From assembly GCA_913058335.1 (NCBI GenBank), contig CAJXPX010000008.1:62001-126000 (forward strand): a DNA stretch of 64,000 nucleotides, given 5' to 3'. Below, one piece after another: positions 1-64,000 of this stretch. Each line of letters starts with the position of its first letter. Position 1 is the first letter of the stretch. The stretch comes from an uncultured Hyphomonadaceae bacterium (lineage in GTDB: Bacteria > Pseudomonadota > Alphaproteobacteria > Caulobacterales > Maricaulaceae). A model generated the notes under the pieces. The model ran no database searches. It saw only the letters and a list, made by a program, of their open reading frames with translations, and had not been told where the DNA came from. A program made the translations under genes and the position numbers.

Positions 1-201
1 ACCCACAAAGCCGAACAAGCCGAAAACCTTATCGAGGCGCTTAAGCCGGATGAAGTCGTTCGCGACCAATCGATTTCTACCGTCATTTTAGCATGGCTCG
101 CTCAGCATGAAACGCCGCAGAGCGCGCCCGCCTTGCCGCTCTATTCCCGCGGACCGGACGCAAAACTCCCCGGCGGCATCAGCCCGCCAACTGCCGCGTA
201 A
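1..201 (+). CDS. tsaB: tRNA threonylcarbamoyladenosine biosynthesis protein TsaB, C-terminal part (5' truncated by window)
   Basis: Open frame 1 from base 1 (THKAEQAENLIEALKPDEVVRDQ...PLYSRGPDAKLPGGISPPTAA*). The stop overlaps the rimI start (TAATG). The C-terminal motif and the linkage to rimI fit TsaB. Confidence 0.7.
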   Translation, partial: THKAEQAENLIEALKPDEVVRDQSISTVILAWLAQHETPQSAPALPLYSRGPDAKLPGGISPPTAA

Positions 202-626
202 TGATACGCCGCCTTGGGCTGTCTGATGCGGTCGCCATGTCCACCCTTCACCGAAAGTCTTTCTCCGTCGGCTGGCCGCCTGCGGAAATGCGTCTGCATA
301 TCGAAAAAGACTTATGCCTCGGCCTCGGCGATCCCCTTGCCGCTTTTATTCTAGTGCAAATTGGAGGCGACCAAGCCGATATTCTCACCATTGCGACGCA
401 TCCCGATCACCGCCGTAAAGGTCTGGCTAGACAGCTCCTGACCAAAGCGGAAACCTGTCTCCGCGATCAGAAGGTGGAGACATTGTTTTTGGATGTTTCA
501 GAGTTAAACGACAACGCAAAATCGCTTTATAAATCCTGCGGTTATCAGGCTGTGGGGCGCCGCCCCCGATATTACCGCACACCGAATGGCCGCGTGGCGT
601 CGATTACCTTTTCAAAATCCCTATAA
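201..626 (+). CDS. rimI: Ribosomal protein alanine N-acetyltransferase (GNAT family)
   Basis: GNAT signature ILTIATHPDHRRKGLARQLL and NDNAKSLYKSCGYQAVGRRPRYY; follows tsaB directly. Confidence 0.85.
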   Translation: MIRRLGLSDAVAMSTLHRKSFSVGWPPAEMRLHIEKDLCLGLGDPLAAFILVQIGGDQADILTIATHPDHRRKGLARQLLTKAETCLRDQKVETLFLDVSELNDNAKSLYKSCGYQAVGRRPRYYRTPNGRVASITFSKSL

Positions 627-666
627 GTCTCTGGACGGCGGGGGTTATGGGTAGTAAACCTTAATC

Positions 667-1074
667 ATGCCAAATTGGATTGAAAAAAAATGTGCAGAAC
701 GTGGGCTCCGGATGACGGATCAACGCCGCATCATCGCGCAAGTTCTGTCAGACGCCGAAGATCATCCTGACGCCGAAGAACTTTACAGACGCGCCTCGGA
801 AAAAGACCCGAATATTTCGCTCGCCACTGTTTATCGGACCGTTCGCCTCTTTGCCGATGCCAATATTATCGAAACCCATGATTTCCGGGATGGCCGCGCG
901 CGCTACGAAACCGCCGACGCCGACCATCACGACCATTTGATTGATGTCGCCACGGGTGAGGTTATTGAGTTCATGGATGACGAAATCGAAAAGCTTCAGC
1001 ATAAAATTGCCGAAAGACTCGGTTATGAATTGGTCGATCACCGTTTGGAGCTATACGGGAAGAAGAAGAAATAG
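667..1074 (+). CDS. fur: Fur family ferric uptake transcriptional regulator
   Basis: MTDQRRIIAQVLSDAEDHPDAEELYRRA...SLATVYRTVRLF, and the metal-site region ADHHDHLIDVATGEVIEF. Confidence 0.9.
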   Translation: MPNWIEKKCAERGLRMTDQRRIIAQVLSDAEDHPDAEELYRRASEKDPNISLATVYRTVRLFADANIIETHDFRDGRARYETADADHHDHLIDVATGEVIEFMDDEIEKLQHKIAERLGYELVDHRLELYGKKKK

Positions 1075-1091
1075 CTCAAGAAGAAAGCCCA

Positions 1092-1382
1092 ATGCGCAGA
1101 CCATTAGTTGCTTTCTTTTGGACACCTTTCATATTCTCGGCCGCTTATGGTGTCTTCGGATTAGTTTTATGGTCTACGAAATTCTATTTTCAAAATGAGA
1201 AGTCGGTTCGATTTACAGAACATTTATTGGACGGTCTAACAGGTTTATCTGTAATCCTGCCCTTCGTCCTAATAGTTTCATTAATCGTCGCTCTATTGTG
1301 CTTACCGTTCTATTTTGTATTCAAGGAATCTAAATTAGAGGCCGCCGGGTTCACTCTTTTAATGAATGGTGGGGTCGGATAG
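1092..1382 (+). CDS. Small hypothetical membrane protein
   Basis: 96 aa ORF with two or three hydrophobic segments; no family recognised. Confidence 0.4.
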   Translation: MRRPLVAFFWTPFIFSAAYGVFGLVLWSTKFYFQNEKSVRFTEHLLDGLTGLSVILPFVLIVSLIVALLCLPFYFVFKESKLEAAGFTLLMNGGVG

Positions 1383-1395
1383 AGGCGTCCTAAAA

Positions 1396-2262
1396 TCACT
1401 CCGCCGCCAAAAGCGCTTCGGCGTCCCTTAATTCTTTCTCGAAATAGGCTTCATCCAATTCCCGCTGGCCATGCGGTTGCGTGTGCAGAATTTCCCAGCG
1501 CCCGTCATGGTGCTCGACCAACGCGGTGCAGCTTTCCACCCAGTCGCCATCATTCATATAGGTAATGCCGTCAATATCGCGCATTTCCGCGACATGGATA
1601 TGGCCGCAAATCGCGCCGTCAAAGCCTTTGCGTTGACAGTAATCGGCCACCTGTTCTTCGAAACTATGGATGAAATTCATCGCCCGCTTGGTGCGTTTCT
1701 TCAGGCTTTTGGAGAGTGACCAATATGGCAGGCCGAGCTTGCGCCGAATGAAATTCAGTTTCGTATTCACCCAGAGCAAAAGGTTATAGGCATTATCGCC
1801 CAGATGCATGATCCATTTGCGGTCGGCCCGCATCAGCCCGTCAAACATATCACCGTGAACGACCAGATAGCGTTTGCCGTCCTCGCCGATATGCACTTCG
1901 CGATTGGAAATTTTGACCTCGCCGAAATTGACCTTGAACCTCAGGAAGCCGCGGAGAAATTCGTCATGATTCCCCGCAATATAGCGGACATCGCTGCCGC
2001 GCTTGCTCGCGGTCAAAAGGCGGCGGATGACATTGGTGTGCGCTTGCGGCCAGAACCATTTTTTCTTGAGCCGCCAGCCATCGATAATATCCCCGACCAG
2101 ATAGAGCGTCTCGGCATTATGATGTTTGAGAAAATCACAGAGCGCGTCGGCCTGACACCCCTTGGAGCCGAGATGGACATCGGAAATAAACATCGCCCGA
2201 TAATCCGGTTTCGGAAAAGTTTTTTTCAAATCTTTACGAGGCGTCCCCATACTCCGCGCCAT
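1396..2262 (-). CDS. Metallophosphoesterase, UDP-2,3-diacylglucosamine diphosphatase-like
   Basis: Motifs FISDVHLGSKG, LVGDIIDGW, AGNHDE, VVHGDMFD, GHIHVAEMRDIDGITYMNDGDWVES. Confidence 0.8.
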   Translation of the reverse strand: MARSMGTPRKDLKKTFPKPDYRAMFISDVHLGSKGCQADALCDFLKHHNAETLYLVGDIIDGWRLKKKWFWPQAHTNVIRRLLTASKRGSDVRYIAGNHDEFLRGFLRFKVNFGEVKISNREVHIGEDGKRYLVVHGDMFDGLMRADRKWIMHLGDNAYNLLLWVNTKLNFIRRKLGLPYWSLSKSLKKRTKRAMNFIHSFEEQVADYCQRKGFDGAICGHIHVAEMRDIDGITYMNDGDWVESCTALVEHHDGRWEILHTQPHGQRELDEAYFEKELRDAEALLAAE

Positions 2263-2413
2263 AAGAGGAGTCTGTGACGGGCGTGTGACATATTTTTAAC
2301 GGTTATTCGTCAGTTCGGGTTAGAGGGGGGTGAGCGACATCACCGCAGAGCAAGCTTGCTCAATCCGTGCGTCTCGCCTATAGGCCGCCCACCAAACATC
2401 AGTGAGAACAATC

Positions 2414-3826
2414 ATGACGACGTCACCCCGCGAAAAAAACGCGCCCCGTGACATTGACGCTCCCGCAATTATTGCGGCCAAGCCCGATGTGACCAAGGCA
2501 AATTCCAAAAAAGTATTCATCAAGACCTATGGCTGTCAGATGAATGTCTATGACAGCGAGCGTATGGCCGATGTGCTGGCGCCGATTGGCTATGCCCCGA
2601 CCGACGCGCCGGATCACGCCGACCTCGTCATTCTCAATACCTGCCACATTCGCGAAAAGGCCGCCGAAAAAGTCTATTCAGAGCTGGGCCGCATTCGGAA
2701 ATATAAAGAAACAAACAAACCCGACATGAAAGTCGCCGTGGCGGGCTGCGTCGCGCAGGCCGAAGGCGCAGAGATCATGTCCCGCGCGCCTGTCGTCGAT
2801 ATGGTGCTCGGCCCGCAAACCTATCACAAGCTCCCGGAAATGATTGCCAAGGTGCATCGCGGCACAGGGCAGGTTCTGGAAACCGAATTCGATACGCTGG
2901 AAAAATTCGACGAATTGCCCGAGCTGCGCCAGCCTAAAGGCTTTTCGAGCTTTCTGACCATTCAGGAAGGTTGCGATAAATTCTGCACGTTCTGCGTGGT
3001 GCCCTATACGCGCGGCGCCGAAGTCAGCCGCTCTGTCGCCCATGTCGTCGCGGAAGCGCGCCAGCTCGCCGCCCATGGCGTTCGCGAAATCACCCTTATC
3101 GGGCAAAACGTAAATGCCTATAACGGCGTCGGCGAAGACGGTAAGGAATGGACGCTCGGCCAGTTAATTCGTCACGTCGCCCTCATCGGCGGAATTGACC
3201 GCATCCGCTTCACGACCTCCCATCCCCGCGATATGGATGATGACCTCATTGAGACATTGGGCAATGAACCCAAGCTGATGCCTTATCTGCATCTGCCGAT
3301 TCAGGCGGGGTCGAACAAAGTTCTCCACGCCATGAACCGAGGTCATAGCTATGCCGAGTATAAAGACTTAATTGCGAAAATCCGCGCGGCCCGTCCTGAC
3401 ATTGCATTGTCCGGTGATTTTATTGTTGGCTTCCCGGGAGAAACCGAAACAGACTTCCAGCAAACAATGAAATGTGTCGAGGAAATCGGCTATGGCAGTT
3501 CATTTTCATTTAAATATTCCGTCCGCCCCGGCACGCCCGGCGCCGGCCTGCCGCGCCAGGTTCCCGAAGACGAAAAACAGGACCGTCTCGTCCGGCTGCA
3601 AGCCTTGCTCTATCAGCAGCAACAGGATTTCAATAAATCCCTTATTGGGCGGACCTTGTCTGTTCTGGTCGAAGGCGTCGGCCGCAAAGATGATCAACTC
3701 TTTGGCCGTAGCCCGTATTTGCAAGGCACGCATTTTGACGGGCCAAAAGATCTGGTTGGGCAAATCGTGGACGTAAAAATTACGGATGCCGGACGCAATA
3801 GTCTGGTCGGAAAATTAGCGGTATAA
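2414..3826 (+). CDS. miaB: tRNA-2-methylthio-N6-dimethylallyladenosine synthase MiaB
   Basis: [15 protein letters not shown], radical SAM motif [17 protein letters not shown]-terminal TRAM-like region. The ORF extends to a GTG at 2402; the ATG at 2414 is preferred. Confidence 0.95.
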
Positions 3827-3883
3827 CAAAAGCTTGAGTAAATGGCGCTTGCACGCCTGAATTAGTTCCTTAAAACTCATTCT

Positions 3884-5341
3884 ATGCAAGATACATCTCA
3901 AGACGCTCCGCAAACCGAGACGCAAGACGCCCCTCCACCGCCGCAAGTGCCCGAGGAAAATGGGCAAGAACTCGCCAATCAGACTCCGCAGGAAATCTTT
4001 GCGGATGTCCGGGATTGGGCGCTGGAGACATGGGATCAATTATTGTCCCTCTCTACGATTTGGCAAATTCTAGCCGTTGTCATGGCCATTGGTTTAGGTT
4101 GGCTCGCCTCCCGCAGACCGCAAAAAAGTCTTGAGTCACGGCGGGATAAACGCGACCGCACTGACATCCTTTACCGCATTTACAATGCGCTGGCCGGCGT
4201 TATGTGGCCGGTCTGTATCGTTATTTTCCTCTGGGTTGGGGTTTTGGCTTTTGGCGCCGCTGGCCTGCCGGATGATATTTTACGAATTGTTGCCAGTCTG
4301 ACAAATGCGGCCATTATCGTCCGCCTCCTGACAAAGAATATGGCTGATGGCCCGCTTCGTACCCTTATTGCGGTGACCGCCTGGGGCATTGCCGCGCTTT
4401 ATATCCTCAAACTTCTCGACCCTGTTACCAACGCACTGGATAGCGCCGCCCTGTCCGTCGGCGGGACGCGGATATCCGTTTTACAGGTCATCACCAGCAT
4501 CATCCTCGCCATTGGCGCCCTCTGGATTGGCCGGATTGCGGGCGACGCGGCGCAAAGCCAGCTTCGGTCCTCTGACCGCCTAACCCCGTCCATGTCCGGT
4601 CTATTGGGCCAAGTCGCTAAAATCGGCCTGATGATATTAGCCGTGATCGTCGCGCTCGGCTCTGTCGGTATTCCGATCACCGCCTTTGCGGTTCTGGCCA
4701 GTGCCATTGGTGTTGGTATCGGTTTTGGACTCCAGTCTATTTTCTCCAACTTTATTTCGGGCATTATTATTCTGTTCGAAAAATCAATTAAGGTCGGAGA
4801 CTTTATTGAATTGCAATCCGGCGTTCGCGGGCAAGTCCGCGAAATTAATATCCGCTCCACGCTCGTGACGACAAATGACTCGGTCGACATTCTGGTGCCG
4901 AACGAAGAATTTATTAAAGCTCAGGTTATTAACTGGACGCTGCGCGATCCGCGCCGCCGATTGCGGGTTCCATTTGGCGTTGCTTATGGAGTGGATAAAG
5001 ACATCGTCAAAAAAGCCGGTTTAGAAGCGGCTGCGGCCGTAGATTGGACCGACACCGAGACCAAAGGCCATGAACCACAAGTTTGGCTAATTGAGTTTGG
5101 CGATTCCAGTCTAAATTTTGAACTTGTTGTCTGGCTAAAAGAAGACGCCGTGAAACGTCCGGCCCGCGTCGAAGCTGATTATAATTGGGAACTACATACC
5201 GCGCTCGCTAAATACGATCTCGAAATTCCATTCCCGCAGCGCGATATTAATATCCGCCAGCCCGCAGAACTCACTGTGCGTATGGCAGAGGGGCCGAAAA
5301 AGGACGAGAAGAAAAAGGTCGAGAAAAAGGAAACAAAATAA
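3884..5341 (+). CDS. Mechanosensitive ion channel family protein (MscS/MscK-like)
   Basis: MscS core: TAFAVLASAIGVGIGFGLQSIFSNFISGIIILFEKSIKVGDFIEL...VNIRSTLVTTNDSVDILVPNEEFI; multiple TM segments upstream; charged Lys-rich tail. Confidence 0.85.
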   Translation: MQDTSQDAPQTETQDAPPPPQVPEENGQELANQTPQEIFADVRDWALETWDQLLSLSTIWQILAVVMAIGLGWLASRRPQKSLESRRDKRDRTDILYRIYNALAGVMWPVCIVIFLWVGVLAFGAAGLPDDILRIVASLTNAAIIVRLLTKNMADGPLRTLIAVTAWGIAALYILKLLDPVTNALDSAALSVGGTRISVLQVITSIILAIGALWIGRIAGDAAQSQLRSSDRLTPSMSGLLGQVAKIGLMILAVIVALGSVGIPITAFAVLASAIGVGIGFGLQSIFSNFISGIIILFEKSIKVGDFIELQSGVRGQVREINIRSTLVTTNDSVDILVPNEEFIKAQVINWTLRDPRRRLRVPFGVAYGVDKDIVKKAGLEAAAAVDWTDTETKGHEPQVWLIEFGDSSLNFELVVWLKEDAVKRPARVEADYNWELHTALAKYDLEIPFPQRDINIRQPAELTVRMAEGPKKDEKKKVEKKETK

Positions 5342-5434
5342 AGCCCGCCTGAATTTCAGGCCGCGGCGCTCTCGTCATAAAACGAATACAGAATCGCTCT
5401 CGCCTTTTGCTCTCATCACTCCTATCTAGGGATT

Positions 5435-6436
5435 ATGTCGAAACAAACCGAAATACTCGAATTTACTGATGCGGATCTGGTGCGCAGACTGTGCGGGCCG
5501 AACCATGCCAATCTGGCGCTTATCGAAGAAGCCTTTGGCGTCTATCTCGAAGCGCCCGGCACGGATGTTCATATAAATGGGGATACGCCAAGCCGCGCGC
5601 GCGCCGGAGAGCTTATCAAGGAAATCTATCAGCGATTGGAGCGCGGCTGGCCGTGCGGGCCGTCCGATATACGGGCGCTTATCCGCGCTATGGGAAAAGG
5701 CAAAGTCAAGGCAGCCAGCGTCGAGGCGATTATTCCGTTCCCGCGCCGGTCCCCTATTATTCCGAAAACGCCGCGTCAGGAAAAATTCATCAACGCCATG
5801 CGCGATGATACGATTATCTTCGGCGTCGGCCCGGCCGGAACGGGGAAAACCTTTCTCGCCACCGCTTACGGCGCGTCTCTTCTGGCGCGCGGCGAAGTGG
5901 CCCGGTTCATTGCCTGCCGCCCCGCTGTCGAAGCAGGCGAACGGCTTGGCTTTCTTCCCGGCGATCTGAATGAAAAAGTTGATCCTTATATGCAGCCTAT
6001 CTGGGATGCGCTTCACATGGTATTGGGCCGCGACGAAGTTGATCGCCGAAAAGCCGCCGGAGATATCGAAGTTGCCCCGCTCGCCTTTATGCGGGGGCGG
6101 ACCCTATCAGACGCTTTTGTGGTGATTGACGAAGCGCAGAACGCGACCATTCCGCAAATGAAAATGGTGCTGACGCGTTTAGGGGAGCGGGCCAAATATG
6201 CGGTCACGGGCGACCCTAGCCAATCTGACCTGCCCTATAATCAAACCTCCGGCTTAGCTCATGCCCTGACTATTCTTGGCGATATTAAAGGCATCAGCCA
6301 GATCAAGTTTCTGGCCAGCGATGTCGTGCGTCATCCTCTGGTCGGTAAAATTGTTAATGCCTACGAAAATGACGCGAAGCCTAATCAGACCTCCCACAAA
6401 GAGATCCAGGGTAAAGAAGCCAAGAATAAGGATTAG
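5435..6436 (+). CDS. phoH: PhoH family ATPase
   Basis: GVGPAGTGKTFLA Walker A, RPAVEAGERLGFLPGDLNEKVDPYMQPIWDAL, FVVIDEAQNATIPQMKMVLTRLG; followed by ybeY. Confidence 0.92.
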   Translation: MSKQTEILEFTDADLVRRLCGPNHANLALIEEAFGVYLEAPGTDVHINGDTPSRARAGELIKEIYQRLERGWPCGPSDIRALIRAMGKGKVKAASVEAIIPFPRRSPIIPKTPRQEKFINAMRDDTIIFGVGPAGTGKTFLATAYGASLLARGEVARFIACRPAVEAGERLGFLPGDLNEKVDPYMQPIWDALHMVLGRDEVDRRKAAGDIEVAPLAFMRGRTLSDAFVVIDEAQNATIPQMKMVLTRLGERAKYAVTGDPSQSDLPYNQTSGLAHALTILGDIKGISQIKFLASDVVRHPLVGKIVNAYENDAKPNQTSHKEIQGKEAKNKD

Positions 6437-6460
6437 TCGTCGTCCGTTATTATAGAATTC

Positions 6461-6922
6461 ATGACCCCAATTCCGTTTGAAATCGATATTTTCCGGCAAT
6501 CTGGCGATTGGCCTGAATGTAAGTTGTTGGTTCACAAGGCCGTCGCATCTGTCTGGAGCCAACTGACGGTGCCGCGCGCCGGCGAATTGTCTGTGGCCTT
6601 GTCGGATGACGCCTATGTACAGACGTTGAACCGCGACTATCGCCATAAAGACACCCCAACCAATGTCCTGTCCTTTCCGGTCGCTGAATCTGCGCCACTG
6701 CTTGGCGATATTGTTTTAGCGCTTGAAACCGTGCAGAGAGAGGCGAAAGAAAAGTCCATTTCCTTTGAAGATCATCTGACGCATTTGATCATTCATGGTT
6801 TTTTACATCTTCAGGGCTATGACCACGAAAAAGACGACGACGCCAAAATTATGGAAGATCTTGAAATTCGCGCTTTGAGCGCATTGGCGATTGACAATCC
6901 TTATGAAACTGACGAATTTTAA
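6461..6922 (+). CDS. ybeY: Endoribonuclease YbeY (rRNA maturation factor)
   Basis: LNRDYRHKDTPTNVLSFP and the HGFLHLQGYDHEKDDD (HxxxHxxGxDH) motif. Confidence 0.93.
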   Translation: MTPIPFEIDIFRQSGDWPECKLLVHKAVASVWSQLTVPRAGELSVALSDDAYVQTLNRDYRHKDTPTNVLSFPVAESAPLLGDIVLALETVQREAKEKSISFEDHLTHLIIHGFLHLQGYDHEKDDDAKIMEDLEIRALSALAIDNPYETDEF

Positions 6923-6927
6923 CCATT

Positions 6928-7842
6928 ATGAGTGATGCCCCTTCTGAACCCGGACTTTTCAGCCGACTTTTTAATCGGTCAGCCCCCGAGGATACACCGG
7001 AATCCGAAGACGAAGACAGTCCTTCGGGACGATCGGCCCAACACCAGGAATTGATGATGAGTGCGGCGGAGCGGTTTCACCTGCTCCGTGTAGACGATGT
7101 CATGGTGCCGCGCGCCAATATTGTCGCTGTGGAAAACGGCGCCACTCTGACGGAGCTCTCTCAAGCTTTGAAAGATGCCGGTCATTCCCGCCTTCCCGTT
7201 TATAAAGAAACGCTCGATGATCCGGTCGGCATGGTTCATATCAAAGACGTGCTGCCCTATTTAATGCTCAATGCCAAAGGGCGCTCGGGCAAAACTTATC
7301 CGAATAAGAAAGTCATTCAATATATCCGCCGCCCGGTTTTATTTGTGCCGCCTTCCATGCTTGCTCAGGATCTCTTGCGGCGGATGCAGGCACGTCGGTC
7401 CCATATGGCGATTGTTGTCGATGAATATGGCGGGACGGATGGTCTGGTGACGATTGAAGATTTGATTGAACCAATTGTCGGCGATATTGATGATGAACAT
7501 GATGAGCTGGAGCCGCAGGTTCAGCGCATAGCCGGATTGAACGGACGTATTGTCTGGGAAGCCGATGCCCGTATCTCCATTGATAGTTTCGAAGAAACAT
7601 TGGGCCGGGAATTCGCAACACCGGACGAAGAAGAAGATGTTGATACGCTGGGCGGCCTCGTCTTCACAATGGCCGGACGTGTTCCCGAGCGCGGCGAAAT
7701 TATTAAACATGCCGATGGTCTGGAATTTGAAATTACCGACGCCGATCCGCGCCGGGTTAAAAGCCTGCGCATTACCGATACGCGCGACGGAGAGCCGGAG
7801 TCTGCCGAAAACTCTTCTACGCCTACCTTACCTGTGGCTTGA
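6928..7842 (+). CDS. CBS-domain transporter-associated protein (CorC/TlyC family)
   Basis: Two CBS domains ([14 protein letters not shown]...; [31 protein letters not shown]) and a CorC_HlyC C-terminal domain. Confidence 0.88.
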
Positions 7843-7868
7843 TTTAATTCTCTTAAAGCGATCCCTAT

Positions 7869-9521
7869 ATGCATGACAAAGCCGCCCCCCATCCGAACCC
7901 GCCTTTTCTGCTGAAAACGTCCGGATGGTCAGGCCGCTTTGTAAGTTTCGTCATAGGCGGACTTTGCGTTTTGGGGCAGGCTCCGCTGCATATTTGGCCC
8001 CTCGCTTTGATCGGCTTCGCGTTACTCTTTATGCGCCTGCAATGGGCCTCTACAGCCGACAGAGCCGGCCGCACCGGCTTCGGAGCGGCCTTCTGGTTTG
8101 CGCTGGGGTATTTCGGCCTCGGCGTGTTTTGGATCGGCGAGGCATTTATTGCGCGCGGCCCGGCCTTTATTCCGGTCATGTTTCCAATGGTCTTTGGGCT
8201 AGCGGCCCTTTTGTCAATATTTTGGGGGATCGCCGGATGGGCTCTTGCCAAAGGGCGGTTTACGCCGGGATGGGCGCAACTCGCCTTCATCGCCTTTTTC
8301 ACGATCGCCGAATATCTGCGCGGTTATTTGTTTGGCGGTTTTCCTTGGAACATGCCGGGTTATATCTTTCCGGCGGGCGGAGCGTTTTCACAAGGCGCGG
8401 CGCTCTGGACGATATATGGACAGACCGTTCTGGTCTTTGGAATAAGCGCGGCTTTGGCCAGCGCGGTTTTCTCTTCAAAAAAGATAATTCCCGCTCTGGC
8501 CTTTCTCGTCGCGCTTGCCGGACTGTACGGCTTTGGCTCTCTGCGGCTTTCCAATGCGGCCATTACGATGCAGGACGATGTAACCCTTCGGCTTGTCTCC
8601 GTTCCATTCAATCAAGCCGACCGGTTTGAGAATGAAAAAAGCAATCAGATCGTTGAGGCTTTTATAGCGGAAAGCCTCGTTCAGGACGAAGCGGGGCCAA
8701 ATACCACCTCGTTGGAAGAGGTCACTCATATCATTTGGCCCGAGGGCGCGATTAATGGCCTGGCAATGGAAAACCAAGGCTTCTTGGATTATTTAGGCCG
8801 CAACCTCGCCGCGCGGCTAAATGGCGATCTTCCTGTCTGGATATTTAATTCTTTGCGGCACGAACAAGCTGACCCCGAAACAAATCGCCAAGTCGAGGAT
8901 TATTACAATAGTTCCGTCGCTGTGACATTTAATTCCCAAGGCATTCCATTCGTGTCCGGATTTAATGATAAAAAGCGTCTTGTTCCGTTCGGGGAATTTA
9001 TCCCGTTCGGAAAATGGATGGAGCGTAAAAATGTCCCTGTCATTTCTACATCTCTTATGTCCATCTCGGCGGCCAAGAATAAAACGCTCACACACTATCC
9101 GGGCCTGCCCATGGGAAGTCCGCAAATTTGTTATGAAATTATTTTCCCCGGTTTGACGCCGCCTCCAAAAGACGAGGTGAAACCGGAATTTATTCTCAAT
9201 CAATCCAATGATGCGTGGTTCGGACAAAGCTGGGGACCGGAGCAACACGCAAACATCGCGCGATACCGCGCCATTGAGGAGGGGCTGCCCTTAATACGTG
9301 CCGCGTCAAACGGCGTCACCGCCATCATTGATCCATATGGACGGATTTTGGCGCAAACCAATCGGGAGGTTTCTTCACATATTGATAGCCCTCTCCCTAA
9401 ACCATTGAACTTTCAACTAAATTCGAGGGTGTCCATTTTTGTCATTTTCTTGCTAGTTTTAGTATTATCGCTATTATGTTTCCTATTGGGGCGGCCTCGT
9501 AACAGGCTCGCTATAATTTAA
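7869..9521 (+). CDS. lnt: Apolipoprotein N-acyltransferase
   Basis: N-terminal TM region plus a nitrilase-like domain (IIWPEGAIN..., LVPFGEFIPF, QICYEIIFPG, NQSNDAWFG..., RAASNGVTAIIDPYGRI). Confidence 0.92.
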   Translation: MHDKAAPHPNPPFLLKTSGWSGRFVSFVIGGLCVLGQAPLHIWPLALIGFALLFMRLQWASTADRAGRTGFGAAFWFALGYFGLGVFWIGEAFIARGPAFIPVMFPMVFGLAALLSIFWGIAGWALAKGRFTPGWAQLAFIAFFTIAEYLRGYLFGGFPWNMPGYIFPAGGAFSQGAALWTIYGQTVLVFGISAALASAVFSSKKIIPALAFLVALAGLYGFGSLRLSNAAITMQDDVTLRLVSVPFNQADRFENEKSNQIVEAFIAESLVQDEAGPNTTSLEEVTHIIWPEGAINGLAMENQGFLDYLGRNLAARLNGDLPVWIFNSLRHEQADPETNRQVEDYYNSSVAVTFNSQGIPFVSGFNDKKRLVPFGEFIPFGKWMERKNVPVISTSLMSISAAKNKTLTHYPGLPMGSPQICYEIIFPGLTPPPKDEVKPEFILNQSNDAWFGQSWGPEQHANIARYRAIEEGLPLIRAASNGVTAIIDPYGRILAQTNREVSSHIDSPLPKPLNFQLNSRVSIFVIFLLVLVLSLLCFLLGRPRNRLAII

Positions 9522-9583
9522 TCGTTCGACCCAAATCCGGTGGGGGCACCGTAGGCACCGAACATTTAAGGGAAGCATTTATT

Positions 9584-10012
9584 GTGAAAGATACGAAACA
9601 CGCGCCACGCGCGGCCAACCCAGTGGACGTGCATGTTGGCACGCGCCTTCGTTTGCGCCGTCAAATTCTAAAAATGAGCCAAGAGAAATTAGGCGACAAA
9701 TTAGGCGTCACGTTTCAACAGATTCAGAAATATGAGCGTGGATCAAATCGGGTTGGCGCCAGCCGGCTTTGGAAAATTTCTCAAGTTTTGGATGTGCCTG
9801 TAAATTTCTTTTTTGACGGTCTATCCGACAACTACAAAGCCGGGCAATTTGCCGAAGATGATCAAATGCCAATTGTCTATGATTTTATAAATAGCACGGA
9901 CGGCGTGTCTTTGGCCAAAGCAGTTAGCCAAATCAAATCCAAGGCTGTCCGCCGCCAACTTCTGGAACTCGCCCGCGCTATGGCTAAGGCGAGCGACGAA
10001 GAAGAAGAGTGA
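9584..10012 (+). CDS. XRE/Cro-CI family helix-turn-helix transcriptional regulator
   Basis: VGTRLRLRRQILKMSQEKLGDKLGVTFQQIQKYERGSNRVGASRLWKISQVLDVPVNFFFDG; GTG start; alphaproteobacterial lnt-linked HTH family. Confidence 0.88.
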   Translation: MKDTKHAPRAANPVDVHVGTRLRLRRQILKMSQEKLGDKLGVTFQQIQKYERGSNRVGASRLWKISQVLDVPVNFFFDGLSDNYKAGQFAEDDQMPIVYDFINSTDGVSLAKAVSQIKSKAVRRQLLELARAMAKASDEEEE

Positions 10013-10086
10013 GCCAAGCCCTTAATCTCAATCTCGTCTGAACAACCCTCTGGTTTTCCAGCAGGGGTTTCGCTATGGGCGCGACC

Positions 10087-10764
10087 ATGACTTATAACCG
10101 CGAAACGGAACAATTCCGCACCTTTGGACGAACCAAGGGACGGGCGCTGACGCCGACCCAACAAGAGGTGATGGACCGGATCTACCCCGAAGTTCGGTGG
10201 GAGAGTGCAAAAGACGGAGCCAAACCAAGAGATCGCCCACTCTGGCTAGAGGTCGGCTTCGGCGCCGGCGAGCACCTCGCCCATCAAGGCCGTCAAAACC
10301 CGGACGTGGACATCTTAGGCGCGGAACCTTTTCTCAACGGCGTAGCGAAGGCCGTCTATCATATCGATGAAAATAACCTCTCTAATATCCGCTTATATCA
10401 AGGCGACGTCCGTACGGTATTAAATGACCTGCCAGATAATTCCCTCGACCGCGTCTTTGTATTATTTCCAGATCCGTGGACCAAGACTCGGCATCACAAA
10501 CGCCGATTAATTAATGAAGATTTTCTATCTGAAATCCACCGCGTTTTAAAACCCGGCGCAGAGTTTCGATTTGCCAGCGATATTATTCACTATGTCGACT
10601 GGACTTTGACTCGCCTCTATAAAATGGGTGGCTTTGACTGGCCCGCCAAATCCATTGAGGATTGGCGCGTTCCGCCGCATGACTGGTGCCCCACGCGATA
10701 TGAAGCCAAAGCAAAACGCGAAGGCCGGGAGTGTCATTATTTCCGGTTTGTCAAACGCGTATGA
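10087..10764 (+). CDS. trmB: tRNA (guanosine(46)-N7)-methyltransferase
   Basis: LEVGFGAGEHLAHQG, FPDPWTKTRHHKRRL, and FRFASDIIHYVDW. An upstream in-frame ATG exists at 10075. Confidence 0.92.
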   Translation: MTYNRETEQFRTFGRTKGRALTPTQQEVMDRIYPEVRWESAKDGAKPRDRPLWLEVGFGAGEHLAHQGRQNPDVDILGAEPFLNGVAKAVYHIDENNLSNIRLYQGDVRTVLNDLPDNSLDRVFVLFPDPWTKTRHHKRRLINEDFLSEIHRVLKPGAEFRFASDIIHYVDWTLTRLYKMGGFDWPAKSIEDWRVPPHDWCPTRYEAKAKREGRECHYFRFVKRV

Positions 10765-10844
10765 GGGAATAAAATCCAACTTGCCTGAAACCGTTTCGCG
10801 GTTCAGACATTATATTAGTTTCTGAAATTAATTCACGGATTTTC

Positions 10845-12206
10845 ATGCGCGCTTTTCTCCTGTCTCTCGCTTTACTTTTAATTATTCAAGTCCCTGTTCA
10901 AGCGCAGACCGCGCCAGAGCCTCAAGCAACGATTGATGCCGAAGACACAACCCAGTCAGACCAAAAAATAGATCAACGCCTTACATCTATTTTTGAAAAA
11001 GTGACCGGCACCGAGGAAGTGAACGTAGAAGTCAGCGCGGGGGTCGTCACGCTTTCCGGCGACGTTGCCAATGAAACTGCGGCGCGTGACGCTATGGATA
11101 TCGCGACGCGCACAGACGGCGTCGTCACGGTCGAAGACAATATAAATCGTACTTTGGACGTTCGTGGAAATGTTGCCCCTGTGCTGCAAGGGTTTCAAGA
11201 TGATTTGCGAAATGTTTATCGCGCTCTTCCCCTTATTCTACTCACTTTAATCGTCTTTATTGCTTTCGGCCTCTTTGGCGGTTGGCTCGCCCGGCGTAAA
11301 TCGCTTTGGCAACGTGTCTCCCCCAATCCCTTTTTAGCCGAAATTATTTCTCAGATAGTACGGCTCGCCTTTTGGGCCATAGGTGCCATAATCGCCCTCA
11401 ACCTGATTGGCGCGTCAAGTCTCATCGCGACTATTCTCGGCGGGGCCGGGGTAATCGGTATCGCAATTGGTTTTGCCGTTCGGGATAGTTTGGAAAATTA
11501 TATCTCCTCCATTATGTTGAGCCTGCGTCAGCCCTTCCGCGCTCAAGACCATGTCGTGATCAATGACCTCGAAGGCATCGTGGTTCGCCTGACTTCCCGC
11601 GCAACAATTCTAATGACATTAGAGGGAAACCATCTTCGCATTCCCAACTCCACCGTTTTCAAAGGAACGATATTAAATTACACGACCAATCCTGAGCGGC
11701 GTTTCGAATTTGATGTCGGCGTAGACGGAGCGGATGATCCGGTTTCTGCCATGCAAATCGGTCTGGACGCGATGAAGCAACATGACTTTGTGCTGGATGA
11801 CCCCCTGCCTGGCGCCATCATCGAAACGATAGGAGACTCCAATATCGTGATCCGCTTTACGGGTTGGGTCGATCAAACTGTTACAGATTACGGCAAAGCC
11901 CGAAGCTATGCTATTCGCTCCGTTATCAATACATTGGATGAAAACGGATTTACCATGCCTGAACCCATTTATCGTCTCCGGTTTGACGGCGATGTAAAAG
12001 GCTTAACGGATAAAATTCTCTCATCTCCAAAACACGGGGCCAAGACAGCCTCCCTCTCTGAGAAAACACCTAACTCTCCTGCGGTTAAGGTCAAAGAGCC
12101 GCCTTTAGATGTGTCCAAAGACCGGCATTTAGAGGAAAAGGTCGCGGAAGAGCGCGAACAAACGAGCGAAGATGATTTACTCGATGGGAGCAAACCCAAA
12201 GAATAG
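10845..12206 (+). CDS. BON-domain mechanosensitive ion channel (MscS family) with signal peptide
   Basis: Signal peptide MRAFLLSLALLLIIQVPVQAQ; BON-like EVNVEVSAGVVTLSGDVANETAARDAMDIATRTDGVVTVEDNI; MscS core GVIGIAIGFAVRDSLENYISSIMLSLRQPFRAQDHVVI. Confidence 0.85.
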   Translation: MRAFLLSLALLLIIQVPVQAQTAPEPQATIDAEDTTQSDQKIDQRLTSIFEKVTGTEEVNVEVSAGVVTLSGDVANETAARDAMDIATRTDGVVTVEDNINRTLDVRGNVAPVLQGFQDDLRNVYRALPLILLTLIVFIAFGLFGGWLARRKSLWQRVSPNPFLAEIISQIVRLAFWAIGAIIALNLIGASSLIATILGGAGVIGIAIGFAVRDSLENYISSIMLSLRQPFRAQDHVVINDLEGIVVRLTSRATILMTLEGNHLRIPNSTVFKGTILNYTTNPERRFEFDVGVDGADDPVSAMQIGLDAMKQHDFVLDDPLPGAIIETIGDSNIVIRFTGWVDQTVTDYGKARSYAIRSVINTLDENGFTMPEPIYRLRFDGDVKGLTDKILSSPKHGAKTASLSEKTPNSPAVKVKEPPLDVSKDRHLEEKVAEEREQTSEDDLLDGSKPKE

Positions 12207-12303
12207 GCGCCCCAAATCCGCCACTGGCATTTTTAATTTGCATTAACCCCTCTTTAGACTTTGTTAGCCATAAATCTCCCTGATTCTATGGGGACCGGTT
12301 TGC

Positions 12304-13692
12304 ATGGCGGTGACGCGACGACATCTTTTAAAAAGCGTAGCTTGTTTGTCGGTCGCGCCGATGGCCGGCCTTATGAGCGGATGCACCGCGCCGCTCGGTA
12401 CGCGTCAATCCTATCTGACACAGATTCTTGCGCCGCGAAATTACAATGTGATTTTCCATTGGCTGGATGTCATCATGCAGCAGGTACGTGATCAGCGCAT
12501 TGCTCCGCCCCGCGCCGCCTATAATTTCGCTATGCCATTAGCGGCCGGTTTCCTCGCCGCGAACTCCATCACCCGCACCTATGGCGAGCCTTATAATATC
12601 GGGTGGGGGCCTTATGACGCCGACCCGCAAGTGGCCTATGTCGCGGCATTTACGACCGCGGCCTCGGAAGTGTTTCAACAGCCCTTCGTCGTCGAGCGCG
12701 CGCAGTTTTTCAATTCCATACCGGGCAGCCAAGCAAAATCTATCGGCATGGAATGGGGCCGAAAAGTCGGTCTGAAAGTTGTCAAAATGCGGACAAATGA
12801 CGGCTCAGAACCAAGCGAGGCCAATTATTACCTTGATCGGTATCATCAGCGTGATGATGCGTTGGCTTGGAAGCCCACCGGGCCTTTTTATTCGGCCACA
12901 CCCGGTCCGGCCTTTGACAGTTTCGCGCGCGCAGCATTCCCCGGCCACGGAGCCATAACCCCGTGGACCATGCGGAGCGGATCACAATTTCGCGTTCCAA
13001 ATTTTTATCACCCGGCCAGTCCGGAATTTGCCGCAGAGTTTAAATATATCCGGGATATTGGCGGCAGTCAGAGCCGACTTCGAACGCCGGAGCAATCAGA
13101 AATTGCCATGTTCTGGGAAGACGGGCCTTGGGGCATAACCCCACCCGGTCATTTCCTCTATCTGGCCGCGCAAGCGCTTCAACATAAACCCTTATCTTTT
13201 ATTGAACTGGCCAAAGCCTTTGCCTTGCTCGGCATGACGCAATGTGACGCCTCTATCTGTTCGTGGGATAATAAATATGCGCATGATATTATTCGGCCGG
13301 AGAGTTCAATTCGCATACGCGCGCCGCAATTTCACAACCCTGATCCGGATGTGCGGCCTACGCCGAATTGGCAAAGCTATATCCCCACGCCAAATTTTCC
13401 GTCCTATACCTCCGGACATTCGACTTTTGGCGCCGCGGCCGCTGAAATGCTCACTTTGATCTTAGGTAGAGACGATGTGCGCCTGTCGGGCAAAGTTCCG
13501 GACGAAGTAATCTGGCCACAGTTAAAAGGCGTCGTGCGGCATTGGCGCAATATCCGGCACGCCGCCGAAGAAAACGGTCTTAGCCGCCTATATGGCGGCG
13601 TGCATTGGGAACTCGATCACAAAAACGGAATGCGCTCTGGTGGGGATCTGGCTCACCATGCGTTCACCACCCTGTTCCCGCGGATCACTTAG
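12304..13692 (+). CDS. Vanadium-dependent haloperoxidase-like / PAP2-superfamily protein, exported
   Basis: PNFPSYTSGHSTFGAAAAEMLTLI and LSRLYGGVHWELDHKNG phosphate/vanadate-binding motifs; N-terminal TRRHLLKSVACLSVAPMAGLMSGC suggests Tat and/or lipoprotein export. Confidence 0.82.
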   Translation: MAVTRRHLLKSVACLSVAPMAGLMSGCTAPLGTRQSYLTQILAPRNYNVIFHWLDVIMQQVRDQRIAPPRAAYNFAMPLAAGFLAANSITRTYGEPYNIGWGPYDADPQVAYVAAFTTAASEVFQQPFVVERAQFFNSIPGSQAKSIGMEWGRKVGLKVVKMRTNDGSEPSEANYYLDRYHQRDDALAWKPTGPFYSATPGPAFDSFARAAFPGHGAITPWTMRSGSQFRVPNFYHPASPEFAAEFKYIRDIGGSQSRLRTPEQSEIAMFWEDGPWGITPPGHFLYLAAQALQHKPLSFIELAKAFALLGMTQCDASICSWDNKYAHDIIRPESSIRIRAPQFHNPDPDVRPTPNWQSYIPTPNFPSYTSGHSTFGAAAAEMLTLILGRDDVRLSGKVPDEVIWPQLKGVVRHWRNIRHAAEENGLSRLYGGVHWELDHKNGMRSGGDLAHHAFTTLFPRIT

Positions 13693-13696
13693 GGAG

Positions 13697-14965
13697 ATGA
13701 AGAAGATGTTCAAACTCGTCCTTCCTGCTCTCGCCGCTCTTGTCGCAACGGGGTGTTCCAATCCTTATGATTTCGCGACGCAAAAAATGCAGACCCAAAA
13801 ACAACCCTATTACGCGCCTCAAGGATATGGCGCGTATGATTATCAGGCCCCTCATCAACCTTGGTCTCATCCCGTTCAAAATGGATACGCGCCACAATAT
13901 GCGCGCCCCCAAACCGCGGCTCAGTTGGGCCTTCGAGGCGGGCCGCAACAAGGCTACGTGCCAAGAAGTCACGCGAATTACGGGTATGGAGAGAATAGGG
14001 CCTATAAGCCCCGCGCAAGAGCCCCGCGGCGGTCGCTCATCAATTTGAATTACGAAACGCTCAATTTCTTTGAAGCACCGCTCGCCAAAGAAATCGGCGA
14101 CACGACCTTCCTGCTGCGCGGTCGGGTTGATACTCCGCTCAGTTATAGTTTTAAAAATGATAATGATCTCGACGCCTCTGTCGAAGGCAATTTCCAGGTC
14201 AGCGCCGAAACACAACTGCCCAACCGGATCACAATCGGCGCGCTTTATGCCGGACGCGGGATAGAAAATAACGGCGTCGATTATGACGATCAGCTCGCCG
14301 CGTTCGCAGGCGGGAGTTGGGGCACCGTTTTTGGCGGAAATGTGTCTAACCTCGTCTTTGAAAACACGCGGCGCAAGCGCGGCGCGTCCACGCTCGAACT
14401 CGAAGGCAGCAATACACTCGGCCAGCTCGCCGATTGGAGCGGCGGCTATCAAGGACGGTACGGCCCTATGATTGTCAGCGGATTGTTCGACGAAGACGAT
14501 AATTACGATATCGGTGTTACGCTTCAGCGGCCCATGGGGAATAAAGATTACCGCGTCTCTGCCCGTCACAATACGGGGCAATTTACAGCGGCAGATGGAT
14601 TTACCGAGATCGACACCCGCGCCGTTAGCGCTATCGGCGAATATGTCTATGGCAGCACCCGCTATGATATCGGCGTGGGGTATGAAGAACTGAAAAATAA
14701 CGGCAACCAAGCCGACCGCTGGTTCACCTCCGCCGGAATAAATACGAAAAAAGGCGTCTGGAGCTTCTCCGCCGAAGGCCATTACGGCGAGATTGACGGG
14801 AAAGAAGAAAAATCCGCCCTCATCGGCGTGCGCTACGATATCGCCAGAGGATTAGCCGCCACGGCCGCCCTGGATTACCAAGACCGGCAGATTACGATAG
14901 ACGGCGTGAATTATATCAACACCAAAGACACGCGCGGCGTCGTGGCGTTGAGTTACGGGTTTTAG
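13697..14965 (+). CDS. Putative lipoprotein with Tyr/Pro/Gln-rich linker and C-terminal beta-barrel (porin-like)
   Basis: Lipobox-like LVATGCSNPYDF; YAPQGYGAYDYQAPHQPW... low-complexity segment; repeated amphipathic strands ending ...TRGVVALSYGF. The ORF track starts at 13592 but the ATG at 13697 gives a clean signal sequence. Confidence 0.65.
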   Translation: MKKMFKLVLPALAALVATGCSNPYDFATQKMQTQKQPYYAPQGYGAYDYQAPHQPWSHPVQNGYAPQYARPQTAAQLGLRGGPQQGYVPRSHANYGYGENRAYKPRARAPRRSLINLNYETLNFFEAPLAKEIGDTTFLLRGRVDTPLSYSFKNDNDLDASVEGNFQVSAETQLPNRITIGALYAGRGIENNGVDYDDQLAAFAGGSWGTVFGGNVSNLVFENTRRKRGASTLELEGSNTLGQLADWSGGYQGRYGPMIVSGLFDEDDNYDIGVTLQRPMGNKDYRVSARHNTGQFTAADGFTEIDTRAVSAIGEYVYGSTRYDIGVGYEELKNNGNQADRWFTSAGINTKKGVWSFSAEGHYGEIDGKEEKSALIGVRYDIARGLAATAALDYQDRQITIDGVNYINTKDTRGVVALSYGF

Positions 14966-14994
14966 GCAGAACTTCCCCCCACACACATCCCCTC

Positions 14995-15023
14995 TTGCCA
15001 AACGCCCCCGCTTCGCCTACATA
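14995..15023 (+). promoter_or_regulatory. Candidate sigma70-type promoter upstream of the rimP leader
   Basis: TTGCCA, 17-nt spacer, TACATA, in the intergenic region before the 15067-15091 hairpin. Confidence 0.4.
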
Positions 15024-15066
15024 TCGCTCAACAAAAAGACGCCAACCGCACAGGATGCGGAACAGG

Positions 15067-15091
15067 CGGCCCCCAAGGGGCCGTTTTTTTT
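15067..15091 (+). terminator. Rho-independent terminator or attenuator upstream of rimP
   Basis: CGGCCCC-CAA-GGGGCCG followed by eight T residues. Confidence 0.8.
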
Positions 15092-15141
15092 ATGCCTTTA
15101 AACGGCTCCTGTCCTGACGCTTTGGCCCGATATGAGATATT

Positions 15142-15717
15142 ATGAAGACCAAAACCAACACTGACGAACGCGTTCTCGCACTGGCCGAACCGATTGCCGA
15201 AGATCTCGGCCTTCGCATTGTGCGCATCCGCGTGATGGCGGGCAAGCGCAAGACGGTTCAGATTATGGCCGAGCGGATTTCCGATGGCCAAATGGCGGTT
15301 GAAAATTGCGAAGCGCTGTCGCGTGAACTGTCCGCTATCATGGAAGTCGAAGACCCGATTTCCGATGCTTATGTTCTTGAAGTCAGCTCTCCGGGGCTGG
15401 ATCGTCCTTTGACGGACCTCGAAGACTTCACCACTTATGAAGGCTATAAAGCCAAGCTGGAGCTTGACCGATTAGTCGAAGGCCGCAAACGCTTTCGCGG
15501 CGTTCTGGCGGGCGTAGAAGACGGCCATGTCGATATTAATCTGGACGGAGAAGAAGACTTCACCGCCTCTCTTCCTTTTGAATGGATTGCCGAAGCCAAA
15601 CTAATGATTACCGACGAGCTGATCGAAGCCGGTCAAAAAGCCAAAGAAAAAACCCAAGAAGCCGCCAAAGCGGCCGCTGAAATGAATAATACCAACCCTT
15701 CAGACGGAGACGCGTAA
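15142..15717 (+). CDS. rimP: Ribosome maturation factor RimP
   Basis: ALAEPIAEDLGLRIVRIRVM...VENCEALSRELSAIMEVEDPISDAYVLEVSSPGLDRPLT; linked to nusA. Confidence 0.95.
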   Translation: MKTKTNTDERVLALAEPIAEDLGLRIVRIRVMAGKRKTVQIMAERISDGQMAVENCEALSRELSAIMEVEDPISDAYVLEVSSPGLDRPLTDLEDFTTYEGYKAKLELDRLVEGRKRFRGVLAGVEDGHVDINLDGEEDFTASLPFEWIAEAKLMITDELIEAGQKAKEKTQEAAKAAAEMNNTNPSDGDA

Positions 15718-17366
15718 TGTCCACGAACGGAATTGCCGCTAATAAACTCGAATTGCTTCAGATCGCCAAAGCGGTCGCAGACGAGAAATCCATTGATCAA
15801 TCCATCGTCTTGGAAGCCATTGAAGAGGCCATCCAAAAGGCCGCGCGCCTACGTTACGGCGCCGAACTGGATATCCGCGCCAAGCTGGACCCGAATACGG
15901 GCGAGCAATCCCTGCGCCGCGTCATCACAATTGTTGAAGACGACGCCGAAATCGAAAATGAGAGCGTGCAGACACCTCTCTCCACGGCGCAACTGGACAA
16001 CCCTGACGCCCAAGTTGGCGACCTGATTACGACAGAATTGCCACCGCTGGAATTTGGCCGGGTGCAGGCACAAATGTCCAAACAGATCATCATGGGCAAA
16101 ATCCGCGATGCTGAACGCGCCCGTCAATATACAGAATATAAAGACCGCGTGGGCGAGATCATCAACGGCATCGTCAAACGCGTCGAATATGGTCACATCA
16201 TCGTCGATCTGGGCCGCGCCGAAGGCGTTATCCGCCGCGATCAGGCTTTGCCACGTGAAAATGTCAAAGGCGGCGACCGTATCCGCGCCTATATTATGGA
16301 CGTACGGGAAGAGCCTCGCGGATCACAAATCTTCCTCTCCCGCGCCCATCCGCAATTCATGGCGCAACTCTTTGCCCAGGAAGTTCCGGAAGTTTACGAA
16401 GGCGTTATCCAGATTGTCTCTGTCGCCCGCGACCCCGGCTCCCGCGCGAAAATCGCTGTTTACTCTTCCGACTCTTCTATTGATCCGGTTGGGGCCTGCG
16501 TCGGTATGCGCGGCTCCCGCGTTCAGGCGGTCGTCAATGAACTGCAAGGCGAACGTATCGACATCATTCCTTACACAGAAGATATGGGAACATTCATCGT
16601 CAACGCTCTACAACCTGCCGAAGTCACCAAAGTGGTTATCGACGAAGCGGACGGCCGTATCGAAGTCGTTGTGCCCGAAGAGCAGCTTTCCCTCGCCATT
16701 GGCCGCCGCGGTCAAAATGTCCGCCTCGCCTCACAGCTTTCCGGCTGGGCCTTGGATATTCTGACCGAAGCTCAAGAATCCGAGCGCCGTCAGAAAGAAT
16801 TCCAAGAGCGCTCCGAGCTGTTCATCACAGGTCTGGACGTCGACGAAATGGTCGCGCAACTCCTCGTCTCCGAAGGGTTCGAAACCATGGAAGAAGTCGG
16901 CTATGTCGCGCTTGACGATCTGACCTCTATTGACGGGTTCGACGAAGAAACCGCTGAAGAGCTACAAACCCGTGCCCGCGAATATCTCGACAAAATTGCC
17001 GCCGAGCAAGACGCGGCCCGTATCGAATCCGGCGTTGAAGACGGCGTTCTGGAAATCGAAGGTGTGACATTGCCAATGGCCGTTATCTTCGGTCAGAACG
17101 AAATCAAAACGGTCGAAGATGTGGCCGGTCTCGTTCCGGATGATCTGAACGGCTATACCGAATATAAAGACGGCGAGCGCATCCACGAAGACGGCATGAT
17201 CGAACATATGGGTCTGACAAATGACGAGGCAACAAACCTCATCATGCAAGCCCGCGTACAAGCCGGTTGGATCGAAGCCTCCGCCCTTGAGGAAGAAGAA
17301 GAGGTCGAAGTCGATGAAGAGGGCAATCCCGTCATCACCGCCGAAAACCTTTTCGAGAGCGCGTAA
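15717..17366 (+). CDS. nusA: Transcription termination/antitermination factor NusA
   Basis: S1/KH regions (NGIVKRVEYGHIIVDLGRAEGVIRR; VGACVGMRGSRVQAVVNELQGERIDIIPY; SLAIGRRGQNVRLASQLSGWALDILTE). Confidence 0.96.
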   Translation: MSTNGIAANKLELLQIAKAVADEKSIDQSIVLEAIEEAIQKAARLRYGAELDIRAKLDPNTGEQSLRRVITIVEDDAEIENESVQTPLSTAQLDNPDAQVGDLITTELPPLEFGRVQAQMSKQIIMGKIRDAERARQYTEYKDRVGEIINGIVKRVEYGHIIVDLGRAEGVIRRDQALPRENVKGGDRIRAYIMDVREEPRGSQIFLSRAHPQFMAQLFAQEVPEVYEGVIQIVSVARDPGSRAKIAVYSSDSSIDPVGACVGMRGSRVQAVVNELQGERIDIIPYTEDMGTFIVNALQPAEVTKVVIDEADGRIEVVVPEEQLSLAIGRRGQNVRLASQLSGWALDILTEAQESERRQKEFQERSELFITGLDVDEMVAQLLVSEGFETMEEVGYVALDDLTSIDGFDEETAEELQTRAREYLDKIAAEQDAARIESGVEDGVLEIEGVTLPMAVIFGQNEIKTVEDVAGLVPDDLNGYTEYKDGERIHEDGMIEHMGLTNDEATNLIMQARVQAGWIEASALEEEEEVEVDEEGNPVITAENLFESA

Positions 17367-17390
17367 CGCGCGAGACTGAGGGCCAGCTAT

Positions 17391-18083
17391 ATGACGCCCG
17401 AAGAAGAAATAGAAGAATTTGGCCCCGATCGTCGGGGCCACAAATCGCGTGAGCGAAAATGTATTGCGCAAAATCTGGTGCGCGACCCGGCGGATATGAT
17501 CCGCTTTGTCCGCGATCCGGATAATGTCGTTGTGCCGGATATTGCCGGAAAATTGCCTGGAAGAGGGGTTTGGGTCAGTGCTGATCTTGAAAATCTCGAA
17601 AAGGCCCTTAAATCAGGGGCATTCCCTCGCGGCTTTAAATCCAAAGTCACTGTGCCGGACAATTTGGTTGGGCGCGTCGAAGATGGATTAAAGCGGTCCG
17701 TTCTCGGATTGTTGTCTATGGCCAAAAAGTCAGGCCGGATCGCTTTGGGGTTTGATCAAGTGATTGCCCAAGCCCGAGACGGCGCTTTGGGATTTAGAAT
17801 TGAAGCGCTTGACGGCGCGTCGGATGGGCGCGGAAAGATCCGCACATTATCGCGCGCTGTCGCTCGCGAGGTGGAACTGAATGACCCGCCGGTCATAGGC
17901 TGTTTTACAGCCCTTGAACTAGGCGATATAATGGGCCGGGACAAACTGGTTCACGCAGGGATAGGGCGCGGTAAATTAAGCCGTCGCCTCAGAGAAGAAG
18001 CGCACAGGCTTTCGGGCTTTGTGGCGTTGGTTCCAACCGATTGGGATGACTATGCCCATGAAGTGAAGCCAAAAGAAGAATAA
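17391..18083 (+). CDS. YlxR-type RNA-binding protein with L7Ae-like C-terminal domain (DUF448)
   Basis: RERKCIAQNLVRDPADMIRFVRDPDNVVVPDIAGKLPGRGVWVSA; position between nusA and infB. Confidence 0.85.
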   Translation: MTPEEEIEEFGPDRRGHKSRERKCIAQNLVRDPADMIRFVRDPDNVVVPDIAGKLPGRGVWVSADLENLEKALKSGAFPRGFKSKVTVPDNLVGRVEDGLKRSVLGLLSMAKKSGRIALGFDQVIAQARDGALGFRIEALDGASDGRGKIRTLSRAVAREVELNDPPVIGCFTALELGDIMGRDKLVHAGIGRGKLSRRLREEAHRLSGFVALVPTDWDDYAHEVKPKEE

Positions 18084-18221
18084 AGCGGCCTGAAAGCCGT
18101 TTTTGAGTGTTGAATTTGTGAGTGCGGGCGTTAGGTTACGCGCTCTAAAAAAGGCCGGAAAAAACCGGACCCATCAGAAGGCAGCGGAGTTATGACCGTC
18201 CCCTTCAACAGAAAGAAACTG

Positions 18222-20975
18222 ATGAACGATACATCTGATAATAAACCGGCAGACAAAAAGCCTGCAAGGCGTCCTTTGACGCTAAACAAAGGCGGACGGG
18301 GTCCAACCCGTGGGCGGACCTCTGCTGTTGTGGTTGAGAAGAAGAAAAAGATTTTGGTCAAACCCGGGGCGAAAAAGCCGGGCGCGTCGAACGCTGGCCC
18401 GAAGATAAAGCCCAATGCGCCGACTGTTAGCAAGCCGACGGTTAACAAAGAGGCAGAGGCCCCCAAGAAACCGGCAGAGACAAAGCCGGCCGTTCCTAAT
18501 ATTGAACGGCCCAAGCCTATTCCGCGCCCGACTTCGAATAAGGTGGAACGGGACGAGACTCCGATTGTCAAAAAGACTGAAAAGCCCAAACCCGCTGAAG
18601 CGCCCGCACCTGTGGCCAAAGAGCCTGCGCCGAAACTGAAGCCGGCCATCGCGCCGCCGCCGCCCAAGCCCGTCGATGTAAATGCAGCGGCCCGCGCTAT
18701 GGGGGTTTCTGTTGCTGAATATAAACGCCGTCAGGCCGCTCTTCAAAAAGCGCAAGCTGAACAATCTGAGCGTCAAGCCAAGCGCCGCGCTGAAGAAGAA
18801 GAACGTCAGCAGCGTATGCGCGATGAGCAAGAAGCTCTGGAACGCAAAAAAGCGGAAGCCGAACAAGCCGAACTTCGCCGTATGGAAGAAGAAGAGGAAG
18901 AGCGCCGCAAGCAAGAGGCGGAGGCCCGGAATGCGCGCAAACCTGTCGGATCTCCTTTAAACCGCGACAAGAGCGAAGAGAACATGACCGAGCTAGAAAA
19001 AGCCGGCGGTCGTGTGAAGAAAAAACGTGGCAACGCTCCGCCGCCAACACGTTCCAAAGGCGAGCAAAAGCGCCGCCGCGGAAAACTGACAATCGTTTCC
19101 GCCCTTTCGGGTGATGATGAACGTCAACGCTCTCTCGCCTCTATGAAGCGCGCACGTGAACGTGAAAAGCAACGCCAACGTGGCGGCGGCGGACAACGCG
19201 AAAAAGTTCAACGCGAAGTTACGATCCCCGAAGTTATTTCGATTGCCGATTTGGCCAATCGTATGGCGGAACGCGGCGCTGATGTTGTGAAATATCTGAT
19301 GCAAGAAGGTCAGATGATGAAAATCAATGATATGGTTGACGCGGATACAGCGCAGGTCATCGTCGAAGATTTTGGTCATACCGTAAAACGGGTTGCTGAC
19401 GCCGATGTCGAAGAAAACTTCATCATCGATGACACGCCGTCTGATGAAAAAGACCGTAAGCCCCGCGCGCCGGTTATCGCCGTTATGGGCCATGTTGACC
19501 ACGGTAAAACCTCTTTGCTTGACGCTTTGCGCTCCACTGATGTGGCCGCCGGCGAAGCGGGCGGGATTACCCAGCATATTGGCGCTTATCAGTTAAAGCT
19601 GAAATCCGGCGAAACAATCACGGTTTTAGATACACCGGGACATGCGGCTTTCTCTGAAATGCGGACTCGCGGCGCCGAAGCCGTGGATATTGTTGTGTTG
19701 GTCGTAGCCGCCGATGACGGTATTATGCCGCAAACCATCGAGTCTATTAAATATGCTCAGGCGGCCGAAAAGCCGATCATTGTGGCGATCAACAAAATGG
19801 ATGCCTATGAGGCCAATCCGCAAAAAGTCGAGACAGATCTGTTGCAGCATAATGTGATAACAGAAAGCATGTCCGGCGAGACGCAGGCTATTCAAGTCTC
19901 TGCCCTGAAAAAAACAGGTCTTGAAGATCTGGCCGAAGCGATTGCCCTTCAGGCTGAGTTTATGGAATTGAAAGCCAATCCGAAGCGCAATGCCGACGGT
20001 CTGGTCATCGAATCCAAAATCGAAAAAGGCCGGGGCCCTGTCTCTACTTTCCTTGTTAAACGCGGGACGCTGAAACGCGGCCAAATCGTTGTGGCCGGGG
20101 AATATTGGGGCAAGGTAAAAGCCCTCACTGACGAGCGGAATAAAAAGCTGAAACAGGCCGGGCCTTCGACACCTGTCGAAGTCATGGGTCTGGACGGCGC
20201 GCCGCAACCCGGTGAACCTTTTGCGGTTGTTGAATCCGAGCCTCGCGCCCGTGAATTGACAGAATACCGGAAACAGCTGGCCAAAGATAAAACCGCCGCC
20301 GGACCGTCTGCCATGGCCTCCATGGAACAAATGATGGCGAAACTGAACAATAACGAAGTTTCCGAAATGCCGTTATTGGTCAAGGCCGATGTTCAAGGGT
20401 CTGCCGAAGCGATTAAGACCTCGCTCGAAGAGATGGGGAATGAAGAAGTCACGGCGCGGGTTGTTTATGCCTCTGCCGGCGGTATTTCAGAATCCGACGT
20501 TCAATTGGCTATGACATCGGGCGCTCCGATTATTGCCTTTAACGTCCGAGCCAACCGTCAAGCCAAAGATTTGGCCGAACGGGAAGGTGTGGAAATTCGT
20601 TATTATTCGATTATTTACGACCTTCTTGAAGAGATCAAAGGCGCCCTCTCCGGTATGTTGAAACCGGAACGCCGCGAAACCTTTATCGGTTACGCCGAAA
20701 TCCTCGAAGTCTTCAACATCTCCAAACTTGGCAAGGTTGCCGGGTGTAAGGTGACCGAAGGCCGCGTTGAGCGGGGCTCCGGTGTTCGCCTGCTGCGGGA
20801 TGACGTGGTTATCCATGAAGGCGAGCTCTCCACGCTGAAACGCTTCAAGGACGAAGTGCCAAAAGTTCAGGCCGGCATGGAATGCGGTATGGGCTTTGAA
20901 GGCTATCACGACCTTCGCAAAGGTGACCGGATCGAGTGTTTCACCGTCGAAATGATCGAACGCGATTTGGAATAG
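18222..20975 (+). CDS. infB: Translation initiation factor IF-2
   Basis: [43 protein letters not shown]; charged N-terminal region. The ORF extends to 18192; the ATG at 18222 is preferred. Confidence 0.96.
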
Positions 20976-21000
20976 ACCTTCCCATTATATGCAATTCAAA

Positions 21001-21025
21001 GCCCTCCCTCGCGGAGGGCTTTTTT
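21001..21025 (+). terminator. Rho-independent terminator after infB
   Basis: GCCCTCC-CTCGC-GGAGGGC-TTTTTT. Confidence 0.85.
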
Positions 21026-21123
21026 GTGATATTTTATCTTACCCCGGCTTAACAAGATGAAACGGCGCGAAGAGAACCCCATCAAGACTAGTAAAATCAA
21101 TAAAACAGATTACATGAATAGAT

Positions 21124-21501
21124 ATGAGTAAAAACAAAGCCCCTTCCCAACGCCAGCTCAAAGCCGGAGAATTAATTCGCCGCGCGCTTGCGGATATTTT
21201 GAATAAGGAAACGATGCGCGACCCCGATCTAAAAGGCGTCAGCGTCACGATTTCCGAAGTGCGGGCCTCACCGGATTTGAAACATGCCCTTGTCTTTTGC
21301 GCGCCGCTCGGCGGCGGCGATGCCGAGAAAACGGCCGAAGCCCTGACCCGCGCGGGATCATTCCTACGCGGACGGCTCGGACACGAGATGGAAATGAAAT
21401 CCACGCCGCGCCTAAAATTCGTCCCGGATGAGAGTTTTGACAACGCCGAAGAGATTCAGAAATTGCTGGATCAGCCCCAAGTCAAACAGGATTTGGATTA
21501 G
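21124..21501 (+). CDS. rbfA: Ribosome-binding factor A
   Basis: QLKAGELIRRALADILNKE...DPDLKGVSVTISEVRASPDLKHALVF...LRGRLGHEMEMKSTPRLKFVPDES. Confidence 0.94.
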   Translation: MSKNKAPSQRQLKAGELIRRALADILNKETMRDPDLKGVSVTISEVRASPDLKHALVFCAPLGGGDAEKTAEALTRAGSFLRGRLGHEMEMKSTPRLKFVPDESFDNAEEIQKLLDQPQVKQDLD

Positions 21502-21524
21502 TCCACTTTCGGTCTCTGATTTAT

Positions 21525-22451
21525 ATGGCCCGTAAACGCAAAGGCAATCCCGTTCATGGATGGGTGGTGCTGGATAAGCCTTATGGGCTGGGTAGCACGT
21601 CTGCCGTGGGGAAAGTGCGCTGGTTATTTCAGGCGCAAAAAGCGGGTCATGCCGGCACGCTTGATCCGCTGGCGACGGGTATTTTACCGATTGCGCTTGG
21701 CGAGGCGACGAAAACCGTTCCGTTTTTAATGGACGCCGCCAAATCCTATGAGTTTGAGCTGACATGGGGCGCCAATACCACCACCCAAGACGCCGAAGGC
21801 GAGATCACGGCGACCTCTAGCGTCCGCCCTGAAGAGTCTGAAATTCTCGCCGCTTTGCCCCAATTCATCGGACATATTACGCAAGTCCCGCCAAAGTTTT
21901 CCGCCATCAAAATTGACGGGAAACGGGCCTATGATCTGGCGCGGGCAGGCGAAGAGGTCGAGATCAAATCCCGTGAAATTCGGGTTGATGACTTCCGTCT
22001 GCTTCGCGCGGATGATGACAAAGCGAGTTTTGCCGTGGATTGCGGGAAAGGCACTTATATCCGGTCGCTAGCGCGCGATTTGGCCGCCGCGCTTGGGGCT
22101 TGCGGGCATGTCACGATTTTGCGCCGAACGCGTGTCGGGCCTTTCACATTGGACAAATCCACCAGGCTGGACGCTCTGGCAATAACGCTTGCCGAAATGG
22201 AGCAAACCTGCGATAGGGGCGCCGTGAGTGAGGCTTTGCTTCCCCTCTCGACCGCTCTGGACGACATCCCGGGACTGGCCGTTGAGGAACAGGACGCAAC
22301 AGACTTACGTCACGGTCGAGCCATCGACCTTCCTTCTTCTGACATTTCCCGGTCTTGTGATTGGGTTTTGGCAATGGAAGCGGGACGCGAAGTGGCTCTG
22401 TGCGAAGCGCGGGACGGAAAATTACTTCCGAAACGGGTTTTCAACTTATAG
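21525..22451 (+). CDS. truB: tRNA pseudouridine(55) synthase
   Basis: GWVVLDKPYGLGSTSAVGKVRWLFQAQKAGHAGTLDPLATGILPIALGEATK. Confidence 0.95.
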   Translation: MARKRKGNPVHGWVVLDKPYGLGSTSAVGKVRWLFQAQKAGHAGTLDPLATGILPIALGEATKTVPFLMDAAKSYEFELTWGANTTTQDAEGEITATSSVRPEESEILAALPQFIGHITQVPPKFSAIKIDGKRAYDLARAGEEVEIKSREIRVDDFRLLRADDDKASFAVDCGKGTYIRSLARDLAAALGACGHVTILRRTRVGPFTLDKSTRLDALAITLAEMEQTCDRGAVSEALLPLSTALDDIPGLAVEEQDATDLRHGRAIDLPSSDISRSCDWVLAMEAGREVALCEARDGKLLPKRVFNL

Positions 22452-22502
22452 TCCCGGTGCTTTTGCAGGGCCGGGGAATTGTAAATTAAAACGGAGAACA
22501 CG

Positions 22503-22772
22503 ATGTCGATTACCCCAGAGCGCAAAGCTGCGCTTATTACTGAATACGCCGTAAAACCCGGCGATACAGGCTCCCCCGAAGTTCAAGTCGCGATCCTTAC
22601 AGAACGCATTGTGAACCTTACAGAGCATTTTAAGACGAATAAAAAAGACAACCATTCCCGCCGCGGCCTTTTGGCTATGGTGGCATTGCGTCGTCGTCTT
22701 TTGTCTTATCTCGAGAAAAAAGATGCAGCGCGCTATAAAACGCTCATCGAAAAACTGGGTCTGCGCCGCTAG
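22503..22772 (+). CDS. rpsO: 30S ribosomal protein S15
   Basis: [51 protein letters not shown]. Confidence 0.97.
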
Positions 22773-22791
22773 GCCGCCCTCCTAAGACTTT

Positions 22792-22816
22792 AAAGGCTGC
22801 CCCACGGCAGCCTTTT
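22792..22816 (+). terminator. Rho-independent terminator between rpsO and pnp
   Basis: AAAGGCTGCC-CCAC-GGCAGCCTTTT. Confidence 0.75.
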
Positions 22817-22936
22817 CCGCATCATGGTGATGCAAAAAACGACGCAAAAGGCGTCAATCCGAAAGCGCAATAAGGCGCTGTAAAACGGGGCCAAAGCTGG
22901 CCTTGATATGTACGTAGAAGAAAGAAACTGTACGAT

Positions 22937-25138
22937 ATGTTTGATAAACACACTGTAGAAATAGATTGGGCCGGACGCCCACTCAAACTCGAAACCGGCG
23001 GTATGGCCCGCCAAGCCGAAGGCGCGGTTCTCGCCACTTACGGAGAAACGGTTGTCCTCGCCGCGGTTACAGCTGCCAAATCCGAAAAACCCGGTCAAAG
23101 CTTTTTCCCGCTGACCGTCAACTATATGGAAAAATTCTATGCCGCCGGTAAAGTGCCGGGCGGATATTTTAAACGCGAAGGTCGCCCGACCGAACGCGAA
23201 ACACTGATTGCGCGTCTGACAGACCGTCCTATTCGTCCGCTTTTCCCTAAGGGTTTCAAAAACGAAGTTCAGGTCGTCATCACGGTTTTGCAACACGATC
23301 TTGAAAACGAGCCTGACATTATCGGCATGATCGCAGCCTCTGCGGCTTTGGCTATTTCAGGCATCCCGTTCCAAGGTCCGATTGCCGCCTCCCGCGTGGG
23401 TCTGATTGACGGTGATTATGTTCTCAACCCAACTCTTGATGAAATGACTGAGTCAGAGCTCGATCTTGTTGTGGCCGGCACAAAAGACGCCGTCATGATG
23501 GTAGAATCCGAAGCCAAAGAATTGACCGAAGAGCAAATGCTTGGCGCGGTTATGTTTGCGCATGAATCCTGCGAAGACGTTATCGAAGCCATTGAGAAAT
23601 TGGCAAAGACAGCCGCAAAGCCGGCTTGGGATTATGTCCCTGCGGATATTTCTTCCGAAAAAGCCGCCGTCAAAAAGGTCGCTGAAAAAGGCATTAAAGC
23701 CGCTTACAAATTGACAGACAAAATGGAGCGTCAGGACGCTTTGCGCGAAACACGCGACGCCGCTTGGGCTTCTGTAGGTCAATCCGACGAAAATCCGGAC
23801 GGTATGGCACAGAACGTATTCTCTGATGCGTTTAAATCCATCGAATCCGCCACAGTTCGCGGCACCGTTATCAAAACGAAAAAACGTATTGATGGCCGTA
23901 AACTCGACGAAGTGCGTCCTATTGTTTCCGAAGCCGGCATTTTGCCTCGTACACATGGTTCTGCCCTGTTCACGCGCGGCGAAACACAAGCGCTCTGCGT
24001 TGCCACACTCGGCACATCAGATGACGAGCAATTTGTTGATCAACTCACCGGCACGATCAAAAACAAATTCCTTCTTCACTATAACTTCCCGCCATATTCT
24101 GTCGGCGAAGCCGGCCGTATGGGCGGAACAAGCCGCCGTGAACATGGTCATGGTAAGCTCGCTTGGCGCGCCCTTCAGGCTGTTTTGCCAACACCGGAAG
24201 ACTTCCCATACACAATGCGTCTCGTTTCAGAGATCATGGAATCTAACGGGTCTTCTTCTATGGCAACCGTTTGTGGGTGTTCTTTGGCACTGATGGATGC
24301 GGGCGTGCCGATTAAGCGCCCTGTTTCCGGTATCGCTATGGGCCTCATCAAAGATGACGCCGGTATTGCGGTTCTTTCCGATATTCTGGGCGACGAAGAT
24401 CACCTCGGCGATATGGACTTTAAAGTGGCCGGAACCTCCGAAGGGATCACCTCCCTCCAGATGGACATTAAAATCGCAGGTATTTCAGAAGAAATCATGA
24501 CCACAGCTCTGGAACAGGCCCATGCGGGTCGTCTCCACATTCTGGGCGAAATGAACAAAGCTCTGACAGAATCCCGCGAAGATGTCGGTGAATTTGCTCC
24601 GCGTATTGAAACGATGAAAATCCCGGTTGATAAAATCCGCGACGTCATCGGCTCCGGCGGTAAAGTCATCCGCGAAATCGTTGACACAACAGGCGCCCGC
24701 GTCTCTGTCGAAGATGACGGAACAATCAAAATCGCCTCCAACGATCAGAAGTCTATCGACGCCGCCAAAGAGTGGATTACAGGCCTGACCGCGGAACCGG
24801 AAGCTGGCAAGATCTACAAAGGGAAAGTTGTGAAAGTTGTCGATTTCGGCGCCTTCGTAAACTTCTTTGGCCCTAAAGACGGCCTCGTCCATGTGTCTCA
24901 GATTAAACCTGAGCGCGTGAACCACCCGTCTGATTTCCTGAAAGAAGGCCAGGAAGTGTATGTCAAACTCATGGGCTTTGATGACCGCGGTAAAGTGCGT
25001 CTCTCCATGAAATATGTCGATCAGGATTCAGGCGAAGAAATCGCACGTGATGAAAACGACAATTCCGACGATAATGACAGCAAGAGCGAAGACAAACCAA
25101 AACGCTCCCGCCGTCCACGTAAGAAAAAAGAAGACTAA
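22937..25138 (+). CDS. pnp: Polyribonucleotide nucleotidyltransferase (PNPase)
   Basis: Tandem RNase PH domains; KH motif [32 protein letters not shown]1 domain [27 protein letters not shown]. Confidence 0.97.
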
Positions 25139-25205
25139 TCCTTCGGATTAATCTTTGAGACGAGTAGCGCCGATGCGGTAACGCATCGGTTATTGCGTCA
25201 AAGAA

Positions 25206-25235
25206 AAAAAGCCCGGCCAATTGGTCGGGCTTTTT
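25206..25235 (+). terminator. Rho-independent terminator after pnp
   Basis: AAAAAGCCCGGCCAATTGGTCGGGCTTTTT. Confidence 0.8.
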
Positions 25236-25252
25236 CAATGAAGCGCTATTAT

Positions 25253-25300
25253 CCCCTCTCCCAGAGGGAGAGGGTGCCCGAAGGGCGGGTGAGGGGTTGC
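25253..25300 (+). repeat. GAGGGG-type palindromic repeat, left copy
   Basis: CCCCTCTCCCAGAGGGAGAGGGTGCCCGAAGGGCGGGTGAGGGGTTGC. Contains a perfect CCCTCTCCC/GGGAGAGGG inverted repeat, a GCCC-GAA-GGGC hairpin, and outer CCCCTC...GAGGGG. Confidence 0.85.
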
Positions 25301-25323
25301 TATATTTCTGGAAATAGACAGGC

Positions 25324-25674
25324 TTAAGGCTTAGCATTTTCCAGGGTCTGCCAAATATGGTCGACAGTCGAATTTAGGTCATCATAGCAATCTTCATTCC
25401 CGACACGCAAAACTTGGTAGCCCATTTGATTGAGCATTGCCGTTCGTTCCGCGTCATAATCCTCTCGACTCTCATGGGTTGGCCCGTCTAATTCCACTAT
25501 TAATTTCTGCCTTTCGCAAAGAAAGTCGACGACGAATTTGTCTTTAGGAACTTGTCTGCGGAATTTATAACCTCCGCATCTACGACCTCTTAGCTCTTGC
25601 CATAATAGCTCTTCCGCCGAAGTTTGATTTCGGCGAAGCTGTCTCGCGAAGTTTGTTTTCTTTAGCTTTCGCAT
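25324..25674 (-). CDS. DUF559 domain protein (Vsr/REase-fold endonuclease-like)
   Basis: NFARQLRRNQTSAEELLWQELRGRRCGGYKFRRQVPKDKFVVDFLCERQKLIVELDGPTHESREDYDAERTAMLNQMGYQVLRVGNEDCYDD matches the DUF559 pattern. Confidence 0.9.
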   Translation of the reverse strand: MRKLKKTNFARQLRRNQTSAEELLWQELRGRRCGGYKFRRQVPKDKFVVDFLCERQKLIVELDGPTHESREDYDAERTAMLNQMGYQVLRVGNEDCYDDLNSTVDHIWQTLENAKP

Positions 25675-25706
25675 GAGGGCAGATTAGGGGCACACTGAGA
25701 GGTTTG

Positions 25707-25791
25707 GAACCCCTCATCCGACCTTCGGCCACCCTTTCACGTCGAATGATTATCAATCCTTCTTTGGTTCAAATCCCCTTGGGAGAAGGAA
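25707..25791 (-). repeat. GAGGGG-type palindromic repeat, right copy, inverted and interrupted
   Basis: Reverse complement reads CCTTCTCCCAAGGGGA...AGGGTGGCCGAAGGTCGGATGAGGGGTTCC. The AGGGTG...GGTTnC part matches the left copy with a few mismatches; about 35-45 nt intervene before the TCTCCC part. Confidence 0.65.
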
Positions 25792-25889
25792 AGTAACTCC
25801 ATCCGCGTTTATCGGTTTAAAAACCTCAACGCCTTCAACTCCTTATAAAAAATCCAAGAGAATGATCCCCACTTTGCGATTTGGGGGTA

Positions 25890-26170
25890 TGTTTAGGATG
25901 TTCTTTTGTTCATGGACAGGTAGACGTCACCTACCGGAGTAAGAGACAGCGGGATTGAGCAGCTTGTGTGACAGCAAGCCTGTGCCGGGTCACCGAAAGT
26001 GGGTTAGCCTGCCTACCGCGCCCAGAAGCTGCAAACGGCTTCGTACCGGCGTGACTGTGGGAGACGTGTAAGAGGCCGCTTCGGTTCCAACCGCTGCCGC
26101 AGAGCTTTGGCTTTTGCGAAACACATATTTTATTCGGTCTCCGGCAGAGGCCGAAGCTCTGCGGGCTGTC
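25890..26170 (+). ncRNA. Candidate structured non-coding RNA (family not recognised)
   Basis: No convincing ORF. Several potential helices: GGTAG/CTACC, GCTTG/CAAGC, GAAGC/GCTTC, CACcgaaaGTG. A 15-bp stem CCGCAGAGCTTTGGC (26097-26111)/GCCGAAGCTCTGCGG (26150-26164) pairs with one U-G on the + strand. Confidence 0.35.
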
Positions 26171-26344
26171 CACCTTCATTTGGAAGCCGTAAGACGCTCC
26201 GCACTGGATTGCGAGCAGGAGGAAAAGCGTGGCCAATGCACATTTCCGAAAATATAGCCACATCCTCACAAACGCCTGCATTGCAGAGCCCGCCTTCGGA
26301 TGTTTGCCCTTGCCTTTCGCCCGCCAACGCTTAAGTCGCGCCCC

Positions 26345-27928
26345 ATGTTAGCAATTAATGATTTAGATTACGCGGTTCAGGGCCGTCCGCTTTTTGTCAA
26401 AGCGACGGCGTTCATTGCGGCCGGGTGGAAAGTCGGTCTTATCGGGCGAAATGGGACGGGCAAATCGACCTTGCTCCGTCTTATCCGCGAAGAAATCGAA
26501 AACCCGACTGCCGATGCCGCGATTAAGCTGAATAAGAACGCCCGCCTTGGCTGGGTAGCCCAAGAAGTGGCCGCCACCGACGATACGATTATGGATGTGG
26601 TGCTCACCGCCGATCGGGAACGCGACGCGTTGATGAAAGCCAGCGAGACGGAAACCGACCCGGATAAACTCGGCGATATATTTGAACGGCTGACTCACAT
26701 GGATGCGTGGAACGCCGATACCCGCGCCGCCATCGTATTGACGGGTTTGGGATTTTCCCAAGAAGATTTTCACCGCGCGACCAAAGAGTTTTCCGGCGGC
26801 TGGCGCATGCGCGCCGCGATTGCCGGCGTCCTTGTTAGCGAACCGGATGTGCTTTTGCTTGATGAGCCGACTAACTATCTCGACCTTGAAGGGGCGGCGT
26901 GGCTCGAAGGCTATATTCAACGCTACCCTCATACCGTGATTATGGTCAGCCATGACCGGGAAATGCTTAACCGTTCTGTGACGCATACTTTGGCGCTGGA
27001 ACATCAACAGCTCATGCTCACCCCCGGCGGATATGATGACTGGATGACTTTGGCGGCGGCAAAGCGCGCGCAGCTGCAAGCGCAAAAGGCCAAGCAAGAC
27101 GCCGAACGCGCCCATTTGCAGGCCTTTGTTGACCGGTTCAAAGCCAAAGCGTCCAAAGCCCGCCAAGCTCAATCCCGCGTTAAAATGCTGGAAAAAATGC
27201 AAGACATCGCCATTCCGATTTCCGAACGCGCCGTGCCGTTTAATTTTCCCGAACCCAAAGGCAAACTTGCTCCGCCTATGCTTGAGTTGGAAAATGCGGA
27301 TTTAGGTTATGGCGAAGGCGCGAAGATTTTGTCAGGCGTGAACCTGCGCCTCGATCCGGATGACCGCGTGGCGATTGTGGGGGCCAATGGTCAGGGCAAA
27401 ACGACTTTAGTTAAATCCATTGCCCAGCGCCTCCCGCTGATGGAAGGCAAACGCAAAGCATCCGGCTCTTTGCAAATCGGCTATTTTTCCCAGGATCAAC
27501 TCGACGAGCTGACTGAAGGCGAAACCGTGCTTAATCACGTTACGCAAAAGCTCCCCAAAGGGACGCCGGAGCATAAAGCCCGCGGCGCCGCGGCGCAGAT
27601 GGGCTTTTCACATGAAAAGGTCGAAACAAATGTTGAAAAGCTCTCCGGCGGAGAGAAAGTGCGTTTGCTTCTCGGCCTTATGTCCATTGATAAGCCGCAT
27701 GTCCTCATCCTCGACGAGCCGACATCCCATTTGGATATCGATAGCCGCGAGGCGTTAATCTATGCGCTTAATGATTTTCCGGGCGCGGTCCTGCTGATTA
27801 CCCATGATGTGTATTTGGCCGAAGCCACGGCTGACAGATTATGGCTCGTCAATAACGGCAAGGCGAAACGCTATGACGGGGATCTGCGCGATTACAAAAA
27901 ATTGGTGATGGCCGCCGACCGGGCTTAA
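26345..27928 (+). CDS. ABC-F family ATP-binding protein (Uup-like)
   Basis: Two Walker A sites (GRNGTGKSTLLRLI, GANGQGKTTLVKSI) and two signature motifs (FSGGWRMRAAIA, LSGGEKVRLLLG); no TM region. ORF opens at 26300; the ATG at 26345 is preferred. Confidence 0.93.
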   Translation: MLAINDLDYAVQGRPLFVKATAFIAAGWKVGLIGRNGTGKSTLLRLIREEIENPTADAAIKLNKNARLGWVAQEVAATDDTIMDVVLTADRERDALMKASETETDPDKLGDIFERLTHMDAWNADTRAAIVLTGLGFSQEDFHRATKEFSGGWRMRAAIAGVLVSEPDVLLLDEPTNYLDLEGAAWLEGYIQRYPHTVIMVSHDREMLNRSVTHTLALEHQQLMLTPGGYDDWMTLAAAKRAQLQAQKAKQDAERAHLQAFVDRFKAKASKARQAQSRVKMLEKMQDIAIPISERAVPFNFPEPKGKLAPPMLELENADLGYGEGAKILSGVNLRLDPDDRVAIVGANGQGKTTLVKSIAQRLPLMEGKRKASGSLQIGYFSQDQLDELTEGETVLNHVTQKLPKGTPEHKARGAAAQMGFSHEKVETNVEKLSGGEKVRLLLGLMSIDKPHVLILDEPTSHLDIDSREALIYALNDFPGAVLLITHDVYLAEATADRLWLVNNGKAKRYDGDLRDYKKLVMAADRA

Positions 27929-27929
27929 T

Positions 27930-29258
27930 TTAGCTCGGGCCCATTACGGTTTTAGGCGCGGGATCAATAACAACGAATTTGCCGTTTCGAATTTCATAAA
28001 CCGCGAGCCCGCGTTGGGGTTTGCCGTCCGACTCAAACCGGATCAATCCGTCCGCGCCGTAAAATCCGTTCGGATCCTCAAGACGCTCCATGCGGCTCCG
28101 TGCATTTCCGTCTGCGACATAGGCGCCAATGGCCACAGAGTCATAGGCCAAGCTGGCAAGACGGGAATTATTTTCGCCATAAGCGCGATCATAGCTCCTC
28201 TCGAAATCGGCCTGCGCGTCAGGGTCCGGCCCGGCGAAGACGCCGCCATTCAGCGCCGGTTCGCGGACGGTAGAGCCGTTTTTCCAGAGACCGGTTCCAA
28301 GGAACTGAACCGTCATTGGGCTAATATTGTAATAGGGCAGTAAAGGCGCGAGACTGCGCAGAGCCGTCCCGCCCTCAGGAAGGATTATTGCCTGATAGCC
28401 TGCGGAGCGATATTGCGCCGCCATGCCCCGCGCGGGTTCTTGCATGACCGAAATGTCGTTGCCGCTATAGCTGGCAGAAGCCGTGACTTGGCCGCCATTT
28501 TCCTGAACGGCTTTGCGGTAGGCGTCATTGACGCGCCGCCCATATTCACTGGTCGGGCCGAGAAAGGCAAAACGGTCAACGCCTGTATCAGAGGCAAATT
28601 CGACAATACGTTCGACTTCTGCTTCAGGGGGGAAGGATAAAAGATATGTTCCATTTCCCGCTACCTCTTGATCCGTAGAAAAAGCAATAACGGGCGTCCC
28701 GCTCCGGCGCGCGACATTGCTGGACGCCGTCACAGAGCCGGACAGAATAGGGCCAAGAATGACGTCAGCGCCAGAATTAAGCGCCGCCTGCGCCGCCGAT
28801 TGAGCGCCTTGCGGCGTACCGCCCGTATCAAGAGCAATTAAAAGAACGTCAGCCCTATCCCGTTCAAACACGGCGAGTTCGGCGGCTTTCATCATCGACT
28901 TGGCCTCTTGGCGAAGCCGGGCAGAAGAGGCAGAAAAGGGGAGAAGAAGAGCCAACCGTTTCGTGTCTCTGCCTTCCATATGAGGCAAGGTCAGACCCTC
29001 CCTCCGCTCAACTTCTTCAAACTCGTCTTCATTTTCCTCAGGCATCTCCGTTTGCGGAGCGTCCGGTTCGAAGTCTGGTACCGGGTCTGGCTCTACCGGC
29101 CCTTGCTCAATGGGTCGCGGCGGATATTGCGGGGGATAAGGCGAAGACGTTGAGCAGGCCGTTGTCAGCAAAGCGAGAGCCGAGACAAGCAAAAGGTTCT
29201 TTGCCGACAGAAAGCCGCTCTGAATTCCATCATGGCCAAAACGCTTAAATTTCATCAT
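27930..29258 (-). CDS. Periplasmic-binding-fold lipoprotein, penicillin-binding protein activator (LpoA/LppC-like)
   Basis: Lipobox LALLTTACSTS; LALLLPFSASSARLRQEAKSMMKAAELAVF; GADVILGPILSGSVTASS; divergent from rsmI. Confidence 0.8.
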   Translation of the reverse strand: MMKFKRFGHDGIQSGFLSAKNLLLVSALALLTTACSTSSPYPPQYPPRPIEQGPVEPDPVPDFEPDAPQTEMPEENEDEFEEVERREGLTLPHMEGRDTKRLALLLPFSASSARLRQEAKSMMKAAELAVFERDRADVLLIALDTGGTPQGAQSAAQAALNSGADVILGPILSGSVTASSNVARRSGTPVIAFSTDQEVAGNGTYLLSFPPEAEVERIVEFASDTGVDRFAFLGPTSEYGRRVNDAYRKAVQENGGQVTASASYSGNDISVMQEPARGMAAQYRSAGYQAIILPEGGTALRSLAPLLPYYNISPMTVQFLGTGLWKNGSTVREPALNGGVFAGPDPDAQADFERSYDRAYGENNSRLASLAYDSVAIGAYVADGNARSRMERLEDPNGFYGADGLIRFESDGKPQRGLAVYEIRNGKFVVIDPAPKTVMGPS

Positions 29259-29296
29259 AACACTTAAACCTTAGTTCACTGCCCAGGAGGGCTCAC

Positions 29297-30193
29297 TTGT
29301 CCATACCCAAGAATAGCCCTGCGCCGCAACTGCTATCCGGGAAAAGCTCCAACTCGGACACAGCGCCTCCGCTTTCTCCCGGCCTGTATATCGTCTCGAC
29401 CCCTATCGGGAATCTTCGGGACATTACGCTTCGCGCGCTGGATGTGTTGCACGCCGCCCAACATATTCTGGCCGAAGACACACGACAAACCCGAAAACTT
29501 TGCGAGGTCTATTCTATTGCCACTCCTTTATCGGCCTATCATGACCATAATGCGGCAACGCGTGTGCCTGATTTGATTGAGCGCCTACAGGCCGGAGAAA
29601 GGATCGCGCTGGTTAGCGATGCCGGGACGCCGCTTGTGTCTGACCCCGGATTTCGTTTGGTCCGCGCGGCAGTGGAAGCCGAAATAGATGTCTGGCCCAT
29701 TCCGGGCGCGTCTGCTCTCTTGGCCGGTCTTGTAAAATCGGGGCTCCCCTCGGACGCTTTTCATTTTGCCGGGTTTTTACCTCCAAAATCGGCGGCGAGA
29801 CAATCCGCGCTTTCAAAACTCTCAACGGTACAGGCCACCCTCGTCTTTTTTGAAACAGGGCCACGCATAGGCAAGGTTTTGGCGGATGCCGCGAAAGTTT
29901 TGGGCAATCGCCGCTGTGTTTTGACGCGTGAGCTGACCAAACGATATGAGGAAGCCCGCCACGGGACAGCCATGGAGCTTTTGACCAGCGTAAACGAGAC
30001 GCCGCCTAAGGGGGAGTTGGTTTTGTTAATCGCGCCGCCTACGGCCGATGCCCTCTGGTCAGAAGAACAGGTTCGCAGCGCTTTGGACGAGCAAATAGCC
30101 GATGTCGGTGTCAAACGCGCGAGCACGGCCATTGCGGAGTTAAGCGGATGGCAAAAGCGAGAGGTTTACGCCTTGGCCCTAAGTCTGAAATAA
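29297..30193 (+). CDS. rsmI: 16S rRNA (cytidine(1402)-2'-O)-methyltransferase
   Basis: GLYIVSTPIGNLRDITLRALDVLHAAQHILAEDTRQTRKL, LVSDAGTPLVSDPGFRLVRA. TTG start preceded by AGGAGG. Confidence 0.93.
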   Translation: MSIPKNSPAPQLLSGKSSNSDTAPPLSPGLYIVSTPIGNLRDITLRALDVLHAAQHILAEDTRQTRKLCEVYSIATPLSAYHDHNAATRVPDLIERLQAGERIALVSDAGTPLVSDPGFRLVRAAVEAEIDVWPIPGASALLAGLVKSGLPSDAFHFAGFLPPKSAARQSALSKLSTVQATLVFFETGPRIGKVLADAAKVLGNRRCVLTRELTKRYEEARHGTAMELLTSVNETPPKGELVLLIAPPTADALWSEEQVRSALDEQIADVGVKRASTAIAELSGWQKREVYALALSLK

Positions 30194-30200
30194 GTCCGGA

Positions 30201-30578
30201 ATGCAAAATAGGCGCAAGAATGAAAGAGAAGGGCGCAAAGCGGAAGCGCGTGTCGCCGCCTATATCCGGCTTCGAGGATATAAAATTTTAGCGGAGCGAT
30301 TTAAGACGCCTTACGGGGAAGTCGATCTCATCGCCCAGAAAGGCAAAACTCTTGCTTTTGTTGAGGTCAAACAAAGAGCAAGTCAAAGAGCCATAGACGA
30401 GTCCATGAATTGGCGAAGCGAACAGCGAATTATTGATTCGGCTGAAATTTGGATAGAGAAAAATTTTGCCCAATTACCGCGGAATTTTGAAATACGGTTT
30501 GATTTCGCGTCTATTATTGGGCCCGTCTCGCCTTTGTGTTATGTGACTTATCTTAAGGGCGCATTTAGACCAGATTAA
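30201..30578 (+). CDS. YraN family protein (UPF0102)
   Basis: GYKILAERFKTPYGEVDLIAQKGKTLAFVEVKQR; directly follows rsmI. Confidence 0.88.
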   Translation: MQNRRKNEREGRKAEARVAAYIRLRGYKILAERFKTPYGEVDLIAQKGKTLAFVEVKQRASQRAIDESMNWRSEQRIIDSAEIWIEKNFAQLPRNFEIRFDFASIIGPVSPLCYVTYLKGAFRPD

Positions 30579-30637
30579 TAAATGTATTTGAAATCAAGAC
30601 CTTGCCAAAGACTCACGGTGAAACACTTTCGCAACCA

Positions 30638-30649
30638 TTGAACTTTCAA
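30638..30649. promoter_or_regulatory. Candidate operator TTGAACTTTCAA upstream of the tandem-MarR gene
   Basis: Near-palindrome with the same TTGAANTTTCAA pattern as two copies downstream of the gene. Confidence 0.45.
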
Positions 30650-30706
30650 TAATTTTAAATTTAACATTAATAACCGTGGGGGCGGTTTTAAAGGATATGA
30701 TCTATT

Positions 30707-31768
30707 TTGGACTTGCCACACATACCGGATCGCATGGCGGCCTACCCCATCGGAGCCGCACAAATATTAGCGGATAAAGTTGCCCAAGACATGATGGTCT
30801 TCGTAAAGCGTCATGTTTTTACAGCTATGACGCTGGAGCCAAACCTAAACTGGCGGGACGTTTTTGTTCTTTCCCAGATATTACGATACCCTGAAGGGCT
30901 CACGCCTGCCGAAATTTCTGGGAATACGCGGCTTGATCCCGCAACCGTTTTGCGGGCCGATGAAAAACTTCAAAAGGCGCGTTACATTGTTATTCTTGAG
31001 CAAGCCTTTGACGCACGCTCTAACCTCATTCAAATTACGCCAGCGGGCGCAAGTTTTCTGGAGGAGCTTTTCCAAACTTACTTGTTGAAACAGGAACAGG
31101 TGTATGAGAACTTTCTGCCGCGACTTGAAAAACAAGATATTCGAAACATTTTTGAAACTTGTCTAGATATTCAGGAACATGCGGAGCAGCTTGCTTCTTT
31201 GTCAGCCACAGGTAAAATTCGAAGACAAAACCGGACCGGTTATTCCCGGGCGGCTCTTCAAGAGTCTTTTGATAACTTTCAGAAGTTTCCTGAATTCATT
31301 CTTCAGGTTTACTGTCGCCGGATCTCTAATGATTACATGAAGTTTCTTAAAATTCATGCCATGTCAAAAATGTCCGAGAAACCTCTTCGCAAGTCCCGCG
31401 AGTTACTGACTCTTATGACGCTTGAATATATGGAACATGATGCCACCGCCATGGATGTAGCTAAACTCATGCGGTTTGACCCTGCCACGACAAGCAGAGC
31501 CGTCTCTATTCTTACATCCGCTGGATGTATTAAGCCCCTTTCCGGCTATGCAGCGGATGACCGGAAAAAGCCTCTCAGCCTCTCTGAGAAAGGGATGCGG
31601 TCGGTTGCAGAATATAAAACCTTAATGTTAAAGGCTTACGAAAAGGCCAGCGACAGGCTCAATCTTCAAAGGCCAAAAACAGTTACGGTGAACCAACTCG
31701 GCATTCTTTATTTCCTTGGCAATAGGACTAAGGTATTCGCTTCAATCAAGCCCGGAAAACTGGTTTAA
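30707..31768 (+). CDS. MarR-family regulator with two winged-helix regions
   Basis: Two wHTH-like segments: GLTPAEISGNTRLDPATVLRADEKLQKARYI... and ATAMDVAKLMRFDPATTSRAVSILTSAGCIKPLSGYAADDRKKPLSLSEKG. The start codon is probably TTG at 30707. Confidence 0.7.
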   Translation: MDLPHIPDRMAAYPIGAAQILADKVAQDMMVFVKRHVFTAMTLEPNLNWRDVFVLSQILRYPEGLTPAEISGNTRLDPATVLRADEKLQKARYIVILEQAFDARSNLIQITPAGASFLEELFQTYLLKQEQVYENFLPRLEKQDIRNIFETCLDIQEHAEQLASLSATGKIRRQNRTGYSRAALQESFDNFQKFPEFILQVYCRRISNDYMKFLKIHAMSKMSEKPLRKSRELLTLMTLEYMEHDATAMDVAKLMRFDPATTSRAVSILTSAGCIKPLSGYAADDRKKPLSLSEKGMRSVAEYKTLMLKAYEKASDRLNLQRPKTVTVNQLGILYFLGNRTKVFASIKPGKLV

Positions 31769-31783
31769 GCGCCCCACAGTTAA

Positions 31784-31815
31784 TTGAAATTTCAATATAT
31801 TTCTTGAAGTTTCAA
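31784..31815. promoter_or_regulatory. Tandem candidate operators TTGAAATTTCAA and TTGAAGTTTCAA
   Basis: Sites at 31784-31795 and 31804-31815, start-to-start spacing 20 bp. Confidence 0.45.
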
Positions 31816-32095
31816 CCCGCTGTAATCATTGTGCTTTTTCCTATCCCCGTTAACGATTCCGTAAAGTCGCCTCCTTAGCTTAAGCTGTGTCGGAGCCTAG
31901 TTTTATTAGTCTGCCAACATAAATTCTCCCGAAATATCGGGCTTATCATCTCACGCGACGCGCTAGGATTGCGCCCTGAGTAATTTCGCCTCTCTAACGC
32001 GGCGAATGCCCTTGGTCATCGCCCCTTTTAACCTTCACGTTAAACCAGTCCGGCTTCCCAGACTGTAAAAACTGTGATATTCTTGAAGACACCAA

Positions 32096-32545
32096 ATGAG
32101 CAGTTCTCAATCATTATCGACTAAAATGACTGTTCTTTTGGTTTTACATCAGGACGGCGTGACGTGTGATATTCGGGACACCCTGATAAGTGATGGATAT
32201 AATGTTATAGGACCTGTTAGCAGTGTAACCGCCGCCTATATGGCTATTTTGGATGAAGATCCCGATATGGCAATTATCGATCAAAAAGTCTGTCAGGATC
32301 AAACGGAAATCATGTCAGATACCCTTATCCAGATCGGGATTGAACATCTGGTTATCTGTCATACCCCCCCGCATATGCTAAAGCGGGAATTAGGGCACGG
32401 AGCCATGCGCGGGCTTGTAACGGCGCCTCATAAAAATAAGGCCGAGGATATCAGTCACGAGCTTTGTTACATGCGAGCCAAGAAAATCAGGCGCAACGCG
32501 CAACCGGGCGGACAGCATAACAAGTTCCAGACCTCTTTTTCGTGA
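32096..32545 (+). CDS. Receiver-like (response-regulator receiver fold) protein, degenerate
   Basis: TVLLVLHQDGVTCDIRDTLISDGYNVIGPVSSVTAAYMAILDEDPDMAIIDQKV...IEHLVICHTPP...LVTAPHK follows the CheY secondary-structure pattern but with altered key residues. Confidence 0.6.
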   Translation: MSSSQSLSTKMTVLLVLHQDGVTCDIRDTLISDGYNVIGPVSSVTAAYMAILDEDPDMAIIDQKVCQDQTEIMSDTLIQIGIEHLVICHTPPHMLKRELGHGAMRGLVTAPHKNKAEDISHELCYMRAKKIRRNAQPGGQHNKFQTSFS

Positions 32546-32646
32546 CAATAATTTAGCACTTAAAGTGCGCTCTTGCTGCTTGGCATGACGATGTCTTAAT
32601 AAATTTAGTAAGGTTTCGTTCACCATAAACCGTTAGTTTCATACCT

Positions 32647-33492
32647 ATGAAACATATTATCTTACCCCTGCTCTGCGCCTCAATTTTATCTGGCTGTTCC
32701 CTCACAAGTGCGGGACTCAGCAAGCATGACGAACGTAGTTTCGCTGGCGTTCTGAATGATGTGAATGCGGGCAAAGCCATTAAAGCCCGCATGACCCGTG
32801 CTTATGATTATAATCTCAAAAATGTAGATATCGAAGTGTCCGAAGGAGTCGCGCTTCTTTCCGGTAACACGCCAAGCAAAGAGGACCGTATTGAAGCCGC
32901 CCGCATAGCCTGGTCCGCCCCTCATGTTGAACAAGTCGGGAATGAAATTATAATCGGTGATAAGCGCGGCTTTATTCGCGGGGCCAAAGACGGGGTTTTG
33001 GAAAAAGCGGTTCGAACGCGGCTTCTGGCAAATGGGTCCATCAAATCCCAAAATTTCAATGTCGAAACCCATGAAGGCGTTGTTTATCTATTAGGCGTCG
33101 CTCGAACGCCGGACGAATTAGAACAGGCAGCACAAGTCGCCGCCCAAACCCGAGGCGCCAGAGAGGTTATCTCTTATGCCAGAGTGGCTGACAGCACAGC
33201 GTCATATGCTTCTCAAACAGCTGCGCCTTTCGCCCCTCAAGGTTATCCGCCCATAAATGCTCCGGCGCAGCGCGAGCTACCTGACTATCTGACAAGTGAG
33301 CCCTCTCCCCCTGATTACGCGGCACCTGAGCAGGACACAGCTCCTATTCGCAAAGCCCCTTATGACGAACCTATTCGCCTGCACCGCAATCAGGCTGAAG
33401 ACTCCTCAATAAATGAAGAGCCTTATTATATTGATCCGAATACGGGCAAACAAATCCCCGTGTCGAATATCATTCGAAGGTACAGAGACTAA
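32647..33492 (+). CDS. BON domain-containing lipoprotein
   Basis: Lipobox ASILSGCSL; two BON-like repeats (NVDIEVSEGVALLSGNTPSKEDRIEAARIAWSAPHVEQVGNEI; NFNVETHEGVVYLLGVARTPDELEQAAQVA); Pro-rich tail. Confidence 0.82.
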   Translation: MKHIILPLLCASILSGCSLTSAGLSKHDERSFAGVLNDVNAGKAIKARMTRAYDYNLKNVDIEVSEGVALLSGNTPSKEDRIEAARIAWSAPHVEQVGNEIIIGDKRGFIRGAKDGVLEKAVRTRLLANGSIKSQNFNVETHEGVVYLLGVARTPDELEQAAQVAAQTRGAREVISYARVADSTASYASQTAAPFAPQGYPPINAPAQRELPDYLTSEPSPPDYAAPEQDTAPIRKAPYDEPIRLHRNQAEDSSINEEPYYIDPNTGKQIPVSNIIRRYRD

Positions 33493-33495
33493 CCT

Positions 33496-35613
33496 TTAGA
33501 AACTTGTGCTGACCGCGAACCGGACATTTCGTCCGGGCAGCGGCACGACATCTTTCAGAACAGAGGTGTGCTGACGCGCATCGACATCAAATGCATTATG
33601 AAGTGAAACACTGATCCGAACGGGTTGAGTTTCAATCGGCGCCCTCCACGTCACAAAGATATTTGTTAAAGCGTAATCCTCCGTTGGCGTTTCAAATAAG
33701 CCAACATCATTTTGCTTTGACGCATAATCCAATTCAGCCCGAAGTTTTAATCTATCTGATTCAGCTTCAATTCCGCCCAAAACAGAGAGCGGCGGAATGC
33801 GCGGAAGATTCCCGCTATCTGTTTCGGCTCGAACATATTCGACAAGACCATCAACTTTTACGTCAAATTTTCCTACTTGCGCGATTGGCATGCCGCCCTG
33901 AATTTCAAACCCTTTAAACGTCGCATCTTCGCCCGTGAACTGAAAGACATCCAAGCCGTCCTCCGTCTCGCCTGTTGCCGTTTCGAAAATATAGTCTTTA
34001 TAATCTGTATAAAAGGCATTTAATGTCAGGAAGCGTCCGCTTTGCCGGTAGCGGATGGCTCCTTCAATCCCTCTGGCCGTTTCAAGACCTAAGGTCGGGT
34101 TTCCCACTTCAAATTGCTCCGTCGCAAGATGCGGGCCATTGGAATACAGCTCCTCTGTAGTAGGGGCACGTTCCGTCCGGAAAGCCGTCCCGCCGAAGCG
34201 AATAGTATCGCTCAGGTGATAGTCTCCGCCAGCGGAAAAGCTTATACCTTCAAAGTTCAGGCTCTCGCCTGTAATCGCGTTTTCTTGATCTGTTGTTTCA
34301 AGTCGGGCAGCCCCTTCGAGGTGAAGGGCTCCTAGTTCTTTTTCCTGAAACGTATAAAAGCCCAGCTCTTGCGTGTTGGTTGGCGGAACAAAGGCTTCAT
34401 CCCCTATTGCCGCAAAATCGCGATCCCGGAACTGAACACCATAAGCGCCGCTCCACCCGTCACGTTCTTTTTGAATGGCTTCACCGCGGATTTCATAGCC
34501 TTCATTCGTAAAGACAGTTCCCGGCTCTCCAGGGCCTTCAAATTCTATATGCTTATAATCTGCATAGCCGCCGAAAACTTGTAGGGTCTCTATAAAACCG
34601 CCGAGCTTTAACCGACCATTTACGTCCACACGCGTTTGATCGAGACCGATGGTAACTTGTTCCTCTCCATGGGCTTCATGATCTTCTGCATGCTCATGGC
34701 CTTCTTCATGCTCATGGTCTTCTGCATGGCCCTCTTCACCATGAGCGTGACCTCCGGGAATACCATAATCTGACTGGAAGTTATGAATAGAAAACCCCAA
34801 GAACCCTCGCTCGCCGACATAAGACAGTCCGCCCGTTAAAGATTGTGATTTGACGGCTGAATTATCGAGAGTTCCAAACGCTTCCGCTTCTTCCTCATGT
34901 TCGTGGCCTTCCTCTTCATGCTCTTCTTCGTGTTCCGCATCTTCGGCTGCGCGAAGAGCATCGCTCTCGGCAAAACCCGGAATATTGTAATCGTCCGTTT
35001 CTTTAAATGTCCCGTCGACATGTAAAACAAAATTCCCGAAAGATTTATCAACGGATCCGGCGACTTCGCGTCCGGCGTCCACGCTAGAGGCGCCAACTCT
35101 GAAAGCGCCGTCCAGACCGCCTTCCGGTAGGCTGTCAGGAATGCGCCCGTCTATGACATTCACCACGCCGCCTGAACCAGACGAACCATAACGCAAAAGA
35201 GCCGCGCCTCGCAGAACCTCAATGCGTTCTGCCTGGGCCGGTTCAGCCGCCACAGCATGATCCGGAGACGCAGAAGACGCATCAATTGAGCCAATCCCAT
35301 TTGTCAGAACGCGTACTCGGTCTCCGCCCTGTCCCCGCAATATGGGGCGAGAGGCTCCGGCCCCGAAAAAGGTTGAGGAGACACCTGGTTCAGATTTCAA
35401 AGTTTCGCCAATCGTGGCTGCGAGGCGCTCTGAAAGCTCCTCCCCGCTTAGGACAGAAACACCAGTAATCGCTTCGTCCACAGACCGATTAAGAGGGGAT
35501 CCGGTGACAATGATTTCGTCAATCTCGGAATCAAGATTTTGCGCCATAGCCGGCGCAGCAAAAATGAGTGTGGCAGAAAGTGCCGAAAAACTAAGTAAAG
35601 AAGACCGCAACAT
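33496..35613 (-). CDS. TonB-dependent receptor with His/Glu-rich loops, likely metal (zinc) uptake, ZnuD-like
   Basis: Signal MLRSSLLSFSALSATLIFAAPAMAQ; plug IIVTGSPLNRSVDEAITGVSVLSGEEL...GQGGDRVRVLTNGIGSIDASSASPDHAVAAEP; HEEEHEEEGHEHEEE and HAHGEEGHAEDHEHEEGHEHAEDHEAHGEE; C-terminal VRFAVSTSF. Confidence 0.85.
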   Translation of the reverse strand: MLRSSLLSFSALSATLIFAAPAMAQNLDSEIDEIIVTGSPLNRSVDEAITGVSVLSGEELSERLAATIGETLKSEPGVSSTFFGAGASRPILRGQGGDRVRVLTNGIGSIDASSASPDHAVAAEPAQAERIEVLRGAALLRYGSSGSGGVVNVIDGRIPDSLPEGGLDGAFRVGASSVDAGREVAGSVDKSFGNFVLHVDGTFKETDDYNIPGFAESDALRAAEDAEHEEEHEEEGHEHEEEAEAFGTLDNSAVKSQSLTGGLSYVGERGFLGFSIHNFQSDYGIPGGHAHGEEGHAEDHEHEEGHEHAEDHEAHGEEQVTIGLDQTRVDVNGRLKLGGFIETLQVFGGYADYKHIEFEGPGEPGTVFTNEGYEIRGEAIQKERDGWSGAYGVQFRDRDFAAIGDEAFVPPTNTQELGFYTFQEKELGALHLEGAARLETTDQENAITGESLNFEGISFSAGGDYHLSDTIRFGGTAFRTERAPTTEELYSNGPHLATEQFEVGNPTLGLETARGIEGAIRYRQSGRFLTLNAFYTDYKDYIFETATGETEDGLDVFQFTGEDATFKGFEIQGGMPIAQVGKFDVKVDGLVEYVRAETDSGNLPRIPPLSVLGGIEAESDRLKLRAELDYASKQNDVGLFETPTEDYALTNIFVTWRAPIETQPVRISVSLHNAFDVDARQHTSVLKDVVPLPGRNVRFAVSTSF

Positions 35614-35679
35614 GGGTACACCTTTCAAACAATAAACAAGGGAAAGCCCGCGCGAAAACACGGACAGATAGTCATAAGT

Positions 35680-35982
35680 TTATTGTGGAAAGGGTGGAGC
35701 CCGCGGCGGCGGGGCGCGGAGTTGCGGCGCAAGAAGCGGGGCTGGGCGGACTGTTTCGACAAAGGTCGTTTTGACAGGAAAGGCGACATAATCGGTCTGA
35801 ACAACAGCAGGCTGAGGCGCGACGCAATCATGGGAAGCGATATTCACCGCACAAAGAACGCCCTCATGTTGATGCGGGCTGTCTCCATAGGTGGCGGCGT
35901 GAGCGGCAGAGAAACTCTGGACAGCTAAAAACCACCCTGCCAGCAGCAGAAGGAGAAAACGATATGTGCGAGATGCCGTCAC
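35680..35982 (-). CDS. Small exported protein, DUF2946-like
   Basis: Signal-peptide-like N-terminus (RFLLLLLAGWFLAVQSFSAAHA) and GDSPHQHEGVLCAVNIASHDC, next to the metal TonB receptor; GTG start. Confidence 0.55.
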   Translation of the reverse strand: MTASRTYRFLLLLLAGWFLAVQSFSAAHAATYGDSPHQHEGVLCAVNIASHDCVAPQPAVVQTDYVAFPVKTTFVETVRPAPLLAPQLRAPPPRAPPFPQ

Positions 35983-36067
35983 GTTATCTTATTACACATA
36001 GCGATGATAAGGGCGCAAGAGAGAATGCGGCCTTCGCTGCATTCCCTAAACTTGGGGGCCTGAAAAC

Positions 36068-36784
36068 TTATGCCTTAAGCGCCGCTGTCTGGATTTTGCA
36101 AAGTTCTTCAATACCCTTTGCAGCCAAACGTGTGAGTTCCGCCATTTCAGCGGCTGTGAAAGGCACATCTTCTGCACTGGCCTGCACTTCGATAATGCCG
36201 CCAGTTTCGGTTAAAACAAAATTGGCATCCGCTTGGGCTGTGCTGTCTTCGACATATTCGAGGTCAAGGCGGCATTCGCCTTCGACTATCCCGCAAGACA
36301 CGGCGGCCATTCTATCTGTGATAGGAGTTTCGGCGATTAAACCCTGTTCCACCAATTTATCGCAAGCCTGAGACAAGGCAACCCAAGCCCCGGTGATAGA
36401 GGCGGTGCGGGTACCGCCATCGGCCTGCATAACATCGCAATCGAGAATGATTTGGCGCTCCCCCAGTTTTGTCAGATCAATCGCAGCTCGAAGGGACCGG
36501 CCAATTAGGCGCTGGATCTCAACTGTGCGTCCGCCTTGTTTGCCGCGCGCGGCTTCGCGGTTGTTACGGGAATGAGTCGCTCGCGGGAGCATACCATACT
36601 CCGCAGTCACCCAGCCTTTGCCGGAACCTTTCATCCAGCGCGGAACATTTTCATCGACACTGGCGGTACAAAGGACATGAGTTTCGCCGAATTTAGCCAA
36701 ACATGACCCCTCAGCGTAGCGGGACACGCCGGCCTCCAAAGTGATAGGGCGTAAATCTTCACGATTTCGATTATTTGGGCGCAT
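36068..36784 (-). CDS. rph: Ribonuclease PH
   Basis: [50 protein letters not shown]...[44 protein letters not shown]. Confidence 0.95.
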
Positions 36785-36887
36785 AAGGGGACCTTTCTTA
36801 AATAGGCTTCCGCGTTAGACAGGCTGAGGAAGAAAGACCAGACCCAAATATGACAAAACTGAATTCAGAGACGATTTGTCAGAGGGA

Positions 36888-37475
36888 TTAAGAGGCGGGG
36901 ACACGTCGCCAGACGACCGAATAAGGTGCCTCTTCTCCGCCTCCTTTCGTCACTTGATTTTCATAAATATAAAATCCGTTTTCCGGCGCGGTGAAGCGGT
37001 TTATACCGCGTTTTGGACCGACGACTTCGGTGCTGGAAATCAAAACCGGTTCACACATCAAAGCTTCCAAAAAATAGAGGCCCTTGCAGGATTGAATATT
37101 GAGAACAGCAGAATGCCCCTCTGGAAACCTGTAGTCGACCTGTAACATCTGGCCCGCGCGAAAATAGCCGCGCTGAACATGAAACAAATCGAAAAAAGGC
37201 GAAAAAACGGTGCGGTTTTTATCATAATCAATATTTGGCAGCGTTTTATCATGCGTAGAAATCGCGAGGATAGATTTATTTGAAATGAGCGCCGGCAAAT
37301 AAAAGAGCGACATATAGCAAAGGCCCAAGCCAAGAATAATAGCGCCGGCCGTTGCCAATAAGCGCCGGTCACTCATGCTTCGCCGCTTTGGCTCGACATG
37401 ACCTTTCCGAAAGCGAAGGGTTTCATCTTCGCCCCGTTTGATGACTTCGTTTATTTGGACGGTTTTAAACGACAT
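36888..37475 (-). CDS. Hypothetical single-TM protein
   Basis: 195 aa ORF with one TM segment (LLATAGAIILGLGLCYMSLFYLPAL); no family recognised. Confidence 0.5.
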   Translation of the reverse strand: MSFKTVQINEVIKRGEDETLRFRKGHVEPKRRSMSDRRLLATAGAIILGLGLCYMSLFYLPALISNKSILAISTHDKTLPNIDYDKNRTVFSPFFDLFHVQRGYFRAGQMLQVDYRFPEGHSAVLNIQSCKGLYFLEALMCEPVLISSTEVVGPKRGINRFTAPENGFYIYENQVTKGGGEEAPYSVVWRRVPAS

Positions 37476-37685
37476 GTTTCCCTATTATTCTAAAATTCGC
37501 CTTATGCTATCGGGCAAACCTTAGAAAACCGTGAAAAGCCTTAGAGAGCGTCTGGAGGAAAATCCATTTTTCCGGTTGGGCTAGTTTTCCGCCTAGACAG
37601 GATCATCGTAAATATCGAGCTCTCCTACCGTCTTGGGAACCCCGTCCAAAGCGGAACCAGTTGTACGAAACCCCGTATTCTTTTT

Positions 37686-38195
37686 ATGAATGAAATAGGT
37701 TCACCGGAATATTTTCACTCGCTTTCGATTTGGGAAATGGCGGCTCGATTAGGTCTGGCTTGTGCTTTAGGATTTGCCGTCGGGTTTGACCGGGAGCTGA
37801 AATCGCGGGCCGCCGGGCTCCGTACACATATGCTCACCTCACTGGCGGCCGCAATTTTTATGGTTATCGCGCTGGAATTGATTGCCAAAATCGGGTCAGA
37901 TAGCGACCACACGCAAATGGACCCGCTCCGCGTTATAGAAGCCGTCACAGCCGGCGTTGCTTTTCTCGCCGCAGGAACAATTATTCAAGCCAAGGGCTCC
38001 GTTAAAGGCCTGACCACCGGCGCGAGCATGTGGCTGTCCGGCGCTGTGGGCCTCGCCTGCGGATCTGGCTTTTATCGCTTGGCGCTTCTTGGCACAGCGC
38101 TGTCTCTAATCGTTTTGATTCCCATTCGCTATTTTGAACGGCGCCTTCCTAAGAAAGATAAATCCGAAATATTAAATTCAACTGACGATGGATAG
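37686..38195 (+). CDS. MgtC/SapB family membrane protein
   Basis: MAARLGLACALGFAVGFDRELKSRAAGLRTHMLTSLAAAIFMV...TAGVAFLAAGTIIQAKGSVKGLTTGASMWLSGAVGLACGSGFY. Confidence 0.9.
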   Translation: MNEIGSPEYFHSLSIWEMAARLGLACALGFAVGFDRELKSRAAGLRTHMLTSLAAAIFMVIALELIAKIGSDSDHTQMDPLRVIEAVTAGVAFLAAGTIIQAKGSVKGLTTGASMWLSGAVGLACGSGFYRLALLGTALSLIVLIPIRYFERRLPKKDKSEILNSTDDG

Positions 38196-38805
38196 ACCCG
38201 TGAAAAATACTGATGCAACTGAATTTAAACAAAAACCCAAAACTTACGAATACCGAGTTTGGGATAGCTCCATTACCCTGTCCCAATCAGAGCTGGAATC
38301 TTCTTTCGGAAAGGGACGGCAAGAAAATCGAACAGATATTTATCTCCCCCCGACAGGAAACTATCTGCCAAAATTTAGAGGCCAGTCCCGCCTTGAGCTG
38401 AAAGAGAAACTGGACATAGTTGACGGTATTGAAAGCTGGGAGCGATCTGTCAGCGCCGACTTCCCGATCTCGGAAGCTGAGCTTGCGCGTTTTCAAAAGT
38501 GCATCCCGGATTTAGGGCTTTCACCCGAATCGTTTCGCGATGCGCAATCCGCTCTGTCCTTCTTGCGGGAGAGGCTCAACCTCTTACCCATAAAAAAAAG
38601 CCGGACTCTTTATGAAATAGAGATTCGCGGAGAAATTGGCGCAGAAATTGAACTAACCGCTATCTCGGTCAATAATAAAAACTATCAAACTCTGGCCATT
38701 GAATGCTCCGACCATCAAAGCGCTTCAAATTTGGCGGCAGAACTGAATCTCCACCGCTCGGAAAATATGTCCTATGCGGATTGGATTAGAAAGCAGGCTG
38801 GATAA
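38188..38805 (+). CDS. Hypothetical protein, possibly CYTH-like
   Basis: YEYRVWDSSITLSQSELE..., DIYLPPTGNYLPKFRGQSRLELKEKLDIVDGIESWE, LYEIEIRGEIGAEIELTAISV; overlaps mgtC by 8 bp. Confidence 0.5.
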   Translation: MDRPVKNTDATEFKQKPKTYEYRVWDSSITLSQSELESSFGKGRQENRTDIYLPPTGNYLPKFRGQSRLELKEKLDIVDGIESWERSVSADFPISEAELARFQKCIPDLGLSPESFRDAQSALSFLRERLNLLPIKKSRTLYEIEIRGEIGAEIELTAISVNNKNYQTLAIECSDHQSASNLAAELNLHRSENMSYADWIRKQAG

Positions 38806-38892
38806 ATTTATAAATAGTCCGGCAGTGCCTCTCATTCAGTTGCATCCGTCCTCTTGCATAAAGCGCCAAAACTGACCACATATATCCCTGAT

Positions 38893-39984
38893 ATGAGTGC
38901 ACCCTTTCCAACATTTTCCCTGTCTGACCTCGACAGCCGCGCGCGCCGTATTTTCCGGGATATTGTCGAGAGCTATCTGGAAACAGGCCTGCCCGTCGGA
39001 TCTAAAACACTCGCCCTTTCAAGCGGCCGTTCGCTCTCGCCCGCGACCATCAGAAATACTATGGCAGAGCTTTCCCGTTTTGGCCTGCTCGCGGCGCCGC
39101 ATGTCAGTGCGGGACGAGTGCCGACGCAAGCCGGGCTTCGGCTCTTTGTTGATGGGCTATTGGAAATTGGGGATTTGGGGGGTGACGAACGGCAAAGGCT
39201 TGAAACCCGGCTCTCTGGAGTAGAGCAATCCCCGGATCATTTTCTGGAACAGACAAGCGGAATGCTCGCCGGACTGGCGGGCGGCGCGGGGCTGGTCCTA
39301 AGCCCCTCTGCCGCACCAGGCTCTCCCCCTTTGCGCCATGTCGAATTTGTCGCCTTGGATGACGGTCAGGCGCTGGTCGTACTTGTTTATACGGACGGAC
39401 GAATTGAAAACCGACTAATGCCAAGGCCCGAAGGGCTTCTGCCGGCTTCTTTGGAACGTGCCGGCAACTTTTTGTCTGCCCGATTAAAGGGCCGCCGACT
39501 CGAAGAAGCGCGTGCCGATATATTGGAAGAAATGGAAACTGGTCAGGCCCAAATCGACGTCGCAGCCGAAGGCCTTATCAAACAAGGCCTCGCCGAATGG
39601 TCGGGGAGCGCTGAGGCAACTGACAATAAACGTGCCTTAATTGTGCGCGGACGGGCACAACTCCTTGACAATTTGGAAGCGCAAACCGATTTGGAGCGCA
39701 TCCGTCTCTTATTCGAAGATTTGGAACGTAAGGAAGAGCTGATAGCGCTTCTGGACCGAACTGAAGAAGCAGATGGTGTGAAGATTTTTATCGGCACGGA
39801 GAATCCTTTATTCTCCTTGTCGGGATCGAGCCTTGTGATCGCGCCATACCGCGATGCGGCTCAGAATATATTAGGGGCGGTGGGCGTGATTGGTCCGACC
39901 CGCCTGAATTACGCGCGGGTTATCCCAATGGTGGATTATACCGCACAATTGGTGGGGCGCAGGCTCGACCCGAATGCAAGATAA
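38893..39984 (+). CDS. hrcA: Heat-inducible transcriptional repressor HrcA
   Basis: LDSRARRIFRDIVESYLETGLPVGSKTLALSSGRSLSPATIRNTMAELSRFGLLAAPHVSAGRVPTQAGLRLFVD; upstream of grpE. Confidence 0.94.
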   Translation: MSAPFPTFSLSDLDSRARRIFRDIVESYLETGLPVGSKTLALSSGRSLSPATIRNTMAELSRFGLLAAPHVSAGRVPTQAGLRLFVDGLLEIGDLGGDERQRLETRLSGVEQSPDHFLEQTSGMLAGLAGGAGLVLSPSAAPGSPPLRHVEFVALDDGQALVVLVYTDGRIENRLMPRPEGLLPASLERAGNFLSARLKGRRLEEARADILEEMETGQAQIDVAAEGLIKQGLAEWSGSAEATDNKRALIVRGRAQLLDNLEAQTDLERIRLLFEDLERKEELIALLDRTEEADGVKIFIGTENPLFSLSGSSLVIAPYRDAAQNILGAVGVIGPTRLNYARVIPMVDYTAQLVGRRLDPNAR

Positions 39985-39996
39985 AGAGAGATAGCT

Positions 39997-40734
39997 ATGT
40001 CCGACCCGAAAAAACCGACTATGCCGAATGTTAAAGGTATGGATGACTTTCCCAGCGATTCCGAATTGGATGCCCTACAAGCCGAAATAGAAAAGGCTAA
40101 AAAAGGCATGGACGAGCATAAAGTCTCGCTAGGCGAAACAAGCCTCGGCGCAAATGCAGCAGCAGCGGCAAAAGCGGATTTCGCGGCGGATCGCGCGGCA
40201 GAAGGCGAGGCCTCCGCTGAATTTGACGCCGCCGCCCCCGATGCCGGCGCTGCCGCCATTGCCCGCATTCAGGAACTCGAAGCTGAAATCGCTACTATAA
40301 AAGACCAATCCCTTCGCGCTCTTGCAGACGCTGAAAACACCAAGCGCCGCGCAGAACGGGAAGTCACAGCCGCCAAGACTTTCGGCATTGAGAAATTTGC
40401 GCAAGACATGTTGTCGGTTCACGACAACCTTTCCCGCGCCTTATTGACACTTGAAGGGACAGACCAAGCCGATCTGGGCGAAAATGCCAAAAACCTTGTG
40501 GCCGGAATCGAATTGACAGAAAAAGACCTGATCATGGTGCTGTCCCGTCACGGCGTAAAACCCGTTGCAGGAGTTGGGTCCAAATTTGATCCCAATGTCC
40601 ATCAGGCGGTCGCCAATATTCCCTCCTCCGAAGAAAAAGGCCATGTCGCCACGGTTATGCAAACCGGCTTTAAACTTGGCGACCGCACTTTGCGGGCCGC
40701 TATGGTCGCCGTAAGTACGGGGTCAGTCGCGTAG
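39997..40734 (+). CDS. grpE: Nucleotide exchange factor GrpE
   Basis: ALADAENTKRRAEREVTAAKTFGIEKFAQDMLSVHDNLSRAL...FDPNVHQAVANIPSSEEKGHVATVMQTGFKLGDRTLRAAMVAVS. Confidence 0.95.
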   Translation: MSDPKKPTMPNVKGMDDFPSDSELDALQAEIEKAKKGMDEHKVSLGETSLGANAAAAAKADFAADRAAEGEASAEFDAAAPDAGAAAIARIQELEAEIATIKDQSLRALADAENTKRRAEREVTAAKTFGIEKFAQDMLSVHDNLSRALLTLEGTDQADLGENAKNLVAGIELTEKDLIMVLSRHGVKPVAGVGSKFDPNVHQAVANIPSSEEKGHVATVMQTGFKLGDRTLRAAMVAVSTGSVA

Positions 40735-40779
40735 CGCAGCTTATGACCAAAATCATTTTACCTCAGAGGAGATTGGGAC

Positions 40780-41616
40780 ATGCCCGAACTCCCTGAGGTG
40801 GAAACTGTGCGCCGCGGTCTTGCACCCGTAATGGAGGGGGCCGTCTTTCAAACGGTTACGCTGAACCGTCCAGACTTACGTTTTCCTTTTGACCCCAACT
40901 TTATTGCCCGCATACAAGGTCAGCGCCTCATAAAACTTACCCGCCGCGCCAAATTTCTTCAGGCCGAACTGTCCAGTGGAGAACGGCTTTTTATGCATCT
41001 GGGCATGAGCGGGCGTTTCATTATTGACCATTCTTCGACAGCTCAGTTTGTAAATGAGCACAAAGCCGACCCCAAACATCATCATGTTGTTTTCACCATG
41101 GAAAATGGCGCAGTCATTACCTTTAACGACCCCCGCCGTTTCGGGTTTATGGAACTGGCGGCCAAGGACGCAGCTTACCGTCTTGACCATATCGGGCCGG
41201 AACCTCTCTCCAATAGCTTTAATGGTCCCGTCCTAAGAAAAGCCCTTCGCGGCAAAAAATCCAAAATCAAAGCTGCCTTACTGGATCAGCGAATAGTCGC
41301 CGGTCTCGGCAATATATATGTCTGTGAGGCCTTGTTCCGAACAGGCGTCTCGCCGCGCCGCGCCGCAGGGCGACTCAAAGTCGCAGAAACAGACGCTCTT
41401 GCGCGGAACATCAAGGCCGTTCTGACCGAGGCCATAGAAGCCGGAGGTAGTTCGCTGCGCGATTTCTCCAATACAGATGGCAAGCTCGGCTATTTTCAGC
41501 ATAATTTCGATGTTTACGGGCGCGAAGGTCAGGCCTGCCCTATTTGCGCCGACCCGATACAACGCCTTGTCCAAAGTGGCCGGAGCAGCTTTTTTTGCCG
41601 GGTCTGTCAAACCTGA
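40780..41616 (+). CDS. mutM: Formamidopyrimidine-DNA glycosylase
   Basis: MPELPEVETVRRGLAPVMEG; C-terminal zinc finger CPICADPIQRLVQSGRSSFFCRVCQ. Confidence 0.96.
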   Translation: MPELPEVETVRRGLAPVMEGAVFQTVTLNRPDLRFPFDPNFIARIQGQRLIKLTRRAKFLQAELSSGERLFMHLGMSGRFIIDHSSTAQFVNEHKADPKHHHVVFTMENGAVITFNDPRRFGFMELAAKDAAYRLDHIGPEPLSNSFNGPVLRKALRGKKSKIKAALLDQRIVAGLGNIYVCEALFRTGVSPRRAAGRLKVAETDALARNIKAVLTEAIEAGGSSLRDFSNTDGKLGYFQHNFDVYGREGQACPICADPIQRLVQSGRSSFFCRVCQT

Positions 41617-41718
41617 AACTAAGCGGAGAAAGGGGAACATGCCTTGCCAGCCTTGTCCTGACTGCGTTACAAGCCGTCCACATTGGCGGGCAATCCCCCC
41701 GAAAACGAGAGAGAGTTT

Positions 41719-42495
41719 ATGGCTTATAAATTGATTGATCTGACACGTGACGGCGGAGTTGCCATCATCCAACTGGACAGACCCAAGGCGCTAAATGCCC
41801 TAAATACCGAAATGATGAGCGAAGTTGCAGACGCGCTTACGACGTTAGAGGCAGATGACGGAATTGGTTGTGTGATCTTGACGGGTTCCGAGAAAGCCTT
41901 TGCCGCCGGCGCCGACATCAAAGAAATGTCAGACAATAATTATCTGTCGATCTACAAAAATGACCCGTTTGAAGAAAATCACTGCTCCATTGAACGCTTT
42001 CGCAAGCCGATTATTGCTGCGGTCGCAGGATATGCACTGGGTGGGGGCTGCGAAATTGCCATGATGTGTGATTTCATCATCGCCGCAGATAATGCCAAAT
42101 TCGGCCAACCGGAAATCAATCTCGGCGTAATGCCGGGCATTGGGGGCACGCAGCGCCTGATGCGCGCTGTCGGCAAAGCCAAAGCGATGGATATGTGCCT
42201 GACAGGCCGGATGATGCCCGCCGAAGAAGCCGAGCGCGCCGGACTGGTTAGCCGCATCGTCAAGCTCGACGATCTGATGAGCACCGCCAAAGAAGCCGCG
42301 TCAAAAATCGCCAATCAGAGTCAACCAGTCGCCATGATCACCAAAGAAACGGTCAATGCAGGATTTAACATGACGCTGGATCAGGGCATTCGCTTTGAGC
42401 GCCGCCTCTTCCAGAGCCTGTTCACAACGCAAGACCAGAAAGAAGGCATGGCCGCCTTCATTGAAAAGCGGAAACCGCATTTCAAAAACAAATAG
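41719..42495 (+). CDS. Enoyl-CoA hydratase
   Basis: IIQLDRPKALNALNTEMM, GSEKAFAAGADIKEM, ALGGGCEIAMMCDFIIAADNAKFGQPEINLGVMPGIGGTQRL. Confidence 0.93.
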   Translation: MAYKLIDLTRDGGVAIIQLDRPKALNALNTEMMSEVADALTTLEADDGIGCVILTGSEKAFAAGADIKEMSDNNYLSIYKNDPFEENHCSIERFRKPIIAAVAGYALGGGCEIAMMCDFIIAADNAKFGQPEINLGVMPGIGGTQRLMRAVGKAKAMDMCLTGRMMPAEEAERAGLVSRIVKLDDLMSTAKEAASKIANQSQPVAMITKETVNAGFNMTLDQGIRFERRLFQSLFTTQDQKEGMAAFIEKRKPHFKNK

Positions 42496-42635
42496 ACGTC
42501 TCAATATTGCGCTGAGTCCCGCATTCTCTGCGATTGTAGAGTTGACGGGGCGAAAATCGGCGCGTATAGGCGGCGCTTGAAATTCGGATGGATCAAAGGA
42601 TCCGTCCTTTTACGATATGTATATAGAGGAATAAC

Positions 42636-42899
42636 ATGGCAAATACGTCATCTGCCAAGAAGAACGTCCGTAAAATGGCTCGTAAGACTGAGGTGAACCG
42701 CACCCGTCGTAGCCAAGTCCGGACATTTTTACGCCGCGTTGAAGACGCCATCACGGCCGGGGATAAGTCTGCCGCAAGTGACGCGCTTAAAAAGGCCGAA
42801 CCGGCCTTGATGCGGGCTGTCAATCGCGGTGTCTTTCACAAAAACACTGCGGCACGAAAAATTTCTCGTTTGAACAAGCGCGTCAAAGCCATCGGCTAA
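42636..42899 (+). CDS. rpsT: 30S ribosomal protein S20
   Basis: [39 protein letters not shown]...[22 protein letters not shown]. Confidence 0.96.
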
Positions 42900-42958
42900 A
42901 ACCGTTTCGAAGCGTTGTCTTACTGACGCAGCGCTTTAGGATTAAAGTATTATCAGAG

Positions 42959-42982
42959 ACCGGGCGTCGCCCGGTTTTTTTT
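42959..42982 (+). terminator. Rho-independent terminator after rpsT
   Basis: ACCGGGC-GTC-GCCCGGTTTTTTTT. Confidence 0.85.
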
Positions 42983-43364
42983 GTGCCTGACTGTGTTGCC
43001 CCCGCAAATTTCTTTCTCTTATCACTACGACCTCTTTGACAGCATTGAACTCTAAAATTAGGGCGCTGAATTTTGCGGCTGAAAAAAATTTTAAGAAATA
43101 TGAATTTTTTGCAACGCCACCGTTTTGAGATTCTTACGTTTTTTTGAGTCAACAGAAAAGGCATAAAGAATCAGGACTTTTCGCCGTTGACGGGAGCGAA
43201 AAGAGTCGGTTTATTAGAGAGGTCAGCAACCTAGGGGGGGAGCTGGCCGTCGAGGGAGTTCTGGACGGAGAAGGTGGATACTTTCCCGGTTGGATCCATA
43301 AAATAGTTAGAATAATCAAGGGTTTAGTCAATTTACCCTCTGGGTTCGTGCGGAGTAAATTTCA

Positions 43365-44912
43365 ATGCAAGATGCAAAAGTCAGTCCTAAATTGTCGACT
43401 GTTTCCAGTCAGAGCACGGCGCCTGATCTTTATACGGGAGAGCCGCCATTGAAGAGCGCAAACAATACCTGGGCAAAAGTCAAAACTGACTTGGGCTATG
43501 CGCTTGGGCCCAATGTTCATCGCTCTTGGACAGGTCAGCTCCGCGTCAGTCAGGCCAATGAGCGCATTGTTACGCTTGCGGCGCCGTCGCGTTTTATTGC
43601 CTCTAAAATTGAATCAAATTACGCAGATACCGTTCGCCGGCTTTGGAAGAAATATGATATGGTCGCCCCGCCGCGCGATATCATCTTTTCCGCAGCCACT
43701 GAACGCGCGGCACAACCTCGCGAGCAGGACAAAAATCAGTCTGGACGCAAAACGGGCGGTCCCGTGCCGCCTCTCGCCCCTGTGAGTCCGGCCTCCCGGG
43801 CCAACCGGGCGGCTTCAAAGCCGAGCGGAGATGTTGTCGGTTTCGATAACCCGCAATCTGTTCGGGCTGATAACCCGCGCGATCGCTTTACCTTTGATAA
43901 TTTCGTCGTCGGCGCGTCAAATGAGCTAGCTTTTGCGGTGGCGCGTCAAATCGCATCCTGCCGCGCCGCACAATATAATCCTATCGTTATTCACGGCGCG
44001 AACGGCATGGGTAAAACCCATTTGTTACATGCCATTCAAGACGCGATCACAGAATCAGAACCCAATTATCGGGTGAAGCTGATTTCTTCCGAAAACTTTG
44101 TATCCGCTTTTGTGTCTTCCGTTCGCGGCGGAGGCCGGGACGCAATCGAAGGCTTTAAGGCGAGCCTGCGTGATGTCGACCTTCTGATTATTGATGACGC
44201 CCATTTTATTGCCGATAAACCAGGCTCTCAAGAAGAGCTGCTTCACACTTTAGTCAGCCTTGTCGCCCAAGGCCGTCAGATTTTGATCGCGGCTGATCGA
44301 CATCCTGATAAAATTGAAAAAGCCTCGGATCGTCTAAAGTCTTATCTTTCTTCTGGTCTGGTCTGCCGCATTGGCGCCGCTGATTACGAATTACGTCTGC
44401 GCATTTTGGACCGCCTCATTCAGCGCCGCCGCGCTTCCGGTAATCCGGGCCTTGCCATTCCGCAAAATGCCCGCGATCACCTAGCGGCCCGTATGAATGC
44501 GACGCCGCGCGACCTCGAAGGAGCATTTAACCAGATTGTCGCGCAAAGCGAATTTCTCGGAACGCCCATTACGCTCGAAACCGTGCAAGAGACGCTGTCA
44601 GATTCACGCTATATGGCCGGACAGCGCCTGACTGTGGACCGGATTCAACGTGCCGTCTGTGAAGAGTTCAATGTCACACTAACCGATATGACATCCAAAC
44701 GACGCGCGCGGGTCATTGCGCGGCCTCGCCAAGTGGCAATGTATTTGTCTAAAAAGCTGACCAAACGTTCGCTTCCGGATATTGGCCGCCGCTTTGGCGG
44801 ACGGGATCACACCACTGTAATGCACGCGGTCAAACGTATTGACGAGCTTCGTGCCGCGGATGCGGAGTTTAATTCTCAGATTGAAACCGTTGAAGGTGTT
44901 TTGAAGGCTTAA
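43365..44912 (+). CDS. dnaA: Chromosomal replication initiator protein DnaA
   Basis: FTFDNFVVGASNELAFAVARQIA, IHGANGMGKTHLLHAI, DLLIIDDAHFIADK, C-terminal GRRFGGRDHTTVMHAVKRI. Confidence 0.96.
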   Translation: MQDAKVSPKLSTVSSQSTAPDLYTGEPPLKSANNTWAKVKTDLGYALGPNVHRSWTGQLRVSQANERIVTLAAPSRFIASKIESNYADTVRRLWKKYDMVAPPRDIIFSAATERAAQPREQDKNQSGRKTGGPVPPLAPVSPASRANRAASKPSGDVVGFDNPQSVRADNPRDRFTFDNFVVGASNELAFAVARQIASCRAAQYNPIVIHGANGMGKTHLLHAIQDAITESEPNYRVKLISSENFVSAFVSSVRGGGRDAIEGFKASLRDVDLLIIDDAHFIADKPGSQEELLHTLVSLVAQGRQILIAADRHPDKIEKASDRLKSYLSSGLVCRIGAADYELRLRILDRLIQRRRASGNPGLAIPQNARDHLAARMNATPRDLEGAFNQIVAQSEFLGTPITLETVQETLSDSRYMAGQRLTVDRIQRAVCEEFNVTLTDMTSKRRARVIARPRQVAMYLSKKLTKRSLPDIGRRFGGRDHTTVMHAVKRIDELRAADAEFNSQIETVEGVLKA

Positions 44913-45028
44913 TGGGGCATACCCCCTAGGTGGATAAGACCAACACCCCTATACTCATTACATCCTGACAGGAGAGCGCCTTCTAACTGGGCACTAAAGG
45001 GGGGACAGGGGTCAGGGTTAGGGTTATC

Positions 45029-46453
45029 ATGAAACATCCAAAAAAAGTCCTCGCCTTTACGCTTTTATTAGGGGCGGTGCTTTTTGCGGCTTACCACACA
45101 TATAAACCTTTACCGGACGGTCTTGCCTATTCCGGTCAGACGTTCCCGGCTCAGGACGTGACCTTTCTGGGAGACAATACGTGGATAGATTCAGCGGGAG
45201 TTCGGCAGCTTGATCAGGAGGTTTTTGATTCTGTCTTTGACCTCATAAGTGGGGCCCGAAACCTTGTTGTTTTGGACATGTTTTTATTCAATGACTTTCA
45301 AGGCCCCCAGCCGGAGACGCATCGGCTTTTATCTTCGGAGCTGACCTCCGCACTGATAAAGCAAAAGGCGGCCTATCCAGATATTCAGATTGTCGTCATT
45401 ACCGATCCTCTCAATACAATTTACGGAGGATTGGAGTCGGAATATTTTGAAAGCATGCGGAAGGCTGGAATTGATGTCGTGGTGACGGGTCTCGCCTCAT
45501 TGCGCGACAGTAATCCGGCCTATTCCTGGTATTGGCGACTTTTCGTTCAACCCTTTGGCAATAGTGAGCGAGGATTTCTTCCAAATCCGTTGGGGCAAAA
45601 AGGCCGTGTAAGCGCGCGTAGCTATCTTGAACTCGCAAACTTTAAAGCCAATCATAGAAAAACCATCCTTGCTGACACGCCGTCCGGTTATGCCGGTCTT
45701 GTGACCTCCGCCAACCCCCATGACGGCAGTAGCGCACACCGAAACACGGCTATCCGGTTTACCGGGGGCGCCGCTATTGATTTGCTGAAAACTGAAAATG
45801 CGGTCTTGGCTTTATCGGGGCATTCCCAAATTGCTTTGCCCTCAGTAAAGATCGAAGACACGTCTGATATTTACGTTCAGATTGTCACCGAGCGTGCGAT
45901 CAAAACCTCGGTCCTGAGCCACATTGAAGCCGCCGGGACGGGCGACAAATTGGACTTGATGATGTTTTATCTTTCAGAAAGCGACATTATTGACGCTCTC
46001 ATTGCCGCCAAAGACCGGGGCGCAGCCATACGCATATTGTTGGACCCCAATAAAGATGCGTTCGGCCACGAAAAAGATGGCGTCCCTAACCGTCCTGTTG
46101 CTGATATTCTGGACAGTCAGGGCTTAAGGGTTCGTTGGGCGAATGTAAAAGGTGAACAATCTCACACCAAAATGCTGATGGTCACGAAAGGCACTGGAGA
46201 GTCGGTAATCATTGCAGGCTCGGCCAATTATACCCGTCGAAATCTGGACAACCTTAATTTAGAAACCAATGTGGTCGTGACCGGGCCTGTCAGGGCCGAG
46301 GTGTTTAGAGATGCGCAAACCTATTTTGATATTTCTTGGAATAATACCGATGGCCGCAACTATAGCCTGCCTTACAGCGCTTATGCCGATGATAGCCTCT
46401 TCTTGCGACTGAAGTCGGAGTTTATGGAAAGCAGCGGTATCAGCACGTTTTAA
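45029..46453 (+). CDS. Phospholipase D-like protein
   Basis: HKD-type motifs NHRKTILADTPSGYAGLVTSANPHDGSSAH and QSHTKMLMVTKGTGESVIIAGSANYTRRNLDNLNLETN; N-terminal membrane anchor. Confidence 0.88.
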   Translation: MKHPKKVLAFTLLLGAVLFAAYHTYKPLPDGLAYSGQTFPAQDVTFLGDNTWIDSAGVRQLDQEVFDSVFDLISGARNLVVLDMFLFNDFQGPQPETHRLLSSELTSALIKQKAAYPDIQIVVITDPLNTIYGGLESEYFESMRKAGIDVVVTGLASLRDSNPAYSWYWRLFVQPFGNSERGFLPNPLGQKGRVSARSYLELANFKANHRKTILADTPSGYAGLVTSANPHDGSSAHRNTAIRFTGGAAIDLLKTENAVLALSGHSQIALPSVKIEDTSDIYVQIVTERAIKTSVLSHIEAAGTGDKLDLMMFYLSESDIIDALIAAKDRGAAIRILLDPNKDAFGHEKDGVPNRPVADILDSQGLRVRWANVKGEQSHTKMLMVTKGTGESVIIAGSANYTRRNLDNLNLETNVVVTGPVRAEVFRDAQTYFDISWNNTDGRNYSLPYSAYADDSLFLRLKSEFMESSGISTF

Positions 46454-46659
46454 AGCTCTGCTTTAGGAAAATATCAAGTGATTCACTTTGGCATGGACTG
46501 AAATAGCTTTCTCATGTGGCAAATTTCTCGCTCACTCTCACGGCTTTCCCTCTTGCCTCTGACCCAAGCATGATTATGGTTAGCTTCCACGTTTTTGGGA
46601 GGGCTTAATCACCTTTCCCATATGACAATTTGAATGCCAATAAGAATGGAACACCGCAG

Positions 46660-47763
46660 ATGAAACTGTCCATTGAACGCAGCGCCCTGATGAAGGCCCT
46701 CGGCCATGTCCAGAATGTTGTGGAGCGCCGTAACACAATCCCCATTCTGTCCAATGTCCTGATGACCGCCGAAGGCGACAAAGTGAACATGGTCGCAACC
46801 GATCTTGATATCGAAATGTCAGAATCGACAGAGGCCGAGATCAGCCAACCCGGCCAAATCACAGCCCCCGCCCATACGCTTTATGATATTGTCCGCAAGC
46901 TGTCAGACGGAGCGCAAGTTGTTTTGCAGATCAATAGTGACGACCGGCTGGATGTCGATGCCGGGCGCGCGCATTTCACATTGCCGCTCTTGCCGTCCGG
47001 AGATTTTCCAAAAATGACGGCAGAAGGATTTACCCATGAATTCGTCTTGCCCGCCAAAGCCCTTTTGCGCTTAATTGACAAGACCAAATTTGCGATTTCG
47101 ACTGAAGAGACCCGCTATTACCTCAACGGTATTTACATGCACGCCAATGCGGGCAAGTTACGCTGCGTTGCGACCGATGGACATCGGCTGGCTCTGGCCG
47201 AAGCTGACCTTCCCTCGGGCGCAGACGGCCTTCCGGGTGTCATTATCCCCCGCAAAACAGTCGCAGAAATCCGCCGCCTGATTGACGGGTCTGATGCGGA
47301 TGTCGCTGTGAGCGTCTCGGAAGCCAAAATTCGCTTCACAACCGGAAATGCTGTTCTGACCTCTAAATTGATCGACGGAACCTTCCCCGATTATGAACGG
47401 GTCATTCCAAAAAATAACCCGAAAGAACTGACTATAGACAATAAAGTCTTTGCTGATGCCGTTGACCGCGTTTCCACCATCTCGGCGGAAAAATCCCGAT
47501 CCATTAAAATGGGGCTTGCCGATGATAATCTCGCTCTGACAGTGAACAATCCGGAATCAGGTCACGCCCGTGAAGAGCTTCGGGTTGATTATAGCGAAGA
47601 AGCGCTTGAAATCGGCTTTAACGCGAAATACCTTCTGGATGTGACCACTCAGATCGAAGGACGTGACGCGACGTTTTTCCTCGACAGCCCCGCCAGCCCG
47701 GCGCTCGTCAAGGATAGCGAAGATCCGGACGCTCTTTTTGTACTGATGCCGCTTCGCGTTTAG
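46660..47763 (+). CDS. dnaN: DNA polymerase III subunit beta (sliding clamp)
   Basis: MKLSIERSALMKALGHVQNVVERRNTIPILSNVLM; ends ...LFVLMPLRV. Confidence 0.96.
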   Translation: MKLSIERSALMKALGHVQNVVERRNTIPILSNVLMTAEGDKVNMVATDLDIEMSESTEAEISQPGQITAPAHTLYDIVRKLSDGAQVVLQINSDDRLDVDAGRAHFTLPLLPSGDFPKMTAEGFTHEFVLPAKALLRLIDKTKFAISTEETRYYLNGIYMHANAGKLRCVATDGHRLALAEADLPSGADGLPGVIIPRKTVAEIRRLIDGSDADVAVSVSEAKIRFTTGNAVLTSKLIDGTFPDYERVIPKNNPKELTIDNKVFADAVDRVSTISAEKSRSIKMGLADDNLALTVNNPESGHAREELRVDYSEEALEIGFNAKYLLDVTTQIEGRDATFFLDSPASPALVKDSEDPDALFVLMPLRV

Positions 47764-47795
47764 GATTTGAGGGCTATTTATCTTATAGGTGACGT

Positions 47796-48899
47796 GTGAG
47801 CTACATCGCGTCTCTACGCCTCTCTGATTTTCGAAACTATGCCGCGCTGGATGTCGGTTTCGGGCCGGAGCCTATTGTGCTTTACGGCCCGAACGGATCC
47901 GGGAAAACCAACCTCCTCGAAGCCCTTTCTTTTTTGTCGCCCGGGCGGGGAATGCGTCGCGCCAAAGTAACGGATATTGCCCGCCGGAATGACGGCAAGC
48001 AAGCTCCGGCCTGGGGCGTAAATGTCATCTTGGAAGATGACACCCGCATTAATATCGGTCAGGTGCCGGAATATCCCGGACGTCGCCTCGTCAAGATTGA
48101 TGGCAGCAGCGCTACAGGCACTCAGCTGGCAGAGCTACTTAGTTTAATGTGGTTGACCCCGGCGCAAGACCGTCTTTTTACCGGCCCCGCCGGAGACAGG
48201 CGAAAGTTTCTGGACCGATTTGTGATGGCGCATGTTCCAGATCATGGCTTGACCAGTTCCCGCTATGAAAAGGCCCGCTCGGAGCGCAATCGACTTTTAT
48301 CAGATCAGATTAACGACCCGCGTTGGTTTGAGGCGTTAGAAACCGATCTGGCTCATCACGGCGCTCGAATTGCTCAGGCCAGAGCTCTGACTTTAACAGC
48401 GCTACAAGATGAAATCGCGGGGCGCGACTCTGTTTTTCCCAAAGCCGGACTGGCACTCGACGGAGACTATGAAGCGGCGATTTTAGCGGGGCAAACTCTT
48501 GAAGAAGTGGAAGAGAATCTCCGTCAAGCCCTGAGGGATGGCCGAAGCCTTGCCAAACGGTCGGGACGCACTCTGATCGGCCCGCATAGATCCGATTTGA
48601 AAGTCACCCATATCGCCAAATCCATGCCGGCTGAAGACTGCTCTACCGGAGAGCAAAAAGCGCTCCTGATAGGATTGATGCTCGCGCAAGCCCGGTCTCG
48701 ACAAGGCCGAAACCCTATTCTGCTTTTGGACGAGGTCGCCGCACATCTGGACGAAGGCCGCCGAGCTGCGTTGATAGAAGAGTTACTCGCCCTAGACACG
48801 CAGCTTTTTATGACCGGCACAGACCGACATTTGTTTGAGGCGTTTCAAGGGCGCGCCCAAATGTTCGAGGTTTGTCAGGGCAAAGTGAAACAAAATTAA
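47796..48899 (+). CDS. recF: DNA replication/repair protein RecF
   Basis: LRLSDFRNYAALDVGFGPEPIVLYGPNGSGKTNLLEALSFLSPGRGMRRA; STGEQKALLIGLMLAQA; LLLDEVAAHLDEGRRAAL. GTG start. Confidence 0.95.
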   Translation: MSYIASLRLSDFRNYAALDVGFGPEPIVLYGPNGSGKTNLLEALSFLSPGRGMRRAKVTDIARRNDGKQAPAWGVNVILEDDTRINIGQVPEYPGRRLVKIDGSSATGTQLAELLSLMWLTPAQDRLFTGPAGDRRKFLDRFVMAHVPDHGLTSSRYEKARSERNRLLSDQINDPRWFEALETDLAHHGARIAQARALTLTALQDEIAGRDSVFPKAGLALDGDYEAAILAGQTLEEVEENLRQALRDGRSLAKRSGRTLIGPHRSDLKVTHIAKSMPAEDCSTGEQKALLIGLMLAQARSRQGRNPILLLDEVAAHLDEGRRAALIEELLALDTQLFMTGTDRHLFEAFQGRAQMFEVCQGKVKQN

Positions 48900-49032
48900 G
48901 TCAGAATGCCCATTTAAAATAAAAAGCCCTGACACGCGAAGCGTGACAGAGCGTGAACACCGAAACGGGGCGCTTGTTCGGTGTTATCTAACTTAAGCAC
49001 CACTCTGCAAAGAGATGCCTATTCGACTGTAT

Positions 49033-50259
49033 TTATTTTTTCAGGAGGTCTGGAAGGTCGCCTAAATCCCCGGCCGCCTCGCGCATAATCAAGTCTTTTA
49101 AGACGGCAGAGTCGTTTACGGCGCTCATGCCCAGCCGTCTGGCGTGGCCAAGTGCTTTTGATAGCGGACGGCGCATAGGAGTCTTCGGAGCGCTGAAAAT
49201 ATAAGACAAACCATCCGTCGCGGTCGCTAGGGAGGTGACATCAGAACGGCGCCAAGCCGCATATTCCCCCAGAACAGCCCCGCCAATATCCCGTCCGGTC
49301 AAAAAAGCCCCACTCAAAACATCATATAACGTCGCCGCATCCCGAAGGCCTAAATTAAGCCCCTGCCCGGCAAGCGGATGAATGACATGCGCCGCATCCC
49401 CCACCAGAACCAGGCGGGGGCCAATATAGTCTTGCGCGAGTTGTAGATGTAGAGGGTAGCTTTGGCGCGGTGCCTCCAAAGAAAGCTCGCCAAGATGATC
49501 CCCTATTCGTAAGGCAAGCTCTGCGATAAAATCGCCTTCGGATATCGCCATAGCGGCTTTAATGGCCGCGCTTTTATCGCTCCAAACAATTTGACTGCGC
49601 TTTCCGGGAAGAGGCAGAACTGCCAGCGGGCCTCCGGGAAGAAACCTCTGCAAGGCCAGTCCGTCATGTGGCAAGCTATGGGAAATGGTTGTGACCAGCG
49701 CGCTTTGGCCATAATGACGGCCATCCATTGCAATTCCGGCGCGATTGCGAATAGCTGACGCGGGCCCGTCAGCGGCAATTAACAGACGAGCTGAAATTTC
49801 TTTGCGTCTTATCCAGGCAGAAACGCCCGCCGCCGTGTGAGAAATATCAGAAACATTTCCGGGTCCAATAATATCAATCTGATCTGTTGATTTAAGCGCG
49901 TCTCGCAAAACCGCATAAAGATGGCGGTTTTCAATCATGTGAGCCGAGTCTGCGTCAGTGGCGTTCTCTCCGAAATGTAGTCGCCAGACCGGATCCTCGC
50001 CTATTCCGCCATCTGTAATCAGCATGTCCCGCATGGGCTGTAAGTAATCGGACAAAGCTAAGTCGAGACGGTTCAGAAACCGCAGGGAGGAGGCCGAGAG
50101 CGCGGAGGCGCGTCCGTCGCTCTTTCCGGTTTCATCAGAAAGAATATCCCGTCCATCTGCCAGCGCAACTCTAAGGCCGTCAAGTTTCGCGCAGGTCAAA
50201 GCTGTGACCTGACCCACCAAGCCGCCGCCGACAATTAAAATATCATACTCATTGTTCAC
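49033..50259 (-). CDS. FAD-dependent monooxygenase, UbiH/UbiF/COQ6 family
   Basis: YDILIVGGGLVGQVTALTCAKLDGLRVALAD, LLIAADGPASAIRNRAGI, LVLVGDAAHVIHPLAGQGLNLGLRDAATL. Confidence 0.9.
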   Translation of the reverse strand: MNNEYDILIVGGGLVGQVTALTCAKLDGLRVALADGRDILSDETGKSDGRASALSASSLRFLNRLDLALSDYLQPMRDMLITDGGIGEDPVWRLHFGENATDADSAHMIENRHLYAVLRDALKSTDQIDIIGPGNVSDISHTAAGVSAWIRRKEISARLLIAADGPASAIRNRAGIAMDGRHYGQSALVTTISHSLPHDGLALQRFLPGGPLAVLPLPGKRSQIVWSDKSAAIKAAMAISEGDFIAELALRIGDHLGELSLEAPRQSYPLHLQLAQDYIGPRLVLVGDAAHVIHPLAGQGLNLGLRDAATLYDVLSGAFLTGRDIGGAVLGEYAAWRRSDVTSLATATDGLSYIFSAPKTPMRRPLSKALGHARRLGMSAVNDSAVLKDLIMREAAGDLGDLPDLLKK

Positions 50260-50354
50260 AGAGTCTGATCTATCATGAAAATGATAAGGATACAGGGCTA
50301 AAAATGCGGCATTTAGGGTTACAATCCCACTGCGAACCGCCTATCCCATGTCTT

Positions 50355-51194
50355 ATGAAAATCAAACTTGCCAGCTGGAATATTAACTCTGTCCGTCTGC
50401 GAATCGACCAAGTCATTCGTTTCTTAGAGGAACAAAACCCCGATATTCTCGGACTTCAGGAAATTAAATGTCAGGAAGAACAGTTTCCCTACGAAGCGTT
50501 TAAAGAGGCGGGGTATCCCTATATAGAAGTCTCCGGACAGAAGGGATATCACGGCACAGCGACCATTTCCCGCCTGCCTATGGAGCGTCTTCCGACGAGT
50601 TTTTGTCCTCTGGAACATGCCCGTCATGTTAGCACACGTGTGATTGCAAAAGGCAAAGACTGCGATCAGGATTTTGAATTTCATAATTTCTATATTCCGG
50701 CCGGAGGAGATGTCGCCGACCCCGAAATAAATGAGAAGTTTCAACACAAACTCGACTTTCTTGAAGTGATGCGCGTTTATTTTACAGAACGTTTCGCCAA
50801 GGGCGATAATCAGCAGGTCCTAGTCGGAGACTTCAATATTGCGCCGCACGAAAACGATGTTTGGAGCCATAAACAACTTTTGAAAGTCGTAAGCCACACA
50901 CCCCTGGAGGTCGATATATTGGCCACCCTTCAAGCCACCCATGATTTTACCGATACCGCGCGATTGTTTCGCGGCGATGACGAAAAACTCTATAGCTGGT
51001 GGTCTTACCGCGCGCGGGACGTGATGAAATCAAACCGGGGCCGTCGTCTGGATCATATCTGGGTGAGTCCGGCGCTGAAATCTTGTGTCGAAGCTGCGGG
51101 CCGTGAGGGATACGAAATTCACACGCCTTGCCGAATTTGGGAAAAACCTTCTGACCATGTTCCAATCACACAGATTATGGAGCTAACGGATTAG
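50355..51194 (+). CDS. xth: Exodeoxyribonuclease III family protein
   Basis: MKIKLASWNINSVRLRIDQVIRFLEEQNPDILGLQEIKCQEEQFP; VGDFNIAPHENDVW; NRGRRLDHIWVSPAL; PSDHVPI. Confidence 0.94.
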   Translation: MKIKLASWNINSVRLRIDQVIRFLEEQNPDILGLQEIKCQEEQFPYEAFKEAGYPYIEVSGQKGYHGTATISRLPMERLPTSFCPLEHARHVSTRVIAKGKDCDQDFEFHNFYIPAGGDVADPEINEKFQHKLDFLEVMRVYFTERFAKGDNQQVLVGDFNIAPHENDVWSHKQLLKVVSHTPLEVDILATLQATHDFTDTARLFRGDDEKLYSWWSYRARDVMKSNRGRRLDHIWVSPALKSCVEAAGREGYEIHTPCRIWEKPSDHVPITQIMELTD

Positions 51195-51196
51195 AG

Positions 51197-51841
51197 CTAA
51201 AGAACGCTCAGCGCGAAAAGGGCCTGGGCTCCGAAGTAAAATGGCGTGATAATCCATGCGTTTTTCGGACTCGGCGAAACGAATCTATCCCGCGCGACAA
51301 ATATATCCGAAATAGAAAATAATAGGGCCGCTGGCACGATTAAGACATGCGCCCCTATCATATCCGTCTGAAATGATCGAATGAGCATCACCGAAATTAT
51401 CAGGGTATAAATTCCGACAGGCCAAATCATATCTCGCGGGAGGCTGCGTTTTAGCTTCCAAAACGTAACCGCCCCAAGACCTATACCGAAAAGAATCGTC
51501 AGGCTGGTTTGCTGATAAGACAGATCGGGGCGAAGGATTTCATTTGCCGCGAAAATATAAAAAACATGCCCACAGGCAAAAGCCAGCATACCGAATCTGA
51601 AAAATGACGGTCGATTTCGGGAGAGCAGAAAAACATCCCCGACGGCGCAGGCAATGAGACCGCCTAAAACAAAGCGGCCATATTGTGATTCAACAGCCCC
51701 AAAACAAACGGCCAAGACGAGGAATCCCGTCGCAGCACACACTTTGAAGATAATCTGCCCCCATCGACGTTCTTTTAACTCGGCAATGAGAAGGGCTATG
51801 ACAAGCCCGCCATAAACCACCAAGAGCAAAAGACTATCCAA
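51197..51841 (-). CDS. YhhN family (lysoplasmalogenase-like) membrane protein
   Basis: Multiple TM segments; ACAVGDVFLL, GMLAFACGHVFYI, SDIFVARDRFV...ITPFYFGAQALFALSVL. Confidence 0.82.
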   Translation of the reverse strand: MDSLLLLVVYGGLVIALLIAELKERRWGQIIFKVCAATGFLVLAVCFGAVESQYGRFVLGGLIACAVGDVFLLSRNRPSFFRFGMLAFACGHVFYIFAANEILRPDLSYQQTSLTILFGIGLGAVTFWKLKRSLPRDMIWPVGIYTLIISVMLIRSFQTDMIGAHVLIVPAALLFSISDIFVARDRFVSPSPKNAWIITPFYFGAQALFALSVL

Positions 51842-52541
51842 GAGCGAGGCGGTAGCCCCCCGGCTCTGTCATAAGCAACGTCGCCACGCCTTTTTCCGGC
51901 TCAATTTTCTGGCGCAAACGATAGACATGGGTTTCCAATGTATGAGTAGTGACGCCGGAGTTATACCCCCAGACCTCTTCCAACAGCTCTTCCCGGGCGA
52001 CAGGCTTTCCGCCCGCCCGATAGAGATATTTTAGAATATTGGTTTCTTTTTCGGTCAGGCGAATATCGCGTACTGGACGCGCCCCTTCTTCTTGCGCAGG
52101 GGTAAGGCGTTTAAAGGCCGGCTTAAACGCATAAGGGCCAATTTGGAAAATCGCTTCTTCACTTTGCTCGAAACTGCGTAGGTGAGCCCGAAGCCGGGCC
52201 AACAGGACGGAAAAGCGAAACGGCTTGGTGACATAATCATTTGCCCCGGAATTCAAGCCAAGTATTTCGTTCATTTCGCCGACATTTCCGGTCAACATCA
52301 CAATCGGCGCGGCCACTCCGGCCTTCCGCATCAATTCGCAGGCTTCAGTGCCCAGCATATCGGGAAGATCAATATCCAGAATGATCAGATCAAAGGTTTG
52401 GGCCTTGGCCGTTTTAATACCGTCTGTGGCCGTGCCGACATCAACGGTCTCAAATTCATCATAAACAGCAAATTGTTCTACCAACTCACCGCGCAAGGTT
52501 TCATCATCATCGACAAGAAGCAGTCTCTTTTTCACAGCCAT
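51834..52541 (-). CDS. OmpR/PhoB-family response regulator transcription factor
   Basis: Receiver (LLLVDDDETLRGEL...LIILDIDLPDMLG...LTGNVGEM...NDYVTKPFRFSVLLARL) plus wHTH (RLTEKETNILKYLYRAGGKPVAREELLEEVWGYNSGVTTHTLETHVYRLRQKI). Confidence 0.93.
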   Translation of the reverse strand: MAVKKRLLLVDDDETLRGELVEQFAVYDEFETVDVGTATDGIKTAKAQTFDLIILDIDLPDMLGTEACELMRKAGVAAPIVMLTGNVGEMNEILGLNSGANDYVTKPFRFSVLLARLRAHLRSFEQSEEAIFQIGPYAFKPAFKRLTPAQEEGARPVRDIRLTEKETNILKYLYRAGGKPVAREELLEEVWGYNSGVTTHTLETHVYRLRQKIEPEKGVATLLMTEPGGYRLALG

Positions 52542-52651
52542 AGTGGTGTCCTTTAGCGGAAATTCTCAAGTTTTGGCGTGTTTTATTGCCTTAACAGCCT
52601 TAAAGCTAATCGCAGTTCACACAAGAGGCATCACAAAAAAGAGAGGGCAAT

Positions 52652-53182
52652 ATGAGCGACTTAACTGAATTACGTATTCATTGTACCTCGAAAACCGCGT
52701 CTCTTGCAAAAATTGTCGTCCCCTGTCGTATCGGTCAAAGCGGGTTTATAGATGGCCCGGAGGGCACTGAAGGAGACGCAAAAACACCGCTTGGTCATTA
52801 TCATTTACGGTGGGGGTTTTATCGGGCCGACAGGCTTCCGCCGCCGCCGCTCAACTCAGTCAGCCCACTTACTTGGCGGAAAATAGCAAAAACCGATGGC
52901 TGGAGCGATGACGATAACGATCCGGCCTATAACCGGTTTATACGCCTGCCCACATCGGCAAGTCATGAAACCCTTTGGCGCGAAGATGGCGCATATGACA
53001 TCCTTCTCGTCATAAGCCATAATGACAGCCCCCCAGTGCCTGGCTTGGGCAGCGCTGTGTTTCTCCATGTCGCGCAACCCGATGACAGAAGCACTTTGGG
53101 CTGCGTGGCATTTGCGCCGGAAGATATGGCGCTCTTACTGCCGCGTCTCTATCAGGATATGCCCGTCAGAATTTACGAATAG
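52652..53182 (+). CDS. L,D-transpeptidase/YkuD-type family protein
   Basis: GPEGTEGDAKTPLGHYHLRWGFYR...AYDILLVISHNDSPPVPGLGSAVFLHVAQPDDRSTLGCVAF: H...G.C catalytic pattern (STLGCVAF). Confidence 0.85.
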   Translation: MSDLTELRIHCTSKTASLAKIVVPCRIGQSGFIDGPEGTEGDAKTPLGHYHLRWGFYRADRLPPPPLNSVSPLTWRKIAKTDGWSDDDNDPAYNRFIRLPTSASHETLWREDGAYDILLVISHNDSPPVPGLGSAVFLHVAQPDDRSTLGCVAFAPEDMALLLPRLYQDMPVRIYE

Positions 53183-53877
53183 TCCCGCTCTCCGAAAAGA
53201 GCCGACCCGACCCGGACAGAGGTTGCGCCCATTTCAATGGCTGTTTCAAAATCGGCGCTCATTCCCATGGAGAGCTTCTCCACACCAACTTCTGCCGCCA
53301 ATTTTTTCAAGAGCCAAAAGTGAGGAGAGGGGGCTTCGTTCTGAGGAGGGATACACATCAACCCTTCGGGCACCAGCTTATACTCTTCTCGCATTTTTTT
53401 AATAAAGTCAGGAAGATCTTTCGGGGAGAGTCCGGATTTTTGAGGCTCTTCACCTGTATTCACCTGCACAAAAAGTCTTGGAAAGTTTTCAGCCGTTTCT
53501 TTTGCTTTGGCCAAAGTTTTGAGGAGTTTTTCCCGATCAACCGTTTCGATTACATCAAACAACGCGACGGCATCGTCTGTTTTATTGCTCTGTAACGGCC
53601 CAACAAGACGTAATTCGAGGCCGTTTCGTTGAGAGGCAAACGTGTCTGTCCAGCGCGTTTGGGCTTCCTGCACCCGGTTTTCGCCGAACACAATTTGCCC
53701 GGTTTCGAGCATAGCTGCGACCCGCGAGTCTGGCTGAACTTTACTGATTGCGACGAGGTAAATTTCATCCGGCGAACGCTCCGCCCGTTTGGCCGCCTCG
53801 GCCATTCGGCTTAAAATTTCTTCCCGCTTGGACTTAATTTTTGATGTGGTAGTATCGGGTGTGGTCGTATCTGGCAT
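53173..53877 (-). CDS. YggS family pyridoxal phosphate-dependent protein
   Basis: LVAISKVQPDSRVAAMLETGQIVFGENRVQEAQTRW...LRLVGPLQSNKTDDAVALFDVIETVD...MGMSADFETAIEMGATSVRVGSALFGER. Confidence 0.94.
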   Translation of the reverse strand: MPDTTTPDTTTSKIKSKREEILSRMAEAAKRAERSPDEIYLVAISKVQPDSRVAAMLETGQIVFGENRVQEAQTRWTDTFASQRNGLELRLVGPLQSNKTDDAVALFDVIETVDREKLLKTLAKAKETAENFPRLFVQVNTGEEPQKSGLSPKDLPDFIKKMREEYKLVPEGLMCIPPQNEAPSPHFWLLKKLAAEVGVEKLSMGMSADFETAIEMGATSVRVGSALFGERDYS

Positions 53878-54514
53878 GACATCTCCTTACGAAACCTGGC
53901 CGGGTTTGCAAAGCCATCCTCTGGGTCGGCACGCGCTAAAACTTCGCGAGATGTGTGACAGGCCTTGCCGTCTTTCGCCGCTTATCGCCATGAGCGACCC
54001 TGTCAGAACACCTAATATTATAAGGTGGGCCAAATCGCTCCCGAAACATTGCGCTGTGATTTACCGCTTTGATAATTTTGATAAGAAATTAGCCCGCGAG
54101 CTGCGCAAGATAACACTCGAAAACTCTCAGCAATTTCTTATCCGCTCTAAGGCGGAACCTGATTTCGCAGATGGCCAACATTTTAAACGCGAGACGGACC
54201 TTATCTTGATTTCAAAAACAAGACAGTCAAACCCCAGCGCTCTTCTAACTTTGGCAGCTGTCAAAGAAGGGTGTTACGGCGCGTCCCTTCCAGAGATTGA
54301 CGGCCTTTTAATCTCGGCCATTTTTCCGAGTGAAAGCCCCAGCGCCGGAACACCGATAGGGGTTGAGACGTTGAAAAAGCGAACCAAAGATATGAACGCC
54401 CCTGTGTTTGCCTTGGGCGGCATAAATATTAAGACAGCCCCTAAATTACGGGGCACGAACATTGCCGGAATTGCAGCCGTTGGAGCCCTAAAGGAAGAAG
54501 AATATGGCCGATAA
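53876..54514 (+). CDS. Thiamine phosphate synthase-like (ThiE/TenI family) protein
   Basis: LSPLIAMSDPVRTPNIIRWAKSLPKHCAVIYRFD...DGLLISAIFPSESPSAGTPIGVETLKKRTKDMNAPVFALGGINIKTAPKLRGTNIAGIAAVGAL. The start codon is uncertain. Confidence 0.75.
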   Translation: MTSPYETWPGLQSHPLGRHALKLREMCDRPCRLSPLIAMSDPVRTPNIIRWAKSLPKHCAVIYRFDNFDKKLARELRKITLENSQQFLIRSKAEPDFADGQHFKRETDLILISKTRQSNPSALLTLAAVKEGCYGASLPEIDGLLISAIFPSESPSAGTPIGVETLKKRTKDMNAPVFALGGINIKTAPKLRGTNIAGIAAVGALKEEEYGR

Positions 54515-54827
54515 AAAGATAGACATCACTAAGGAAGAAGGGGGAGACACAATAACATTTAAAGCAACCCTGCCTGATCATTCCGATGAAGCGGAATTGG
54601 TTTTATCCAATATTTCCGACAATCTTTTTAACGCTCATCATACCGGCGTTCCAAAATCTATGGGCGGCAAAGGCGTGGGCACAGCGCTTGTTAAATCCAT
54701 GTCGGAAGACGCGCGGGATTTAGGGTATAAGGTCGTTCCCGGTTGCCCTTTTGTAGCCGCGTGGTTCAAACGCAAACCAAAATGGGCAGAAATGGCCGCC
54801 GCCGAACCGGAGCTTTTTACGAAATAA
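54504..54827 (+). CDS. GNAT-related N-acetyltransferase (YjdJ-type)
   Basis: DEAELVLSNISDNLFNAHHTGVPKSMGGKGVGTALVKSMSEDARDLGYKVVPGCPFVAAWFKRKPKWAEM. Confidence 0.8.
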   Translation: MADKKIDITKEEGGDTITFKATLPDHSDEAELVLSNISDNLFNAHHTGVPKSMGGKGVGTALVKSMSEDARDLGYKVVPGCPFVAAWFKRKPKWAEMAAAEPELFTK

Positions 54828-54837
54828 TCAGCGGGGC

Positions 54838-56694
54838 TTAAAACTTAAAGCCGCCCTCAATAAACAGGGCCGTGGCTTTCTCTTTTTGCGGCGTTACGAA
54901 CGTCCCTGTCACGCCTTGGGTTTCGCGCTCAATATATTGCGCGCCCGCGCCGAGTGTGAATGTGTCAAAGTCATATGTCAGTCCGGCGACGAATTGATCC
55001 GACTCCAGATTTACGTTTTCATCCTTTGCGTGACCATAACCCAATGTCACGCCGAGGTCAGACGGTTTCCAGGTCGCCCCTATATCCCAAGCTTTGTAAT
55101 CACCGTTCAAAAGACCGTTATTTGATTTCAGGAAAGACCCGCCAAGCGTAATGTCCATCCAAGACGTTTCGGCGCCCAGATTAAAGCTCTCCAAATCATC
55201 CAACCCCGCGAAACCGCTTTTTTCTGATCCTCTGGCATAGGTGGCTGTGCCTTCGACCTTCAGGCCGTTATCAAATGTTCTATCTAGCGCGAGGCCGACT
55301 TCGAGCATATCTTCCAGATCAGGGGCCAGCGTGCCGGTCCCGTCATTGCGCTTGACGCAATAATCCACACCGCAAGCGCGGGCGTTCAAAGCGTATGAGC
55401 CGCCAAATTGCACGCCGACTCCAATACTGTCGCCCAAAAGGCGCGGACTGGTATAAGTGATTTTTTCAGAAAATCCGGAGGCGTCATTGATGGTTTTAAC
55501 ACTATCGAGCCCCGTATAATCCACCGAAGAATTAGACGCGCCAACCGCGAGTAAGCTCGGCGCGCCGAGACTGAAGAGATAGGCCGCCCCGTCATCGCGG
55601 CCGAGGGTTATGTCGCCATAGCTGCTACGAAGGAATAAATGCGCGCTTTCCAAGGCAATCTGCCCCTCTTTAGCGTCGTCTGGTCCAGATGTATAAAACC
55701 GGGAGGTATGTCCGCGAAGCGCGGTCGGAATACCCTCAACTAGCGCGGAAGAGCACCCGTCTATATTGGGCGGGCAATCTGTTACCCGTCCGCCAAACCC
55801 CCGGCGAAATTTATCATATTGCGCCCGACCTTCTAGGTTTAATCCGTATTCATACCCTGTGTCGGTTACGGCGCTGACTTCAAATTCTGCTTTGGCATCA
55901 CCGACAAATTCCTCTTTCCAGTCAGACTTCGAGGTCACATCATCGTCGCGGGTCACGGCGGCTACGCCGCCCTTGATGAACCCCCTGAAAATCGTCGTCA
56001 AATTGCCCAAGCCCATTTTTTCCTTCCAGCTTCGAGGAGCCATCGGCCCGGATTGCGGCGGATAGGTCTGCGGCGGCGCGCTCTGAGGTTGGTTTTGAGA
56101 CGGATAGTTTTGAGGCGCCGCTTGCGAGTAAGGCTGACCATAGGGCGAGCCTTGTTGCGGGGCGTACCCACGGCTCGGTAATTGTTCTGCCGGGACATAG
56201 TTAGTGGGAGCCGTCTGTTGAGCCGGAGGATATTGACCTGATCCATAGTCGGACGGTTTGGACGGAGCAAAAGGCGAAGCGGACCGCGAGCCGCTATATT
56301 GATACGGAGTTGCCGCGGCGCTTGGAGGAGAGGTGTGTGGTGTTTGCGGCTGGGGGTGCTGGTTTGCCGGAGACTGCGAATAAGGTTGAGCCTGTTGAGG
56401 CTGCGCGTTTTGCGGCGGGGACGTTCTGGAAGGACTTGATGCTTGAGAGGCCTGTCTGGGCGTCGCGTTACGGAGCGTCGGAGCGGTTTTGGGGGCCGCG
56501 TTACGCATCGTGGGCGCGCTCTGGGGGGCAGGAGAGCTTTCCCAAGCTTGAGAGCCTTGGCTATTTGCAAAAGGGGACTGAGCGCTGGCAATCGTCATGC
56601 CGCCCAAGGCCGCCACAATAACGGGGCCGAGAAAATAGGCGTAACGCGGCGCAAAAAGCCGGGATGGGTCGTTATATGACTTTGACTGGGTCAA
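54838..56694 (-). CDS. Outer-membrane beta-barrel (porin-like) protein with long Pro/Gln/Ser/Tyr-rich N-terminal region
   Basis: Low-complexity SPANQHPQPQTPHTSPPSAAATPYQYSGSRSASPF...YAPQQGSPYGQPYSQ; C-terminal amphipathic strands ending ATALFIEGGFKF. Confidence 0.75.
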   Translation of the reverse strand: MTQSKSYNDPSRLFAPRYAYFLGPVIVAALGGMTIASAQSPFANSQGSQAWESSPAPQSAPTMRNAAPKTAPTLRNATPRQASQASSPSRTSPPQNAQPQQAQPYSQSPANQHPQPQTPHTSPPSAAATPYQYSGSRSASPFAPSKPSDYGSGQYPPAQQTAPTNYVPAEQLPSRGYAPQQGSPYGQPYSQAAPQNYPSQNQPQSAPPQTYPPQSGPMAPRSWKEKMGLGNLTTIFRGFIKGGVAAVTRDDDVTSKSDWKEEFVGDAKAEFEVSAVTDTGYEYGLNLEGRAQYDKFRRGFGGRVTDCPPNIDGCSSALVEGIPTALRGHTSRFYTSGPDDAKEGQIALESAHLFLRSSYGDITLGRDDGAAYLFSLGAPSLLAVGASNSSVDYTGLDSVKTINDASGFSEKITYTSPRLLGDSIGVGVQFGGSYALNARACGVDYCVKRNDGTGTLAPDLEDMLEVGLALDRTFDNGLKVEGTATYARGSEKSGFAGLDDLESFNLGAETSWMDITLGGSFLKSNNGLLNGDYKAWDIGATWKPSDLGVTLGYGHAKDENVNLESDQFVAGLTYDFDTFTLGAGAQYIERETQGVTGTFVTPQKEKATALFIEGGFKF

Positions 56695-56925
56695 TATCTC
56701 TTGTCTTCCTGCTTTTCCTCGTCTGGGCCGAATGAATCACTTTGAGCCCGCATTATCCTTTTGTGTGGCTGATTCCCCCCTAAAAAATGGTTAACAAAGT
56801 TTAAAATCTACAGATTTATGGGGTTATTCTACTCTGACGGACAATGCTTTCCTGCAAACAGAGTCTGGCCCTGTCTAAATTTTACGCTATAAGCCGAAAA
56901 AGCTTTCTAATCTTCGGAGCCCTTA

Positions 56926-57393
56926 ATGTCGTTTAAATTTTCCCGCCCTCTGCTTTTGAGCGCTGCCTTTTCCCTAATCGCGGCCCCGGCCCTCTCCGGC
57001 TGTGGCATTCTGGGTATCGGCAAAAGCAAAAGTGAAGCCCGTATGGCGTCACAAATGCAAGCTCCGAATATGGGTGTAAACTCTTATCTTTGGCGCGCTT
57101 CGCTTGAAACGCTGAACTTCATGCCTTTGGCCGAAGTTGATCCGTTTGGCGGCGTTATTGTCACAGACTGGTACGCTTCTGAAAAAGCGCCGAATGAGCG
57201 ATTCAAAGCCAATGTCTATATTTTGGATACAGCCCTACGTGCTGATGCTCTGAAAGCCTCTATTTTCAAACAAACCCGTGGCCCGGCCGGCTGGACGGAT
57301 GCAACCGTGGACGCCGATACAGCCCGTCAGATTGAAAACTCTATCCTGACACGCGCCCGTCAACTCTATATTGCGACAGTCGATAGCCAATAG
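56926..57393 (+). CDS. DUF3576 family protein, probable lipoprotein
   Basis: PALSGCGILGIGKSKSEARMASQMQAPNMGVNSYLWRASLETLNFMPLAEVDPFGGVIVTDWY. Confidence 0.82.
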   Translation: MSFKFSRPLLLSAAFSLIAAPALSGCGILGIGKSKSEARMASQMQAPNMGVNSYLWRASLETLNFMPLAEVDPFGGVIVTDWYASEKAPNERFKANVYILDTALRADALKASIFKQTRGPAGWTDATVDADTARQIENSILTRARQLYIATVDSQ

Positions 57394-57420
57394 GCGCCAT
57401 ATCAGAGCTGAGTATAATTC

Positions 57421-57465
57421 TCCCGGCCCCCGTGTCGGGATTTTTATTTATGGGCCGGGATTTTT
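57421..57465 (+). terminator. Nested rho-independent terminators after the DUF3576 gene
   Basis: Inner CCCG-TGT-CGGG-ATTTTT enclosed by outer TCCCGGCCC...GGGCCGGGA-TTTTTG. Confidence 0.75.
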
Positions 57466-57558
57466 GTTAGACCTCGCGGCATCACGAACATTGCGCCTGA
57501 CGTCTGATGGTATAGAGACAGTTCAATAGATAAAATTTGATTGAGTTCGAGAGTTTCC

Positions 57559-60141
57559 ATGTCCGAAAAAGACACATCCCGATATAACGCCGCCGAAGTC
57601 GAGCCGCGCTGGCAGAAGGTCTGGCAGGAGCGCGATATTTACCGCGCTGATGATGAGAGCGATAAACCGAAATTCTACGCGCTTGAGATGTTTCCCTATC
57701 CATCAGGCCGCATTCACATGGGCCATGTCCGCAATTACGCCATGGGCGATGTCGTCGCGCGGTATAAAAAGGCGCAAGGTTTTGAAGTCCTGCATCCTAT
57801 GGGTTGGGACGCCTTTGGTATGCCGGCTGAAAATGCGGCCAAGGAAAATGGTGGCCATCCGAAAGACTGGACTTACGACAATATCGACGCCATGCGCGCG
57901 CCCATGCAGCGCCTCGGCTTTGCTCTGGATTGGAGCCGCGAATTCGCCACGTGCGACGAAGCCTATTATAAGCAGCAACAGGCCATTTTCCTGAAATTCT
58001 GGGATAAGGGTCTGGTCTACCGCAAGACGGCCAAAGTGAATTGGGACCCGGTTGATAATACCGTCCTCGCCAATGAACAGGTCATTGACGGCAAAGGTTG
58101 GCGCAGCGGCGCCGTCGTCGAGCAACGCGACATGGATCAGTGGTTTTTCAAAATCACCAATTACGCCGAGGAGTTGCTCGAAGGTCTCGACACGCTTGAT
58201 CGCTGGCCAGAAAAAGTCCGCACCATGCAATCCAACTGGATTGGGAAGTCTGAAGGTTTGGAAATGCGGTTTGAGGGCGCTGAAGATTCGCCTGATTATG
58301 AAATTTTTACAACGCGGCCTGATACGCTTTACGGCGCAAGCTTTGTCGCCCTTTCCCCAGATCATCCAGTTGTTAAAGATTTGGCAAAAAATGATTCTAA
58401 GATTGAAAGTTTTCGGGCGGAGTGCGCGAAAATCGGGACGACTGAAGAAGCCATCGCAACCGCGCCTAAGCTAGGCTTTGATACGGGTTTGAAAGTCAAA
58501 CACCCTTTTATTGAAGGCAAAACTCTTCCTGTCTGGATTGCGAATTTTGTTCTTATGGGATACGGAACCGGCGCGATTTTTGGGTGTCCCGCCCATGACC
58601 AGCGCGATCTCGATTTTGCGCGGAAATATAATCTGGATGTCACGCCAGTTGTTTTACCCGAAGGCGAGAGCGCCGAGAATTATGATGTCGGGAACGAAGC
58701 CTATACGGGCGAAGGCACATTATTTAATTCCGGCTTTCTTAACGGCCTTGCAAAAGACGAAGGCATCTCTGCTGCCATAGAAAAAATTGAAAGTATGAAT
58801 CTCGGGAAAGGCGTCACCAATTATCGCCTGCGCGATTGGGGCGTCTCTCGTCAGCGTTATTGGGGCTGCCCTATTCCGGTTATTCATTGCGATGAGTGCG
58901 GCGCCCTGCCCGTGCCGGAAAAAGACCTACCGGTCGCCCTGCCCTATGATAATATTGACCTGACCATTCCGGGCAATCCGTTGGATCGCCACCCGACTTT
59001 TAAACATGTCGATTGCCCAAAATGCGGAAAAGCGGCGCGCCGCGAAACCGATACGCTCGATACATTTGCAGATAGTTCTTGGTATTTCGCACGTTTTGCA
59101 GGGGGCCAAGGAAACGGCCAGCCCGACGATAAACCGTTCGATAAAAAAGCGGCGAGCGAATGGCTCCCCGTCGATCAATATGTCGGCGGCGTGGAACATG
59201 CCGTGCTTCATCTTCTCTACGCCCGTTTCTTTACGCGCGGATTACGTGATTGCGGACTGCTCGACTTGCCAAGCGGCGAACCTTTTGACGGCCTGTTTAC
59301 GCAAGGTATGGTGACACATGCGGTCTTCACGGATGAAGACGGAAATTTCATTGTCCCCGCAGATGTTGATGAAAAAGACGGGCAGCTTATCAATCTTAGT
59401 TCTGGCAAGCCTGTCACGAAGGGCGACGTCATCAAGATGTCGAAATCCAAGAAAAACGTCGTCGATCCGGATGATATTATCAAAACTTACGGCGCCGATG
59501 TGGCGCGTTGGTTCGTCCTATCAGACTCCCCGCCCGAGCGAGATGTCGAATGGACGGAATCCGGCGTTATCGGGGCTTGGCGCTTTTCCAAAAAGGTTTG
59601 GTCTTTGGTTGCAAGCCTGGAGCAAAGCAATCCAATGGTTATCGCATCTGATGCCAGTGGTGACGCATTGGAACTTCGCCGATTTGCTCATAAAGCGATG
59701 GAAAAAATCACGGATGGTATCGAAGCTTTCCGCTTTAACACCTCGGTCGCGCAGATATATGAGCTCACCAACGCTCTGTCGAAGTATAAAAGCAATGACG
59801 ATGCCAAAATGGAAGCGCTCGGTATTCTTATTCGCTCTATTGCGCCTTTCATGCCGCATTTGGCCGAAGAATGTTGGCAAGCTTTAGGCGGCAAAGACCT
59901 CGTTTATCACGCGCCTTGGCCGGAGGTTGATCCGGATATGCTCGTCGAGGACACACTCACCCTGCCCGTTCAGGTCAATGGGAAGCGCCGCTCGGAAATT
60001 AATGTTCCTGCCGATATGCCAAAAGATGAAATTGAGGCGCTCGCCAGGGCGGATGAAAGCGTCATCCGGTCCATAGAGGGGCTGACTATCCGAAAAGTCA
60101 TTATTGTCCCTGGCCGGATTGTGAATATAGTAGCGAATTAG
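57559..60141 (+). CDS. leuS: Leucine--tRNA ligase
   Basis: [51 protein letters not shown] and [13 protein letters not shown]. Confidence 0.97.
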
Positions 60142-60150
60142 GAGCCTGTT

Positions 60151-60711
60151 ATGCGTAAATTTGCTGTTTTGACTGCTGTTTTTCTAGGCGTCGGCGCTTT
60201 AGGGCTGTCTGCTTGTGGTTTTACCCCAATGCACGCCCCTCAAACCCTGTCGGTAAATGGCGACCAACCCTTGGAAATGATCAGCATAGAGATGGGACCC
60301 GGCAAGGATGTGAATGATAAAGAAGCTGGTTTCTTTGTTTTACAACGTCTCCGGGACCGTATGGGGACAAAGGGGACAAAATATACTCTCACCATCTCAC
60401 CATCTTGGCGCCGTGGCCGATTGGGGATTTCTGCCAATGACGTAGCGTCTCGCTATGACGGCACAGTTGTCGCGACTTATTCTTTAAAGGATAATAAAAC
60501 AGGTAATATATTGGATACAGGCCGAGTTGTGGCCATCTCTACTTTTGCGGCCTCCAGCGATGCCTATGGCGTTATTGCCTCTAACGATACTGCCATCCAG
60601 TCAACTGCAGCCGAGGCCGCTGACCGTCTAATCGTGAAGTTGGCCGGATATTTTTCTAACGCAAAAGATACGCCCATAGACAACGTGAAAGACACGCCCG
60701 AAGACGAATGA
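60151..60711 (+). CDS. lptE: LPS assembly lipoprotein LptE
   Basis: Lipobox LGLSACGFTPMHAP; conserved leuS-lptE-holA order. Confidence 0.85.
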   Translation: MRKFAVLTAVFLGVGALGLSACGFTPMHAPQTLSVNGDQPLEMISIEMGPGKDVNDKEAGFFVLQRLRDRMGTKGTKYTLTISPSWRRGRLGISANDVASRYDGTVVATYSLKDNKTGNILDTGRVVAISTFAASSDAYGVIASNDTAIQSTAAEAADRLIVKLAGYFSNAKDTPIDNVKDTPEDE

Positions 60712-60721
60712 AGACGGCGAT

Positions 60722-61774
60722 ATGAAACTGACCGGTACGCGCGCCGCGCGATTTCTTGAAACGCCCCCCTCTGATATTATCGGAGTGTTATTTTTCGGCC
60801 CGGATCGCGGACTTGTGAAATCCCGAAGCGCGGCGCTCTCTCAAAAGTTCATGCCGAATGAAGAGGATGCCTTCGGGACAACTATCCTGACTGCGGATGA
60901 CCTTTCCGGTGACCCCGCCCGTCTCGCCGATGAAATGAGTGCGCTGTCCCTACTCGGCGATGACCGCTTGGTGAGGCTACGTTTGGATCACGAACGAAAC
61001 GGCGCGGCGATTTCCAAGCTTATCAAGCAATTTGATACAGAACCCGAAAAAGCAGAAGCAAAACTTATCATTGAAGCCGGAGATATGACGCCGCGTTCCG
61101 CTGTTCGCAAAGCCTGTGAAGCTGCCGGACATTTTGCCTCCATTGGGTGTTACGCCGCGAGCGCCAAAGATTTGGCAGAACATGTGAAATCTACTCTGTC
61201 TGACCATAGGATAGGGATTAACCCTGACGCGCTTGAGCACTGGATACCTTTACTGGAGGGCGATTACGCTCTGGCCGCAAATGAGATTGAAAAAATGGCT
61301 CTTTATAAAGGCTATGGCAAAACGCCCGATGCGGTTGTCACGCTCAGCGATATACGAGCCGTTGCGGCGGGCGGCCAAAGCGCGTCAATCGACACTATCG
61401 TGATGCAAATGATGGGCGGTGACGTAGAAGCCGCTGACGCGAGTTACCGCCGCGCCATGAGCGGAAAAATAAACCCTGTGTCTGTACTTATCGGGCTGCA
61501 ACGCCATCTTCTACGTTTAATTGAAGCCTCAATGGCCTTGGAAACTGGGGAAAATATGGGGCAAGCTCTTCGCTCGCTCCGTCCGCCTGTGTTTTCCATG
61601 CAAGAAGATTTATTCAGGCGACACCTTTCACTTTGGCCGCTGACTATGTTACGCCGCGCCTTGATACAAAGCCAAAAGGCGGAGCGAGAGATTAAAACGG
61701 CTGCCGCCCCTACTGAAGCGATTATGGGGCGATTGATACTCGCCCTTGCCTCTTACGCCGGAAAAAGGACTTAA
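60722..61774 (+). CDS. holA: DNA polymerase III subunit delta
   Basis: IIGVLFFGPDRGLVKSRSAALSQKF...LTADDLSGDPARLADEMSALSLLGDDRLVRLR; downstream of lptE. Confidence 0.9.
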   Translation: MKLTGTRAARFLETPPSDIIGVLFFGPDRGLVKSRSAALSQKFMPNEEDAFGTTILTADDLSGDPARLADEMSALSLLGDDRLVRLRLDHERNGAAISKLIKQFDTEPEKAEAKLIIEAGDMTPRSAVRKACEAAGHFASIGCYAASAKDLAEHVKSTLSDHRIGINPDALEHWIPLLEGDYALAANEIEKMALYKGYGKTPDAVVTLSDIRAVAAGGQSASIDTIVMQMMGGDVEAADASYRRAMSGKINPVSVLIGLQRHLLRLIEASMALETGENMGQALRSLRPPVFSMQEDLFRRHLSLWPLTMLRRALIQSQKAEREIKTAAAPTEAIMGRLILALASYAGKRT

Positions 61775-61779
61775 GACCT

Positions 61780-62667
61780 ATGGATGAATTTAGTCAAATG
61801 TGGACCAAAACAACGGAGCAGTTCCCGCTACTTATCGCCGGGGTTATGACTGTTGCCGCCGCTCTAGCGATACTTGTTATTGGGTGGTTGATCGCGAAAT
61901 GGATGCGCAGCCGCGTGAACAAGATCAAACTTGGAAAACACGAAATAGATCCAACCTTACGGCCAGTTATAGCGTCAGTTGTCTTCTACGTTGTCATGGC
62001 CATGACGCTTTATGCCTTTCTTATAAAGCTAGGCGTTCCGCCGGCATCTCTATTGGCTGTTTTCGGGGCTGCGGGTCTGGCCATTGGTCTTGCTCTGAAG
62101 GACACCCTTTCTAACATCGCGGCTGGCGTTATGATGTTGATCCTTCGCCCTCTTGCGGTGGGCGATTTCGTTGAAACAGACGGCTTTGCCGGGACAGTCA
62201 CCGAGCTTGGTCTTTTTGCTACTACGGTTAAATCATTTGATGGCCTGTTTATGTATGTCCCAAACTCTCAGGTTTGGACGGATAAACTTGTAAATTATGG
62301 CCGGCATCAAAATAGGAAAGCGATTATCAATATCGGCGTAGGGTATGATACAGACCTTGCAAAATGTCGGGACTTAATGTTGGAGGCGATGTCGAACTTT
62401 GAAGGCGTTATGGAAGAACCGACGCCCCCGGAAGCCTATGTCATGGGGTTTGGCGATAGCGCCATAGATATGAATTTCCGCTGCTGGATGCCAGGGGATA
62501 ACTGGTTCAAACGGGCGTCAGATTTACGCATTCATATGAAAGAAACGCTCGATAAAGCGGAAATCGAAATTCCATTTCCTCAGCGTGTTGTTACGATGAC
62601 GGAGTCTTCGTTGAAAGTAGATATGGAAATGCCAAAGAAGACTCAGACAAAGAAGTCTACAAAATAA
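61780..62667 (+). CDS. Small-conductance mechanosensitive channel (MscS family)
   Basis: PPASLLAVFGAAGLAIGLALKDTLSNIAAGVMMLILRPLAVGDFVETDGFAGTVTELGLFATTVKSFDGLFMYVPNSQVW. Confidence 0.93.
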   Translation: MDEFSQMWTKTTEQFPLLIAGVMTVAAALAILVIGWLIAKWMRSRVNKIKLGKHEIDPTLRPVIASVVFYVVMAMTLYAFLIKLGVPPASLLAVFGAAGLAIGLALKDTLSNIAAGVMMLILRPLAVGDFVETDGFAGTVTELGLFATTVKSFDGLFMYVPNSQVWTDKLVNYGRHQNRKAIINIGVGYDTDLAKCRDLMLEAMSNFEGVMEEPTPPEAYVMGFGDSAIDMNFRCWMPGDNWFKRASDLRIHMKETLDKAEIEIPFPQRVVTMTESSLKVDMEMPKKTQTKKSTK

Positions 62668-62694
62668 TAGGCTTAACCTATTGATTCGGCGGAG

Positions 62695-63657
62695 TTATCC
62701 GCCGAGTCTGCGGATAATTTCTTCGAGTTGGTCTCCGCTTTTATAACTTATTTTCAAGCTTCCGCCGGGGCCCTTATGGTTTAAATCGACCTGTAGGCCG
62801 AGCGCATCTGTCATTTTCCGTTCAAGCGCCTGAGTATCGGCATCTTTGTAATGTCGGGACTTTGGCGGCTTCCCATCGGAGTTTTTAATTCTACGCACCC
62901 AATCTTCAGCTTCGCGAACGCTCAGGTTTTTATCCGAGATTTCTTCCGCCAATGCTGACGGGTCGGGCGCTGAAATAATGGCACGTGCATGCCCCGTTGT
63001 AATATCTCCTTTTGCCAGCATATCCTGCGCTAATTTCGGGAGTTTCAGCAGGCGGAGCATATTAGTAACGTGAGAGCGTGATTTTCCGACAGCTTGGGCA
63101 ACTTCTTCTTGCTTACGGTAAAATTGCGTTATCAGGGACTCGTAGGCTTGCGCCTCTTCAATCGGGTTGAGATCTGCGCGCTGGACATTTTCAATGACAC
63201 CGATTTGAAGGACTTCTTCATCGTTCAAATCCCGGATCAGAACCGGCATAGCCGTTAATCCAGCAGCCGTCGCGGCCTGCCATCGACGTTCCCCCGCTAC
63301 AATTTGGAACCGGCTGTCATTTTCCCTTGAAAGAGGGCGCACCAAAATTGGTTGCAAAACACCTTTGCTGCGGATGGATTCGGTTAACTCTGATAACTTC
63401 TCTTTATCAAAGTAGCGCCTTGGTTGTTCCGGGTTTCGTTCTAATTTATCTATGGAAAGAAATTGAACCCGGCGACTATTCAGGTCAGGACTTTCTGGGG
63501 TTTCTGTCCCAGCTTGGTTTCTCTGGGCGCTAGAGGACGACTTTTCTTCCTCATGCGGCGTGATATCGCTCATCAATGCCGAAAGACCCCGACCTAAACC
63601 TCTGGCAGAAGACTTCTTTTTGGCAGGATTTGTCTTATCGGCAGATTGGCGACTCAT
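62695..63657 (-). CDS. parB: Chromosome-partitioning protein ParB
   Basis: ARGLGRGLSALMSD, RNPEQPRRYFDKEKLSELTESIRSKGVLQPILVRP, VAGERRWQAATAAGL, VAQAVGKSRSHVTNMLRLLKLP, GHARAII. Confidence 0.96.
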   Translation of the reverse strand: MSRQSADKTNPAKKKSSARGLGRGLSALMSDITPHEEEKSSSSAQRNQAGTETPESPDLNSRRVQFLSIDKLERNPEQPRRYFDKEKLSELTESIRSKGVLQPILVRPLSRENDSRFQIVAGERRWQAATAAGLTAMPVLIRDLNDEEVLQIGVIENVQRADLNPIEEAQAYESLITQFYRKQEEVAQAVGKSRSHVTNMLRLLKLPKLAQDMLAKGDITTGHARAIISAPDPSALAEEISDKNLSVREAEDWVRRIKNSDGKPPKSRHYKDADTQALERKMTDALGLQVDLNHKGPGGSLKISYKSGDQLEEIIRRLGG

Positions 63658-63696
63658 AGTATAAACCTTTGTAATTATTAGACTATATTTATTTCT

Positions 63697-64000
63697 CTAA
63701 GTCCTTGATCGACTATGACGGGAAAGAATTTCTGCGGCTAGTTCTTTATAAGCAACTGATCCCGCACAGTTTGGGTCATATGTTATGACAGGCTCTCCAA
63801 ATGAGGGAGCCTCCGCAATCCTTACATTACGTGGGATTAGCGTTTTAAACACCGCCCGTCCCAGATGCTGCCTGACATCATCGGCCACTTGAGATGAAAG
63901 CCGGTTTCTTTGGTCATACATTGTAAGCATGACGCCATCTATGACAAGATTAGGGTTAAGATTGGCCTTTGCCATCTCGACGGTTTTTAATAATTGGCTT
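63697..64000 (-). CDS. parA: Chromosome-partitioning ATPase ParA, C-terminal part (truncated by window)
   Basis: Frame open to the window end: SQLLKTVEMAKANLNPNLVIDGVMLTMYDQRNRLSSQVADDVRQHLGRAVFKTLIPRNVRIAEAPSFGEPVITYDPNCAGSVAYKELAAEIL. Confidence 0.93.
   Translation of the reverse strand, partial: SQLLKTVEMAKANLNPNLVIDGVMLTMYDQRNRLSSQVADDVRQHLGRAVFKTLIPRNVRIAEAPSFGEPVITYDPNCAGSVAYKELAAEILSRHSRSRT

Follow-up and report, generated by a model that had tools for sequence, protein, structure and literature searches.

A DUF559 nuclease gene between inverted triplex-motif repeats: a candidate minimal mobile element

Introduction

Beyond the pnp terminator of an uncultured Hyphomonadaceae bacterium, a solitary DUF559 gene lies between two palindromic repeats in inverted orientation, with non-conserved intergenic DNA on its other side. 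The question raised by this locus is whether gene and repeats form a single mobile unit and, if so, what moves it. The locus is part of the window, the whole 64,000-nucleotide stretch of contig CAJXPX010000008.1 (assembly GCA_913058335.1) that was analysed. According to the original prediction, the arrangement might be a minimal nuclease-plus-repeat element comparable to REP repeats and their RAYT transposases. The present analysis identifies the repeat as a triplex motif (TM) already described in the literature, and adds that the unit is also inserted in frame within genes and that YcjD of E. coli is an instance of the pairing.

An early description of such repeats, known as TM_ECO or PIT, reportedly dates from Hoyne in about 2000. 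They have been reported from over 260 genomes, among them that of E. coli, with no means of spread given; the TM_ECO triplex was demonstrated in vitro, and footprinting in vivo gave no stable triplex (PMC4666352).

Results

Structure of the unit

The bracketing of the DUF559 gene by inverted repeats, as initially proposed, was borne out. The open reading frame is intact, the inverted arms at 25268-25298 and 25708-25738 are 87% complementary over 31 nt, and the GAGGGG ends of both repeats point toward the gene (Table 1). The downstream repeat lies 27 bp beyond the DUF559 stop and has a predicted DNA fold of -13.8 kcal/mol (z -2.8). The upstream repeat is diverged: its A' arm is disrupted, and an insertion of about 40 bp interrupts the outer hairpin and separates CCTTCTCCC from the remainder. 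The TCTCCC that had been noticed further out corresponds to this split hairpin. All nine triplets fit the triplex rule (see below) in each window repeat, the upstream comparison being of arm A with the third strand. The window holds no further copy of the repeat, as had also been noted, since one-mismatch matches elsewhere are at chance level.

Table 1. Coordinates of the unit, its parts and in-frame units at other loci. Positions refer to the window unless a locus is named.
Feature	Position	Strand	Remarks
Whole unit, repeat - DUF559 gene - inverted repeat	25253..25789	.	537 bp
DUF559 (PF04480) nuclease gene	25324..25674	-	116 aa, intact ORF
Complete triplex-motif repeat, G-type, 3' side of DUF559 gene	25253..25296	+	44 nt
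Downstream repeat, arm A	25254-25262		CCCTCTCCC
Downstream repeat, arm A'	25266-25274		GGGAGAGGG
Downstream repeat, second hairpin	25276-25286		GCCCGAAGGGC
Downstream repeat, third strand	25287-25296		GGGTGAGGGG, gene-facing
Inverted, diverged A-type repeat, 5' side of DUF559 gene	25710..25789	-	Split outer hairpin
Upstream repeat, third strand	25710-25719		+ strand letters CCCCTCATCC
Upstream repeat, second hairpin	25720-25731
Upstream repeat, arm A	25781-25789		+ strand letters GGGAGAAGG
pnp intrinsic terminator	25206..25235	.	Inverted repeat, outside unit
In-frame DUF559 unit, locus L025	3975-7337
In-frame DUF559 unit, locus L117	331-1719	-
In-frame DUF559 units, loci L128, L129, L205, L219, L222 and L024

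The repeat is a triplex motif

Copies of the repeat consist of an arm A (e.g. CCYTCTCCC), a loop, an arm A' (GGGAGARGG), often a second hairpin, and a tail (GGRTGAGGG). The tail runs parallel to arm A, C being paired with G and T with A or T, a pattern that is the rule of the purine-motif intrastrand triplex. At the variable triplet, 48 of 90 copies have C,G,G, 38 have T,A,A and 4 are mixed, giving three-strand covariation (C.G*G or T.A*A) in 86 of the 90. Comparison of the parallel and antiparallel rules favoured the former in 76 cases and the latter in 11, with 71 ties. The repeats are predicted to fold into stable DNA hairpins.

Judged by these sequence features, the repeat belongs to the TM/PIT family of Holder 2015 (PMC4666352). 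Both TM_ECO and the repeat described here have a pyrimidine arm, a complementary purine arm and a parallel third strand (GGGTGAGGG), and in both, close inverted pairs join two subtypes: this combination is invariable in E. coli (5/5; PMC4666352), and the 11 tight inverted pairs in our material, chosen by eye among the matches listed, all unite an A-type with a G-type copy. The two differ in their neighbours. No mobility gene was reported near the published TMs, close to which Holder et al. never found transposases or integrases (PMC4666352), whereas here DUF559 lies between inverted TMs at most loci.

These 11 pairs lie away from DUF559, in genomes G006, G028, G041, G071, G080 and G087. The combination of A-type and G-type ends suggested that a Vsr-like enzyme might act on a T:G mismatch. 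Triplet pairing gives a better account of the A/G covariation within repeats, and the mismatch idea remains speculation.

The DUF559 protein

The window protein matches profile PF04480 over the full domain (E=5.7e-39; 132.8 bits against a cut-off of 20.6) and has every residue that is invariant in the 21-member family alignment (R14, E21, W25, R40, Q41, D50, F51, E61, D63, G64, H67, D74 and R77). PADLOC and PHROGs searches yielded no function for it. The nearest solved structures by profile are 3hrl, named endonuclease-like, and 3r3p, a mobile-intron protein, the similarity to the latter (E=8.1e-5) covering the C-terminal half. We take 3r3p to be a homing endonuclease of the I-Bth0305I type. 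The DUF559 protein of the window is predicted to be a homing-like nuclease of the Vsr/EDxHD type.

Its likeness to the EDxHD homing endonucleases (I-Bth0305I, PDB 3r3p) lies in this profile similarity and in the colonisation of genes by both. The window unit differs in having neither intron nor intein, in being bounded by TMs and in occurring at unrelated sites. DUF559 has been placed within the EDxHD homing family (PMC9403480). The Vsr endonucleases offer a further comparison, as Caulobacter VsrA carries a DUF559 domain and is tied to the methyltransferase ScmA, to methylation and to the SOS response (PMC12907096). The window, however, has no methyltransferase gene adjacent to DUF559, and flanking palindromes are not reported in the text of the VsrA paper.

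DUF559 genes are accompanied by repeats in many genomes

Eight of the 18 genomes in the genus, and 61 of 99 in the bacterial family, carry DUF559; 125 distinct DUF559 genes were read from them. Inverted pairs, defined as joining the two 300-bp flanks with an alignment score of at least 35, were found at 78 of 124 DUF559 genes, the remaining 46 lacking a strong pair, and at 0 of 174 shifted intervals (Fisher p about 2e-39), these latter controls being unmatched for intergenic content, for which the GIY-YIG set below makes up in part. A TM, strictly defined, lies no more than 300 bp away from 94 of the 125 DUF559 genes. The corresponding counts are 5 for 87 stretches located 650 bp or more away, and none for 30 GIY-YIG genes from the same family. 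The original prediction had proposed comparing DUF559 with other genes for flanking inverted copies, and on both measures DUF559 genes were accompanied by such repeats far more often than controls. The same loci served for many tests, thresholds were set while viewing the data and the shifted controls are imperfect; the case rests on the effect sizes and on the GIY-YIG comparison.

Phylum-wide, DUF559 was found in 162 of 397 genomes, and a strong pair accompanied 13 of the best-scoring 30 loci compared to 2 of 120 controls. The pairing also occurs in one Leptospiraceae and one Bacteroidetes genome. By these sequence comparisons the DUF559-TM pairing is general, extending through the proteobacteria and beyond at differing sites. 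Four genomes have TM cores and no DUF559. A search of the open-access literature, to which our claim of novelty is limited, gave no match for DUF559 together with repeats.

As a separate observation, stand-alone GIY-YIG genes of the same bacterial family (loci L223-L252) also have strong inverted pairs, at 12 of 30 genes and 0 of 60 controls. Several of these pairs are CGTC-like (CGTC/TGTC-type REPs), and 12 of the 30 GIY-YIG genes have a CGTC-type repeat nearby, compared to 7 of the 125 DUF559 genes.

Repeat copies in the host genome

A scan of the host genome (3.06 Mb in 24 contigs) with the window protein located two DUF559 loci. The second gene, on contig C22, is broken by stops and likewise sits between inverted repeat copies. 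When the genome was searched with the inner half of the repeat, allowing up to three mismatches, three of the four copies flanking DUF559 ranked top (0, 0 and 1 mismatch). The fourth, with two mismatches, tied with four matches elsewhere in the genome, in none of which was an outer hairpin seen on inspection. A loop-free pattern matched one perfect core in the whole genome, that of the window. The four copies beside the two DUF559 genes are the sole convincing repeats in this genome, which is the outcome of the genome-wide search that had been suggested.

Similarity between copies at different sites stops at the repeats

Locus alignments show that the similarity of related copies at different sites is confined between the repeats and is lost at the repeat edges, the limits of the unit coinciding with the repeats. 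Two sites in genome G041 share 672 bp at 98.8%, and in the sets from G040, G034/G082 and G025 the likeness similarly ends at the repeats. No target duplication was seen in the few junctions read.

A series of alleles comes from the era-recO interval in the genus to which G041 belongs. There, era and recO are 9-40 bp apart in six relatives, a gene-less repeat dimer occupies the interval in G087 and G115, and G041 itself has the DUF559 gene between two direct copies of the repeat dimer. The expectation of empty sites in relatives therefore held at era-recO, in a genus other than that of the window, and was not cleanly borne out at the window's own site: DUF559 is absent 3' of pnp in the readable relatives of the same genus, where the region is non-syntenic and no exact empty junction was found.

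Inside single genomes, repeat similarity tracks nuclease similarity (Spearman 0.55 over 47 pairs, with 0 of 2000 permutations as high), which fits movement of gene and repeats as one unit and argues against a random association of the gene with whatever repeats a genome holds; linkage by itself would likewise make repeat and gene types co-vary. Such comparisons give good support for reading the unit as a mobile one whose limits are the TM repeats.

In-frame insertions within host genes

In several genomes DUF559 and its repeats are found within an uninterrupted reading frame of another gene, the genes so occupied encoding LeuRS, RsmE, an AsnB-like protein, HsdM and other methyltransferases (Table 1). 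The insert in LeuRS lies between the positions of E. coli LeuS residues 175 and 182, and the RsmE insert, found in three genomes, falls between residues about 160 and 191 of the E. coli protein. Here the repeats are translated, as PSPLGEGRGGG, HPTPTLPSRGG and PHPQPLSQGERG, into proline/glycine-rich linkers. Fusions of DUF559 domains to RNA methyltransferases were noted earlier without explanation (PMC1829167), and in-frame insertion of the unit would account for them. The palindromic elements of Rickettsia (RPEs) are similarly found in frame within protein genes (PMC2229807), but these have no nuclease gene and a different repeat sequence.

The E. coli gene ycjD

NCBIfam links the window protein to PRK09767, and ycjD (1351407-1351760 in the annotated record) is the DUF559 gene of E. 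coli K-12. Published TM number 9 of Holder (1351239-1351204) sits between fabI and ycjD, and a degenerate TM copy overlaps the ycjD end; with 18 TM sites, the probability of one abutting a given gene is about 0.008. YcjD of E. coli exemplifies the DUF559-TM pairing. Of 5426 E. coli genomes, 3338 match the fabI-ycjD-sapF stretch in one place over at least 80% of its length. Three of the genomes lacking it were opened; in all of them a TetR gene and efflux genes adjoin fabI, and in NZ_CP082775.1, the sole one read through to sapF, the fabI-sapF interval holds an efflux operon and no annotated ycjD. Presence and absence were thus seen, and no exact empty allele, among the E. coli genomes opened.

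Discussion

A possible mechanism and its relation to REP repeats

We consider it likely that the unit is a minimal mobile element with TM ends and a nuclease of the Vsr/homing type that acts on these ends and spreads them. That the nuclease drives the spread of the repeats is the simplest reading of the loci, and makes it a strong candidate for this role. The two inverted TM copies would be the element's ends and the gene between them would encode the putative Vsr/EDxHD-type, homing-like nuclease. This enzyme may recognise the TM as a hairpin or triplex in transiently single-stranded DNA, or alternatively as duplex, and would make a nick or break there, from which host repair could copy the unit, or a gene-less TM dimer, into a new site. 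The dispersed TM dimers would then be non-autonomous derivatives of the unit, as REPINs are of RAYT transposases.

The analogy with REP/REPIN-RAYT systems extends to a palindromic intergenic repeat, to a partner enzyme of one domain with inverted copies on either side and to dispersed gene-less dimers, these last being seen in the genomes of relatives and not in that of the window. The two differ in enzyme and in repeat. RAYT (TnpA-REP) is a Y1 HUH transposase, whereas the protein enclosed here is DUF559, a predicted nuclease of the PD-(D/E)XK (Vsr/EDxHD-like) kind; and the REPs of RAYT are GTAG-tagged (PMC3733652), while the window repeat has no GTAG tag and possesses a triplex third strand.

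The TM/PIT repeats, described since about 2000 without a known means of spread, would in this way gain a candidate mover, and the proposal is tractable in laboratory E. coli, where it involves just ycjD, a small gene, and a motif of 36 nt. CGTC REPs, too, have been reported without a dedicated transposase (PMC3733652). We lean, with less assurance than for the unit itself, towards a wider proposal in which homing-type nucleases of the DUF559/EDxHD and GIY-YIG kinds would be dedicated movers of triplex motifs and CGTC-type REPs, respectively, recognising their ends once folded as triplex or hairpin. On this proposal, the repeats scattered through E. coli and numerous other bacteria would be gene-less derivatives.

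Alternative explanations

The TMs might instead be mere favoured landing or break-prone spots alongside which DUF559, like other cargo, became inserted without any part in their spread. The TM loci of E. coli are indeed prone to rearrangement (PMC4666352), genes other than ycjD lie between fabI and sapF in the three ycjD-less strains examined (with the full interval read in one), and a few genomes have TMs without DUF559. However, landing spots of this sort sit poorly with the lack of a TM near any of the 30 GIY-YIG genes of the same genomes, with the tracking of nuclease lineage by repeat type, with a host genome that has no convincing TM away from DUF559 and with copies whose limits coincide with the repeats, and we regard the explanation as improbable. 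Somewhat less probable again is that DUF559 is a host repair enzyme of the Vsr type, working with a cytosine methyltransferase, and that the repeats are its terminators or regulatory sites. The stable hairpins predicted for the repeats would suit such sites, and the connection of Caulobacter VsrA with ScmA and SOS places it in a host DNA-repair context (PMC12907096). Against this, the inverted repeats stand on both sides of the gene and occur elsewhere as gene-less dimers, they serve as translated linkers within other genes, and the gene is patchy, both in the genus of the host and in E. coli, where ycjD and its neighbours are found in one place in the 3338 genomes mentioned above.

Movement of the unit in trans by another enzyme, either an IS transposase or homologous recombination between repeats, with the nuclease as a passenger or domesticated, seems to us very improbable and the least credible of these alternatives. 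We know of no transposase chemistry for DUF559, and the G041 gene between two direct repeat-dimer copies is an arrangement that recombination could also yield. The nuclease, though, is the one gene constantly enclosed across the loci read, and no transposase or integrase was found near TMs by Holder et al. (PMC4666352). Spread of the TM ends by the nuclease that they enclose is, as stated, the reading that we prefer.

Other features near the unit

About 440 bp of intergenic DNA (25890-26330) separate the unit from the ABC-F gene and contain a strong stem-loop, GCAGAGCTTTGGC / GCCGAAGCTCTGC, at 26097-26164. In scans of the region, this stretch included, no Rfam family reached gathering score and neither a tRNA nor a tmRNA was detected; a sub-threshold microRNA match was taken as chance.
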